Of a stretch of DNA of 64,000 nt, positions 1 to 64,000 are shown piece after piece. Location: NCBI GenBank assembly GCA_030141605.1, contig JAQGDQ010000203.1, positions 315,001 to 379,000 on the forward strand. Direction: 5' to 3'. The stretch is from Tubiluchus corallicola. Its lineage: Eukaryota; Priapulida; Priapulimorpha; Priapulimorphida; Tubiluchidae. The notes beneath the pieces were generated by a model, which did no database searches, was not told the DNA's origin, and saw only the letters and a program-made list of their open reading frames with translations. The first letter of the stretch is position 1. Each line of letters begins with the position of its first letter. Made by a program: the position numbers and the translations under genes.

Positions 1-303
1 AGCTTCATTTATGATCTAAAATTTATTAAAATTTATATTAATAGCTATATTTGTTTACATAGTTTATTGTCAGCACTTCTCGCTGACAGAGACAACAGAA
101 CAGAGACAAGGTTTATTCACTGTGAGAACTAGTGGCATTTCGTAGCTGCTGTAGAGGCATGTAACTTGCTCAGAGTAATTTCTCTGAACGCTACTGCAAG
201 ATCTGTCACGAAATTTGGCCACGCTTACTGATAGAGAGTAACTCACAGCACGTCTTGCTCTCTAATGTCACTCGTTGATGTAAGTGTTGTTACACATGTT
301 TAG

Positions 304-3300
304 GAGCATGGGCTGGTCCTAGTCGGTGCCGGTGATTCAATGAAACTAGAAGCTGATACCGGACGGGTAAAGGAAGGAGAGGAGCTGCCTTTAGCAATTC
401 TGTCCCAACAAACTGCCAAAATTTTAGATGAAGCTGGTGATGGATCTTTAGGTACAGTCTTTTATTTTTCTGTGGTTTTTGCTAGTTTGGGTTTATCAGT
501 TAATTAAAAAAGTATAGGGTGTTCCAAAAAATGGTGTACTAATAAATGCTATAAGCATACAAATATTACACAAGGCTGGACTTAGGAGGAGTGGGCCCTA
601 CTGAAAACAGTTTTGGTGGTCTTCTCAGTATGTAGAATTATAAAAAGTACAATTTTATATGCTTTATAGTTTGTATTTTTAATGGAAACCAATTAAAATG
701 TGCACTTAGAAAGCGTGGTGCTTGTGAGTTAATGGACCAACAGCTACATTTTAAAATAAAACTGCATAACATGTAAGTCGGATAAGCAGCAAACAAAATG
801 TCTAGATCACTACTGGAAAGTGCATAGTTTGGGGACACCCTCCGATTCCGTCTGAATTTAGCCTACTTTATGTTTGGTCACCGAGATGTGCATGTACATA
901 AAGATTCACTAAAGTAATTTCGTCACATGATACTGTTAAAAAATTCTATACCCTCATATCTCGGTTTGCCGGACAAAAGCGGGAAGACATCGGTCCGAAT
1001 TTGCCAATTGTCCGTATTTACCGATACTAAGCTAATACAGTAGGGGCTGTGTGTTAGACTCACGGCAATGTAGAAGCAAAACAACAGATTGTGTCTGTAA
1101 TATGCGGGACTTTTTAACGGTTCACATTCTGTCCGATTCTTCCAATATCCGTAAAAGAAAGATCCGGCAAACCGAGATATGGGCATATGTTTACGTATAT
1201 TTAAAAGCCCTCGACACTTGGTTTAATTGTTTACGTATGTTTTTTTAAGCATACTAAGTGTAGTTTCTTAAGTAGCTAAAAGCTACACTAAGTATACTAA
1301 ATAGTCACAGCTTCGTAAATTAGGAGATAATCCAAAGATCAAGTATACTTACTCTTAATGGGCTTATTCAAATTAGTGTCCGTACACTTTACAAACACTT
1401 CTACACTTTATGGGTGACATAGAACTACCTCAAATTCCATGCCTAATTGTGGTGCAAAATAAGTTATGTAGCACACTTTGTAGATGGTCCATTTTATGAC
1501 TTGTGCTCTTTTCACAGCCCTGGTTGCCCATATTGAAGGTTTAAGCAAAATAGCAAAAATAGTGATGTCTATAAAAAACTCAAGATTATTTTCACGTATT
1601 GTCATATTTCTACAAAACCGTTAATTTTTAAACACCCTGTATATTTTATATTAAATGAAATAAGTACAATGTTATTATCTTTGTAAAGCTTTCTCTCAAC
1701 TTATACATAGATATGGCTTATAAAAAGCATCAGATAGTAAAAATTGGTCTCTTGCCTTCTGTATATTGTAATTCTAAGTAGTGACAAGTGCTTGTAGTGT
1801 ACTAGATTTGTAGTAAGTGAATTTGCAAGTTATGTACTATTTAGGAAATGATAGTGGCATTTTTTCATTTAAGTGGTAAAATATTTGCTGTATTACTAGA
1901 CTCTTTTTAGTTATTACCTATCTATAGGGTTTTATAGGTGTAAACTGAGCACTTTGTGCCATTTTCAAGTTTTTTTTTAAATCTGTAGAAGAACGATTGA
2001 GAAAGTTTGCTGAGGAGAAGAAGGATTTAGAGGATAGAGTGCGTCGTCTTCGTATGACTCTGGAGGAGGAAAGGGAAGCTAATTCGCAAGCACTGAAAGA
2101 GGCTCACAAAGTCTCCATGGCCTTGAACGGTTTAGACGATGATAGAAATCCTCGTATGTTTTCTACAGCTTACCCTATCGACTTGTCTATCAGTGAAGCC
2201 AAACATGTCAAACTCTAATTCTTTCACTTTGGACTACCTGCATTTAGTTCATCTCATTGAAGAATTTAGCAATGTTAAACTCCAATTCATCATCTCTATA
2301 GTTTTCCTGTCTGTCTGTCTTTCTCATTTTACTATATAGTTCATCACATGTATATTATTTACAGTGATTATTACTATGAAACTTCTGTTTTACAGGTGAT
2401 TCTGGTGAATCAAGGATAAAACTAATGAAAGCTGAACAAGAAGTAGCTTCGTTACAGTCTAGTGTGAGTATTTTTACTGTATTGTAGTAGCAATAGCAAT
2501 CCGTTGGATTTCGTATTGAAATTAGTGCTTAAATTTAATGTGGTTGAGTTGTAAGTGAAAACTACTTTTAGTTTTGTTCTTATCCAATGGGATCTATTGT
2601 AATTCTTCGCAACTTTGTAATGCTTTACCGTATTTTTGACAGGCTTGGCATTCTTGAATACAGTTTTCATTTTTCTATCTTGCAGCGCTAGTTTTATTAA
2701 AATCTGCTGAGCAGTCGCAATAAATTTTTATACTGTAACAATGTCAAAGTTGTAGCGAAACAGTGTTATGGATGGGAAGAATACTTTGCCAAGTGTCCAA
2801 GTGTACGTCCAGTAAATAAACTGTTGTCTAGTAAATAAATACAGAGTTAACCTTGGCAGTGAGATAAGTTCTGGTTCTGGCATAAACAAGCCTTGCCATT
2901 GAGCCTTTGATTCTGATTTGCAGTATATAGAATGGTGTAACCTGTTTCTCAGTATTTTGAATGTTGAGGGCAGTCTTTGGTGAGACTTGTTGTTTTGTTA
3001 ATAAAACAAAAGATAATATTAATCTGAATTTATAAATATATATTGACTTTTCGTTATTTATAGTTGAATAGAAACGAACGTGATTTAAAAAGGGCGCAGC
3101 AACAAGTACAAGAATTAGAACAAGAAATTGATGACCTAAAGACTGATAAACGCAAGACCCAAAGAGAGGTAATAACATTTAGTCTGCATTATTGTCTGAG
3201 TAGTGACTTAGAATCTACTTTGGGTGGGGTATACTGCACTAAGCAGCCCATTTAATTATGAGATTCTTGTAATAAAATGATTGCTGGGTTAGAATCCTCA

Positions 3301-3586
3301 CCACTAGCTGTTTCTAATTCAGCTCTACCTTTTAACAAAATAATGTTCTAAATTAATGCAAATTTTTTAAAACACGTGTTTTAATTTGATGTAATGAAAA
3401 TTGGGTTATGAATAAAATGTCCATTTTATTTGTATTAATATTATTAGTTTAATAGTTACTTTGTCTGATGTTTAGCTTCGCGAAGCCAAATCTCGGATAG
3501 AGGAGGTTGAAACAGAAAAGGGTCACTTGCAAAAGCGACTAGACAAACTTAGGAAAGAACGTATTAATGCAATGACGAACGGGTGA
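304..3586 (+). CDS. LRRFIP: LRRFIP homologue, C-terminal five exons (partial gene)
   Basis: Five exons can be joined with clean GT..AG sites and matching phases: 304-451, 1989-2153, 2396-2463, 3064-3168 and 3476-3586 (stop TGA at 3584). They give 198 C-terminal residues; the N-terminal exons lie upstream of the window. The first exon reads EHGLVLVGAGDS, then an AILSQQTAKILDEAGDGSL stretch; the second begins EERLRKFAEEKKDLEDRVRR. This order matches the conserved end of LRRFIP1/2 (an EKHGLV-type start, a SQEAAQVLESAGEG-like stretch, then RLRKLAGEKEEL). The remainder is heptad-rich coiled coil (LNRNERDLKRAQQQVQELEQ, EKGHLQKRLDKLRKER) ending in AMTNG. Family members bind the gelsolin-like protein flightless-I and act as cytoplasmic adaptors in actin and Toll/Wnt-related signalling; that role is family knowledge, not seen here. 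Family assignment is strong; the subtype is not resolved. Confidence 0.88.
511..1642. mobile_element. Decayed DNA transposon with AGGGTGTT inverted ends, in LRRFIP intron
   Basis: The left end at 516-530 (AGGGTGTTCCAAAAA) and the complement of 1625-1638 (AGGGTGTTTAAAAA) form an imperfect terminal inverted repeat about 1.1 kb apart. Both ends adjoin TA-rich sequence. Ends of this AGGGTGTT type are frequent in invertebrate DNA transposons. Minus-strand open stretches at 638-838 and 1408-1605 could be transposase remnants, but I see no DDE motif. A smaller MITE-like inverted repeat (955-1181) is nested inside. It sits between LRRFIP exons 304-451 and 1989-2153. Confidence 0.45.
945..1190. mobile_element. 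MITE-like inverted repeat (~235 bp)
   Basis: CATATCTCGGTTTGCCGGA at 955-973 is the exact reverse complement of 1163-1181. Imperfect pairing continues inward (GGAAGACATCGGTCCGAA on the left against a GGAAGAATCGGACAGAA complement on the right). The arrangement is that of a miniature inverted-repeat element with roughly 50-bp imperfect arms and no coding capacity. It lies in an LRRFIP intron, within a larger inverted-repeat element. Confidence 0.6.
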
Positions 3587-5550
3587 AGCTTGATACTGTT
3601 GCTGCTATCTTGTGGTTGTGTGTATGAAGTTTACATATGTACACATTGGTGCTGACCATCTGAAGGTTTTCAAGGAAATGAATTCATTATATTTATAAAG
3701 ATTGTCTTCCTGATTTGCTTGTGTTTTTCTTCTGTAGGCTATTAATATTATTTTTATGTTACTGTTCTGTTTGTGTTGCTTGCTTATTTCTAGCTTCCTA
3801 GTCTTTATATATAACTATGCATTACTTTCCAGTGAGAAATAACTTACCAAGAGTATGAAAGTTCACAAAAAGTCCTACTTTAACTTTCAGAAAACTTGCC
3901 ATGTGATTTGAAATTGTGTTTGACAAATTTGCTGCTTTGATATGCTGTGCTGCTTTAATTGTATTTGCATAATTATGTAAATATGTGCCATTTACTGACT
4001 ATTCGCCAGTCTTGGCACAGCTACATCTCCAGAAGTAAAGTTTGAGAAAAAAAATGTATACTGATGTGCAATTATTAAATTGCCTTCTGCTTGTTTCCAT
4101 ACTTCAGTAATGTGAGGAGAACAATGGTAGAGCAAAATAATTTTGCATAAATTGCCATGGATTTAATTAATCTGAAATTCTGAATGAAACTGTAGCTTAT
4201 TCTCATTTCCATCATTATGGCTGAATATCTTCTACAGTATGTGACCATCAGCTGTCCAATGTTGTGCCAGTCTCAAACTTCGATTTGGGAAGTGCTCACT
4301 GTAAAGGCTTATAGAGCAAAAAACAGTCTTTTTCAGAAGAAATAGTTGTGTTTTCTATTATAAATTGGTCAGAAATCCGACTCAGTTTTTGTTCATTTCC
4401 GGTTGTTTGAACATCTGACACAAGTTCAACTTTAACTATTTATATTATTTGAACAGTTTGAATTATGGTTGATTGTGTTTTCTGCTCCTAAAAATATTAA
4501 CCTTCACACTTGAACAACTTTATTGTGCTTTTTCAGCCATCATTGATATCAGTGTAATTTGTAACTAGTCTTATAAGCATTATGACCTGGTCAGTAAAGC
4601 AGCTAAAGTTAAAAACACTATTAAAATGAGTTCTTTGCATTTCTGGCAAATAGCCAACCAGTTAATAACCTTAATTTCAGTTAGAATCGGATTAAATTAG
4701 AAGCCAAACATAGAAAGCAAGTACATGTATATTATTTTGCTGTCAGAATAAGTATTGCAAAATTTGATTTTTCAGTGATGCTGAATATGCTTTTGAAATA
4801 TCCAGGATGCTTCACTGGACTTTTGTGAAAGGATATCATGACTTTGTCCCACGTTGTATACATCATTATTTCACATTTCTGTAGCAACTTGTCCTGTATG
4901 TTGAATGTCTCATTTAAGCCGTTTGCAAAAAATGCCGTCCAATTTAATGTCAAAAAGGGATTACAAAACTTGTTTTTCTTTTATTAGGCAGTGAATGATG
5001 CCCGTAGGCTGAAGATTCCTTTACTTTGACATTCTTCGTCTAGGTATTGCATCTATTCATGAGATCTTTTGCAGCAACTCACTTTAGAACTGGGTTTGAA
5101 TAAACCATTGAAAAATCTGCTTCAGTACGAATATACTAGCTGTGAGTTGCTGGAGTAAGCTTTGATAATCAAATCACAGTTTTGTGGGGGTTTGTCTTCG
5201 CAACTTTTTTGTCTTGTGTGTTTCTTCTGCTTTATGTAACTACCTGTACAATAGTAATCGTGAAAACTATAAATGTACTCTACTTTTATTATTTAGTTTT
5301 ATTATTTATAGTTTGGTTGCCACAGCAATTTTCTATTGCATAGATAGGATACACTGAGGTTGTGCTGTTATTAATATTTAAATGAGTTGCAAGTTTGATC
5401 ATTTTAGACATATGTTGTAAATATTTACCACACTATATGTACTTGTTAGGATCAGTGTGGTTTGTATACTGGCTTTAACACTTTGTTGTTACCTCACATA
5501 ATGAGGTAAAAAAATTACCTCATTATGTGAGGATACTAATAAATAAAATG
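3587..5550 (+). other. Probable LRRFIP 3'UTR / gene-free stretch
   Basis: No exon or conserved ORF is visible after the LRRFIP stop. Poly(A) signals AATAAA occur at 5099-5104 and, overlapping, at 5538-5543 and 5542-5547, so the transcript may carry a 1.5-2 kb 3'UTR. That extent is inference from signals only. Confidence 0.4.
5492..5532. repeat. Perfect 18-bp inverted repeat (hairpin) beside poly(A) signals
   Basis: The arm CCTCACATAATGAGGTAA (5492-5509) is exactly complementary to 5515-5532, with a five-A loop at 5510-5514. The hairpin ends 5 nt before AATAAA at 5538. It could be a 3'UTR stem-loop of the upstream LRRFIP transcript or a minimal palindromic element. Confidence 0.8.
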
Positions 5551-5684
5551 TTTCAAACATACTTAAAAGCTTGACTTGAATATTTTACAAAACTGAAATT
5601 GATAATCTTCATTTTCTGCTGTGCAAAGAGTGTGGTGAACTTATGACAAAGGTCAAGGGTCAGTATTTAAGATACCCTGTGCAT

Positions 5685-5754
5685 GCAGTCCAATACATTT
5701 TTGACAAATGTCAAAGGTCGCAGTCCAATAAATTTTTGACAAAAGTTGAAGGTC
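5685..5754. repeat. Tandem duplication, 35-bp unit x2
   Basis: Copies at 5685-5719 and 5720-5754 share GCAGTCCAATA, ATTTTTGACAAA and AAGGTC with a few substitutions. A partial related motif (GACAAAGGTCAAGG) lies just upstream near 5644. Confidence 0.75.
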
Positions 5755-5759
5755 AAGTT

Positions 5760-8030
5760 TAATATGTATAAAATTAATATGAATTTCTGCAGTAGTTCGT
5801 GCACTTTTGTAAGAAAATGGGCAATAACAAAGCGAAATTAGCTTAACATAATGTGAGTTATGCCATAAATTCATATGAAAATGAAGTTTCACTGAAAGGT
5901 CATCATCTAAGATGAGTTTACAGTTTATGTATAACATGTTTATTGTTGGATATTGAATAAACATTTGAATAATTTCGATCATCCATATGATGGTGAGAAC
6001 AAATCCAAATGACTGCCTTACCAAATATGCATATCAAGGCAAATTTAACTAACAATTTATCAGAGAATATTTTACTGATTAAATTATCAGTAATTAAAAA
6101 TGTAGATACAAAGTGTTGTGGAATCACTAGTATGTACCACATATTAGCTGAGCCCAAGCTCTTTCACTTAAAAATGGGCACATTGCTCCTGTCTGACAAA
6201 TAGTTAATAAAAAAGCCCCGTTAATTATGATCACAATTATATGTCTTTTAAAAGAGGCTGGAGCCTTTAGAAACTGTGTCTTCGTGTACCAGTTACTTGG
6301 CACACTTTTTGTGTTCACTAATTGATTACATCTCACATTACTTTCTTTATCCCAATTGCTCAATCCCAATTTTCCACAAGTAAATATCAGAGTAACACAT
6401 GTAGAGCCAAATTTTTTCATTGATGCGTTGTAGTCAACCAAACCTGTCGTTTCATAACGTCATCTTCCTTTTAATCCTAATGCAAGAGCTGTCACGTGCT
6501 TTATTATGCAAACAGATCCAAAGTTCATCGTAAGCCAACTGAGTAATGGGGGAGCTTAATGCGTGATTGAGAGGAAACTGCAGACTTACATCTTATGTAT
6601 AAACGATTTATTTTTGTGTTTTGTGCATTGTGCTTTCTCAATAATAACGTGGCAGGTATTTTTATGTATGTCAAAGTTTGGTGTGAACTTAATTACCTTA
6701 GTTTTTTTCCTAGCTAACCTACCAGCGGGAATTTATGTAAATCAAGAACAAGAAAAACCAAAATTCAGTGGTGTGTCTTCTGTTTATTTTCACATAATTT
6801 ATCAGCACAAATGACATTGCAGTAACACAGACAAGTTTTAAAGGCATTTAAATCAAACAAAAAGTATTGCTTAAAAGAACTTAACATTCTTCAAGCAAGA
6901 GATAATGTAATTCACAGGAAACAATTCTGAAAGGCCTTGTGGAAGAAACTTGACTTATATAAACAGCTGTCTTCTATTACCATCGTAAAATTGTGAGGAA
7001 CAGCAGCAAAACGAGTTATTCAAAACAAATGCTGAGGCTTATGAAACTAACGAGCAAAGAGAAGAGCATGCTTATCATAGTGACAGAAGAGACTTCATTA
7101 GCAATTATAAACAAACAATTAGACAATAGAAAAAAGAAAAGACACGGCACTTCAGTACACTATTAGGTGAGAAAGAGAAACGCAAACAATCAACAATTTT
7201 TTTGGATTTTGTAATATAGACACTTCTTAAAAGTGCAGAAAATCTTACCACATGCGAAAGAACACAATTATGAAAAATGCACAGATTGGGACAATAATCA
7301 TGATTCTCATTTATTGTCTAATGTTGTCCAACGACAGAATTTCGTCAGATCTGAGTTCTCGCTGGTACTTTATCAGATTCTGGTAGCATATAAAGTAGCT
7401 GTGCAAAATCGCGTCACTCGAATTACGGACTTTTTCATATGTATATGCAATAGCTTGGCTTGGCTGGACCTGTATTTCTAGGTCACAAAGACACGAGATT
7501 GCAAAATCAGTTTTAAGTGGAAATGATGAAAATCTGTCTTCAGCTCGCTTTATGTTCAAATTTTCGCCAAAACATCGGACAAGCTTTTGTCAAAATTAAT
7601 GAGGAGTAAGAACTTTGGGTTCACTAAACAATGGATAGCAATTTTACTGAATTGTAGACATCTGTTATTGTAGAGAGAAACTGAGGCTGGCAATTGGCTT
7701 AAGTTAAAACATATGCACTGGTATGAATTGACCAACGTCCACTAAGCTGTTAACAAATGTCATTCACAGCTTTTGACGTACCAAGAGCAATATCAACAAG
7801 CCACTTTTTGTGATGTAATGTCGCCAATATTTAGCCCACTGAACGATGAGAAGTGCTACATCAGTACTAGATAAGATGGCATCTGCTACTGGTCAAGATT
7901 GCAACTAAATTCTCCAGCTCATTTTAGAGCTCAGTTTTGTAAGCGTTCTTCTGAGGTGGTTGCGTTTTAACAGCTGAAACTTTTTGCAGTTATCCATAGA
8001 ACAAATTGTCAGATGATTGATTCCTGCGCT
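5760..8030. other. Gene-free stretch
   Basis: Only short ORFs without family resemblance or clean splice context are present. I see no RNA gene and no clear repeat. Confidence 0.5.
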
Positions 8031-8039
8031 GACCTGAAC

Positions 8040-9420
8040 AACCCATTAACCACGATTGCTACCCAGATGCACAAGATCCAGAAACAGTTCCTTGTATTTG
8101 CCATGAAGGCTGGAACGGAGATTACTACGATAGTCAAGGGGCATATTAGAACATGCACGCCAAATGCCATAGGTCCATCAATTCCTAACTGTAGCTGTTT
8201 GGAAAGATGTGGAGACCTATGTGAAATAGACACTGACCCCTCCCTCCCACCCCTTGCCAAAACAGGGATATCTGCACAAAAATTAATGATACTTTTTTTG
8301 TCTGTATGATTTTGTGCTACTGTATAGAAAAAAGTCCCTGCATCAGCTATGAGAAATGATACCTATATACTAGATTCAGATGATGAAGCTCCGCCGTTTT
8401 GTGACTGTGTGATCCTGCTTAGAAGGCGAATTTTATGTCATTTTTACTCTTTGCCAGGACTACGACTGTGTTAATGGAGAATGCAAACCAGAATCAAATA
8501 ATTCAACTTAGCCTCATTGTGACTGCGAAGAAACTTACATAGGAGATCATTGTAATATTGATCTTCTTTGTAAGCCGAGTCCGTGTGTGAGTGGAGGGAC
8601 GTGTTCTGATGACTACTATATGTGTGCTATATGCAGGCCAGAATGGGTAGGAAATAACTACAAATATTACAAATCCTTGTAAATCTGCACCTTGTCTGAA
8701 GGTAAAAAATGCACTCAAAATACCACAAATCCATCATTTCCTACAACTGTATAGAAGGGATTTGAGGGAGACTTCTGTGAAATGGACATTGATCCTTGTT
8801 TGTCAAGTCCTTGTGAGAACAGAGCCCTGTGCACGGAAATTAATGACATTATTAAGTGTGACTGCTTCTGTGACAATCAGATAATCCGTGTGAACATGGA
8901 AACTGTGAACCTTACAGCAATGATACATCGAAGCCACATCGCCACTTTGACGCTGGATAAATGGGTAAATATTTTGATCAACCAGTGTGACTCTAATCCA
9001 TGCCCGCCACAATGACAGGACTTGCTTTGATGTTGTATATCAATATTATTGTCATTTCAGGCCCAGAATAGCTGGGTAGTAGATGCACCATGAGGAATCC
9101 ATGTCATAATTCTCCTTGTCTTGATTGCGTCTGCTACCTCAGCCCTAAGAACCTTGTGATGTACATTGTGCCAGAGAGAAGTACACCAGTTTCTGTGTGA
9201 TTTGCAGCCACGTCAAAATGGTGGGACGTTCACGTGTACATGCGCAGACGGTTGGTGGGTGAATGATGTGAAGTGCACTATTCGTGTTTCCCGAATCCTT
9301 GTCATTATGTGGTCAGTGAATTGTTGAGGAAAGTGACAACAGCATTGTTATTTGTAAATGTGCTGTTGGTTGGATTGGCTAATTTTGTGAAACAAGCGGT
9401 GGTCCATGTAATGTTAAATG
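8040..9420 (+). pseudogene. Degenerate EGF-like repeat array
   Basis: The plus strand contains a run of recognisable but broken EGF-like modules in shifting frames. Examples are CICHEGWNGDYYD near 8092, CVNGEC and then HCDCEETYIGDHC (8470-8555), PSPCVSGGTCSDDYYMC (8578-8630), EGFEGDFCEMDIDPCLSSPC (8755-8815), NQCDSNPCPPQ followed by a stop (8980-9015), GGTFTCTCADGWW (9220-9258) and AVGWIG (9364-9380). The alternating cysteines and GxxC/DIDPC linkers are typical of Notch- or fibropellin-type tandem EGF repeats in secreted or membrane proteins. In-frame stops and frame changes occur in nearly every module, and splice sites do not rescue an open frame, so I call it a pseudogene. Whether it was once part of the lectin-like/PPxY membrane protein gene downstream on the same strand is unknown. 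Confidence 0.75.
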
Positions 9421-9604
9421 TTATCTAGAATATAAATATTTTTTCTTAGCTATTAAGTTATGAAAATACTGAAATAAAACTTTTAACGAAACGCTGAATT
9501 TGCAACGTATCTGTACACTTAGAGGTCCTCAGCTTTATGAACGATCTTCATTATGTTAACGGTGTTAGCTTATCTGGCTTTAACTATAATGCTGCAATGA
9601 AGTT

Positions 9605-9945
9605 GGGTCTTCACCGCCAGGGCGTCTGATTGGCCGCTCCTCTAGTTAGTTTGTTCCCTCGTATTTCGCATGCCAAATGGTCAGGGTTCAAAGCTAGGGT
9701 GATGAAACTTTATACAAACAGACAGAGATTTGTAGAAATAATTCGCCTATGATCTTGTCTTGTGTACTTCATGCAGGTTTGCCTTCGGAACAGGTGCCAC
9801 GATAGTAAAGACACCTGTCCGTTTACTTCCTGAATCAAAGATACTGTTCCATATCGGCAGTTTTATACCTTGTATGCAAAACTGATATGGATACCATCAA
9901 TGGATCGAAACATCACAATATAGTGGTAAGGGGTGAAAATAAATG
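9605..9945 (+). mobile_element. tRNA-derived SINE-like sequence
   Basis: From about 9626 the sequence resembles a tRNA-derived SINE head. It has an A-box-like CTCTAGTTAGTTTG (near 9650), a CGTATTTCGCATGCCAAATGG middle part, and a B-box-like GGGTTCAAAGCTAGGG (near 9684). A downstream segment at 9911-9950 (CATCACAATATAGTGGTAAG, then GGGTGAAAAT) recurs in diverged form at 30462-30490. Element boundaries and target-site duplications were not resolved. Confidence 0.5.
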
Positions 9946-11145
9946 GCGGTTTGCCATCCTTACAGTCCTACGAAATCCTATATCTACTCCATAATCGAAT
10001 TTATAAAAAAGATAATTATTAAATTCAGAATCAAGATGATGTACATACACTGTATATTTTTGTGTCACTATTTAGGTGGACATTTTTTGTCTCTTGATCA
10101 TTTTATTTTGATTCCCACTTTGTCTCTGACTATGCTGACAACTGGATCAGTTAAAGTTTGCTCTGTAAACAAAATTAAATACCATTGACATGGCTAGATA
10201 TTATACTTTATCATTCATATTTGCTTCTGCTTCTGTTTGCAGAATATCACCTTTCTCTCTTACTCTTATTATTAATCACCTATGTGCAGTATCTGGATAA
10301 CTGGCACGGCAATAGAACTATAAAAGGGAGTTCTGGGAAAAAATTAAGTCAGGTTTATAGTCTTGATTTGTGGTCCTTGTGAAGCGAAGTCAAAAGCTCT
10401 CTTTGTTGATAGATCGTGCAGTAACAATAGGTCCTAGAATCTAGGCTTGTATGTACGGAACGGCATACATACTTACTGTTAGGAAAGAACCAATATCTCA
10501 AAGACAGAACATGGTAACATGTAGCCTACATTTTAAGCATGATATGTAAGACTGCCATACTAACTCAGTGTGCCATTGGTAAATACATAAATGCATAGAT
10601 ATAGCCCAACTATCATCGCAGTATGTACAACTATTGCCTCGTACAATAATAGTACCCGTACAGGGGCAGTTACAACAATGTTATAAAAAAGCACAGGCAG
10701 TTCCAAAACCTAATATACAACACAGCTATAAATATTGTAACACATCATCAGACGTCAGTCAGGTCTGAGGTAGCAAACAAGTTTCTTATCACACTTCTGA
10801 CACCAGTGTAGTGAAGAGGCGCTTCGTGTCAAATTATGTTGATGTGCGCAGCTCAGTTAGATCAAGACAGAAGAGAGATTTATTGTAAAATCCCTTGCCA
10901 GGCCCTTTGTTGCGTGTTCTTGGCGATGGTCTGAATCGTCAGATTTTTTAATTAAAACACATTTGCTGCTAGTCAAACGTTCAGGTGTCAGTTTGTTTTT
11001 GCATATACATGTAAATTATATTATCTGCTAGCACAGAGTCCAGTTCATGTATCAGGCATAAAGCTAAAATAGGCTAGATGCATTAAATAATCATGCTTTT
11101 TTTAGTTTTTCTGCATTCTTTAACGTTGGCCTTACCTATTTTCAG

Positions 11146-14100
11146 CTTTTACAGTGGTTGCCTTTAGTAATGCGACCCAAGCAGTCAACTGGGCTTATCA
11201 CGTCCGTTTCAATGGCGTCTCCAAGAAATTAAAATGGAGTGCGCCTGAGAGTGAGATGTCCGATGAGAACTTGTGTTTCTTTGCACAGTATAAAATCAAC
11301 AGCACTTCATGGAAGGTTGGTTTCGCTATTAGTTATTCTTGCCATTCGATTTTTACGTGCAATCAAATAGATAATTACTCCTTATTTCAATGATGTCTAT
11401 TTGATTTAATACCAAAAAGGTGCTAGAAAGCACATTTTTGATGACTGTCATCAAAAGAAATGAATTAACAAAATCCTTCAACGGAAACTTACATTCGACT
11501 TTTAACTCTCATTCTGTTCTGTAATCCGAATGCAGAGAAAGTTGTTATTTAGCATGTCGTTTGATGTACAGTGCACAAGGTACATAGCTTTTCCAGTTCG
11601 GAATTTTTCTTTTAAATGAAGCCAATTCCTCTCTTGTCCTCCGTAAAGATTTTATAGTCCTACTCTGCCAGCCCATTCTGCATTGTAGTTCCTATTATTG
11701 CATTAAATAAAGTTGAACTCGAGTGACATCACATATTAATTATTTAGAAGCTCGACTGTCACATGTGCTCTCGGGTGTCCTTTATTATGAATACTACAAG
11801 TTTCAATTTTGCCAGGATTTACCTTGTGGCGATGGACGGATTTCGCACAGCGTCAGGTCTGCTCGTATCGGATCATGTGAAGGTTATAGTTCAGATTTGA
11901 CTTATGGTATGACAACTTGCTTATGCCAGAAGGATGAAATGCAGGATTACACTTGCCCTCCTGCGTCTGAAGCTATGACAGGTAGCATTAATTACTGATC
12001 TCATAACTGGAACAACTAAAACTCCCTTTTCAACATTTAACATTTCACTGCCATTAGACCATTTTCCTACTCTGTGGAAAACCGCTAACGTCTGTCACCA
12101 ACTCCAATCTTCTCAGTCTTGAAACTAGTCAAAATGAAGAACTAATCAAAATTAACAATTGGATGATAGCTAACAAACTAACAGTAAATTATAACAAGAT
12201 CAAGTACATATTGATTACTAATAAACCTACTCGTCCTATTACAATCAAAATAAGCAATAATGTTCTTTATCAAACAAATAGAATCAAATATCTTGAACTA
12301 CATATAGACGTTCACATGAAATAGAATACATACATAAAAACCATTGCGGATAAAGTTAATAAAAATTCTTGTACAATCAGCAGACTTACGTACTACACTG
12401 ATACAAAAACCGTGAAGATGATATACTACTTTTATACATCCCTATTTGCTTTGGGATGGGGGAGAGCAAAAAATAATAGCCTGCAATAATATATGTATAG
12501 ACTGCGAGAGATCCAGGTTGGTTTTGATATGATTGTGATTAACGAAGAAAACCATGCGACATTTTTAGTTTTACGATACGTCACGATGTCGAGGTAAAAA
12601 AGCAAATAATGGACACCTATAGACGTAAAATTCTACGAAAAGTTTATTATATTTCAGTTTTGTTATGGGTTGATGTATTTATCTACGCATTGTTTGGAAT
12701 ACCTTGCGTCCTATTGGTGTTTGTACTAACGCCATATCTCATATGCTCAAAACGCAAAGACTGTAAGAATGAAGATGATGATGATGATGAAGACATTCCA
12801 TTAGATGACAGCTCTTCAGTATCAAGTCTTGCAAATGGTGTTGTTAGTGAACAAAGGCAGGAAGTGCGGCAATCCTTGAGTGCCGTGAACAATACAATAA
12901 TTTCAAATGACGGTGTGTCTTTGGAGAACTTTGATACTCGAACAAGCTTCAGTTATGTCGCAACAGACGGCACTATAGTATCACATGGGACTCGGCCACA
13001 GGAAAATAATAATTATGATTTAAGAAGCATTACGGAACCAATACGTCCCGAACAAGGTACAAATAATGTTTTCGTGGTTCTACGTAACACATATTTAGTT
13101 GCTTTACTTAGTGAAATATTTGAATTTTCAGCAAAATGTAAAATTGTAAAGAAAAACTAAATTCTTAAAGGGGAATAAAATGGAACTTTAAGGTATATCC
13201 CCCAAAAAACTTTCCACACAAAGTTACGTTACCCAGCCTTACGCTTACCTGTTTGAACGACTTATGTAATTGGATATTCATGTATCCCAGTCATCACCAC
13301 TGACTCAACCAAAAAATGCATTGCTAATCTTACCAACGGCGTAAAGTAATTCATACTTTTGCTTAGTTAGCAAAGAGTGTGCTACGAATGCTCTAATTTT
13401 TTGAAACTTTACCCAATGTTATCTAAACTTGTTTCAAATGACTTGCAGTCAAAATGGCTGCGCCAAATGGTCATCGCCGGACTTTAAATTTACAAGTTTT
13501 ATACAGCGTTACTGATAGCGCAAACTCCGCGTGTAGTAAGATATCACGTTAGTGATAAAAAATTTCAAGACGAATTTTTAAGCTTTAATTCTCAAGAGGG
13601 TATTCTTGTCATTTGAAATGGGATTCAGGTTTTGTTATGTGATTTAACTTGTGAAGTGGTTTCTGATAAACCCGTTTGTACTTCGTTAGTTTTTTTGTAT
13701 TCTTCTCCCTTTCCTTTTTCATCTTTTCCCCGTTCCATACCTCTTTTCGTATTTTAACGCAAGTTTTTGTTGCTTTCTTTCTGTTTTCCTTCTTGTGCGT
13801 TTCTCGTCTTCTTCTGCGACGTTGCTATTTGCCCCTTTTCATTTTTCTCTTGTTTTTCATCTTTTTTGCTGTATTTCTTCTTCTTTTTTTTCAGTTTTTC
13901 ACATTTTGTGTTTGTTTTTGGTTTCGATGTAAATCTTTGTTATATTATATTATATTATATTATATTATATTATATTATATTATATTATATTATATTATAT
14001 TATATTATATTATATTATATTATATTATATTATATTATATTATATTATATTATATTATATTATATTATATTATATTATATTATATTATATTATATTATAT

Positions 14101-14320
14101 TATATTATATTATATTATATTATATTATATTATATTATATTATATTATATTATATTATATTATATTATATTATATTATATTATATTATTTAATTTCTGAT
14201 GCTGATGATGATTTTACGTTTTGCAATTTTTTGTCTTTTTTTATAGGAGCAGATGCAGCTCCACCTGCTTATGAAGACTTATCACCTCCAGAGTACAATG
14301 CTGCTGTTAGACTTGAATGA
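11146..14320 (+). CDS. Single-pass membrane protein: C-type-lectin-like part, TM, acidic tail, two PPxY motifs (partial gene)
   Basis: Four exons join with consistent phases: 11146-11315 (alternative acceptor 11155), 11816-11981, 12658-13056 and 14247-14320 (stop TGA 14318). They encode about 268 C-terminal residues; the N-terminal exons and signal peptide were not found. The first two exons give LKWSAPESEMSDENLCFFAQ...TSWK|DLPCGDGR. This resembles the C-terminal half of a C-type lectin domain (W..PxE..E.C ... W.DxPC), with the intron at the W-D-x-P-C position. The third exon supplies a transmembrane segment (ALFGIPCVLLVFVLTPYLI), a basic stop-transfer sequence (CSKRKDCK) and an acidic run (NEDDDDDEDIPLDD). 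The last exon encodes PPAYEDL and PPEYNAA, two PY motifs that typically recruit Nedd4-family WW-domain ubiquitin ligases. The lectin assignment is moderate; the TM/PY-tail reading is strong. The gene is otherwise unrecognised. Confidence 0.62.
12040..12490 (+). mobile_element. LINE reverse-transcriptase C-terminal fragment (intronic)
   Basis: Translation on the plus strand reads INNWMIANKLTVNYNKIKY (near 12150), TNRIKYLELHIDVH (near 12278), then KTIADKVNKNSC and ISRLTYYTDTKTVKMIYY. This is the typical order after the YADD block in non-LTR retrotransposon reverse transcriptases: W...NKL..N..K, a KYLGV-type motif, then the H.......K....L region. Stops and a truncated 5' side show it is dead. 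It sits in the intron between the second and third visible exons of the PPxY membrane protein gene. Confidence 0.75.
13939..14188. repeat. (TATAT)n pentanucleotide satellite, ~50 copies
   Basis: About 250 bp of uninterrupted TATAT units lie in the intron before the last exon (14247) of the PPxY membrane protein gene. The unit has no stop codon in any plus-strand frame (Y-I-I-L-Y cycle), which creates spurious long ORFs. The lack of interruptions suggests recent expansion or assembly collapse/expansion. Confidence 0.95.
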
Positions 14321-14359
14321 CTGAGCGCTATAAATTTTCACTAAATTTGAGGTCTTGTA

Positions 14360-14425
14360 TTTATTATATTTAAATATACGACGTTTCGGCTACATTCTGC
14401 AACCTTTTTCAAATGATTATTAAAA
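14360..14425 (+). repeat. Possible Penelope-like or other retroelement end (ACGTTTCGGCTACATTCTGC motif)
   Basis: The segment reads CGACGTTTCGGCTACATTCT followed by GCAACCTTTTTCAAATG. This GACGTTTCGGC...CTTCTTCA-like signature recurs at ends of retroelements (Penelope-like among others) in many invertebrate genomes. Only the motif is present here, about 40 nt after the stop codon of the PPxY gene. Confidence 0.3.
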
Positions 14426-14429
14426 ATGA

Positions 14430-17280
14430 TCAAATTGCGCCCAATATTCTATTGTGCGTCTGTCCTATTTAGTATAGAAAATCTCTCAAATGGACACTAT
14501 TATGCCTTCTGTACGCTGGTCGTCCCAGCACTTTCATTGTATATAAATTTTGTTTTTACAAAGTGCAAATGAGTAAACTAAAGCTAAACTAATTAAGTAA
14601 ATAACAACTGTATAACGACATATTTAAATCTTAAAACATTGCGAGTGACAAAATATCTGCAATTTAGATTTTTTGGCGAGAACAACAGATTTTTTGCAAT
14701 GCACTTTTGAACTTGAAAAGGTGTGGATCTTAAAACATTCCAAGCGACAAAATAGATCAGAACTGCATTGTATTATTGAGCTACGATGTACTATTTATAG
14801 TCGTGAGTCAACAATCAACCGCCTCCCCGGGGCCTCTTGGTTTTTACCTACGTAGAATTTCTGATGCATCACCCCCCACCATCACTCCGCACTGTGAATT
14901 AATTCCGCAAATAAGCTGCATTATTGCATTGTGTTGACGATCTAATGAAATTTACATAAATTTCAATGTACGGTTTCACTTCTATTCACTGGGATAATTA
15001 CTTTCGTGCGACGAATATTGCGTATTAACCAGGCGGCCATGTTTTTATATTTTTACAGTCCAGCAATAATCGGACACTGTACTTATTTTTGACGATTGGC
15101 GTGACCAGAATCTAGTTAAATATTATAGACACTTCTCTGAACCAGCACAGATCCTTTTAGCCGTATTTGGAAGTATCATGTGCACGTTTTCCCAATAAGG
15201 TAACAGTTGGTGCAGTATGGCAGACGAAACCGTCTAGAGGCAATTTTCCTGTTGGACGCCCATCCATTTACTAATTAGGCCCAACATTGGTTAACTTTAT
15301 ACTAATGTCACAAATTTGACTCCACTGTTAGTATACTCACCCTCACCTTCCCACGCGTTTACATTTCTGATTATTAACATTTACCATTCGCAAAAATCCC
15401 ATGGTATTTGGTGAATTTTATGTTGCTTGCATACTTTATTTACTTTTTAGCTAAACGTTGTTTTTACAACAACTAATAGACGCGCTTCTATTAGCATGCA
15501 ATGTCTAAACCACAGCAAACTCAATTATATGTTAAATATAAAAGGCTTAAAAGCTGTGGTAGCTATATGCTTTTTTACTTAAATTTGAATTTAGTCTAAC
15601 ATTAAAACATCAGTGAAATTATTTTTCACTAGTTCTAAAAAATTATTGTAAGCTATTTTAAAAAGTTTGACGCATTTTCTGAAAAAGATTCTTATTGTAA
15701 ATGTTTCAAGACGTGCTAATTTGCAAATTATTACAGCAGGAAATGTGCACCTGATCATATGAAACAACCTTGATTGATCAACTGTTACTGTCAATCAATG
15801 CGCGAGCTTTTATCAGGACTGCTATAATAATGCAAAACATTCTTTAAATAAAATTTATATCATAATTATACTCTTGGCAAAAAACAATTAGACAGAGAGC
15901 ACATAGTGTGTAGTTGGCAAATTAAAGTAACTAAGACTCGGAAAACGAGTAAAATCATATAAAATAGTGACGCAAACAACAGGTACAAATTGTAAATCTG
16001 TAGTGACTGTATACAATTAATAATTAGCAGTTATATTAATAGCGTTGGTGCTGCAGATTTTATCATTTTTAATCTGTGATAATTTAGGCCGATCTTCCAA
16101 TATGAGTTCCAATTAGAATGAGTTTATTTTGCATTTTTATACAGGTCTCTATAAGCTAAATAGAGTAAAATAGAATAATATAGCACTATTTTATCTTTAT
16201 GCAAAAATAAGTGAGATAAAATAATATTGATACTGAGGTTTTCGTTTAGATTTTAAAACATACATACGTACTATATGTTCTATCTATTCATTTAAGGTGG
16301 CGAAATTAAAATCAACTTTGAGATTGAGAGACTTCTAATGCCAACTCCATGTTCGTTTAAACTGTCTTTTTGCAAAATTTTTATTGTTCTTGTGTCTTAT
16401 TTCCCGATGCGCATCGTTTCCTTTTTTGTTGTCGGATTTCCTAAAAATTTGATAATACCGGTGTATTCCTATGTGGGAATGTTAGGCATTGTAAATCGCA
16501 AAGAATCGCAAAGCCATATTTTGGAGAAATGAATTGATTGGCGTGAAATAGATTCAAATGTTATAATCACAGACATGCGTTAAAATAAACAATAAGAAAA
16601 GTTGAAAAAAGTAAGTGCATCACAAAAATTGTTAGTATCCCTATGATTTTAAGAACCGTGATGTATATAGATGTACACAGATATACAGATGATATATAAC
16701 GCAGTAGCTACAAAATAGAAAAGCAATAATGATTGTAAAAAAACATTAAAAAGGGTTCTTTGGGAGCGTTTTAAGAACTCGTTACCAACTTCTAAGATCA
16801 AAGTTAAAGGTAAAAAGTGATCTTATTCTTCTCAAATCTAATAATGAAATCTGTCACTGTTACAGTTCAAAATATTGTACTTTTGCAGGGGAGTTTTGTG
16901 AAGAATCTTTAATCGTGCGTGACCTTGCAGAAGTAGCGATTAATTGTAGATAGTGTCCACGCAGCGGCTGAGACTTATGACCTTTTTCAATGACTTTTTT
17001 GTTTTCCATCATCTCTAGTGACTTAATAGCTGAATTCATTTTTGATGTGTGTTGCTTATAGCGTGTTGCAAGGGTTAAATAATTTCAGGGAAAAAGAAAG
17101 ACGAATTCGAGTACAATAATAATTTAAACGTTAATAATTTACACTTATATCATGTTTATGATAGATGAAGAGAGGTTTTGTTGAAACTCTAGTAACGATC
17201 GTTAAAGTGCAATATCACTGTTTTACAGCTTGCTATAAAGTGTCGGTAGGAAATAATGGCTTGCTACAGGATCTGTTCTT
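14430..17280. other. Gene-free stretch
   Basis: Contains only short ORFs and AT-rich sequence. I see no supportable exon, RNA gene or long repeat. Confidence 0.5.
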
Positions 17281-17443
17281 GCCAGATTGAGTGCAGAGAG
17301 GGTGAAAGACAGTAAGAGAAATAAAATGCTAATAGAAAAAAGAGCAAAACGAGCGAAAAACGGGGGTAAAAAAAGAATAATAAAAATAGAAAAAAGAAGT
17401 AATGAAAAAGATGAGATGGTGCGCATCCTGAGAAAGAAAGAAA

Positions 17444-17486
17444 GAGAGAAAGCGAGAGAGAGAGAGAAAGCGAGAGAGAGAGAGAA

Positions 17487-17544
<58 letters not shown>

Positions 17545-17545
17545 C
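17444..17545. repeat. (GA)n microsatellite
   Basis: Purine-rich AGAGAG tract with interspersed AAAGCG units; it explains the low-complexity plus-strand ORF across this region. Confidence 0.95.
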
Positions 17546-17811
17546 GCGTGTGTGTGGGAGAGACAGAGGGAAAATAAGAGAGGAAGAGAAGCTTAAACGA
17601 ACGAAAAAGTATGAATCGGAAGTGGTATCAATTTACTATGCATGAGTTCTGTTTCATATACGCCGTAGCAGCAACGGTATGTCATGCATTTTTAACATCA
17701 TATAGGTTGCTTTATATTACTATCTCCTATAGTAATTAATAATGTACGAAATAGACGGTCAGTCTTGATTCGATCGTCAGCGTTGCAATTTAGGATAACA
17801 GAGAAACGCAA

Positions 17812-18148
17812 CAGCTTACCGGGCTTTCTACAGCTTACCTGACTTTGTACAGCTTACCCGGTTTTCACAGCTTACTCAGCTTTCTACAGATTACCTGACT
17901 TTCTGAAGATTACCAGCCTTTCTGCAACTTACCTGGCTTTCTGCAACTTGCCTGGTTTTCTACAGCTTACCCAGCTGTCGGCCACTTAGATGGCTTTCTA
18001 CAGTTTACCTGCTCTCTACAGCTTACCCGGCTTTCTGCAACTTACATGGCTTTCTACAGTTTACCTGGCTTTCTACAGATTACCCGGTTTTCTGCAACTT
18101 ACATGGCTTTCTACAGTTTACCTGCTTTCTACAGATTACCCGATTTTC
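17812..18148. repeat. 19-bp minisatellite (GGCTTTCTACAGNTTACCC), ~17 copies
   Basis: Units such as GGCTTTCTACAGTTTACCT, GGCTTTCTACAGATTACCC and GGTTTTCTGCAACTTACAT repeat head to tail from about 17812 to 18148. In the right half three variants recur in the same order, giving a 57-bp higher-order unit. Each unit contains a pyrimidine tract followed by CTACAG, so the array looks like a series of 3' splice sites. The plus-strand ORF across it is a by-product of the repeat. Confidence 0.9.
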
Positions 18149-18149
18149 T

Positions 18150-19640
18150 TTATTGTACATAAAACGCTTCTGCCTAGTCGTAAATACATGCCACAGTCAA
18201 TGAAATGTTTAGTGCACTCTATTGGAATAGAAATTTGAGGAAACACTGGTTACGTGGATTTCAACATTTTGATGACAAGTTATTGCGTTGCCTTCAAGTT
18301 CAATTTTTAACTTATTTCACGTTTTTGCGTCTTTCTGCCCATAAGTGTGGGCCACTAGGTTCAACAAATTATGCGGTTAACAGTTCTAATTTACGTGTGC
18401 TTTATTTTTGTATACTACTTATACACAGAAAACGATATATCAGAGTCACAATTAACAAAATAATAAATTTCACGAGAAATGATGTTGCAACAAGCTAAAA
18501 GTTTAAAAAGCCCGCCCAGTCTTACGACACTATGGGAATCCATCTTAGCAGTTATAGCTGAAGTTACAGTATTGAGATACATAGTGGTACTAATGAGCTA
18601 TCACCTTGCTCAAAGTCGTTGATTTCTGCATACCATGTAGCGTACCCGTATGCCAATGATTCTAACCCTGCAGGCCACGGCCTGTCAACCAGGACTTTTT
18701 CAATCTTAGCTTAATTTTATTCTGTGTAGGTTTGCAGTGTATGATGCGTTTTCTGATTTTGATTTTGAAGCACTGGCTAATGCACGACGTCAATGAGTGT
18801 GGTTTCATTGAATTCCCAAAATCCTTTAAGGTGAAATGCACAATAAGTTTAAAAAGAATAAAAAAGTAAGAAAGAATAATAAAAACTTTTATAAAGTCAT
18901 ATTAAAGGTAAAACAGCTCAACCTTGCAGGTATAAACATGTAAGTGTCCCTAAAGGGTAAATACGAACTGAAGCTTTCCTTATAAAGGTCACATTGTCAT
19001 TCAGTGATTAATCAATTGACTTAGTCTACAAAGCCAGTGGTCATTTTTCAATCGAATTTACGATGTGTCACACGACAGTTTATCTACAGTTCGCTTTCAC
19101 ATATTTTACATATTATCCTTTCTCAAACTACATGCTAATGATTTACATTCTATGTTTGAGTAATTACGGTATCATGCATATTACATGGCTAGCGTTGTTG
19201 TGAGAGTATTTGCAGCGTGATGTGGTTTTTATTGACCGTGCTACTCTCTGTACCTTACGAGAGCTTGTGCAGCGATATGTCATTGCGCCTGATCTGCATA
19301 TTTATACAAGCCGAAGCTGAGTGCATGATATGTGTTTAGAATATAATATTGCATGAAATTATGCTCTCAGAGAGATGGTAAACGTTGAAGTGGACATTTG
19401 CTATGATTTATAAGCTATGGGCAGAAAGTTGGACGAACGCCGTTTGCCATGCTATTAATTTCAAGAAGAAAGTTTTGTTTTCACATTTTAAAGAAATTCC
19501 AATTACGTTTAACTGCTGAAAGGCCGCAACGTATACATAATGTGACCAGTTAATTAAAATAAGTGATGAAAATTCTGCTATCTATTCATTCCAGGCATAC
19601 AATATGATATTAATATAAACGAGTGTTTAGGCAACAGGAA
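18150..19640. other. Gene-free stretch
   Basis: No ORF with family resemblance, RNA gene or clear repeat was seen. Confidence 0.5.
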
Positions 19641-19660
19641 TGGCAGAATGGTTACTATAT

Positions 19661-19734
19661 GTGGTTGATGACCGAAGTTAAGCAACAATTGCCATAGTCA
19701 ATAAATGGATGGGTTACCACCGGGAGCAATACTC
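19661..19734 (+). pseudogene. 5S rRNA-derived relic (pseudogene or 5S-type SINE head)
   Basis: GACCGAAGTTAAGCAAC, then exactly 19 nt, then TGGATGGGTTACC followed by CCGGGAGCAATACTC. This matches the internal promoter region and 3' half of metazoan 5S rRNA (box A and box C), with the canonical 19-nt spacing. The 5' third of 5S is replaced by unrelated sequence (GGCAGAATGGTTA...), and the 3' end departs after ATACTC. That is the layout of a 5S-derived SINE or truncated pseudogene rather than a functional 5S gene. Confidence 0.7.
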
Positions 19735-19749
19735 ATTTTAAGTGGTTAA

Positions 19750-22700
19750 GATTTCACCGCCGTCTTAGTGTCATCTTGAGGTTAATCCCAATAATTACCT
19801 AGATACAGGTCCTGCCACAATGTTAATTAGGCTCTTTCATTGAGTGCTGAATCCCAGTGTGTAATGTCCTGAACTTTCTGAAGAATCATCCTACATGTAA
19901 CATATTTCTTACACAAAAATAACAAGTTTTCCATAGTTTCATTCCTAACGTCGCGTAGCTAATAAACAAGTTTACAAATAATCAACCATTAACTTTCTCC
20001 ACCAAATATTAAAAGGTGTATTTCCACACATATCTTAATCTAATTTAAAAAATATATAATAATTAAATTTTAAAGTTATTAAAGTTAATAAGTAAGTAAA
20101 GTTATAATAAGCGTATAGAGTAACATGCACACGCGCCCAAGCACGCACACGCTCATGCACACGCGGTTAATATGTCTTGGGGTTGTAGGATAACGAATAA
20201 ATATTGGGCCAGAACCCGTTTTTTAAGTTCAGTTACAAAATGATTTGTCACATGGCTATGGCTATGGCCTTGAGCCATGACTATTTGGCTATAGAGTGAC
20301 TAAGGAGGTGTGTCATGACCCATAGACATCGACCTCGGGACATATAGGCCTCACCTTGTTATTAGTTAATGAAATTTTACATCTTTGTTGCAGTTCATCT
20401 TATTTTCAATAAACATAGCGCTTGTACAAGTCTATAATGTGTTTACTGCATTCTGATAATTACACGTAAATTAATATTCCCTTAAACTCTAACTGAATTG
20501 TCGTCTGCTGAATTCTACGTACACAATCACATTGTGTGAAGATTGTGGGTTCAACTGTAGCAGCCTAATTCACTGGCTTCAGAGGAAGAGAAATTATAGT
20601 TGCAGCCAGCAAGTGTTATGCTAGTAATAATTAGCACAGCATCTGCCTACTAGTCTATAGTTTCATACCTTTGTGCGCATGCGCACACGTACCGGAATTA
20701 TAAATGCTGCGTGAATTGGAAATGAACGCATTAGACCTGTATAACACCTGTAGAATAAAGGCACCAGAACGCCATTAAATGGTGATACTTCATATAACGT
20801 AATTGTTTATACTGCGGTGGAAAGTAAATCTGATGTGTAGTATTGGGTATTAGTATCAACACAAGCGAAATTGGGTTGCCATGTAGAGCGTGACTGCGTT
20901 TATCGAATGCAGTAGCCTGGAAGTGGATTTCTTGGCTTCAATTTAAGTGTAGGCATAGGGAGGCCAGGATAAACAAGATTTATGTGCTGAGGTTGAGAGG
21001 TTGACACCGGAACTGTGCAGTGTGAGACTCGCTGAGTCCGTTGCTGTTACCGTTACCTTGGTGATTCTGGTATAAGGGCGATTGGATGCTGCAGCCATGG
21101 TTACCCCAGCTGATTAGCAGGTATTTGCCCATTGTACGTAATGTTAGGTAGGCATGCTGTACGTATTCTCAATTAGCATAGTTATATCAGCCAAAAAATT
21201 TTATATAAAAACGCAATTAAAAATGGCTCAGTTGATATTTTGCTAGTGCAATTAAGTAACACATTGTGTTGTCTACAAAGCGTTTTTACTGTACATTTAC
21301 TTTACCTTCTCTTAAAAGGTTTACTTTTAAAGTTAGTTAACATGCAAGTACCGAATTTACTTGCATATTAGTATAGTTGAATATACTTGTAGAATCTCAG
21401 TATTGTTTCTGAGATCAATGAGAAAGCCAGATCCTCGGAAAGAAAGAAGCCAGCCTGCAACCAAAAGGAACGCACTGTCATTTCAATTATGAGTTCTTGG
21501 TGTATTTTCGGTTGTGTAATTTTAGCTCTGCTAACTGCATGGTTGAAGGTTCTGTTGCTCGCGTAATGGTTTTCCACAGACCACACAGGAATTTCACGGG
21601 AAAAATGTTTGTCCGCGGCAACCAGCTACTATACATAGCCGTGTAGTCGCTTTTAGCTATTTATTGTTTTATTCAACATTATAGCTTGCTAGAACTGACT
21701 TTTACGTTATTCACAGTATAAATTTTTGTAGCTTTATACTCAAATAAATTCAATTCAATTCAATTCTACAAAACCAGTAACGAAATAGTAACAATTTTAC
21801 ACAGTTTTAGGTGAATATTATGCAAATAGAATATCTAAAAACTTTTATTACCTTGGTACTTGCCAGTAATATCTTTAAGCTGAATAGTAGGTTAGCTGAA
21901 TAGAATGTAGAACTTTTCTGTATTTATGGTTTGGAGTGCGGAAATTTGAGCATGTAAATGTAAATGTGTGGAAAAAATGGAAATGTGGCTTAACAAAAAC
22001 GTAAAGTTGGATGACCTTTTCAAATTCGATTCGCGTTTTTGCTATGTTCTTGTCTTGGGCTTGTACGTGTCGTATAGCAGTATATCTCAGCTTAACTGTG
22101 AGAAACCGCACTTTGCCATATTTCTGCTGGTTTTATAGTAACAGAACACCACCATAAATAATTGAAAAAGCTCACAGTCGGATGTTGATAGCAACTATAC
22201 TGCGTTCATTCACGTGTGTGTGTTTAATTAGCCGATCAGCATCCCTAGAGAATCATATGAAGCCATAATGATACTGCTTGAACTTCATTGTAACACCTAA
22301 CAGTACTCTGTGTCTCTAGATGTTAGAGGATGCTGAATCTCAAGCGACTTATGGGCAGGTAATTGGTTCTAATCATCTGGTCGTGTAGATTGTATCCTTG
22401 GCTGATTGTGTGTCGCTAAAATTGTCTGAAATAACTGGAAAGATGACAGCCAAGATGGCCGTAAATTGAATCAAATTGCAAGATTAGGTGGGTTTCGCTG
22501 CGATGTAGAATGTTTGAAAGATGTGCTTGCATGTTAGAAGAGCAAGTTGTAAAAATCATTCACCAAACTACACTAAGTAGATAAGATGAGAATTTAGACA
22601 CTAGGGAAGTTGCAAATATGAAAGACGTGGAAGAGATTTAAATAATAACTGGTCACAGTGTTTCTGCGTTTCTCAGAATCCTGATATCTCAGCTTTGTAT

Positions 22701-24300
22701 ATACTAATTTATGTCATTGCACCTTTGCATGTATGTGTAAGTTACTTAACTTGGTCAAAATGTATGCATATGCTGCATAACCCGTGTTCACAATAAGAAA
22801 CGAATGATTATGATATTAAATATGTAATTAAAATTAATTACGCAATTAAAAATTTGAAAAAGGCGAAATGTGCTATTGATACGTGATGTGTGATGTGTTT
22901 TAATGGTAATGATAAATTTCTCATTTCAGTTAAAAATGGTTTATCAGTACATAAAAGCAACTTATTTGTGAACTTTGTAACTAGATTTCGTGTTGAGCGG
23001 CTATTCAAAAACTAAATTTAATTTTTTTTATGTATTTCAGTAAACTCTATTATGGAAAGCCTTAGCGAGATGCTAATATGTAGTTAGATTCAACACACAT
23101 CAGTAACCGATTTTATACCATACAGTAGCGCCATTAAGGCGTCAGTAAGCCTATTATAATTATTGAAGTTCATTTTTTATTAAATATTACCTATTTACCC
23201 ACGCTCGCCTATAATTATATCGTAACTCAATATGTTAATCCATCATTTAGAATTAATCCAACCATTTATTTTCAACCTCGTCTCATTTTATCCTTAACTT
23301 TCTATCTAGGCTCTACGTTTGTCACACATCCCAGCTTTCACTGTTGCTAAACCTTTCTGCGACTTAAATGCCATTTATAATAAATGTACTACAATAATGT
23401 ACACTTGTAATTTTCTTATTAGATATGAATCACATCCGATAAGTTTTGGTATAGGGATTTCTTCCTGTTGGGAACATCAGTATAATTTATGTTTATGAAA
23501 GTATGTAATCTATCTACCATGGATAATCTTAAAACAAAAATACAGTCGAAACGAGTTGCCACCTTAAACTATAAGACTGGGAGAATGGAACCGAGTAAAA
23601 CAAGAGGAACTTTTTAAACAATCAGAGAAGGTAATTACATTCCTAGTGCGATATTTCGACAATGATAGTTTGTCGTGAGTTGTGAAACATTTGTTAGCTT
23701 ACTGAAATGATTCCGAGTCAACTGATGGGGATAATTGAAAATTATCACTTGTTGCCCGGCAACTTCAGCTTCAGCAGCGGCGCCGCGCAATTTTCATCGC
23801 CTTTAGTCATCAACTCTACACAATTTCACGACAACAGATGAATTGATTATTATAATTCTTTAAAATAAAACTTGTTTATAAAGTAATTTCTTAGCTTGAA
23901 ACGAACGAATGTCAGAAATATTTTTAAGTATCCTTGGAGGCAAATTAGTTTAGATTAAGAATTTCATTTCACGTGAAGCGAAGTGAATATCTGCGTGATC
24001 ACGACGTGTTCTTCGTGACGGAAGTTAAGAACAGGTGAAAAAATGCTCACGCAACCTCAAGCCGAGCAGTGATTGAGAACTACTTGCAGATATGTTCGAC
24101 AGCAACAACAATAAGTGGTTTTTGGTACAACGTACCTCTTGCGGCAGCACTTCCTGAAGTTTGCCATTTTGGGGTTGATTTTATGCTTCCTGTGTAATTT
24201 GTTTAGTTCTTTTAATAACAGAGCCAGATTCTTAACGCATTCTACTAATTTCCTCATAAAACGTTAAAAAAGAGAATAACATTGGCGAAAAATGACGAAA
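19750..24300. other. Gene-free stretch
   Basis: AT-rich sequence with a short CA-rich tract (20125-20165) and a (TTCAA)4 tail at 21747-21765 that could mark the 3' end of a dead retroelement. No exon can be supported. Confidence 0.45.
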
Positions 24301-24334
24301 AAAAAAATGATCAAGAAAAACAAACACCATCACT

Positions 24335-24374
24335 GCAACAACAACAACTACAACAACAACAACAACAACAACAA
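24335..24374. repeat. (CAA)n microsatellite
   Basis: CAACAACAA tract interrupted by CTA; read on the minus strand it gives a false poly-cysteine ORF. Confidence 0.9.
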
Positions 24375-24882
24375 GTACGTCGATCAAAAAATATCATACT
24401 AATTAACATTGCAGGCCTACAGGCTTCTTCTTTAAGCTTAATTTTTTTCCAATAAACATTGATACTGCTGCTACTGCAGTGATGTTTTTCCACGATGGGT
24501 CGAAAGTTTATACACAATAATTACAAACCCCGCGGTTTATTGACAGTAATCTGTTGTCCAACGAGTGATTGTTAACCGTCTTTATCGTTCTGCATGGAAG
24601 ATGCTCTCATGTCCAGCCGTTTCGAGAGGCGGTTGAATAACTTGAATACATGTGACAAAGAAATTTCTGCGAATTTATGCTTAATGATGTAAAGTGATTT
24701 TATTACTGACACTTCTATATTAACTTGTGGTGTACCTTATAGGCGTTCTGAGCTTGTATGAAATTTTAGTTATCTGACCGATCCACTTATGATTGTTTTT
24801 GGCTCATAATGGCAACACGAGAAAAGTTTTCACAGTTTATATGACCTGCTATAATTAAGTAAACGCACAACAGATGTAACAT

Positions 24883-24887
<5 letters not shown>

Positions 24888-24920
<33 letters not shown>

Positions 24921-24931
24921 GATTATTATTA

Positions 24932-24998
<67 letters not shown>
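24888..24998. repeat. (ATT)n microsatellite
   Basis: About 110 bp of ATT units with two interruptions (GATT and a frame slip near 24936). Confidence 0.95.
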
Positions 24999-24999
<1 letters not shown>

Positions 25000-25369
25000 A
25001 GAGGCACAATTACTATAATTGTTATTTTGTGATAATAATAATAATCACCATACTAATGCTCTCCCAACTGCATAGTGACGCCTTCAACTAGTATTTGTTT
25101 CAGTAACTGGTAACATTTTCATAACTTTAGATATCTTGCTTTTAACTTTGTTTTTTTAAATTTTATGCATAAACACAAAATAGACGCCAACCAATAAATT
25201 TCTTACACTTGCCGGCCAAAAACAGACACTGTTAATCAATAGCAAGTTAGTTTAAGATTTTGTTTTCTGGTGCTGTGTTTAAATTTTCACTTCTTAAGTG
25301 TAGTTAATTTGTTTAACTTCTTTGTGTAAAAACATATATTTGCAGGCCTAAATCAACATTTGGGTTAAT

Positions 25370-25565
25370 TGGCGTTTATGTAGCTTCCGGAATGCGCATG
25401 CGTTATGGGAGTGCGAAGTAGATGAAATCAGTTTATATTATTTTCAATGCACCCGTTCATATGACCTGCGTTATGCGCTATTTTTTTCTGCAGTTATTTC
25501 TTATTAATTTTTTTATTCCGCAGGCGGAAACGCATAACGCGTTCCGGATGCTACATGAACACCAC
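25370..25565. mobile_element. MITE family 'CATCCGGAATGCG', copy 1
   Basis: The left end TTGGCGTTTATGTAGCTTCCGGAATGCG mirrors the right end, whose complement reads GTGGTGTTCATGTAGCATCCGGAACGCG; the arms are about 36 bp. The core contains TTTTCAATGCACCCGTT, ACCTGCGTTATGCGCTA and TTCTGCAGTTATTTCT. The same order of motifs recurs at 52858-53032, which proves a dispersed family. No coding capacity. Confidence 0.8.
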
Positions 25566-26087
25566 TAGTCTGCTGTTTAGGAATTCTCACCCGTAACATA
25601 TTATACGGGTTTACAGATCCCGTCCGGCAAAGAGATTGGGGAATCTACTCGTATGAATATTTCATGAGTCTTCAAATATTTCACGAGTGTTCACGGTAAC
25701 TCCTGGAAAAGCGGGAAACAATATCAATTACTGTAGACTACTTTGATGGCATAAAAACATTTTGATATCGCGTTTGCTGCATCAAACAGATATAAAGTAG
25801 CACTTTATTGGCCAAAACAACGCGCAAGCAAACACATCGAGAGCCTTGTAGGTGATTTTAACTTCTGGAAATATCAGTGTAACAAGTGCACAATACGCCA
25901 ACAACTATTATTCTGATCATTTTTGCTACCGATAACTGCAGCCAAAAAAGAAGGTGCAGACATAGCACTACTATCATTATTTAATTTCAGCTTAAGTTGT
26001 TTAACCAACGATATCATCCCCTCCTCCAGAATCTTTGCACTGATCACGCAGTTAACTATTAGTCGCTTAATTTAAATACTAGTGGTA

Positions 26088-26205
26088 GTGGTAGTAGTGT
26101 TGGTAGTGGCAGCGGTAGCGGTAGCGATAGTGTGCAGCAGCAGCAGTGGCAGTGGCAGCAGAAGCGGCAGCAGCAGTAGCAGTAGCAATAGCAGTACCAG
26201 TAATA
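26088..26205. repeat. Imperfect GTA/GCA trinucleotide repeat
   Basis: GTGGTAGTGGTAGTAG-type units grade into GCAGCAGCAGTGGCAG. Both strands carry spurious poly-Val/Ser or poly-Cys ORFs. Confidence 0.85.
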
Positions 26206-26299
26206 GTAACTCAACCTTTTTGCAGAGACACTTAAATAGAACACTTAAATTTGTTTTGACTTCCTATCAGTCGAATACAATCGTATTGCAATAAAAATA

Positions 26300-29200
26300 C
26301 ATCATAACGTTTTAATTATATCCATTTGAAATTTCTTTAATTCAACTAATTGTTTGTTAGTGGCACAAACTCTGTTATGATTTGTTATAAATCTGTTAAT
26401 CATAGAATGAATAAAATTGGATCCAATTCCATAGATGATTGAAACTAATGTGATGTAACTGTATTTCCATAGCCAAAGATTTTAGTATTGGCTGCAGGGA
26501 GCTGCTTAAAGGTGCACCTTAAATTCCGGTTAAATCCAAAACAAGATTTGTAAAACACTTTTCAGCGGAACACTAAACTGCATTACAATTCGATTAACAG
26601 GATGTGCATTCTGCCATCTTAAAGAACTTAGCTTCCCAAAAGTCACCGCGGGACGTCCCATAATGCGCTGTTAAGAAAAACATCTCAGCGAGACTGGGCA
26701 AAGAAAGGTTTTTCGTACATCTATGTAGACGGTTTGAGATGCAGATGGATGCCACATGCTACGAAAAAACACATCTCGTTTTAGCTTATCCTTTCCTTAT
26801 GTTCCTGTGGTGTGGAAGGGAGGTAAGGATGGTTCGGAAGATGTTCTTCGGTTAAATCCATTTTTAAAATCTTATGTAATAGTCGTTATTAATCGACCAA
26901 TGTAACTGCGCAATAGCCTACACGATTTGCCGTCCGATAAGGGGTCGCTATCTTGAAAAGTTATTATAATTAAAACGGGCTCTAGGCAGTTTGATGTCCT
27001 AGGCGAAAACTATTTGTAGCGTCGCCTCCTCAGCGGTCAACCCCCTTCCTTCATGGTTTTCATCCCACAGCCAAAATTGAATTTTGTTGCATGTATAAGT
27101 AGTACTTGTGTGTTAGGCTAATACATGTATTATAATGTGCTAATTAAGTGTAGTTAATTAACTATCTACAGCATGTGTTGATTAAATGTAAAATTGAGTT
27201 TATGACCCAATTATACGTCCTGGATGTTCAGGAGCAATGAAAATTTCTTCTATTTTGCTAACACTTTTCACGTACATGCTTTTGGCTAGATTTTTCCTGA
27301 ATCTTTCCATCAATAAATTTTTGAAACACCAACTTCTCTTTTTATATCTATTTCACTAGTTTCATCGTCTTTACAACCATAACTCTGGTCTGGTTGAAAA
27401 TACTGACGTAGACATTCGATATAAGTAATTGTACTTCCAAGAGTGGAACTCATTTATTGTTTTAAACTAACTGTGTTCCTGTTGTATAGTTTTATCTTAT
27501 GTGTATAGTTTTGTATTCTGCATTTCCTAATCGTTTTATATAGTACTCTACATATTGATTTAAATCTAAAATGAAATAAAATAAAATAACATAAACATCT
27601 TTAGTGAATTTGTTTGTTGTTTAGTGTCCGCCTTTCGTTTCCTGTATTACGCTTCTGAAGGTATATTCGATTCTTATATGTTTTTCCGCTACAATTAGGC
27701 CAAGATTTTCCTATTGCGAAATCTTCTTGTTAGACAAACACTTTTTTATTAACAGGAGTAGATGCAATATGAACTGTAGGCAAAAGGAGGGAAATAACGT
27801 AATATTGGGAAACCAATTAAAACAAAAGTGGAAAGTGTTTTGCTGCAGGTCAGTGTCGATGAATCATACATTTTCAAGAAATTTTTGACACAAATTAACA
27901 CTTTGTACACAAAGAAATTTAGGCACAGTGACACGAGCTGAAGTTGAGTAGTGGTTATTTTGGACATACAACACCTTGCAGATCACTCTGCCTGTGATTT
28001 TAGTACGAAGACATTTGACAAATAAGGCGAAAGTACAAAACGAGTTTTTTGGAGCTGCTTAAATCACAAGAAGACACCCGTCATAAATAAAAAAATTGTC
28101 TTGAAATTTTTTGTCATTGTCTTATTGCATACAAACTTGCGCTAGCAGTAACACTGTATAAAACTTTTAAATTAAAACTCCCGCGATGACTGTAGGTGTA
28201 GCAATTTTAACCATAAGTCGTTTGAAACAAATTTAGATAACATTGCATAAAGTTTGAAAAAATAATAATCAGAATAGTTGTAGCACACTTTGTGCTAACT
28301 AAGCAAAAGTAAAAAATCACCTTATTTTGTTAGTAAGATCAATAATGTGTTTTGGTCTCGAAATTTCCGAAAATTCAGAACGACTGTTCGTATTTCTACA
28401 TATAAAATTGCAAAAACAGGTTTTTATCGCCGTATTTCAATTCCAATTCTTATATGTTAAATTTTAAACTTAAATTTACTGTATTTGTTGCTTGTCTATG
28501 ATAGCACATTGCTGCTTTTTAAACGTTCTACATAAAAGTTTAAAAATTGATACTCAAATTGAAAACTTTATCTTTTCCCAATTACTAGCTAAGCAGCATA
28601 AGCTAGAGGAAGTGTGTCTGACTCTAAAAGCTGATTATAATTTTGAAGCGGAAGTTTGTACCGATGCTTCTTTCGTAATTACTGTGCAATGACCATGTTT
28701 CTTTGACGCGAACGTTGCCATATAAGTAATTTTGACTTTTGGAGCACAGTGTAACTTGGACGTCACAAAAGCTCTCTGCAAGAATCATTTACAGTCATCC
28801 ATCACAGCGCAGTCGTTAGTCTGCTGTGTGCTAGTTTAGAAGCCAGAGTTTTTATGGCTTCCCAAAGATAAATGAATGTTTTCAGCTGCAAGAGCGCGGC
28901 CTGACGCAAAAAAGCTAAAAACATCGTTGACCCGGTTTTAATGCCTTTGCGCATGCGGGGCGAACATTTTACTTAACATGCAAAATTTGTAAACATATTT
29001 TCACTTGTTTTTTGGGTGATGTGACACCTACCATCGTGTATAAACGACTTTGGACTTGCTGAATTGTAAAGAAGATTGAACGTTGTTCGGTAACACGGTT
29101 ACACAGAAATTTAGGTACCTCTTAACTAGCGGATCTTGGTTTAATTACTGTTATTCGTATATCTGCCAAGCACTCAACTTCTGCGCAAATATTTGCTAGG
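26300..29200. other. Gene-free stretch
   Basis: No exon, RNA gene or clear repeat was found; short ORFs at 27749-27967 (minus) and 28492-28692 (plus) resemble no family I know. Confidence 0.45.
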
Positions 29201-29204
29201 TTTT

Positions 29205-29575
29205 GCTTAAGTTTTTGTTTAAGTTTTGACGTAAATCACTTACACTTGGCTATACATTTGCTTACACTCCTTTCACCAGCTTATTTTTAAATCTGCTTAG
29301 GTTACTCATCTACTTTTACTTGCATTAGTTTTGTTAGTATACCTTGATTACATTTGTTTACATTATTTACACTTGCCAACAGTTGCACACATTACTTCTG
29401 TTAGGTTATTTTGTTTACATTTGTTTATATAGTTACATTTACTTCAATTTGTTGGCATTGCTCCTATCGTCTTACTTCGTTTACACACGCCTACATCACT
29501 TACCTGCTCCACCATACCACTACATTATGTCTGCTAACTTACTTTGTTGAATTTGCTTAGATTACTTACCTTAGA
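29205..29575. repeat. Degenerate short-period repeat (TTTGCTTACACTT-like)
   Basis: Irregular recurrence of TTGCTTAC, TTTACATT and CACTTAC motifs about every 10-20 bp (for example 29260-29270, 29356-29376, 29412-29440, 29550-29570). It looks like an old, decayed minisatellite. A shorter stretch of similar composition occurs at 41925-42000. Confidence 0.5.
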
Positions 29576-30399
29576 TTATAATTCCTTTTCATAGTACAAG
29601 AAAAACATAGTATAAAACTTATTCATTTAAACTGTTACCTACGTTTTTATGCATCTTTTTGTGCAAAAATCGTTCTAATTTTAAAATAGATCAACCAAAA
29701 ATTTCTAGACTTTGCACAACTCACTTATTGGCTTTCTTTGTTTGCAAAATGTTAAAATGGTTTTTAATTTGTACTATAATTCTGTAAATATTTATTGTGT
29801 TTTACATCCAGCTAATATTTACTAAATTTTTATAAACGTGAAACAATAAATTGAGTTTCAAATAAAAAAATGTAATAGGAAGTTAATTGTTTCCTAAGAA
29901 TAAAGGCAGCTGCAGTTCTACTAGCATGAGAATACACGTAATAACATGACATGATCAGTCAAACGTCTTGAGAATAATAAATTTCTCGTAAAAGCGTTAT
30001 TGTCCAGAGTAGATTTATTGTATGTGCAGCTGAGCGTAGTTATACTGAGTATGTAGCCTTGGACTATAGTGCGAGAGAGAGAAAGAGAGATTGAAATAAT
30101 ATTTCGAACAGTTAAGTTCATATATTTACAAATCCACGCAATTTCACACAAATACATACATGAATAAATGTATACTTGAATAATTAAATAACTTGGTGTC
30201 AATATTGTAATGCTGGCGATGGTGTCGATTCACTGCAGTACACTTCATTGTAAAACGTGAATTAGCGAAAAAACAGAGAATTTTTGTAAAATGAACTGGC
30301 CAGAACCCAGTGTGCTCCATGTTAATTCTACGGAACAGGTGCTGAGATGTTAATCGCATCTGTCAGTCAGCCAGTGGAACCGATGAGACCACTCCATAT

Positions 30400-30515
30400 C
30401 ACCTACTCATAGCTGCTATTCAATGCCGATATGGAATGGCTTCGTAATGTATTAAACCATCACAATGTGGTGGTAGGGGTGAAAAGAAATGTCATTTCGC
30501 CGCCGTAACTATTAG
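30400..30515. repeat. Dispersed repeat copy sharing CATCACAATGTGGTGG with 9.9 kb
   Basis: CCGATATGGAAT, then AACCATCACAATGTGGTGGT, then AGGGGTGAAAAGAAATG and CGCCGCC, parallels 9885-9950 (TGATATGGAT, AAACATCACAATATAGTGGT, AAGGGGTGAAAATAAATGG). The shared block is about 60-70 bp and diverged. Likely the 3' body of a SINE. Confidence 0.55.
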
Positions 30516-30519
30516 CTAA

Positions 30520-33500
30520 AAGTTTAAACACAATTGCTTTTTCGTTCTCAGCATTACAGACAGACAGTTCTAAACAGATTGTGTTGCACTTTGTTGCCTA
30601 TATAATAAAGTTCCCCACTTCTTTCTAATTATGCATGGTGAAACAGACATCACTTTTAAACATACAAATTACATTTGAACTGCTGTTCGTACGGATTAGT
30701 AAGCTATTTACATATCTTCTGTGTATTACCACGAATTATTTTAAATTTAGTTGTATAGACATAGATCTGCGAAATAGTCGATATAAAATTTTTCAAATCT
30801 TCTTTATTTGAATTTTTTCACAAATCTTTGCGTTTGTTTGTTAAAACATCTGTCAGATCATACAAATCACCAGATATGTTAATGGAATTAAACATAATTG
30901 TTATAATTATCACAAAAACGAGACAAAATAGAGATAATTTAAACTAATTTTTAACCTTAAGTAGCAATAGTTATCCAGAAGCTATGAAAGCAAGACACTG
31001 ACAATAACTGTAGAGGCAAGCGAATTAAACTCTCTACCGGTACACGCCGAAAAGCCAAGATATGTATGGTTGTGGAAATGCGACTAACCCTTCTAGTCCT
31101 ATCACCAGAGGCTCTGAAAGGGCAAATAAAATAACTTGAGTAATGGCTTAAACCGCTTGTTGACTTATCGTCAAAAATCTAAATACACTGCACCCTGTAA
31201 TGGTGCGAGTAATTAATTAGTCAAGCTATAAATAGTACAGCTGCGTCACCGTGCCAATAAGAGACTTGAAATGACAGTATTTCTCAAGAATGATTAACAT
31301 CTCAATGTGAACGCGTTACGAGCAGCTATCTTAAAAGGCGCTGTTATTGCTGAATAAGTCATTTTGACTTCGATGGTCGAAATGGAATGTCGGGTACCAT
31401 ATCTGACTTCATCATTTACAAATAAGGGAATGATGTGGTATTTTTGATTGATTAAATAAGAAGGAACGTTGGCTAAACAATGTTGGACGCCCCCTGGGTT
31501 TGTAAAACGTCATCTGAAGCTTTTAGTCCATTTCTAACTTTTACCCTGGCGACTGGCGTGCTGTCCATGCTTTTAGTGGGCTTCTAAGTTTTGTCCCAGT
31601 GAGATTTCAACGCTGAAATGTTCGTCTCAGCCTCTTACATCAGTTTATGATTAACGTCATTATCAAGGAAACGATGCCATGGCATATCGTTGTAGTTCTA
31701 AAACTGTGCAAGAAGATGTAATATTCCACAGGCTCTGAAATGCTCTAAAAGTTTTGTTATTGTATGGCGAAAGAGGCGAATTCATACATTTAAGCCGCTA
31801 GACATAATTTACAGGATTTTTTAGACACGGTACAAGAGCAAAAACTACAGCGTCTATGACTTGAATCAAATGAAGACTACACCCATTCAAATGAGTGTAA
31901 CAAACCACAAGTTAAACTTTCTATCTTCTGTGTGTAAAGCCCCTACTGTGCTCTAGAGTCTAGATAATCTGGATCCAGGCGGAAACGCATTTTAATTGAT
32001 GTTATTAGTTTACTATCTGCTTATATCAAGTATGGCATGGCAACACACTGAACATCTGATAATTTACACTGACAAGCTGCTCAGTAGGGAAGCCTATACT
32101 CCTGTTTAGAATATACATGTCTTCCATGTTGTTTAACAAGCTGCAATCCACTTTTCTAGTTTATATTACTTTATAATTGCAGGGAATACGATATCAGCGG
32201 GGGGCATTTCCACCAAGGTAGTCCTGCCAACCTTGTCAACCAAAAAAAGGTTAAACCTTAAATTGTAAAAAATGTTTTGCAATAATGACGGTGTTGGTGT
32301 GAGTAATGTAGATCAGGATGGTGTATCATCTAAGATAATGATCATAGCGATGGTGGAAGCAATTGTGTTAGGGGTGGTAGTGAGAGCAGCGATGGTGACT
32401 GTTATGGTGTAAGAGGGAGTATTAGTGATGAGAATTCTGTAATTTATAAAGGAGACAAATCACTCAAATCGAACTTGTTGTTAAAGTTTGCAGGGGCAAC
32501 CTCGCGAATATTCTTTTAGATTCGCCATGATACAAGATTTTTACATTATAGTCACATACGCGATTAGTTGCCAATAGCCATTAGGTTCTCTATCGATAGG
32601 TATAAATTACACTGCAAACCATAGCTGCCCACAGCGGAAATAGAATCTAACCCATACCCACTAGCCTGGCTAATCTAGTTTCCAAAATAGCCACATACAC
32701 ATAAACAACCGCGTTCTGTTCTTGTCGTCCGCTAGGCCAAAATACAAACTATATCGCTCAGAGTAGACGTTTGTTAGGGTTGCCACTTAACAATGTAAGG
32801 GTCACTCATGCAATGCGCTGGAATGTATATTGTATTATCCTGTACTTGTATGTCAATTTAATTAGAAAAGAGTTGGTGACAACAACACGTGACCTGATGT
32901 AAAAATATTAAGTAGCTGCCAGGCCGTTGCGCCAAACTCTTTTCTCTGACGTGTGCCGTGATGTGATATGTAAAGGAATGCAATGCAATGTAGTGCAGTG
33001 CAACATATGGTGGAGTAATAGTATACGAACAAAATGATTTGTAATGGTAGTATAAATGGGGACAGCATTTTATTTCTGAAAATTTTAATTGTTGCTAAAT
33101 ATGTAGCCGAAGCAGCACAAAAAATCAGAAAAACTATGATTTTTTATGTTTTTAACAAAAATTTAAGCGAAAAGTTTCATAATTCCTTGAATGAGTTATT
33201 CGATATGTGGTAAATTTCATCCGAGATTTTTACCAGTGTAACGTTAAACCATACAAAATATTCAATATTTAAACTTTTATTATCAGAAAAACATTACTTT
33301 TCTTTTTACTATTAGAAAAATTTCGTGAGTTAAACTGATCTAATCTGGAGGACGTGTTTTAAAAATGGGGACGCTGAATCCGCAAAAAATGGGCCTATAA
33401 ATTTTTATCGGCTACATATCGTCAGATAAAATAAATTTGGCTACGGCCCATAAATCACCGTAGACGTTGGAAAATCTCTTTAGGTCAAGGTCTGCTGTTG

Positions 33501-33580
33501 TGCCTGTTGAATCTCCTAGCAACATCTAAAGAACAAGGACATTTATTAAGATGAAAGTGCTATGATTGATCGGTGTTAAT
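30520..33580. other. Gene-free stretch
   Basis: AT-rich; contains an imperfect ~50-bp duplication at 31517-31620 (GCTTTTAGT...CTTCTAA twice) and a cryptic GATGGT-rich tract at 32285-32440. No exon can be supported. Confidence 0.45.
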
Positions 33581-33589
33581 TTTGGTTCT

Positions 33590-34035
33590 CCGCTCAGTAA
33601 ACTTGCATTTGGTAAACCTGTACGGCTACTGCACTTCCTTCGGTTAGAATTTAATCGACTGATAAATGTGTGTAGTTGATAGACCTGCACTGCCACTCCA
33701 TTTTCTGCTGATATCTCTTAGCTGACCTGCTAAAGCTGTTCTGGTAGTCTGCTACTGTATTCCTACTGTTAACATTTAGCTGACGGCTAAAAGTGCGCTG
33801 CTGTTAAACCTAGAGCTTGCTTCTTAACAACAAGAAGTTCAATAACAATATAGGTTTACCTATTGAATTTCTTATTGTTAATGTTTAGTTGATTTGATAG
33901 TGCGTTGTTGGTAAATATGTACTGAACTTCCTAATATTAGCAAATACCTGACTGCTGTTAGTGTGTACTGCTCCTAAGTTGTGGTACTACTGCACTTCCG
34001 ACAGTTAGGATTTACCTAACGTGCTAAGGGCGCAT
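33590..34035. repeat. Degenerate ~65-bp tandem repeat
   Basis: A pattern of roughly CCTGTACTGCTACTGCACTT, CCTACTGTTAGNATTTA, GCTGACTGCTAAAAGTG recurs about six times (near 33618, 33690, 33755, 33920 and 33985). The units are strongly diverged and one contains a small insertion. An old minisatellite. Confidence 0.6.
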
Positions 34036-34046
34036 GAGCGACGTTT

Positions 34047-34370
34047 CATGGTACCCACACACCATACTGGTACATGGTACCCACACTGTACCGCCTCTCT
34101 ATACATTTCTCTTTGTGCGTATGACCTCAGCACCTATATAAAGAGGGGTTACAAATCTCTGCATTCAATTCACGCTGTTTTTGGCTTTTTGGCTTGCTAG
34201 ATCATGTCTGGTTTACTAACTCATCTTTGCTGGCTTGCTACAGCACAGATGAGCAGAGTTATGCATCTGTTCAGGCTAGTTATGCATACGTTATGTTCAG
34301 CTATGCATAAGTTTAGTACAGCTAGTTCAATCCAGCCTATAAAATTAATAAATTATTATTGGTCTACCGG
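34047..34370 (+). mobile_element. Possible solo LTR or LTR remnant with TATA box
   Basis: The segment has the order expected of an LTR. A TATA box CCTATATAAAGAGGGG lies at 34133-34148, an initiator-like CATTCAATTC about 20 nt on, a poly(A) signal-like AATTAATAAATT near 34345, and then, after GGCGACA, TTTGGAGGCTTCC, which resembles a tRNA primer-binding site. CATGGTACCCACAC is directly repeated at 34047-34060 and 34074-34087. No gag or pol lies next to it and no second LTR was seen, so it would be a solo or truncated element. An ORF at 34204-34473 begins just after the putative start site but resembles nothing. Confidence 0.35.
34134..34141 (+). promoter_or_regulatory. TATA box (TATATAAA)
   Basis: A strong TATATAAA lies ~25-30 bp upstream of a CATTCAATTC initiator-like site. 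Context suggests an LTR promoter, but it could be an isolated cellular promoter. Confidence 0.4.
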
Positions 34371-34479
34371 CGACAGTTTGGAGGCTTCCTCAACGTGTCG
34401 TCCGGAAAAAGTGAAGTCAAATAAATTAGCTATTGATATGATGAACAGCGACATAAGCCACTTATCATGCTAATTAATG

Positions 34480-36340
34480 TAGCGAGAGATGTTTGCAGCC
34501 TGGATACGCTTACATAATGTAATTGCTGTGCTTGACTTCATGTAGATAATTATGTGATAATCTATATTGGGTAATTTTCATGTAATCTGCATTAACAGAT
34601 GATTCTTACAAATCGACAGCAGTGATAGAAAGGGTCGGTATCTTTAATACCACAATAGTAAGCAGTTTTTAACCAGCCTTTCTTCTTAACTTTTTTCACG
34701 CCGACAATTTGGTGTGTTTCTTCCATTTTTTTCCTTTTCATCCCGCTTACTTGGTCTGTATGTTTGCCTATTCTATGGGAACAAAGCCCTGCTGTAGTCT
34801 GCTGCTAGAGTGATTAAGCGAAGTTGTGAATTACAGCAAAAAGCTAATGAAAACAAAAAACAAAAACTGAAGTGTACGATTGTTCAGTATGACATCTTGT
34901 TGTACACGCTGTTAACTTAAGAGACAGTAAGGCTGTTTCTTGGCATATAGAAAAAAGTGATTAATAGAGTAGTCTTAGTTGCTGCATGAACACCAGAGCT
35001 TTTACGTTTCATTATGATTATTACATAAAATTGTTTTTCTAAATTCTCTTATAAGTATGAGGCACTTGGTGCTAGCAGTTAAACTGTCCCACAAGTATTT
35101 GGTTTATTTAGTGGCATTTTGTGTGTTTTCCCTTCGTGGCGTTTTCTGTGCAAGATTAATGATTGCGTTTATTGATTTTTTGTCTTTTTCTCATGTGGCT
35201 TCTATGTAATCCATGAAAAATTACTGCTGGTGTTATCATTATAAAATTTTCAAAAACAAAATGGTTACATTTTTTATCCTTTTAACTTTTACATAAAGAT
35301 AGTTCACAGCGTGAATTGACACGCCGCGTCTTAATTTTCATTTTTTCAACGTGTGTCTTTATCAATGACGAGTAAATTACAAAACTAATAGTGCCAAATA
35401 AGTAATATTAAAATAAATTTAATGAATACCCAAAAGTCCCATTAGTAGGGAAAAGACTGAGAATATGAAAGTAGCAAAATCATTGGTAGAAGAGTGGCAG
35501 CTACTTCTACTGTACATAATGCTGAAAGGACATTAAGTTAGCTGTGGTTAGCAAACCACGCTGATTGAATTTGCCCATGTAATCTATAAACTGCTGATAG
35601 TTAATTAGAGCTGCGAGGCTGAACACCATGCATAGTTAAAACCAATCGGTCACGTGATCAGTCACGTGGTCACTGCTTGGTTTCTCCTGTAGCTGACTCC
35701 TTAAATCTGCACAAGCTGCTAAATCCAAATGACAAGCGAATTGCGTCATTTTGCAATTACCGAGTGTTAAAACAAAATGTTGTTTTTGTACGCTGTTGAC
35801 AAATTGTTCAAATTTGTGGAAACTGAAAGCAGTTAAGATAACGCATATTTGCCTGTGAAAGGTTCCTGTTTTGTTACTAAATAGCAAGATTGAAATGAAC
35901 AATAGAGTAGAAAAAATTTCAAGAAATCGTGAACAAAAACACTTAGAAATGACAAAAAGAGCCAGAACTGGACTTTTCACAATTTTTGATTATCCTATGA
36001 TCTAAGTACTGATAACTTCAACTGTATATAGGTCAATAATATAATCACCGATTGTGCCAATTAATCACCTTATTACTTATTAGTGATTGGATTTTGTTCT
36101 CATAGATTTGTAAATACGCAGGGGAAGAAAGAGGGATGAAAAGAGAAAAAATGTGGGAGGAACAAATCGAAGTTTCGACGTGAAAAGAGTTAAGAAGAAA
36201 AAAATAGGAAAAGAATAAAAACTCGACAACTAGAAAGCCACTCTGTAGAGTTCACTCAGCTCAGACTTTTCCATTACAAGAATACACTTAATAAATAAAA
36301 TAGATTTCCTTTAGTAATTCTTGATCGATAATTAACAAAA
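34480..36340. other. Gene-free stretch
   Basis: The only long ORF, on the minus strand at 35636-35980, has no recognisable domain and no coding support. Confidence 0.45.
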
Positions 36341-36346
36341 ATGAAA

Positions 36347-36470
36347 ATCATACCACTCCACAAAATTTCAAGGAAATCGGTTAAGTAGTTTTTACGTAAT
36401 CCTGCTAACAGACAAACCAACAAACCAACGGCTATGAAAGCATACCCTCCATGGCAGTAGTTGGGGTGTC
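36347..36470 (+). mobile_element. RTE-like LINE 3' tail
   Basis: AAAATTTCAAGGAAATCGGT is followed by TAAGTAGTTTTTACGTAATC, then CAGACAAACCAACAAACCAA and CGGCTATGAAAGCATACCCT. This order (aatttCAAGnAAATCGGTt..., nested ACAGACnnAC units, then GCnATGAAAGCATAACCTCC) is characteristic of RTE-clade LINE 3' ends in marine and arthropod genomes. Only the tail remains. Confidence 0.6.
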
Positions 36471-36479
36471 AGATTTGTG

Positions 36480-39200
36480 GAAGGTCGAAAATGTCGGAAA
36501 GAAAGCTTGTCCAGAAAAAAGAAAGCTAATATAAAAAGAAATTCAAAAAATGTATAATTTTGTATTAATGTTCTGATATTGATAACAGAACGATTTTGAA
36601 TTTGAAAAATCAGATTTAAAACGGCTATCAGCTTATAAAGCTTCTTCATTCTTGACAACAGAATTCACCACGTCATGTCTAATACCAACACTCTTTTCAT
36701 AATAAAAACAACAAAATCATTGTTGAAAAATTAATTCAGAGTTAATAGATGTTTAATATTTGAATTCGGTCTGATTGCAGAGGCGTGTGGACTACTTCAC
36801 ACTGTGAAATAAGCCAGGAAGCTTCTTGTCCTTACCAGGCTTGAAAAAAATTGAAACAAAAAAAAAGCTGTAGAGGTCGTACGTTACGTACACTGTGACG
36901 TTTTCTAGCATCTTTTTAGCATTATTATTTGCTCAGAAAAGAAGCCCACCGGTTTACTGCTACATAGCAACAGCGGCATCAGCAGCAACTGCAACAACCG
37001 TCTTCGCAATTTTACTTTATTTCTTCAAAAGTCCGTTTTAATTAATTAGGTAAATTTGCTTGTTACAGCTTGTAAACAGCTGTGCGCAATTAATTAGTCA
37101 AGTCGTTTGCTGAACATGTAAAACTGATCAACCATTACATCTGTTTATTACGTTTATGTAGGGTGACGTATTCTAATGAATTCCTGTTGGGATTCAACAA
37201 CAATAATTAAAATTTTATTGCTATGATTTGTGGAAAACCACTATTCATTTCATGTATTTAGTAAAGTAGATCTGAGATTAAAGTCATGGAGACGGTTTAA
37301 CCAAATCGGTTTTGAATTTGTTGTGAATTGGGTGGGTGGAATTATGGTATAGAAGTCAAAGAAATTCAGTTCATTTCTGGGGTTTATTAAACAAAAATCA
37401 ATCAAAATTTAAAAGAAGCATTAATCTATATTCAGGAATTTTACGCCGAGGACGCTTCAGTTCTGATATCAAGATCGAAGACTAATACTGTTAAAGATTT
37501 TGTCGGAAAGATAATATGATATCTGCCAAGCTTGATAGAATTACATTATATAGTTAAGTTGGAAAGTTTAGTTAGCTAAAGCCAGAAATGAGTTGGAGTC
37601 AAGCCTTAAGTTACTGAATATTTTTCATTTTTATAGTACAAAAATTCAGAATAGTTTAGTAGTATTATTTGATGTACAAATAATTGTAATCTATAGGTTA
37701 TAGTCTATAATCCATTATTGTAATCTCTCCTGCTTTTACTAAATTTGAAAATATCTAGTGACTTTAAAAGTGAAATCAAACAAAAATATGGAAACTGTGT
37801 CAGAAACACTTAATTCTAATAGTTATGGGTCTTGGCCAGAATAGAATTGAATCACACAGCACGCATTTTTGCACCTAGTCCATAGGTTTTGTGAATTTAC
37901 ATGGCAAATAGCCTTAGCAAACATGCGATATTACGATATTATCGATACAACTTTTCGATATTAAAACGGGTGCTAATGATCAAGGTTTTAGCTAAATGTC
38001 AGAAATTTAGATTGATTAGATTAATCGTAATTCTAGACACGTGAAACACGATTTTTTTTGTAATTTTAAGATATGCATTTGACAAACAAGTGCTAACAAA
38101 TGTAAATAAATTGGCACAGGAAAATGTCACACTTAGTAAATATGTGTTTATGGTTAGCGTTACAGTGGGTGATAATTATTTTAGTTATTTTTATCTTTGC
38201 CAAGGAAGTTGCGCTTCAACAAAGTTTGTTTGTCTGTTTGTTTGGTTGCCCTTTGTCAGTTATGGCAGTAAGCCTACTACGCCAGAACTTGACGACCGAA
38301 CACTTTGTACAAAAAGCATTCGTGAAGCACTTCGTGGGGGTCTCAGAGGAAATATCTAGTACATCTTTTTTGCTATCTCCGCTTAGGCAAACAACTACGA
38401 GTTAGTTGCAGTTCCATTCTCGCTTGTATATTAAAACTGTGTAACGCTGCATATAACCTTCACTTATTAAGGTGTATAACCTAATAAGGTGAGTTACTAT
38501 ATATATATGCTGTCTATGTGTAGAGACACGTATATATTTGTCAGTCTATTAATGCGCCAAAATTAATGGCTAAAAAGTAGATAAACACTGTGTGGAACGT
38601 TCGTGCATTATTGATTATAAATCTATTTAATGAACAAATATTATAAGTCTTTTGCTAGTCTATATAACACCAATGCAGGTATATTTTTGTATTACTGCCT
38701 GTTTACCTTTGTGTTAAAATTTTTTAATCACCAAAATCAGACGAATAAGTTTACGATTGTTCGGCTTTGCTAGAGATCTGTTTCTTACTGAGCGCATTCT
38801 AGTTTTATTACAGAAATCAAGTACATTAAAATAGCATACATGCCATTTTTCCTGTGTCATTTTTACCGCGCACCTGCTAACACGTGTTGAACTTCACCTG
38901 CGTGTACCATCATCGTCATCATCGGGCTTCTTATCTTGTAATTCTTAACGGGAAATTTTTTTGTCTTGATAAACAGAGCCTTGCCAGCTTTCTGAAGGAG
39001 ATTAATGTAAACCTAATCAAAATAAACTAAGAATTCTAGTTTTGTAGACCGGAATTCATATTTTCACCCTTCTAATAACCTTCTTACGTTAAGTAGCTAC
39101 TAGCTTTGTTTGGAGCTAAATTTGTATAGAAAATAAAAATGTAAATTTTAGATTCTTTTGAAGAAAAATTATTTTAACAGCAATTTACTCTGGGAAAACT
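36480..39200. other. Gene-free stretch
   Basis: No supportable exon. Overlapping short plus-strand ORFs at 38090-38405 lack family similarity. Confidence 0.45.
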
Positions 39201-39204
39201 TAGA

Positions 39205-39800
39205 AATTTGGAATGGAAGTACTAACGTGCTTGGATCCGGCACGTCATATTTGTAGCTCGTTTCTTGTAAATTTAATGGTTTCTTTAAGCTTTTATTTTT
39301 GCCATGGCCCGTTTTATTCGTGAAAATCTACAATTTTGCTACGATGACGAAATGCGTTTGTTTTTATCAGCACTGTCTATCAGGTATAAAACCGCAGATA
39401 CATAATGGCCTCGTCGGTTCAGTGGATAGGCAGAAGGTGTTTTTAACAACTCAGCACTTGTTCTTGTCAGCCAACATGTAGACCTCGAAGTAGATTCCTG
39501 GCTAGTCTCTGTTTAAATTCGTGTTTCGAGTTCAATGTGTATCAGCATCATCGTTATAATATATTAGAATGACAGAAGCCCAACAATATAATTAATGCCT
39601 AGGTCAGATCCATTTAACGGGCATATTTGAGGGCATATTGGGAAAGTGAAAAGTCGGCGTTCGTTAGGGTCTGCGCAATGGTTTCTATAATGAAATCCGT
39701 GGCCTGTGATAGCCTTCAAAGTTAAATGCGACGCAAACACCTTCAATAACATGACCAAGCTTTCGGTATTTCGTGCTTCGTGCCGGATCCAATAACTAGT
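39205..39800. mobile_element. Dispersed inverted-repeat element (GTGCTTGGATCCGGCACG), copy 1
   Basis: ACTAACGTGCTTGGATCCGG followed by CACG near 39222 is mirrored at 39773-39797, where the complement reads TTGGATCCGGCACGAAGCAC. The left-end sequence recurs at 49110-49140 (GCACTAACGTGCTTGGATCC, AGCACGTC). Inside, near 39405-39440, CCTCGTCGGTTCAGTGGATA looks A-box-like, so a tRNA-derived insert is possible. Confidence 0.5.
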
Positions 39801-39809
39801 GCATTGTCA

Positions 39810-41410
39810 CACATTTGTTACTTATTCAACGAAGGTCACTTGCTAACCTCTTTTATTGCTACTTCCATAAAAGTTTCTTCTAATGTAGATGGTGGCTTCG
39901 TTGGTCGTCTCATGTTCTTTTACAAGTAGAGTACCTGAAGTAAAGCAAGTCAAATACATAATTTATTAGCAACCGATGTGAACTAAAATTTGTAAAAGTT
40001 TGTATTTCATCATTAATTCAGTACAAGATTCGGTTTGTATTAGAGCGATCTTATAGTATTCGGTTCTAATTTTTATTAATTTAACCGCTACAAAATAGTA
40101 AATATCTGTATATCAAAAGTTTATGAATAGTTTTTAAAATCCTCATTATCAGTTGTCGATGGAAAAACACATTATGAATTTCATTTTACTTTTGTAAGTG
40201 CAAGTTTACATACTTAAAATAACAACAGTTTGACAAAATCTGTTTATTTCTTCGGTTCTGGCCTATAAGTTACTAATGAGAGTCGAATACATTTCCCAAT
40301 AACAGAGAAATGAGGCAAACGCGCAAAGGCAAATTTGAACGTTTGCCGTAAGAAGCCGCGACCATTAGAAATTTGAAGCTGGGAGTGAACAAATATACAG
40401 ACTACATTAATAATTTAAATCTGTGGAAATCGCTAGTTTTAAAATGATAAAGTTTTGAACATTATTAGGCTTCATTCATTAGCAGAAACGTCGCACAGTT
40501 AATTCTTATTTTTAACAAGGCATGCGCCATTCTATTCCCTTTATATTAATCTGCAAATTATGTGGATGAACTAGGTTTATTTATTACATTTTGACACAAA
40601 GAACAGCGCACACCAATGATGCAGTGTAAGAATCACACAAACGCATACAATTAGACTAGAAATGTACACCAAAATATAAAGTACGCATAAAAAGTAATAT
40701 AAGTCGACGTGTTTATCTGCAAATGTCTACAACTGTAATACGTTTCATGTTGTTTATCAGCCACTGCTGTCTACGAAATTGAATGTGGTAAAAACACATT
40801 TGTAGAAATTCCTGAAACAGTAGCTACAGGCACTTTTCTAAGAATGTAAATTATGCTCTCAGTAAAAACTGACATTTTTTGATATTGTTACACGAAGGTC
40901 CACTGGCTTCCAGATAAATTTTTCGTAAACTAAGATATTTGTATAATCTTTATATTGTCTCGCTGTAAGAATGCCACTGAAGCTTGACACGCGCTGCAAA
41001 GGGAGGTAGAATATTGTAATTATTATAGACCACTGTTTCACTGAATAATTGATCACGTGATAACATATATACGTCTCTCTCGCTGCTTTCTATCGCTGGG
41101 GAGTTAAAACATAATGGAAATTGTATCAAGCTAACCGTAATGGCACATGGGTAGTAAGACTATGTAGACTTGCTTCAGTGTAACATATTTTAAATGTCTA
41201 TAGTAAATAGACCTTTAGGCGGTAGTCGACACACGGCTACGGCAATTGTTACTAGTCGTAAAGTATAAGATGTGAGGTGTTTATCACCCAAATTAACATA
41301 TCACGTATTTTATTCATAAATAATTTGAACAACAGTTCAGGACATGTGATGATAGCAAAAGTACGTTAAATGAATAAAATTGCCCAGTTTGAGCAGGATA
41401 ATACATATAA
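39810..41410. other. Gene-free stretch
   Basis: No exon, RNA gene or clear repeat seen. Confidence 0.45.
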
Positions 41411-41420
41411 AACATCACTT

Positions 41421-41530
41421 TAAAAAAATTACAATATATAAAACTTAGGTTTAAAACAATTACTATATATAAAACACAGGTTTCAAACAATTACATTATA
41501 TAAATATACGTTTAGAACGATTACAATCTA
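41421..41530. repeat. ~32-bp tandem repeat, 3.5 copies
   Basis: AATTACNATATATAAAACNN followed by AGGTTTAAAAC recurs at about 41428, 41457, 41488 and 41518 (last copy partial). Confidence 0.75.
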
Positions 41531-41547
41531 ACATTTACACAATTGCA

Positions 41548-41582
41548 TTTATTTATCTATTTATTTATTTATTTATTTATTA
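41548..41582. repeat. (ATTT)n microsatellite
   Basis: ATTTATTTATTT tract with one CTATTT interruption. Confidence 0.9.
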
Positions 41583-42191
41583 TTAACAATTGCGTTTAAC
41601 AGTAATGCACAAAAAACAATTAAGAAACTAACCAAGTAATAATTACACAGAGAGATGATCTGAAAATTTGAAATTAGTTAAAAGATAAATGAGATTCTTT
41701 TAAAGCTTGGTAAAACACATCGGCAAAATTGAAAGTTTACATTTCGATGTCAAGATGGACTGAGTCATTCCAACTCGGGTATGCTGTTGAATAGAGAATA
41801 TGTGGGTAATGTTGTAATCTTTCTTATTTTCTTGAATATTTTTGATGAAAGACTGGTTATAGATCTTACCTTGTGTGGTCATTAGTCTTGTTTGGGAGCG
41901 TATGTGCACCTTTTATCCTTATTTTACACTTACTTACATTGATTTTCCTGACTTTATTTCATTGATCTTAATTAACCTGGTTTGACTTGCTTACGTTGAA
42001 TTTGTTGTGACATTTGGAGGCTGCTATCGCTACGTTCTTTCGCCAAAATTACAGGCTTCTGTAATTTAATTTATAGTTCAAAAAGTCTGTAGTCTTCTAA
42101 TGAATTTTTTTTAAACTAACAACAAACTGTTATAATTAAGAATTGGGGTAAATTTCTGCATTTCACGTTATTTATTGTTTATCTGAATAAA

Positions 42192-42221
42192 AACTACCGT
42201 AAAACGGGGTGAGTTCGCCAC
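42192..42221. repeat. Left terminal inverted repeat of pogo-like element
   Basis: 30 bp, exact reverse complement of 43125-43154. Confidence 0.95.
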
Positions 42222-42461
42222 TTTTTAAGGGTATTTTTTTACATTTCCTGCCTTAGCAAGAGAATTAGCCAACCGATTTTCTTAGTTCAAGCTTTATATT
42301 GCCCTTCGAATAAAACACTATCGTGGGGTGAATTCGCCGCTAACAATTTAACACTGTTTAATGCCATTCTAGGCAGCTGAAGTTAACTGGTTGTGATTGG
42401 CTGGTTGGGGGTGAGTTCGCCACCCTATGAAAAAATTATAAAAAATGTCTAGTTTTAGTTT

Positions 42462-42949
42462 TCAAATATAAACTTCTACGTTGGCAAGGAAGGCTTGAAC
42501 GTCTTGTGCACTGATCTTATCGCGGTCGCCCTTGATGTTGCCAGCCACTCTGAAAACCAGATTGTTCCTTCGGGCGAATGATTTGACAAAGTCTATTCCA
42601 GGGGTGTTTGCCTTGAATCGTCGTTCCTGGATTCCCTTCGCGTCAAGAACACTCTTAATCAGTAGTCGGAGATCGATGGCAGTCATTGGGAACCCCCACT
42701 CAGCGGCCACTGGGAGTGTACTGGCGATTTCGTGCTCCTCGGCGGCGGAGAACACTGGCTGACTTCCGGTCTTCTGCGGATGACTTCCGGAGAGTTTGTC
42801 AGAAAGGTCTTTCTTGGAACTCCGAATTGCCTCGCCGCTGGGCTGATTGTCCTGTTGGTATTCTTGACGGCATGTAGGGCAGCTTCCAGAGCTTCTGGGG
42901 TATAATTTTGGTATCTATGACCCGGTACAGTGGTGCAGGTGCGTGGCAT
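42462..42949 (-). pseudogene. Truncated pogo-type transposase, two HTH domains, one frameshift
   Basis: The minus-strand reading starts MPRTCTTVPGHRYQNYTPEA at 42949. It continues through a Psq-type helix-turn-helix (EALEAALHAVKNTNRTISPA, ARQFGVPRKT), then breaks by a one-base frame change near 42806. It resumes in the next frame as DKLSGSHPQKTGSQPVFSAA and EEHEIASTLPVAAEWGFPMT, and then a CENP-B/Tc5-type second HTH (DLRLLIKSVLDAKGIQERRF, KANTPGIDFVKSFARRNNL) ending at ...NVEVYI and a stop at 42462. This is the DNA-binding half of pogo/Tigger/CENP-B-like transposases, which recognise the terminal repeats. The ~300-residue DDE domain is absent. If spliced or unshifted in relatives, such a protein could act only as a repressor; this copy is probably dead. 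Confidence 0.8.
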
Positions 42950-43124
42950 GTTAAGTAGCCAGAAATAGTAGACAAATAATATGTAGCGCAGAATGGAATA
43001 CTTCTAGTGCGAATTGAAAGAAGATAACTGTCGCAAACTGTTTATAATGACGGTGATCATGATATCTGTTCATTAAATACTGAACAATAGTTACAGCAAA
43101 CCTACAATGGCCATTATGTAAGGG

Positions 43125-43154
43125 GTGGCGAACTCACCCCGTTTTACGGTAGTT
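43125..43154. repeat. Right terminal inverted repeat of pogo-like element
   Basis: 30 bp, exact reverse complement of 42192-42221. Confidence 0.95.
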
Positions 43155-43159
43155 ATTTA

Positions 43160-44101
43160 TTTATTCACTTGCTAGTACTATGCTGAAATTGATGGAGCAA
43201 AATTAGCCAGGATTTGTACTGAAATATGGTCGAGTAAAAGTACAGCGGCTAGCCGTCTCTGGCGTTGATTAATGCTCTTTCTCGCCTAGATCTCAATGGT
43301 CTTTGTTATTTCAGGTTCACACTGTAAATATTGGATGATCAGTCGAGTGGACAAGGGAAAATCCTTGACCGATCAATACGTGATTGCCAAACCTAATTGA
43401 TATCGATTACGCTAATCGATGCTGTGACCGTAGTTGTGTTTGCATCTGCCGATGGCTGTTCCCACTCAAGAAGACCTTCAGAAAAAGCGGAGCCCTTTTA
43501 GTGGGAAGCCCTTTTATTTATAATGAAGCGAGAAGAGCTGTACACGTTCTTGAAGAACCGCATTTCTTCGGGAAAAACCGAAACGTGATACAATGTAATG
43601 GTGCAAAAATAGAAACCTCTATAAACTCACAAGAAAACACGAGCCAACGCTGCGGCAGCTTAATTAGTTTTATTGGTGCTAACTCACCTCATTGTGTTGG
43701 CGGTAGCGTGATGGATATGAGAGTACGCATGAACATTTTCACGCACCCACCACGGACATGTCGGTAGTGATTAACATCAGCTGTGCGGACGTAAGTGGTT
43801 TCAGTCCTTCGATGTTGACGTAATTAGCAATAACAGCTTCGTGCTAGATTAGATATTAGTGAGCTTAATCGAGGAAGGTCTACTAACACATGAGACTTGC
43901 TGCAGCCACTAATATACTAAAGACTTATTAGTTTATTATAGTGGCACTTGCGTAGTGAGAACGTAAATTTTTGTGTCTTTCTTTATGTTGCATGACATAG
44001 ACAAGTCTGTGGTCACATTTGAAGGTAACAAGACTTGGCCCATTGGTTGACAAAATGCATGATAGTAGTGTAGTGCTAATCAACTACACACATTGATTCT
44101 A
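43160..44101. other. Kv1 upstream region
   Basis: No exon of the channel was recognised upstream of its ATG. A plus-strand ORF at 43384-43767 has no family resemblance; it could overlap a 5'UTR. No clear TATA box is evident. Confidence 0.4.
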
Positions 44102-45598
44102 ATGGCATTTAATTTTATTCTTGGTAAGCGCCTGGAATCTGTAGCTGAAGGATGCGTTGAACCACGGTACGAAAAAGAAAAACGAGAAAAGAGCATGGCA
44201 GCCGAGAAAAGGAGAGCAGCACAGGAGTGCCTTTTATTGGAGGAGGATGACAGCAGGGCAGATCCATCAAAATCCTCGCAGCAGTCAGACACAAACAGAC
44301 AGAGCAGCGATCTGAACAAGAATGGCGTCATCTGTTCAGATCATCCTAACACACGCATAATGATCAACATCAGTGGTTTAAGGTTCGAGACCCGGGTAAA
44401 GACGTTACGTCGGTACCCTGATTCTTTGTTGGGTAATCCAGCCAAACGTTGCAAGTACTTCGACACTTTGAGGAACGAGTATTATTTTGACCGACATCGA
44501 CCTAGCTTTGATGCAATTCTCCATTATTACCAGAGTAAAGGGCGACTGCAGCGACCTGCCAATGTTCCTATGGACGTATTCATCAGTGAAATCAAATTTT
44601 TCCAATTAGGCGAGAAGGTGCTTGAGCAATACTTGGAAGGAGAAGGCATCGTGAAGGAGAAACCAAGAGCTTTACCAAAAAACCCCACTTTGAGGACAAT
44701 CTGGAAATTGTTTGAGCACCCAGATGCCGGATGGCCATCACGTATTGTGGCAGTTATATCAATATCAGTCATAGTGTTATCTGTGATCACATTCTGTGTG
44801 GAAACGTTACCAGAATTTTCTCAAAATAAAACTGTTTTGTTTCAAAATGCCACAAGAGATGAGATTGGGGCCTTTCTTTTTAGCGATCCTTTCTTTGTCA
44901 TTGAGACATTGTGTGTGTGCTGGTTTACATTTGAGTTAATCATGCGTTTTGTGTCGTCGCCAAATAAATTTAAGTTCTGGAAAAGTTTTATGAATATTAT
45001 AGATTTGACTGCCATCGTGCCATACTTCATAGGTCTATCAGTGACATACATCAACAAGTCTGGAGATATGGGATCGATGAGCTTAGCTGTACTCAGGGTT
45101 CTTCGTCTAGTCAGGGTGTTTAGAATATTTAAACTGTCACGACATTACAAAGGTTTGCAAGTCATTGGTCAAACTTTACGAGCAAGTATTCCAGAATTAG
45201 GATTACTTACTTTCTTTCTCATCATTGGCATGATTCTTTTTGCTAGTGCTGTCTACTTTGCCGAACTCGACAAAAGTGACTCTCACTTCACTAGTATTCC
45301 AGCCGCATTTTGGTGGGTGGTTGTCACCATGACCACAGTTGGATATGGTGACATGTTTCCACAAACAGGTTGGGGAAAGTTGGTGGGATCTCTCTGTGTG
45401 ATATCCGGTGTTCTGACAATAGCACTTCCTGTGCCTATCATTGTGTCAAATTTTGATTATTATTACCACCGTCATTGTGACACTGAAGCTTATACGACAG
45501 AAGAGGAGGATCCTCAAGCTGATGGCGATATAGGTACCAGAATAGATTTGGAAGCAGCTGGTAGCAAAAATGATGATTACGATGAAACACATTGCTGA
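44102..45598 (+). CDS. Shaker (Kv1): Shaker-type voltage-gated potassium channel (Kv1), intronless, complete
   Basis: A 498-residue plasma-membrane K+ channel subunit; tetramers give delayed-rectifier or A-type currents. T1 tetramerisation domain ~84-182 ([26 protein letters not shown]), S1 ~213-233, S2 ~265-285, S3 ~295-313, S4 327-349 with regularly spaced charges ([18 protein letters not shown]), S5 ~366-386, pore with TVGYGD at 412-417, S6 with PVP at 443-445. ATG 44102 is the first Met in frame (an upstream TTG is unlikely). The N-terminus is hydrophobic (MAFNFILG) then basic, like an N-type inactivation ball. Oddities: F419 where Shaker has T449, a proline in the S4-S5 linker (ASIPELG), and a short 45-residue C-tail ending ETHC, without the usual ETDV-type PDZ ligand. 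NKT242 and NAT249 are likely glycosylation sites in the S1-S2 loop. The whole CDS lies in a single exon. Confidence 0.97.
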
Positions 45599-45599
45599 G

Positions 45600-46693
<1,094 letters not shown>

Positions 46694-46699
46694 TATTGT

Positions 46700-48400
46700 A
46701 TTATTCACGTTCGTATTTAAAAGACTCACTTGACAATCAAATACCGTATGATAACAATCATGAGCTAAATTATTGTTTTTACAATGGCCTGTTGCTTGAA
46801 TCTCGTTCCATGCTTATGTCATAATTTAAAAAAATATTTTCACTAATTAACTATTAAATGAGCTAAGCATGTTCTCTAAATAGTAATAATACATGTAATT
46901 GTTGTTTCAACAGAAATCTTTGCTGAAGTCTTTTTTATGCTGATTTCAATAAAACTAAAGACTTAGGAATCACTTCAGTACATTTCTAATTCAGTAAGCC
47001 GTTTTTCATAGAATTATAACTTTATATGTACCTAATTACAGACCCCTTATAAGTACAATTATTAAACTTTGCATTAAAATTTATACTAAAGTGGAAAGTT
47101 GTGCCTCATTAATAATAATTGCAGATTTGCAAGCGTATTTGATTGTCAGGGGATAAAACGATTTTAATCTAAATGAGAGAAGCAAGTAACAAATCATTGT
47201 TTTCCAGTAAACAGGTTCGATTGGTGATTGGACAAATGAGGCTGGGAAATACAAATTTTAAGGCTTTTCTGCATTTTATAGTATTTTTGAATTCCTTTTT
47301 CAGTTTCAATTTAAGAGGATCTCGTGTTGGATCTATTAACTTTTGTTAATGTTTGATAATTTTTCTTTGAGATTTTTTTGTAGACAAACGTCCCATAATA
47401 CCACATAATTATAGCTTGAACCATATGTCAATAACGTACTTGCTAATCCTTGGGTTTACGCCGCTTGACCAGTATTTGCTACTGATAGGAATCGCAGGTA
47501 TTTACCATTTGTGTATATAGAAATCATAATTACATTACTATGATGTTATTAAAATTAGCTTGTTGTTTGTTATTGTTATTTCAAGTTTTCAAATTGCTTT
47601 GTAACCGCCTGATTCCTCGTGTTGAAAGCACTAATTTTAACTTGTTGCTATTATTGGTTGGTACGTAAACGTGCCAGGACTAATATCCATTGTATTATTA
47701 TTAAAATTTTTACATTAAATATTACCATTCTACCTATGCCATTTTTGTCACTTTTGTAGCCTACTGTTCGTATGTTGTAAAAACAGTTTGAAATTACCCG
47801 TTTAATTTTTTCTTGTAAAATAATAACGAGATCTTTTAAATTACCTTCTTCTTGATGATAGAATCGTTACTGTTTGGTACATAATTTCTATGTATTGTGC
47901 AATTCTAACATCCCGGTTTTAAATCAGTATTCCCAATAAACGATTTTTTGTTATAACGTTGAGAAGTTAAGTGATCATTATACTTTCTGTTGTTATTGTA
48001 GCAGTGCACACAATAATTTCCAATCTTTCAACAGTATTTTTTAACAATATTTCAAAGTCAGTTATTAATAAAATTTGATTGTTAGACCATCATCGTCGTA
48101 CGTCCATCACGTTACATCTATTATAGCGCTGGGCATGCAGAATTTTAAAATAAAAAAATCCGCCCTCGAGATAGCTAAACAAAGCAGTAATCCAGAAAAA
48201 ACTAGTCACTGCTATTGTGGTGTCTGGTCAGCACCATTTCCGTTCTCTTGAGCATCATTGAAACACTAAAATCTTGTTGGAGAACGCCGTTTACTAGTTG
48301 CGACATGCGTGCTGCCATCTAGGGCCTACAAAAAATGTTATTAAGCAAGACAGAAGCTAGTGTTGTCCTTCCGCGGGTGTAAACGATGTGGTAGAGAAAT
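46700..48400. other. Gene-free stretch
   Basis: AT-rich with no exon, RNA gene or clear repeat. Confidence 0.45.
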
Positions 48401-48422
48401 GAGGTATTTAGGAAATTAAGTT

Positions 48423-48503
48423 AGATCCGGAATTTGAACGCAAGATCTTTGTCATTCAAAATGCACATGCTTCACCGACCAGACAAATGATTGACAACTG
48501 TCT
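48423..48503 (-). mobile_element. tRNA-derived SINE head
   Basis: The minus strand reads TCTGGTCGGTGAAGCATGTG, CATTTTGAATGACAAAGATC, TTGCGTTCAAATTCCGGATC. This has a recognisable A-box (TGGTCGGTGAAGC) and B-box (GCGTTCAAATTCC) with tRNA-like spacing. The acceptor stem is not conserved, so it is a SINE head rather than a tRNA gene. Confidence 0.6.
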
Positions 48504-48871
48504 CACTGAATGTTATTGAGCTGCTTTGTTTAGAAATATTATGCTTATTTTTTAATTTATTTTTTATTTTAAATTTGTTTCATACATGTATACATAGCAT
48601 TGTATAAAAATTAAAAATACTCAACTATACTACAAAATAGCGGTAGAAATAAATAAAATATTTACATATGCATACATACACACCCAGACACAAAACATAA
48701 AATCACAAGACAGATCACTAAAAATACAATACACAGAGGCATGAAACTCAATAAAACTCACCTTAAAATGGTAAAAGATGTTGATTTCATAATGCAAAAT
48801 ATAGTTTGTAGTTTGTACCAGTTCGTCCATATAACTGTATTGTGATATGCAGAGTAAACATACAATTTATC

Positions 48872-48991
48872 AATAATATTATTAGGTATTTCTGCCAGCC
48901 CTTATATAAAGAATCCTGTTATTTTTCGTGTAATAATATTATTAGGTATTTCTGCCAGCCCTTATATAAAGAATCCTGTTATCTTTCGTGT
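48872..48991. repeat. Tandem duplication, 60-bp unit x2, one mismatch
   Basis: 48872-48931 and 48932-48991 are identical apart from one T/C difference (ATTTTTCG against ATCTTTCG). A further AATAATAT start of a third unit follows. Near-identity implies a very recent event. Confidence 0.95.
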
Positions 48992-49089
48992 AATAATATC
49001 ATAGTTTGGCTTAAATAAAACACAAGCCCAGTGATATTTGGTTACTTTCATATGTTAAGTTTGTCCATTACCTTTCATCAGTACTAAAC

Positions 49090-49325
49090 ACTGTATAAAC
49101 TAGAATGCAAGCACTAACGTGCTTGGATCCAGCACGTCCAATTTGCTCGTTTGATCTTTTTGTAAAGACAAAGTTAATGGTTTTCACAAGAAAGTCGCGG
49201 GAAGCATTTAGCACAGCATAGAATATGTTTTCCATACTGTTGGGCAAACTGTTTGTTAGACTCACGGTTAACAGAATCAGTCGCTTAATTGACTAATAAA
49301 CGTCTGGTTCGTGCCGCTCCTATTC
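49090..49325. mobile_element. Dispersed inverted-repeat element (GTGCTTGGATCCAGCACG), copy 2
   Basis: GCACTAACGTGCTTGGATCC followed by AGCACGTC near 49110 matches 39222-39250, as do the following GCTCGTTT and TTAATGGTTT motifs. The right side GGTTCGTGCCGCTCC near 49300 is a diverged match to the right end of copy 1. Confidence 0.5.
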
Positions 49326-49329
49326 AAAT

Positions 49330-51950
49330 GTGTATAAAAACTGTCGGCAGTTGATTCAATAACTCCGCATAACTAGCTCAATTTTTGTAGTTAAAATAAG
49401 ACACTTGCGATCAAAGAGCGTTTACTACAGCGCGCCTTTGCAAACCATTATTTTCCGTGTTTGTCGTTTCCACTGCTTCCGCACAGAAAGCCACGTAAAC
49501 ACACGGATACGTACTCTAATAGTCAAACCATTTTTTCTGCGGAGGGACAAGTTCATTTTTATAATGGAGAGACTCACACGATGTAGAGATTAAACCTGGT
49601 TTGACGACAAGTTAATCCCAAATATAGTCACAGAGATTTTACAAAGGAGCTGTACGTCGAAGTGCCTATGATGCCTATGAAGTCAATAGTGATTTTAGAA
49701 TATATCTTGTTTTTGTTATTAAGTTAGCGTTCCCGTAAATTTAGATCTGATTTTGCGATTGCATTTTTTAATTCATAGTATATATTTACACGCGCTTTTG
49801 CAACAATAGATCTACTTTGCCCTGAAAATGTTCTTTCATAGTTATGTTGTTACAATGAAAAAAACTTGTAAGCTTCAAAACATTGTTACCTATATGATAA
49901 AAACCGCTTTTTAATTTTCAGTGAAAACAATCGGTCCATTTGAATTCTACTGGAAAGCACGCTGTAAAATTGCGACTTCTCGGTACGCTTCACGACGAAA
50001 TGCTTGTGATAACTTTTAAAGATATATTTGACAACAACACCACTAGACAATCTAACCAAGCTTTAGGGATTACAAAGACAAATGCGTGCCATAGGAAATG
50101 ACATTAAGTCATTTCGCATCAAATAATAAAATACTATAAACAATAACTGGCAATCGGCCTGTGCTTAATTTCCAACGTGCTGAAGTATAACTCTACATAA
50201 CTAATTGGTTTACTTGTCAGATGAATTTAAATTAAATCATATTGTTGATAAGTTCTTAAGGCTTTAAAACCAGTATTTATTTCCCAGTATTTATTTCACG
50301 AAGCTGTTTGTTGTGTTTGTTTTTCTTTTTTCTTTAGCGTTACTACAGCTATTCTTGTTTCTTGACTATCACTCACTCACACTGGGCAAATTTTTATGGT
50401 GAAAAAAATCGCAAGTAGCGTATCATGTACACACGGAAACATCTGTTGACGCATGCGCGGTATGCGTGTGTGTCCAATTCGTGCTTTTTTTTTAGAAAAT
50501 TAGCTGGATCAAGGGCGTATAGACCATTAAGCAAGGGCAAAGAAAACAAACGAAACTGATCCCTGAAAATCTAGAACAAACACAAAGCTGCCTGATATTG
50601 TTTACAAAAAGAAACATGCAAACGTTGTAAACTAACAACCTGTACCACTGTCTGTATTTCAGTCAAAATATGAAAAGATAAAACGTATATGCAGCACAGA
50701 ATTAAATTTTAGAGATGAAAAGGGCTAGTTAGAAGATTATGGATAAAAGCACAAAGAGCCAAAGATACTTACCGGTGCCTATTAAAAGATAAATGATTAT
50801 TCAGATTTACATCTTTTAAACGGTTTTTAACAAGTTTGCTACCCTGAGCACACAGCAAAGCAGCATCGTCGACAGACCCAGGGAGTTCATTCCAGATTTA
50901 ATTATTCTATTTGAAAAACTTTTTTGAAATAACCAAGTTGGCGGTGAGTAGGCTGCAACTTTAAGCGGTGACCCCAGGTTACATCAGATACAAGTGCTTT
51001 GCTAAAAATACATATTTGTCTATAGCACTGTCTCCATTTAATATAGGATATGTTGACCAAACATACATCGTTAGATCATACAATGAGATTTGTCAGACTT
51101 TACAACGCTCACCAAACGAGATAATGCTACGTACATTTTATATAAAATAAACTAAAGATTGACCGATTGATTAAAGATAAAGACAAATTAAGTTATTTTG
51201 TATTTTTGGTAAAATGCACACTCGCAGGTTTTTTTAGTAAACAGGTATACACTAAACATAAATCATTTACTCCGCCAACCCATTGTACGTCGAATCACAT
51301 CTGATAATAGCTGACTTTAATCAAATTATGCAATTCAGCTAAACTTTGCCAAAATTTTGATTTTTCAAGGCACTAGCGTCCTCTCCTCACTGCTACAGTT
51401 ACTACATGTTTACAGCGTGACAGAGACTACACACTACAAGTTGCTCGCGCCATCTGTTGCAAATAAATAAAATTTCGCATGGGTGCGATAAGTATAGTAC
51501 AATCTCTCTTATTGCTACGCACAACATGCATTATTACAGAATTGTACAGTTTTGCAGTTTTGAGTTACTCGCTTGCGAAGTAATTCTACAGAAAGGTTTG
51601 TTTCGCAGTGATGCTGCTATCGTTCTCGATTTTGCATTATCTTTTAATATTGTGACGTCAGAGTTGACCAACTCCCCACTTCTAAATTTTTACGAAAGAA
51701 TCGGATTCCATCACATCAGTAAATGGTGTTCTAAATGAGTATTCAGGCAGTTTGGCAGAAAAACTCAATAAGCGATTAACACAATGCTTTGCGTTCCAGA
51801 TTGTTTACATACCACATGTTTATTTGAGCTGATTAAATTTTATCGTTTATTTCTAACGTAATACATAACACAACTACAACTAGCATGAAATTATTGCTGA
51901 AATAAGCGCCTCAAAATGTCTCTAAATTGTTCATGTTATTCTTCTCTCTT
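49330..51950. other. Gene-free stretch
   Basis: No supportable exon or RNA gene. Confidence 0.45.
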
Positions 51951-52032
51951 TTTATTTCACTCTTTTCGTCCTTTTTTGTCGTTCTCATCATTTCTCATCC
52001 TCTCTCCTCTCGTTTCTCTCTTCCATCTCTCT

Positions 52033-52036
<4 letters not shown>

Positions 52037-52088
<52 letters not shown>
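52037..52088. repeat. (CT)n microsatellite
   Basis: TCTCTC tract flanked by pyrimidine-rich sequence; it causes two overlapping Ser/Leu-rich ORFs. Confidence 0.95.
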
Positions 52089-52090
<2 letters not shown>

Positions 52091-52733
52091 CCCACCTCTC
52101 TCTCGTTCCCCGTTCTCTGTGTCTTTTCTTATCTCTTTATCTGTTCACTCAACTCGCCTTTTTTCTCTGCTTCAGATGGGGTCTTGAAAATTAGCTCTTA
52201 TGAATGCATAGGAGTGAACGTGTGAACGTAATGACAGAAACTTATGCTTTTGTACACACCTCTACAAACTGTTTTTACCACATCTTGGCCATATTTTATA
52301 TAAGTTGATTGCCGGTGCAGATGATGAAATCCGATGTTGTTAAAGTCAATAATTTTCAGTTTTAAAAATCTACAAATTAAAAAGTGGTTGATTATTCGTT
52401 TATTTTTCTTTTCTACCAACAGGCACGGGGACGTATCAATAGCTTAAACAATATAAACAATAATTTCAAAATCAGAATTTTTTCCGTGTAATTAGACTGC
52501 GTTGAGCATTTCAGGGTATGTATATTTTTTGCTGGCTGACAAAATTGGCAGATCATATCAATTTGTAAAGTAGCCGCGATTAAGGGGTTCAAAATCTTGA
52601 AACCTATTAACTTAACTTTCTATTAACTTGTGCGACTTTTTTTGGGGAAGATATTTTTCTGGGAAATGGTTTTTTCATCATTTGATCGGTACCCGAAGAA
52701 TTTTGTGATTGTCCGAAAATTTTTTGCCGAATT

Positions 52734-52745
52734 GGGGGGGGGGGG
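52734..52745. repeat. G12 homopolymer
   Basis: Twelve consecutive G in an otherwise AT-rich region. Confidence 0.9.
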
Positions 52746-52857
52746 TGAGGGCTGCAGCTCCCTTCCCCTTCACTGGTTCGTATGCCTGTACCGTGATCTA
52801 TATGCACTAAAGTGACCCATGCCTTAAGTGAGGTCATCCATATTGAACCAGTTTTAG

Positions 52858-53032
52858 GTGACGTTTAGCATCCAGAATGCGTATGCTGTTTATCTTTTTT
52901 TCAATGCGCCCGTTTATCAGACCTGCGTTATGCATTATTTCTTTCTGCAGCTATTTTCTATTGATTTTTATTCCGGAACTATTCCGCAGATGGATAACGC
53001 ATAACGCATTCCGGATGTCTGGTAAACGCCAC
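52858..53032. mobile_element. MITE family 'CATCCGGAATGCG', copy 2
   Basis: The left end GTGACGTTTAGCATCCAGAATGCG and the complement of the right end GTGGCGTTTACCAGACATCC, GGAATGCG form inverted termini. Core motifs TTTTTCAATGCGCCCGTTTA, ACCTGCGTTATGCATTA and TTCTGCAGCTATTTTCT match copy 1 at 25370-25565 in order and orientation. Confidence 0.8.
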
Positions 53033-53169
53033 TTTAATGCCATTTGATTATCCGAAGCTCTTTTAAAAATAATTCTACGTTCCTCCTTGCGAAAGAATGT
53101 TAGAATATGCAGGCATAAAAGATTTGTAGGTCTACCATGTCGTCGTGTATAAGAAGACTGAACGGTGTA

Positions 53170-55945
53170 CTACTGTAAATTAAGATACTTTAGATATTTA
53201 TTAGTGTCAAAAATACATACAATGCAAGAAAAAACAAGGCATACATACAATTTCGATTTTGAAATATACAAGAAAAAACAAGACACACATACAATTTCGA
53301 TTTTGAAATATAATGATACTATATACAAACAAAACAATTACTAATAAAACAAATATTATTAAATCTGCTTGTTAGTTGTATTAGTTACTTAAATGAAACG
53401 TTCAATGATTAGTATTTAAAATAAATTGTCATTCCTTAGGCCTCATTTTCAATGGTATGATTATTACATAGTATATTGTTCTTCATGTCTTAAAAACGCT
53501 TTTTCAACATAATCAATAAATGCCTTAATTACTTCCAAATCATTACTTCTCATCAGGAATAAAAATTTATCAGCATCGCTCATAAGGAAAAATTCTGGTA
53601 TAATTACATTGATGCGATTATATAATTTCTTTCTAAAATCATTGTAATATGGGTTTTTATAACAAAGTGTAATTGGTCTTCGATTTCATTTCTTAAATAG
53701 TATGAGCGTATACCATTTCCAGCTGGGATTTTTCAAGGTTTAACGTACCTCCCTCTTTCAATACACAAAGTATGAGAGCTGATTCTCAGTTTTGTAAATT
53801 TTGTTATAGCATATTTGGAATAACCAGAAAGTAAATAGTTTCCTAGTTGATATTGTTTTTTGAAGGTACGATACGTTCGCAGTTTGTTTTGTCCATCAGG
53901 TTTGTTATTATTATGGATTTCTTCTTCCCAAAACAAAGTATAATCAGTTTTTATGAAGTAGTCGCTTAGGTGAAAACGTTGTCTGGTTATTCCACACGTG
54001 TTCAAAGCTAAATACACATAATGTATACTTAACAAAAGTAGTCCAACAAAAACAGCTAAGTTTCGGTTTTCGTTATAAGCAGTGGCGGATTGTATACTTA
54101 ATTATTTTAATAAAAATGGGGGAAACGGCCACGTTCTGCCCTAGTCGCACATTTGCTTGATTTGTTATCGACATTCAAAAGAAATCTGCATAATTTAATA
54201 TTGGCATCTTCGCTTGGCGCACTATCAAATTTAGTTTGAATAAGCGGAGAATTGGTTTTAATTTTAGTAATGCTAGGTCCCCATACACAAGAGCCATACA
54301 GCATGATAGGTACTACAGTATGTTCAAATAATTTGATAATAGTAAGTGGATTTGAGATGTACTTTTTCATGCAGTAAAAAGCTTTTAGGCATTTGTCTTT
54401 TAGTTTGGTGCAGCTTTGCCTGAAAGCACCGACCACTAAGTATTCAGAGGATTGGACTATTTTCAGCTTATCAGACCCATAGGTAAAGTTCAAGTCTTTT
54501 AGACTTCTACTTCTGCCTGCTTTGTTAAAAACAATAATTTCTGTCTTTTTAGTGTTAACTTCTAGAGCCCATTCGCTACAATAATTATTAAGCTTATTTA
54601 AGGCATTGTTGCAATCCTGACTGGGAACAAGAAAGTAAGACATATCATCTGCATAGAGAAGACATTTGGTTTCAAAATTGCCTAGACTGACGGGATCGCA
54701 TTCATTAGATGTGAAAACTGTTGGTAAGTCATTGATATACAAGGAAAAGAGAACTGAGCTCAACGTACATCCTTGCTTAACACCTAAGGAGGATGCTATA
54801 TCTATATACCGCCAGCGATTTTAACGGAGTAATTAGCTTTAGAGTAAATATTTTGCAGAATCTTAAGAAAATAACCACCTATATTATTTTATAGCAATTT
54901 ATAGTACAATCCAATTCGCCAAACTGCGTCAAAGGCTTTGCGCAAATCAACGAAATAACAACAAAGTTTATGATTTGGTTTCAAAAATTTATCAATAAGT
55001 GTTTTTAATGTAAACATATGGTCACTGGTACGACAGCCTTTTTTAAATCCTATTTAAAATGCAGAATGTTATTATTAGGAATTTTCTAACCTGTTATTAA
55101 GAATGCTCGCAAATAATTTGCTTAAGCTGCTTGAAATGGCAATTCCGCTATAATTGTTTGGATCTGTTGCATTTCCACTTTTGTATATTGGGATGATGTG
55201 GCTTTGCTTCCACTGGGTAGGATAGCAGGAACCAGAAAAGACCAAATTTATTAATTTACGAAGATAGGGAACCATAACTTCGCTTGAAGCATTTCCTTTA
55301 TTAACCGTCTGTACCAGCAGTTTTGTTATTAAAACTGTTTAATGACAATCAGGATTTCCGTATCAGTCATTCTATAATCTAACTGAGAAAAAGAAGTGTA
55401 ATTTTCTTCAATATACTCTGACAATTTTTTAGTTTTTCTCCAATGGCTGTCATTACTATTCAATGAACTTCGAAAATGTTCTACCCAAACTATTGGGTCA
55501 ATGTCATCGCCCTTGTTTAAGGTTTTTTTCTGGGTTCTGATTATCTTTCAAGTGTTTGATTAGGTTCCAAAAGACCTTCGGATTTTTAGTTTCCAGTTCA
55601 GTTAGTTGTTTCATAACACGGGCTTGATATTCCCTGTGTGCTTGCTGCTTGATCTTTTTATAATACCTCTGTTCTTTAAAGTACAGTTCTCGTAAGTTTC
55701 TATTATAAGGGGCGCTTTGCAATTTAAAATGCAAGTATTTTAGTCGGTTGTGGGCTGCTTTCCATTGACTGTTAAACCATTTCTTATCTGGCCAGTGTTT
55801 TTGCTGGGCTACGCGTTTATTATTATTTAGAGTATTTCGTTCTTTAATTATCTTAGATGCAGCTATAAAGCAAAATGGAATTAATGTTATTTACAGCCGC
55901 TTCAATCTCGTTCTCGTTTACATTATAATTAAAGCAATGTAGTAT
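53170..55945 (-). mobile_element. Decayed non-LTR retrotransposon (LINE), 5'-truncated, frameshifted
   Basis: The minus strand carries pieces of one pol ORF in the right order. A linker before the reverse transcriptase (KKWFNSQWKAAHNRLKYLHF, 55730-55810; KFWNLIKHLKD-like VFWNLIKHLKDNQNPEK, 55504-55734) comes first. Next are RT block 1-2 (YPTQWKQSHIIPIYKSGNAT, DPNNYSGIAI, 55075-55275) and the catalytic block with LLYADDM at about 54640-54660 (54107-54763). The C-terminal part follows (FTKLRISSHTLCIERGRYVK near 53745-53810, then IEDQLHF). The motif set resembles the CR1/L2/Jockey-related groups; the exact clade is not decided. No endonuclease was found upstream. Several stops and frame changes show the copy is inactive. 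Near its 3' end, 53224-53310 holds a ~48-bp tandem duplication (ACAATTTCGATTTTGAAATA twice). Confidence 0.88.
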
Positions 55946-55949
55946 AGTG

Positions 55950-56816
55950 CATTAAGGCCTTTTTATAAATAATCTCTGGATTGTGGCACGTCAAGCTTCG
56001 CTAGCGGTTTCTTTACTTGCGTAAACTACATGAAAGTGCGCACATCATTGTCTATTGTTGAGCAGATGAAACCACAAAATACTATAATTTGTTAAAATCA
56101 AACCTGTTGTAGTTTGCCATTTTTTATGAAAGATGAAGTGTAGCCAACCTAAAAGGAGAGAAAGTAGGTAAATTAGTAAAATTATGGTATTGTGTGCTTT
56201 CATTCGCATACATTACCCATCAACTATAGTGAATGATGAAAGCAATTTACCTGTAGCATAAGACTTCACCGCCACACTCAACAAAAATTAGAACAACGTC
56301 CATACTAACTGAACACAACAGAGTAGCGCCACCTATCAATACTGGCCTTCATTCACTTTGTTAAACGAATGCGATTCGCAATGTCTACACAATTATATTA
56401 CTAGAATTTAATAACCAAGATTTAATAGACAAAATAAGCAACAGAGGAAATGAATTAAAGCAACAAGGTTTCTCTCAAAAGCAAGTTTTGAACAACGTGT
56501 ACGTTGATGACACATCACATCATGCCAGTGATTCCACGTCAGCAGCGCCGCGTCACGTTTTTGCAGCCATGTGTAAATTTTTACAGACATGTACGAATCT
56601 TGATAAGGCAGTTGTAAAGCTGCATGAGTGCATTTCTATTTACGTACTTACGCACCTCATATCTATTTATACATTATTATATGAGGTGCATCTAGTTACG
56701 TAGGCCTATTCTATTAGTCAAAATAATGCTTAGATGCGCAGTCAAGATTCGTGTTTTCTAAGCTGAAAGAGTTAGACGGAATTTGCCAACTTTATAAGGC
56801 CTTGCTAATTTTTGTA
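55950..56816. other. Upstream region of the BTB gene
   Basis: No clear exon. A plus-strand ORF at 56488-56703 has no family resemblance. ACTTCACCGCCACACTC near 56266 resembles TTCACCGCC motifs near 9610 and 19757 and may be a repeat fragment. Confidence 0.35.
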
Positions 56817-58154
56817 ATGGCCTGTTCATCGTCCAAAGACTACTCCATAGATATGGCGGCAATATGGAAAAGAGCAAACTGGTCTGAAAGATTGTCCAGC
56901 CTGTTTGATAGTGGTACGTTGCAAGACGTTGAGTTCATCGTAGGTGAAAAACGCATCACAATAAGAGCAAATAAACTCGTCTTGTCGTTGGTAAGTCGAG
57001 TATTTTTTACAATGTTTTATGGATCACTACCAGAGGTCACTAACACACCTATTGAAGTTCCAGATATCAGAGTGAAAGTGTTCAACATTTTTCTCGAATT
57101 TGTTTATACCGACAGGATTCCCATAACTGATTGTAGTGTGTTATGTCATGATGGGGTTCCTTCAGCATTTGAACTAATTTATGTGGCCAAGAAATATGAC
57201 GTGAGAAGGTTGGAAAGCATTGCGGCTAAGTACATTATGTCACATCTGACAGTTGATAATGTGTGTGATGTCATTAGAGAAAACTATTTGTACGAAAACC
57301 GGGACGTGCACGAACAGTGCTATCAACTAATTGATTTGTACCCGCTGGATGTGTTTACGTCTAAGAGTTTCACAAAGCTAGCCTACACAGAATTGCTGGA
57401 AATAGTTAAGAAAATAAACAACAAAATTTCTGAATTATCAATTTATGAATCAGTTGTTGGATGGGCGCGGGCTCAATGCGCCCGGAAAACACTGGCGACT
57501 TCTACTGGTAACATTCGCAACGAAATGAGCGACGTACTGTACGAAATTCGTTTTCCCTTGATGGATCTGCAAGAGTTTGCGGATGGACCCGCTCAGTCCG
57601 GCATATTAACCGATAGTGAAGTAGCTAACATTTTCTTAAACAGGCATGGATCATTAAACAAAGTACAGCTGATTTTTCCCGGAGAAAATAGGTGCGATTT
57701 TATGCTAAACTCACAAGACTTTAGGGGTAGGCCTACGCTTGTCTTTAGAGTGCCAGTACAGCACATTGATGGACTTCAACGCGGAAAAGGAAAGTGGTTT
57801 TCCTCTAAACCATGTTATCCTATTGCGGGAGTGTCCTGGGCGCTAGAACTTAGGAAGTGTGGCCCACTTACCTGTAATTCTGAGACTGAAAAAGGCCAAA
57901 GTTGTTGTTTTCATTTCCGGTTTGAACCCCATTGTGCAGCAGAAGAACGAAGAACTAGAACATTGTTCAGGGAATCCAGGATAGTGCTGGTGAATCTTGA
58001 TCCACAAAAAAGCATCGAAAAAAAGCTGGCTGAGGACAAAACACCAGCTATTTGGTGGGAAGACAACTTCATTTCGTCACGTGACTTGCTGACATTTGAA
58101 AGTGGCTTTATTATTGCTGACGTGATTACAGTTTACTTTATACCATGTGTTTAA
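56817..58154 (+). CDS. BTB-BACK protein of BTBD1/2/3/6 type with MATH-like C-terminus, intronless
   Basis: 445 residues from the first ATG in frame. BTB ~33-140 (GTLQDVEFIVG ... ANKLVLSLVSRVFFTMFYGS ... FLEFVYTDRI), then BACK ~145-275. The BACK region includes FPLMDLQEFADGPAQSGILT at 246-265, a signature of the BTBD1/2/3/6 group. Those family members are substrate adaptors for Cullin-3 ubiquitin ligases and normally end in a PHR domain. Here residues ~305-442 instead look MATH-like: FRVPVQHIDGL, GVSWALELRKCG, FHFRFEP, NFISSRDLLTFESGF and IIADVITVYF follow the pattern of a MATH beta-sandwich ending in F(I/V)..xxL....G(F/Y)(L/I)..D. AATAAA lies at 58245-58250, ~90 nt after the stop. Substrate unknown; adaptor role is inferred. 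Confidence 0.88.
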   Translation: MACSSSKDYSIDMAAIWKRANWSERLSSLFDSGTLQDVEFIVGEKRITIRANKLVLSLVSRVFFTMFYGSLPEVTNTPIEVPDIRVKVFNIFLEFVYTDRIPITDCSVLCHDGVPSAFELIYVAKKYDVRRLESIAAKYIMSHLTVDNVCDVIRENYLYENRDVHEQCYQLIDLYPLDVFTSKSFTKLAYTELLEIVKKINNKISELSIYESVVGWARAQCARKTLATSTGNIRNEMSDVLYEIRFPLMDLQEFADGPAQSGILTDSEVANIFLNRHGSLNKVQLIFPGENRCDFMLNSQDFRGRPTLVFRVPVQHIDGLQRGKGKWFSSKPCYPIAGVSWALELRKCGPLTCNSETEKGQSCCFHFRFEPHCAAEERRTRTLFRESRIVLVNLDPQKSIEKKLAEDKTPAIWWEDNFISSRDLLTFESGFIIADVITVYFIPCV

Positions 58155-58244
58155 CTAAGACACTTCAAGCAAATAATCATGCTAGTGTAATTATAAGAAT
58201 CCACGCGAAAATAATATTGTAATTTGCATAAAATGAGACAAACT

Positions 58245-58250
58245 AATAAA
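58245..58250 (+). terminator. Poly(A) signal of BTB-BACK gene
   Basis: AATAAA 91 nt downstream of the stop codon. Confidence 0.5.
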
Positions 58251-58259
58251 GATTAACCG

Positions 58260-59374
58260 CATGGCAGCCATTCTAGTGCATGAGACAAAATTTTCATGTT
58301 GCGTATTTGTGCAAAATCGTAATGGCTAAAATCTGAAAATCTGAATGTAATGTTTTATTTTTATAATGCAACTCAGTTGTGCTGTTTTATAGCCTATTAA
58401 CTGTTACCGCTGCTGCTGCTGTTGTTGTTACTAAGACTGATAGAATTTTTTTATAACGACGAATAAAAACGAACAGTCTTAAATTTTATTATTCTTATTA
58501 ATACTTAGTCATTCTTTATCTAATTTAAAATTTCAACTTGCTGATTTATGTAGAAATGTAGCGAGATTAGATTAATTAAATTATGCTCTCAAAACAGAAA
58601 GTCCAATGGAAGTGGAAGTGTTTTATTAACTAACACTGATTGATTATCTCTGTAAAGTTTTTATCGGTGATTATCAATGTATTTTAATGGCAAATAAAGA
58701 TTATTATATATACATATATAAGCAGAATAAAGTTGGAAACAGGTGTTTTGCAGCACATTGATTCATTGAATGAATATCTGCACCCTGACATAAAATACTG
58801 ACTTTCAACACAGCCAATGTAATATCAGTTAGTATTCAATGACTTAAAGTTGATTTTTCTTGACCTGTCCGTTAAGAAAAGCAAGCATATGACGGGTGCG
58901 GAAATTCATTCAACATATTACAAAAAAAGGGCCGATTCCACGTTTATTCAACATCAAGTTCCATCGGTCTTTCAAAGTTAACCTAATATCGCGAAATTTC
59001 AACATAATTCAAAACGTGAATTGAAGCGATAACTAAATTTTGACTACCCTGTAGTTCCTTATAATAAAATTTACTGCACAGTTTCATATCCAAAAGCATC
59101 TGTGTGATTACGTATCATTTAGATCAAGCAGGCAGCAGGTGTGTTTGTATAAGATTTTGTTTGAGATATCTTTGTTTACCATTGATGCAATAGAGTTGAT
59201 GTATTTCAGTGTGTAAATAAATTTGATTGTCATCAAACTACATTGTGAAAAATCGATTTGAGCTGCAAATAAGTAGTTTTTGCAAATGAAAAAGCTACAC
59301 AAATACAACAATTTCCCACTACGAAACTCATGTTGTAGTGTTCAGACGTGGAAACATCAGACAATGTTCCTAAA
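58260..59374. other. Gene-free interval before receptor exons
   Basis: AT-rich; no exon or TATA box can be asserted. Presumably contains the promoter and 5'UTR of the first receptor exon. Confidence 0.35.
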
Positions 59375-60559
59375 ATGATACCAAGGAAAGTTCATGTCAG
59401 AGATATTGATGCAGCATTACACACTGGTTTAAAAAATCAGCAATCAGTTGATAAAGTCAAGAGAAATGCAAAAAGGTGGTTGCATCCGAAGGTATACACC
59501 ATCCAGGAAATAGAAAATAAAAGTACAGTGAAACCTGGCGATAACAACTACTATCGTGATTGTTCAGTAACAAGCAATGAGTTGTATTACAAATTGCACC
59601 CACTTTTGAATTCTGCAAGGATTTTCGGTCTCTTTCACCTTCCGAAACATCGGCCCGAAAATGCTTCTCTGCTTGCCTCTTTTTCTGGAGCCACCTGGTG
59701 GTCGCTCGTGACACTGCTGTGTGTTACAGCAATATGTGCAAAGTCATTGAAATCTGACACTGGCAAAGCTGACCTGACGACAGCCACCGGCATTGCACAG
59801 TCGTTTGTCTTGTTCTTGGAGGTAATTCTGGTTTTGGTTAGATGGTTCACATTTGTTGCCGGATTCAAAATGGCGAATGTTTTCTCAGAATTTGAGAAAC
59901 AACTTCCTCGTTATATCAATCACAGTAAAGTTACTAACATCAAATCACTTACACAAACTCTCAGAGAAAATCGGCTTTCATGGGGATTAACCTTGATGGG
60001 CTGGGCGGTGATTATAAGTACTTTTTTGTATGCAACAATAAACAAGGTTTTCGAGAACCTGAATTCAACTATAACTCTACGTTTGGTATTTATAAATACG
60101 GTTTATGTTATCTATGACAAGTTTCAGTTGGCAACTGTCATTTTTGCTGCATACATCGTCGTCTCGTTGTGCAAAATATTAAATTCTAAATTTAGTTTTC
60201 AACACGATGGCCTACGATTGGATACTGACGAAAAGGTGAATAATTTCTTGGACAAGCAAAGAGGATTCATTCTTCTAATTGAAGTTGTGGATGAGACAAT
60301 ATCACCAATGCTTTTGATGATTTGTCTCGGAAGTTTCATGGTGATCGTTGTTCAAATTTATCTTTACAGCCATAATTATCACTCCGGTATTCCACCAGGT
60401 TATTTACAGGAATTTGTCCACGTGTTTTCTACTCTACAAAGTTTCTCATTCCTACTGATTCTTATCAGCTGTACAGCTCTGCACGAAAAAGTCATGCAAG
60501 TTGAAAGAATTTTACATTCTATAAAACGAAGTCAATTGGGAGAAATGGCCAGATATGAG
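59375..60559 (+). CDS. Gustatory-receptor-like chemoreceptor, large exon 1 (TM1-TM6; TM7 missing)
   Basis: 395 codons from the first ATG (59375; the GTG at 59348 is not a likely start). The exon encodes a hydrophilic cytoplasmic N-terminus (1-105) with HPLLNSARIFGLFHLP at 75-90, an arthropod-type Gr N-terminal feature. Six predicted helices follow: ~106-124, 137-163, 201-221, 236-266, 311-332 and 347-368. The segment ISCTALHEKVMQVERILHSI then fits the loop between TM6 and TM7. The reading continues only four codons past GEMARYE to a stop, and GAG|GTAAAT at 60559/60560 is a good splice donor in phase 0. TM7 with the family's TYxxxxxQF motif must therefore be in a later exon. Gr proteins are inverted-topology ligand-gated cation channels for tastants or other chemicals. 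Family assignment rests on layout and scattered motifs. Confidence 0.78.
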
Positions 60560-60569
60560 GTAAATACAT

Positions 60570-61692
60570 GAAATAATTCTCAGACCTGGCACTCTTCATA
60601 TGCTATGTAGATTTTTTTTATTTCAGGAAATATAAAGAATAAAAGCAAGCATGTAGTGATGGAAAGTTAAACAGCTTCTAAGAAAATAAAACAAATTAGA
60701 ACTGTTTGGAAATTTGCAGCAAGAGTTAGTTGTACAAGTGTACAAGCCACTAGAGCTCTAACAATAAGAAAACAAAGGTAACACCTTGCCAAAACACACT
60801 CGATGGCTTGAAACACTTTATACGTGAGTGAAGTGCAACAGATAAAAGAAAAATATATATTTTACATTAACTGTTGTTCAAAACAATTCATGTGCAGGTA
60901 TTATTGCCTAAAAGGATGATGTTCTTCTATTCTTAGCCCTTAGCAGTTCCAGTGTTGGAAATTTTTTTCAAGTTTCTTTCCAGGTCTTTGCATCCGAAAA
61001 CTGATTACACGTTCAAACTAATAATTAGTTGTCTTTAATTAAGTTACTGCACACTTGATAATTAATAATAAAACCATTGCCTCCATACTCAACCAAGATC
61101 AGTCTCTGAATCATGTGAGATGCAATTTAAAAACTTTAAGATAGAGTTAATTGCTTACAACAGATGTAGAGACGATTGCTGCTTTAATCTGGTACTTTAA
61201 GTTAAAAAAGTAAGCGTCTTATATCCAACGCTTATCACATCTTGTTGATTCCTAATATTCCAATGCCACCTTCCTGGTGGGTCAATAACTAGATATAGTT
61301 GCTGTGCTGCAAATATTAGCAGTGTGACCTGCTAATTTTATTCTATCTGTGAATTATTCCATCCATTACATCACTGAGGCACTTATTGCAGTATGCTATT
61401 ATTTAACAATAAACGCCAACAATAAATGTGTGCAAGGCTGTTATGCATTTGTCTAGCAAATGGTAAATAGATTGAAATTAAAAGCATTTGTGTTTACACT
61501 ACTTTGTTCTGCACAACATTAGCAAGCAACAGAAAAACCACCTTATTTATAGCAAAAACAATTCAGGACTTTTAGATCACGTTCAGAATTATTGCAATCG
61601 AGAAGTACTCCTCGTATGCTAGTTCAAGAAAAGGAAATAAATATTACTCAAAGTTAAACAAGACAGGTGTTTTCGATTTTTCTACAAATGAT
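60570..61692. other. Interval between the two receptor exons
   Basis: Acceptor-like sites (for example after 60629, 60899 and 60984) lead only to short frames with early stops. No sequence encoding TM7 or a TYxxxxxQF-like end was found in any phase-0 continuation. Confidence 0.5.
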
Positions 61693-62805
61693 ATGAAGAA
61701 ATCTAAAGACGTTTCAAAGCAAGTTGTGAGTACCATAAGTTGCATAGCTTGGAAATCATGTGATGACGATCCTTCAATGCCCATCAACCGTGAAATGGAA
61801 GAAAAGAATTTCACAGAAATTTTGATGATGAATGATATGTATAAAAGCTTAAAACCTTTGCTGCAATCTGCCAAAGTTTTTGGATTATTTCACGTACCAA
61901 ATCAATACCAGGAGAGTTTTCGCATGCTGTCATATTTTTCTAGAAGCACCACTTGGTCGTTCATTGTTTTTCTTGGTGTAGTGTCAATTTGCATAAAGTC
62001 TTTGGTTGCAGATGTACAACATGCTAACCTTACTACAGCCAGTGGTATTGCACAATCATTCGTCTTACTGTTGGAAGTAATTCTCACACTTGTGAGATTT
62101 TTTGCATTCATTGTTGGGTTCAAGATGAGAAAGGTGTTCATCGAGTTTGACAAGATGGCATGCAAGAGGAAATCATATTTTGCTAAATCTGATTCAACTA
62201 CAACCAAAATTTCTGTAACTTTTATATCCTATTTCCTGGCAGTAATTGGATGGGTTACAATGATTGTGACATTTGTTTATGCAGCAATTCATAAAGTAAA
62301 AGTTCATATCGGCAACGACAATAATACTATGGGCAACATAATTATATCAGCAGCATATCTCATTTACGACAAATTTCAACTCGCAGTGGTAATATTTCCT
62401 GCCTATATCACTACTTGTCTGTGTATCACCTTGATACAAAAATTTAAAAATGCAAAACTTGGTGAAACCACAGACCAGAATCTTCACGTCTTCTTAGAAA
62501 AGCAAACCAAATTCATTCATTTAATCAAAGTTATTGATGAGACAATGTCACCAATGCTTTTGATGATTTGTTTCGGAAGCTTCATAGTGGTCGTTGTTCA
62601 AATTTATCTTTACAGCCATAATTATCACTGTGACATTCCACCAGGTTATCTACAGGAATTTGTCCACGTGTTTTCTACTCTGCAAAGTTTTTCATTCCTA
62701 CTGATTCTTATCAGCTGCACAGCACTTCACGAAAAAGTCATGCAAGCTGAAAAAATTTTACATTCTATAAAGCGAAGTCAATTGGGAGAAATGGCCAGAT
62801 ATGAG
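61693..62805 (+). CDS. Gustatory-receptor-like chemoreceptor, large exon 2 (TM1-TM6; TM7 missing)
   Basis: 371 codons from ATG 61693, paralogous to 59375-60559. It has a shorter N-terminus, then KPLLQSAKVFGLFHVP, TTWSFIVFLGVVSICIKSL, ASGIAQSFVLLLEVILTLVR, YLIYDKFQLAVVIFPAYI and, from DETMSPMLLM onward, a 90-residue end that differs from exon 1 at only eight residues. It ends GEMARYE with donor GAG|GTAATT at 62805/62806, the same position and phase 0 as exon 1. Unspliced reading runs ten codons further to a stop. A candidate tiny phase-0 exon (63260-63295, PVQFITQVGVIQ) lies downstream but is unproven. Likely a chemosensory membrane channel subunit in sensory neurons, by family. Confidence 0.78.
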
Positions 62806-64000
62806 GTAATTACATTAAATAGTATCTTATGCTTATAAGGGACAGTTGTAGATGACGGAATGCTCAAAAAATCAAATCTCAAGTTCTGTTTTTGCTTGCT
62901 AATGGCATTCTAACAAAATATTATAAAGCACCTTTGCAAATACAGTTGCAATTATAAGACCATAATAAAATAATTAACTGATCAAATGAATTAATAATTT
63001 ACGTGTGAATGTTAAAATGTTACAAACTACAACAAAATTGCAAATGCAATGTTGCAAAGGCTATAAAGGCTACAAAGGTAGTTTTACAGTCTATTGTTCT
63101 GCTGGATTCTGCATATAAACAGATTGAATCACTTGAGCATGTATGTATAGGCTAACAAATTTAAATGTAAGCTTCATCCAAGGCTTGAAGGCCTGAAAGG
63201 TGGCTGCACATGACAGTATATCAGTTTATCCCCAACAATTATAGTTCTTTGTATTTTAGCCAGTGCAGTTCATTACACAAGTTGGGGTAATCCAGGTATG
63301 AAACTGTCTACACCATTGAGACTTTGCCAGTGGTGTAAATCGTGCCATCAGCTGCAAGTGAAAACAGAGGCAATAAGCACATTTACCCGTGACATCACGT
63401 AGTGTCACCTTTAAACGCACAAGATTCTTGTACAGATTTTGTAACTTAAAATTAACATTTATTATCACGTAAAGTAAAATTTTGCATTTTAGCACACTAT
63501 ATTTCTTTTATAAATTACTCCTAGAGTCACGTCTGAGGACTTCACGTATTTGAAATTGAAAAATTACAAAATCGTGTTTATCTTATTTGCAGTTAACTGT
63601 GCAAGGTCTGTGAAGACCTTTTTATTGCTAATTTGAAAGAATATGCTTTCGCTCATTGAATCATAAATGTTGACAATGCGTTTGTTTGCCGCTCCTCATA
63701 TTTTTGCTATGGACGTCTCCGAATGCCTAATGTTTGCTTATAAACTCTGCTTTTAACAGAGGCTTGTTATCTCACTAGTTTTTACCAAAAATTGTTTCCT
63801 GTCAACTACAGTTTTACTTGCTTCAAGAAGGTCGACCTATCACTACCAAGTTATTAATAAAAAAAATTTCTCGCCCTGTTTTTAAACCTGTTTTTTACTG
63901 TGGGAATGCCTCAGCATATTACCATAATTCAACGCTGTCAGTTCTTTAGAACTTCTGTCTTTCAGATTTTATGACATTTCTGACTTAAAAAATGACGAAG
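62806..64000. other. Downstream of receptor exon 2
   Basis: No clear TM7 exon was found. There is one splice-flanked 36-nt candidate (63260-63295) and one open run after an acceptor at ~63763 that does not look Gr-like. The shared 3' exons, if any, probably lie beyond the window. Confidence 0.4.

Follow-up and report, generated by a model that had tools for sequence, protein, structure and literature searches.

Alternative large exons with putative shared two-exon tails at a gustatory-receptor-family locus

The window, a 64,000-nt stretch of DNA, corresponds to positions 572865–636864 of contig C1796, which extends 17.6 kb past the window and ends at position 654428 (window-equivalent 81564). 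The contig carries five large exons that resemble those of gustatory receptors (Gr). All five lie in one orientation, all are open (367–395 codons), and all end in RYE directly before a GT donor in phase 0 (Table 1). Exons 1 and 2 are located in the window, and exons 3, 4, and 5 are located to the right of it, where the first-pass annotation had predicted that more such exons would be found. Tail 1, made up of the small exons A and B, is located between exons 3 and 4 and starts 3.7 kb past the window edge.

Table 1 Features of the receptor cluster. A slash marks the exon–intron boundary.
Feature	Window position or window-equivalent	C1796 position	Strand	Basis
Large exon 1	59375..60559		+	ATG to GAG/GTAAAT, 395 codons, six predicted helices, no TM7
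Exon 1 variable part (TM1–TM4)	59375..60259		+	Codon comparison, hydropathy
Exon 1 homogenised part (TM5–TM6)	60260..60559		+	Resembles exon 2 including synonymous sites
Exon 1 predicted phase-0 splice donor (GAG/GTAAAT)	60560..60565		+	Sequence; use inferred
Large exon 2	61693..62805		+	ATG to GAG/GTAATT, 371 codons, six predicted helices, no TM7
Exon 2 variable part (TM1–TM4)	61693..62505		+	Codon comparison, hydropathy
Exon 2 homogenised part (TM5–TM6)	62506..62805		+	Resembles exon 1 including synonymous sites
Exon 2 predicted phase-0 splice donor (GAG/GTAATT)	62806..62811		+	Sequence; use inferred
Large exon 3	65105–66241	637969–639105	+	Six helices, RYE/GT
Tail 1 exon A	67730–67819	640594–640683	+	Score matrix, splice dinucleotides
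Tail 1 exon B	68448–68609	641312–641473	+	Score matrix, AG before, ends at stop
Large exon 4	70365–71465	643229–644329	+	Six helices, RYE/GT
Large exon 5	73484–74611	646348–647475	+	Six helices, RYE/GT

Exons 1 and 2 both end in GEMARYE in phase 0, followed by GTAAAT and GTAATT, respectively, which confirms the earlier description of two large exons with the same ARYE end, phase, and GT donor at 60559 and 62805. The start given there for exon 2 (61692) is one base early if it was meant as the ATG; the end is correct. The donor of exon 3 (GTATAA) is by eye weaker than the others. Hydropathy predicts six helices in each of the five large exons and one in the tail, so that exon 2 joined to the tail has seven; the absence of TM7 from exons 1 and 2, already recognised in the first pass, is borne out. 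When searched alone, exon 2 matches the Pfam family 7tm_7 (PF08395) with 35.1 bits (1.2e-8, profile positions 1–311 of 370) and exon 5 matches it with 29.4 bits; exons 1, 3, and 4 alone give no match to this family. A phmmer search of exon 1 against solved structures also gives no match. A profile of 13 large exons matches one chain named OR28 (8v3c, E 1.7e-5) and, at E 0.062–6.8, four weaker targets, with dopamine and apelin receptors among them. An AlphaFold model of exon 2 built from a two-row alignment, the second row being exon 1, was discarded as unusable (mean pLDDT 38.9).

With exon 2 as the query, a search of the genome (343.5 Mb in 2344 contigs; E up to 10) returns 27 matches, 25 of which are the five cluster exons in each of five contigs (C1796, C2016, C2136, C2140, and C2209). 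The other two matches are on C1732 (2.1e-6 over 101 residues) and C2239 (0.9). The 3′ ends of C2016, C2136, C2140, and C2209 (6.5–7.4 kb compared) are 100% identical to that of C1796 and stop at the same base, which looks like a sign of assembly redundancy.

Upstream of exon 1, the window contains a 475-residue frame with BTB and BACK domains (56727–58151, + strand). A segment of 110 bases before exon 1 (~58611–58720) is 94.5% identical, on the opposite strand, to C1796:650803–650910 after exon 5. Further upstream, an unbroken 509-residue frame (44069–45598, + strand) presumably encodes a potassium channel of the Kv1/Shaker type. Positions 45338–45451 within this frame match the RNA-editing signal of potassium channels in Rfam (RF00485; 87.3 bits against a gathering threshold of 51), a match that may reflect coding conservation alone.

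Exon A of tail 1 comprises 30 residues in phase 0, reads VLIHLQQLSSRSIGLTIWKFYVINRNFAFI, and is preceded by AG and followed by GTGAGT. Exon B, also preceded by AG, reads IVSGICTFFIVIVQF... to the stop codon and carries the seventh helix together with the motif TFFIVIVQF. In tail 1 and in a second tail of the same subfamily on contig C1513 (tail 2), this motif is a variant of TYhhhhhQF with Y replaced by F; six other aligned B exons have TY. The junctions between large exon and exon A and between exons A and B are both in phase 0, and phase-0 junctions are described as a rule of the Gr family in the excerpt of PMC9998090. The first-pass annotation had predicted a phase-0 TM7 exon with a TYxxxxxQF-like end to the right of position 64000. 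The phase-0 TM7 tail is present there, as two exons instead of one and with the motif in the form TFFIVIVQF. A single-exon candidate considered at first, C1796:641117–641470, was rejected; its frame runs from the intron into exon B, and exon A was identified further upstream.

The gaps between the large exons were scanned with score matrices trained on ten A exons and eight B exons of the same genome. Nine of the ten A exons have AG directly before them; the one at locus L008 does not, and its start is uncertain. Known exons left out in turn score 29.1–83.4 (A) and 35.3–58.1 (B), and the best chance scores in 58 kb of the window read on both strands (116 kb) are 5.7 and 15.4, respectively. For tail 1, the scores are 75.7 for exon A and 47.0 for exon B, falling to 57.6 and 35.3, respectively, when the exon itself is excluded from training. 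No tail is detected on the + strand in gap 1–2 (1133 bases; A −11.8, B −1.4), gap 2–3 (2299 bases; A −0.9, B 0.6), gap 4–5 (2018 bases; A −4.8, B 0.9), or the stretch after exon 5 (A −2.1, B 4.3). On the − strand, gap 1–2 scores −8.0 (A) and 4.4 (B), and the best scores over all four regions are −6.9 and 5.8, again without a tail. The scanned sequence contains no N. In a control from whose matrices both tails of the subfamily were left out, exon A of tail 1 is still clear of the background at 32.2 and exon B, at 12.5, falls within it. This control indicates that the absence of A exons is well tested and that the scan could overlook a lone B exon with strong divergence. With this limit on B exons, the earlier statement that no TM7 exon lies between 60560 and 61692 holds on both strands. 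In addition, every gap between large exons contains AATAAA motifs, and transcripts may end early there.

Tail 2, the only other tail of the subfamily of exons 1–5 that was found, lies on the − strand of C1513, with exon A at 24860–24771 and exon B at 24598–24428. The A exons of the two tails are 80% identical in protein. Over 52 codons, dN between the tails is 0.11 and dS is saturated, indicating that they separated long ago. Neither the Pfam search nor the exon 2 query finds a large exon on C1513 (32479 bases). The last 1000 bases of C1513 match C1796:653443–654423 at 97.5% on the same strand, and this shared end lies inside sequence that reads by eye like a LINE. If C1513 were turned round and set after C1796, the two repeat copies would stand head to head, an inverted arrangement at which an assembly could break. 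It is fairly likely that C1513 follows C1796 beyond the assembly break, which would place tail 2 after exons 4 and 5. At C1513:24829–25384 (L027 1791–2346), a minisatellite with a 51-base unit in about 11 copies (67% matches) runs up to exon A of tail 2, and its units look by eye like copies of the splice acceptor and first codons of that exon.

When large exons and tails are joined in silico, all five products exceed the 7tm_7 cut-off of 26.6 bits, scoring 39.5–60.6 bits, and four of the five span nearly the whole profile. With tail 1, exon 1 scores 60.6 bits and exon 2 scores 53.5 bits, both over positions 1–369 of 370; exon 3 scores 39.5 bits in two stretches, the better of which covers 218–369. 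With tail 2, exons 4 and 5 score 54.9 and 54.7 bits, both over positions 1–368. The gain on joining would speak for frame and fit rather than for splicing, as a good tail may raise the score of any such exon.

The large exons are unevenly conserved along their length. The 300-base stretches 60245–60544 of exon 1 and 62491–62790 of exon 2 are 90% identical. Across codons 296–395 of exon 1, exons 1 and 2 agree at 27 of 30 fourfold sites and in 73 of 83 codons for the same residue, compared with 15/42 and 46/110, respectively, in the upstream part. Exons 4 and 5 show the same pattern, sharing 23/27 fourfold sites and 58/67 same-residue codons in the last 80 codons and 20/41 and 65/112 upstream. 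Fisher tests of tract against upstream part give p = 2e-11 (same-residue codons) and 3e-6 (fourfold sites) for exons 1–2, and 5e-5 and 0.004 for exons 4–5; these values are descriptive, since the tract boundaries were chosen after the profile had been viewed. Over the last 110 codons, dN/dS by a single method (NG86) is 0.089/0.327 for exons 1–2 and 0.086/0.405 for exons 4–5, and the low dN relative to dS makes these exon ends look constrained. Upstream dS, by the same method, is saturated for exons 1–2 and 1.69 for exons 4–5. Past the donor, the likeness fades within about 20 bases (15/20 then 5/20 in one pair, 13/20 then 3/20 in the other, ungapped). By hydropathy, the homogenised part contains TM5 and TM6. 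Protein constraint alone would not lower dS and conversion would, so the pattern suggests that TM5–TM6 has been homogenised by gene conversion in the pairs 1–2 and 4–5. Exon 3 shows no such homogenisation, an observation that argues against a general rule that exons using the same tail are all kept alike.

Other Gr loci of the same genome provide a comparison. Gr genes on C2218, C1387, and C2060 have the order large exon, exon A, exon B in phase 0, a 30-residue exon A, and an exon B with a TYhhhhhQF-like motif; all three parts were read at three loci (L002, L005, and L006), and the remainder is taken from the exon map. These genes differ from the cluster of exons 1–5 in that each of their large exons has its own tail. 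No tail was found in the flanks (~1.5 kb) of loci L001, L003, L004, and L007, and L008 has an A-like stretch without a preceding AG and no B exon. An A exon separates neighbouring large exons in all eight pairs on C2218 (four pairs), C1387 (three), and C339 (one), compared with one of four pairs in the cluster; for tailless pairs (3/4 versus 0/8) the Fisher p is 0.018, weakening to 0.095 when the tailless pairs of C821 (one) and C2009 (one) are counted in. This count leaves out C2235 (two pairs, no A match on the contig) and the four contigs that repeat the cluster. The listing of large exons behind it is a lower bound, given that exons 1 and 3 of the cluster escaped the Pfam search, and the eight of eight may overlook tailless exons. 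On C821 (247077–250813, − strand), two large Gr exons have no tail in their fully covered gap, and an A exon lies downstream (245373–245483, − strand); this arrangement makes C821 a possible second shared-tail locus. On C2009, the fully covered gap between two large exons is also without a tail, the first donor is unclear, and the one A match, further along the contig, is weak (E 0.56, one stop inside).

Judged from the genomic sequence, the cluster is probably (roughly 0.8) a locus of the Gr family (7tm_7) in which alternative large 5′ exons would be spliced in phase 0 to a common two-exon tail, exons 1–3 to tail 1 and exons 4–5 to the second tail on C1513. The position of tail 1 between exons 3 and 4 means that it is usable in cis by exons 1–3 only, and that exons 4 and 5 need another tail. 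The first-pass annotation had proposed one common tail for the large exons. Its proposal stands for exons 1–3, which lie upstream of tail 1 and most likely share it; it does not extend to exons 4 and 5, and a single tail for all five was rejected because tail 1 precedes these two. Tail 2 probably belongs to exons 4 and 5. Each large exon would encode TM1–TM6 of a channel subunit with its own start codon and would be transcribed from its own start or promoter and spliced to the next downstream tail, with later large exons skipped as intron. Exon A would contribute the stretch before TM7, and exon B would contribute the pore helix TM7, which carries the motif TFFIVIVQF. In the solved structure of the BmGr9 channel, the pore is lined by the seventh helix, S7b (PMC11100771, in excerpt). 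By analogy with this homologue, the use of another large exon would change the pocket and leave the pore as it is: TM1–TM4 would set the choice of ligand, and TM5–TM7 would stay constant.

Three other explanations may be weighed against shared tails. Exon 3 is nearest to tail 1 and could be its only user, with exons 1 and 2, and perhaps 4, being duplicated bodies without their former tails, already dead or in decay; tandem duplication can copy a large exon alone, and the AATAAA motifs between the large exons fit this explanation. However, the reading frame is open and the GT donor in phase in every one of the five exons, dN in the last 110 codons is only 0.27 (exons 1–2) and 0.21 (exons 4–5) of dS, and exons 1 and 2 are old, as their saturated upstream synonymous sites indicate, yet free of stops. 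We therefore regard decay of the tailless exons as unlikely. Alternatively, read-through of the donor could yield six-helix proteins, for example channel-dead subunits, since an in-frame stop follows each of the five donors within 1–20 codons (3 for exon 1 and 10 for exon 2). Such a product would have no need of a GT at the same residue in five of five exons, and it would lack the helix that lines the BmGr9 pore in the excerpt cited above, which leaves this alternative with hardly any probability.

It is also conceivable that every exon has a tail of its own, either missing from the assembly or so diverged that the matrices do not recognise it. The assembly is odd here, with the region present in five contigs whose compared ends are identical, and a very diverged exon B could escape its matrix. 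Nevertheless, the gaps are short and free of N, exon A is detected even with the subfamily-free matrix (32.2 versus a background of 5.7), and tails 1 and 2 are still 80% identical in exon A despite saturated synonymous sites. Private tails thus appear very unlikely.

Beyond shared tails as such, the receptor may be modular at two levels, with a variable TM1–TM4, a TM5–TM6 kept alike among neighbours by conversion that stops near the donor, and one shared TM7 tail. We put this forward tentatively and consider it doubtful at present. If true, conversion would ensure that the pore-facing part of each alternative exon continues to fit the shared tail, and, if the host is not an arthropod, this splicing plan would also be seen outside arthropods. 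GR-like proteins are reported from several animal phyla, not chordates, in the available part of PMC7746228; among the open-licence literature searched, no title reports a shared-tail Gr locus outside arthropods. A search of the assembly for COX1, as a guide to the host, gives no match. The locus would illustrate how a single pore exon can serve several channel receptors within one genome. It would also be a clear case in which the alternative-exon part next to the shared pore is kept alike and the presumed ligand-facing part has diverged. The layout also matters for annotation, since gene prediction programs may take exons 1, 2, 4, and 5 for truncated genes.

The shared-tail layout is already known from insect loci of the Gr39a type, and the likeness to insect Gr loci drawn in the first pass is apt: exons 1–3 are followed by tail 1, with no private tail detected in gaps 1–2 and 2–3. 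In Drosophila Gr39a, four large exons are spliced to three small shared exons; the paper also mentions conversion for certain copies (PMC2204066, in excerpt). As in the present cluster, Gr39a, and also Gr23a and Gr28b, combine alternative large 5′ exons bearing a GT donor with shared small 3′ exons, the first AG acceptor opens the shared block, and exons have been duplicated (excerpts of PMC2204066 and PMC3011837). In contrast to Gr39a, the cluster has two shared small exons instead of three, a tail lies inside the cluster and divides it in two, and, in two exon pairs, the likeness does not extend beyond TM5–TM6. Beetle loci (TcasGr214, AglaGr99, LdecGr48, and DponGr38a-d) have unique N-terminal exons and shared C-terminal exon(s), with up to 30 variants, and DponGr38a-d joins a unique first exon to two shared exons, as is proposed here (PMC6720082, in excerpt).
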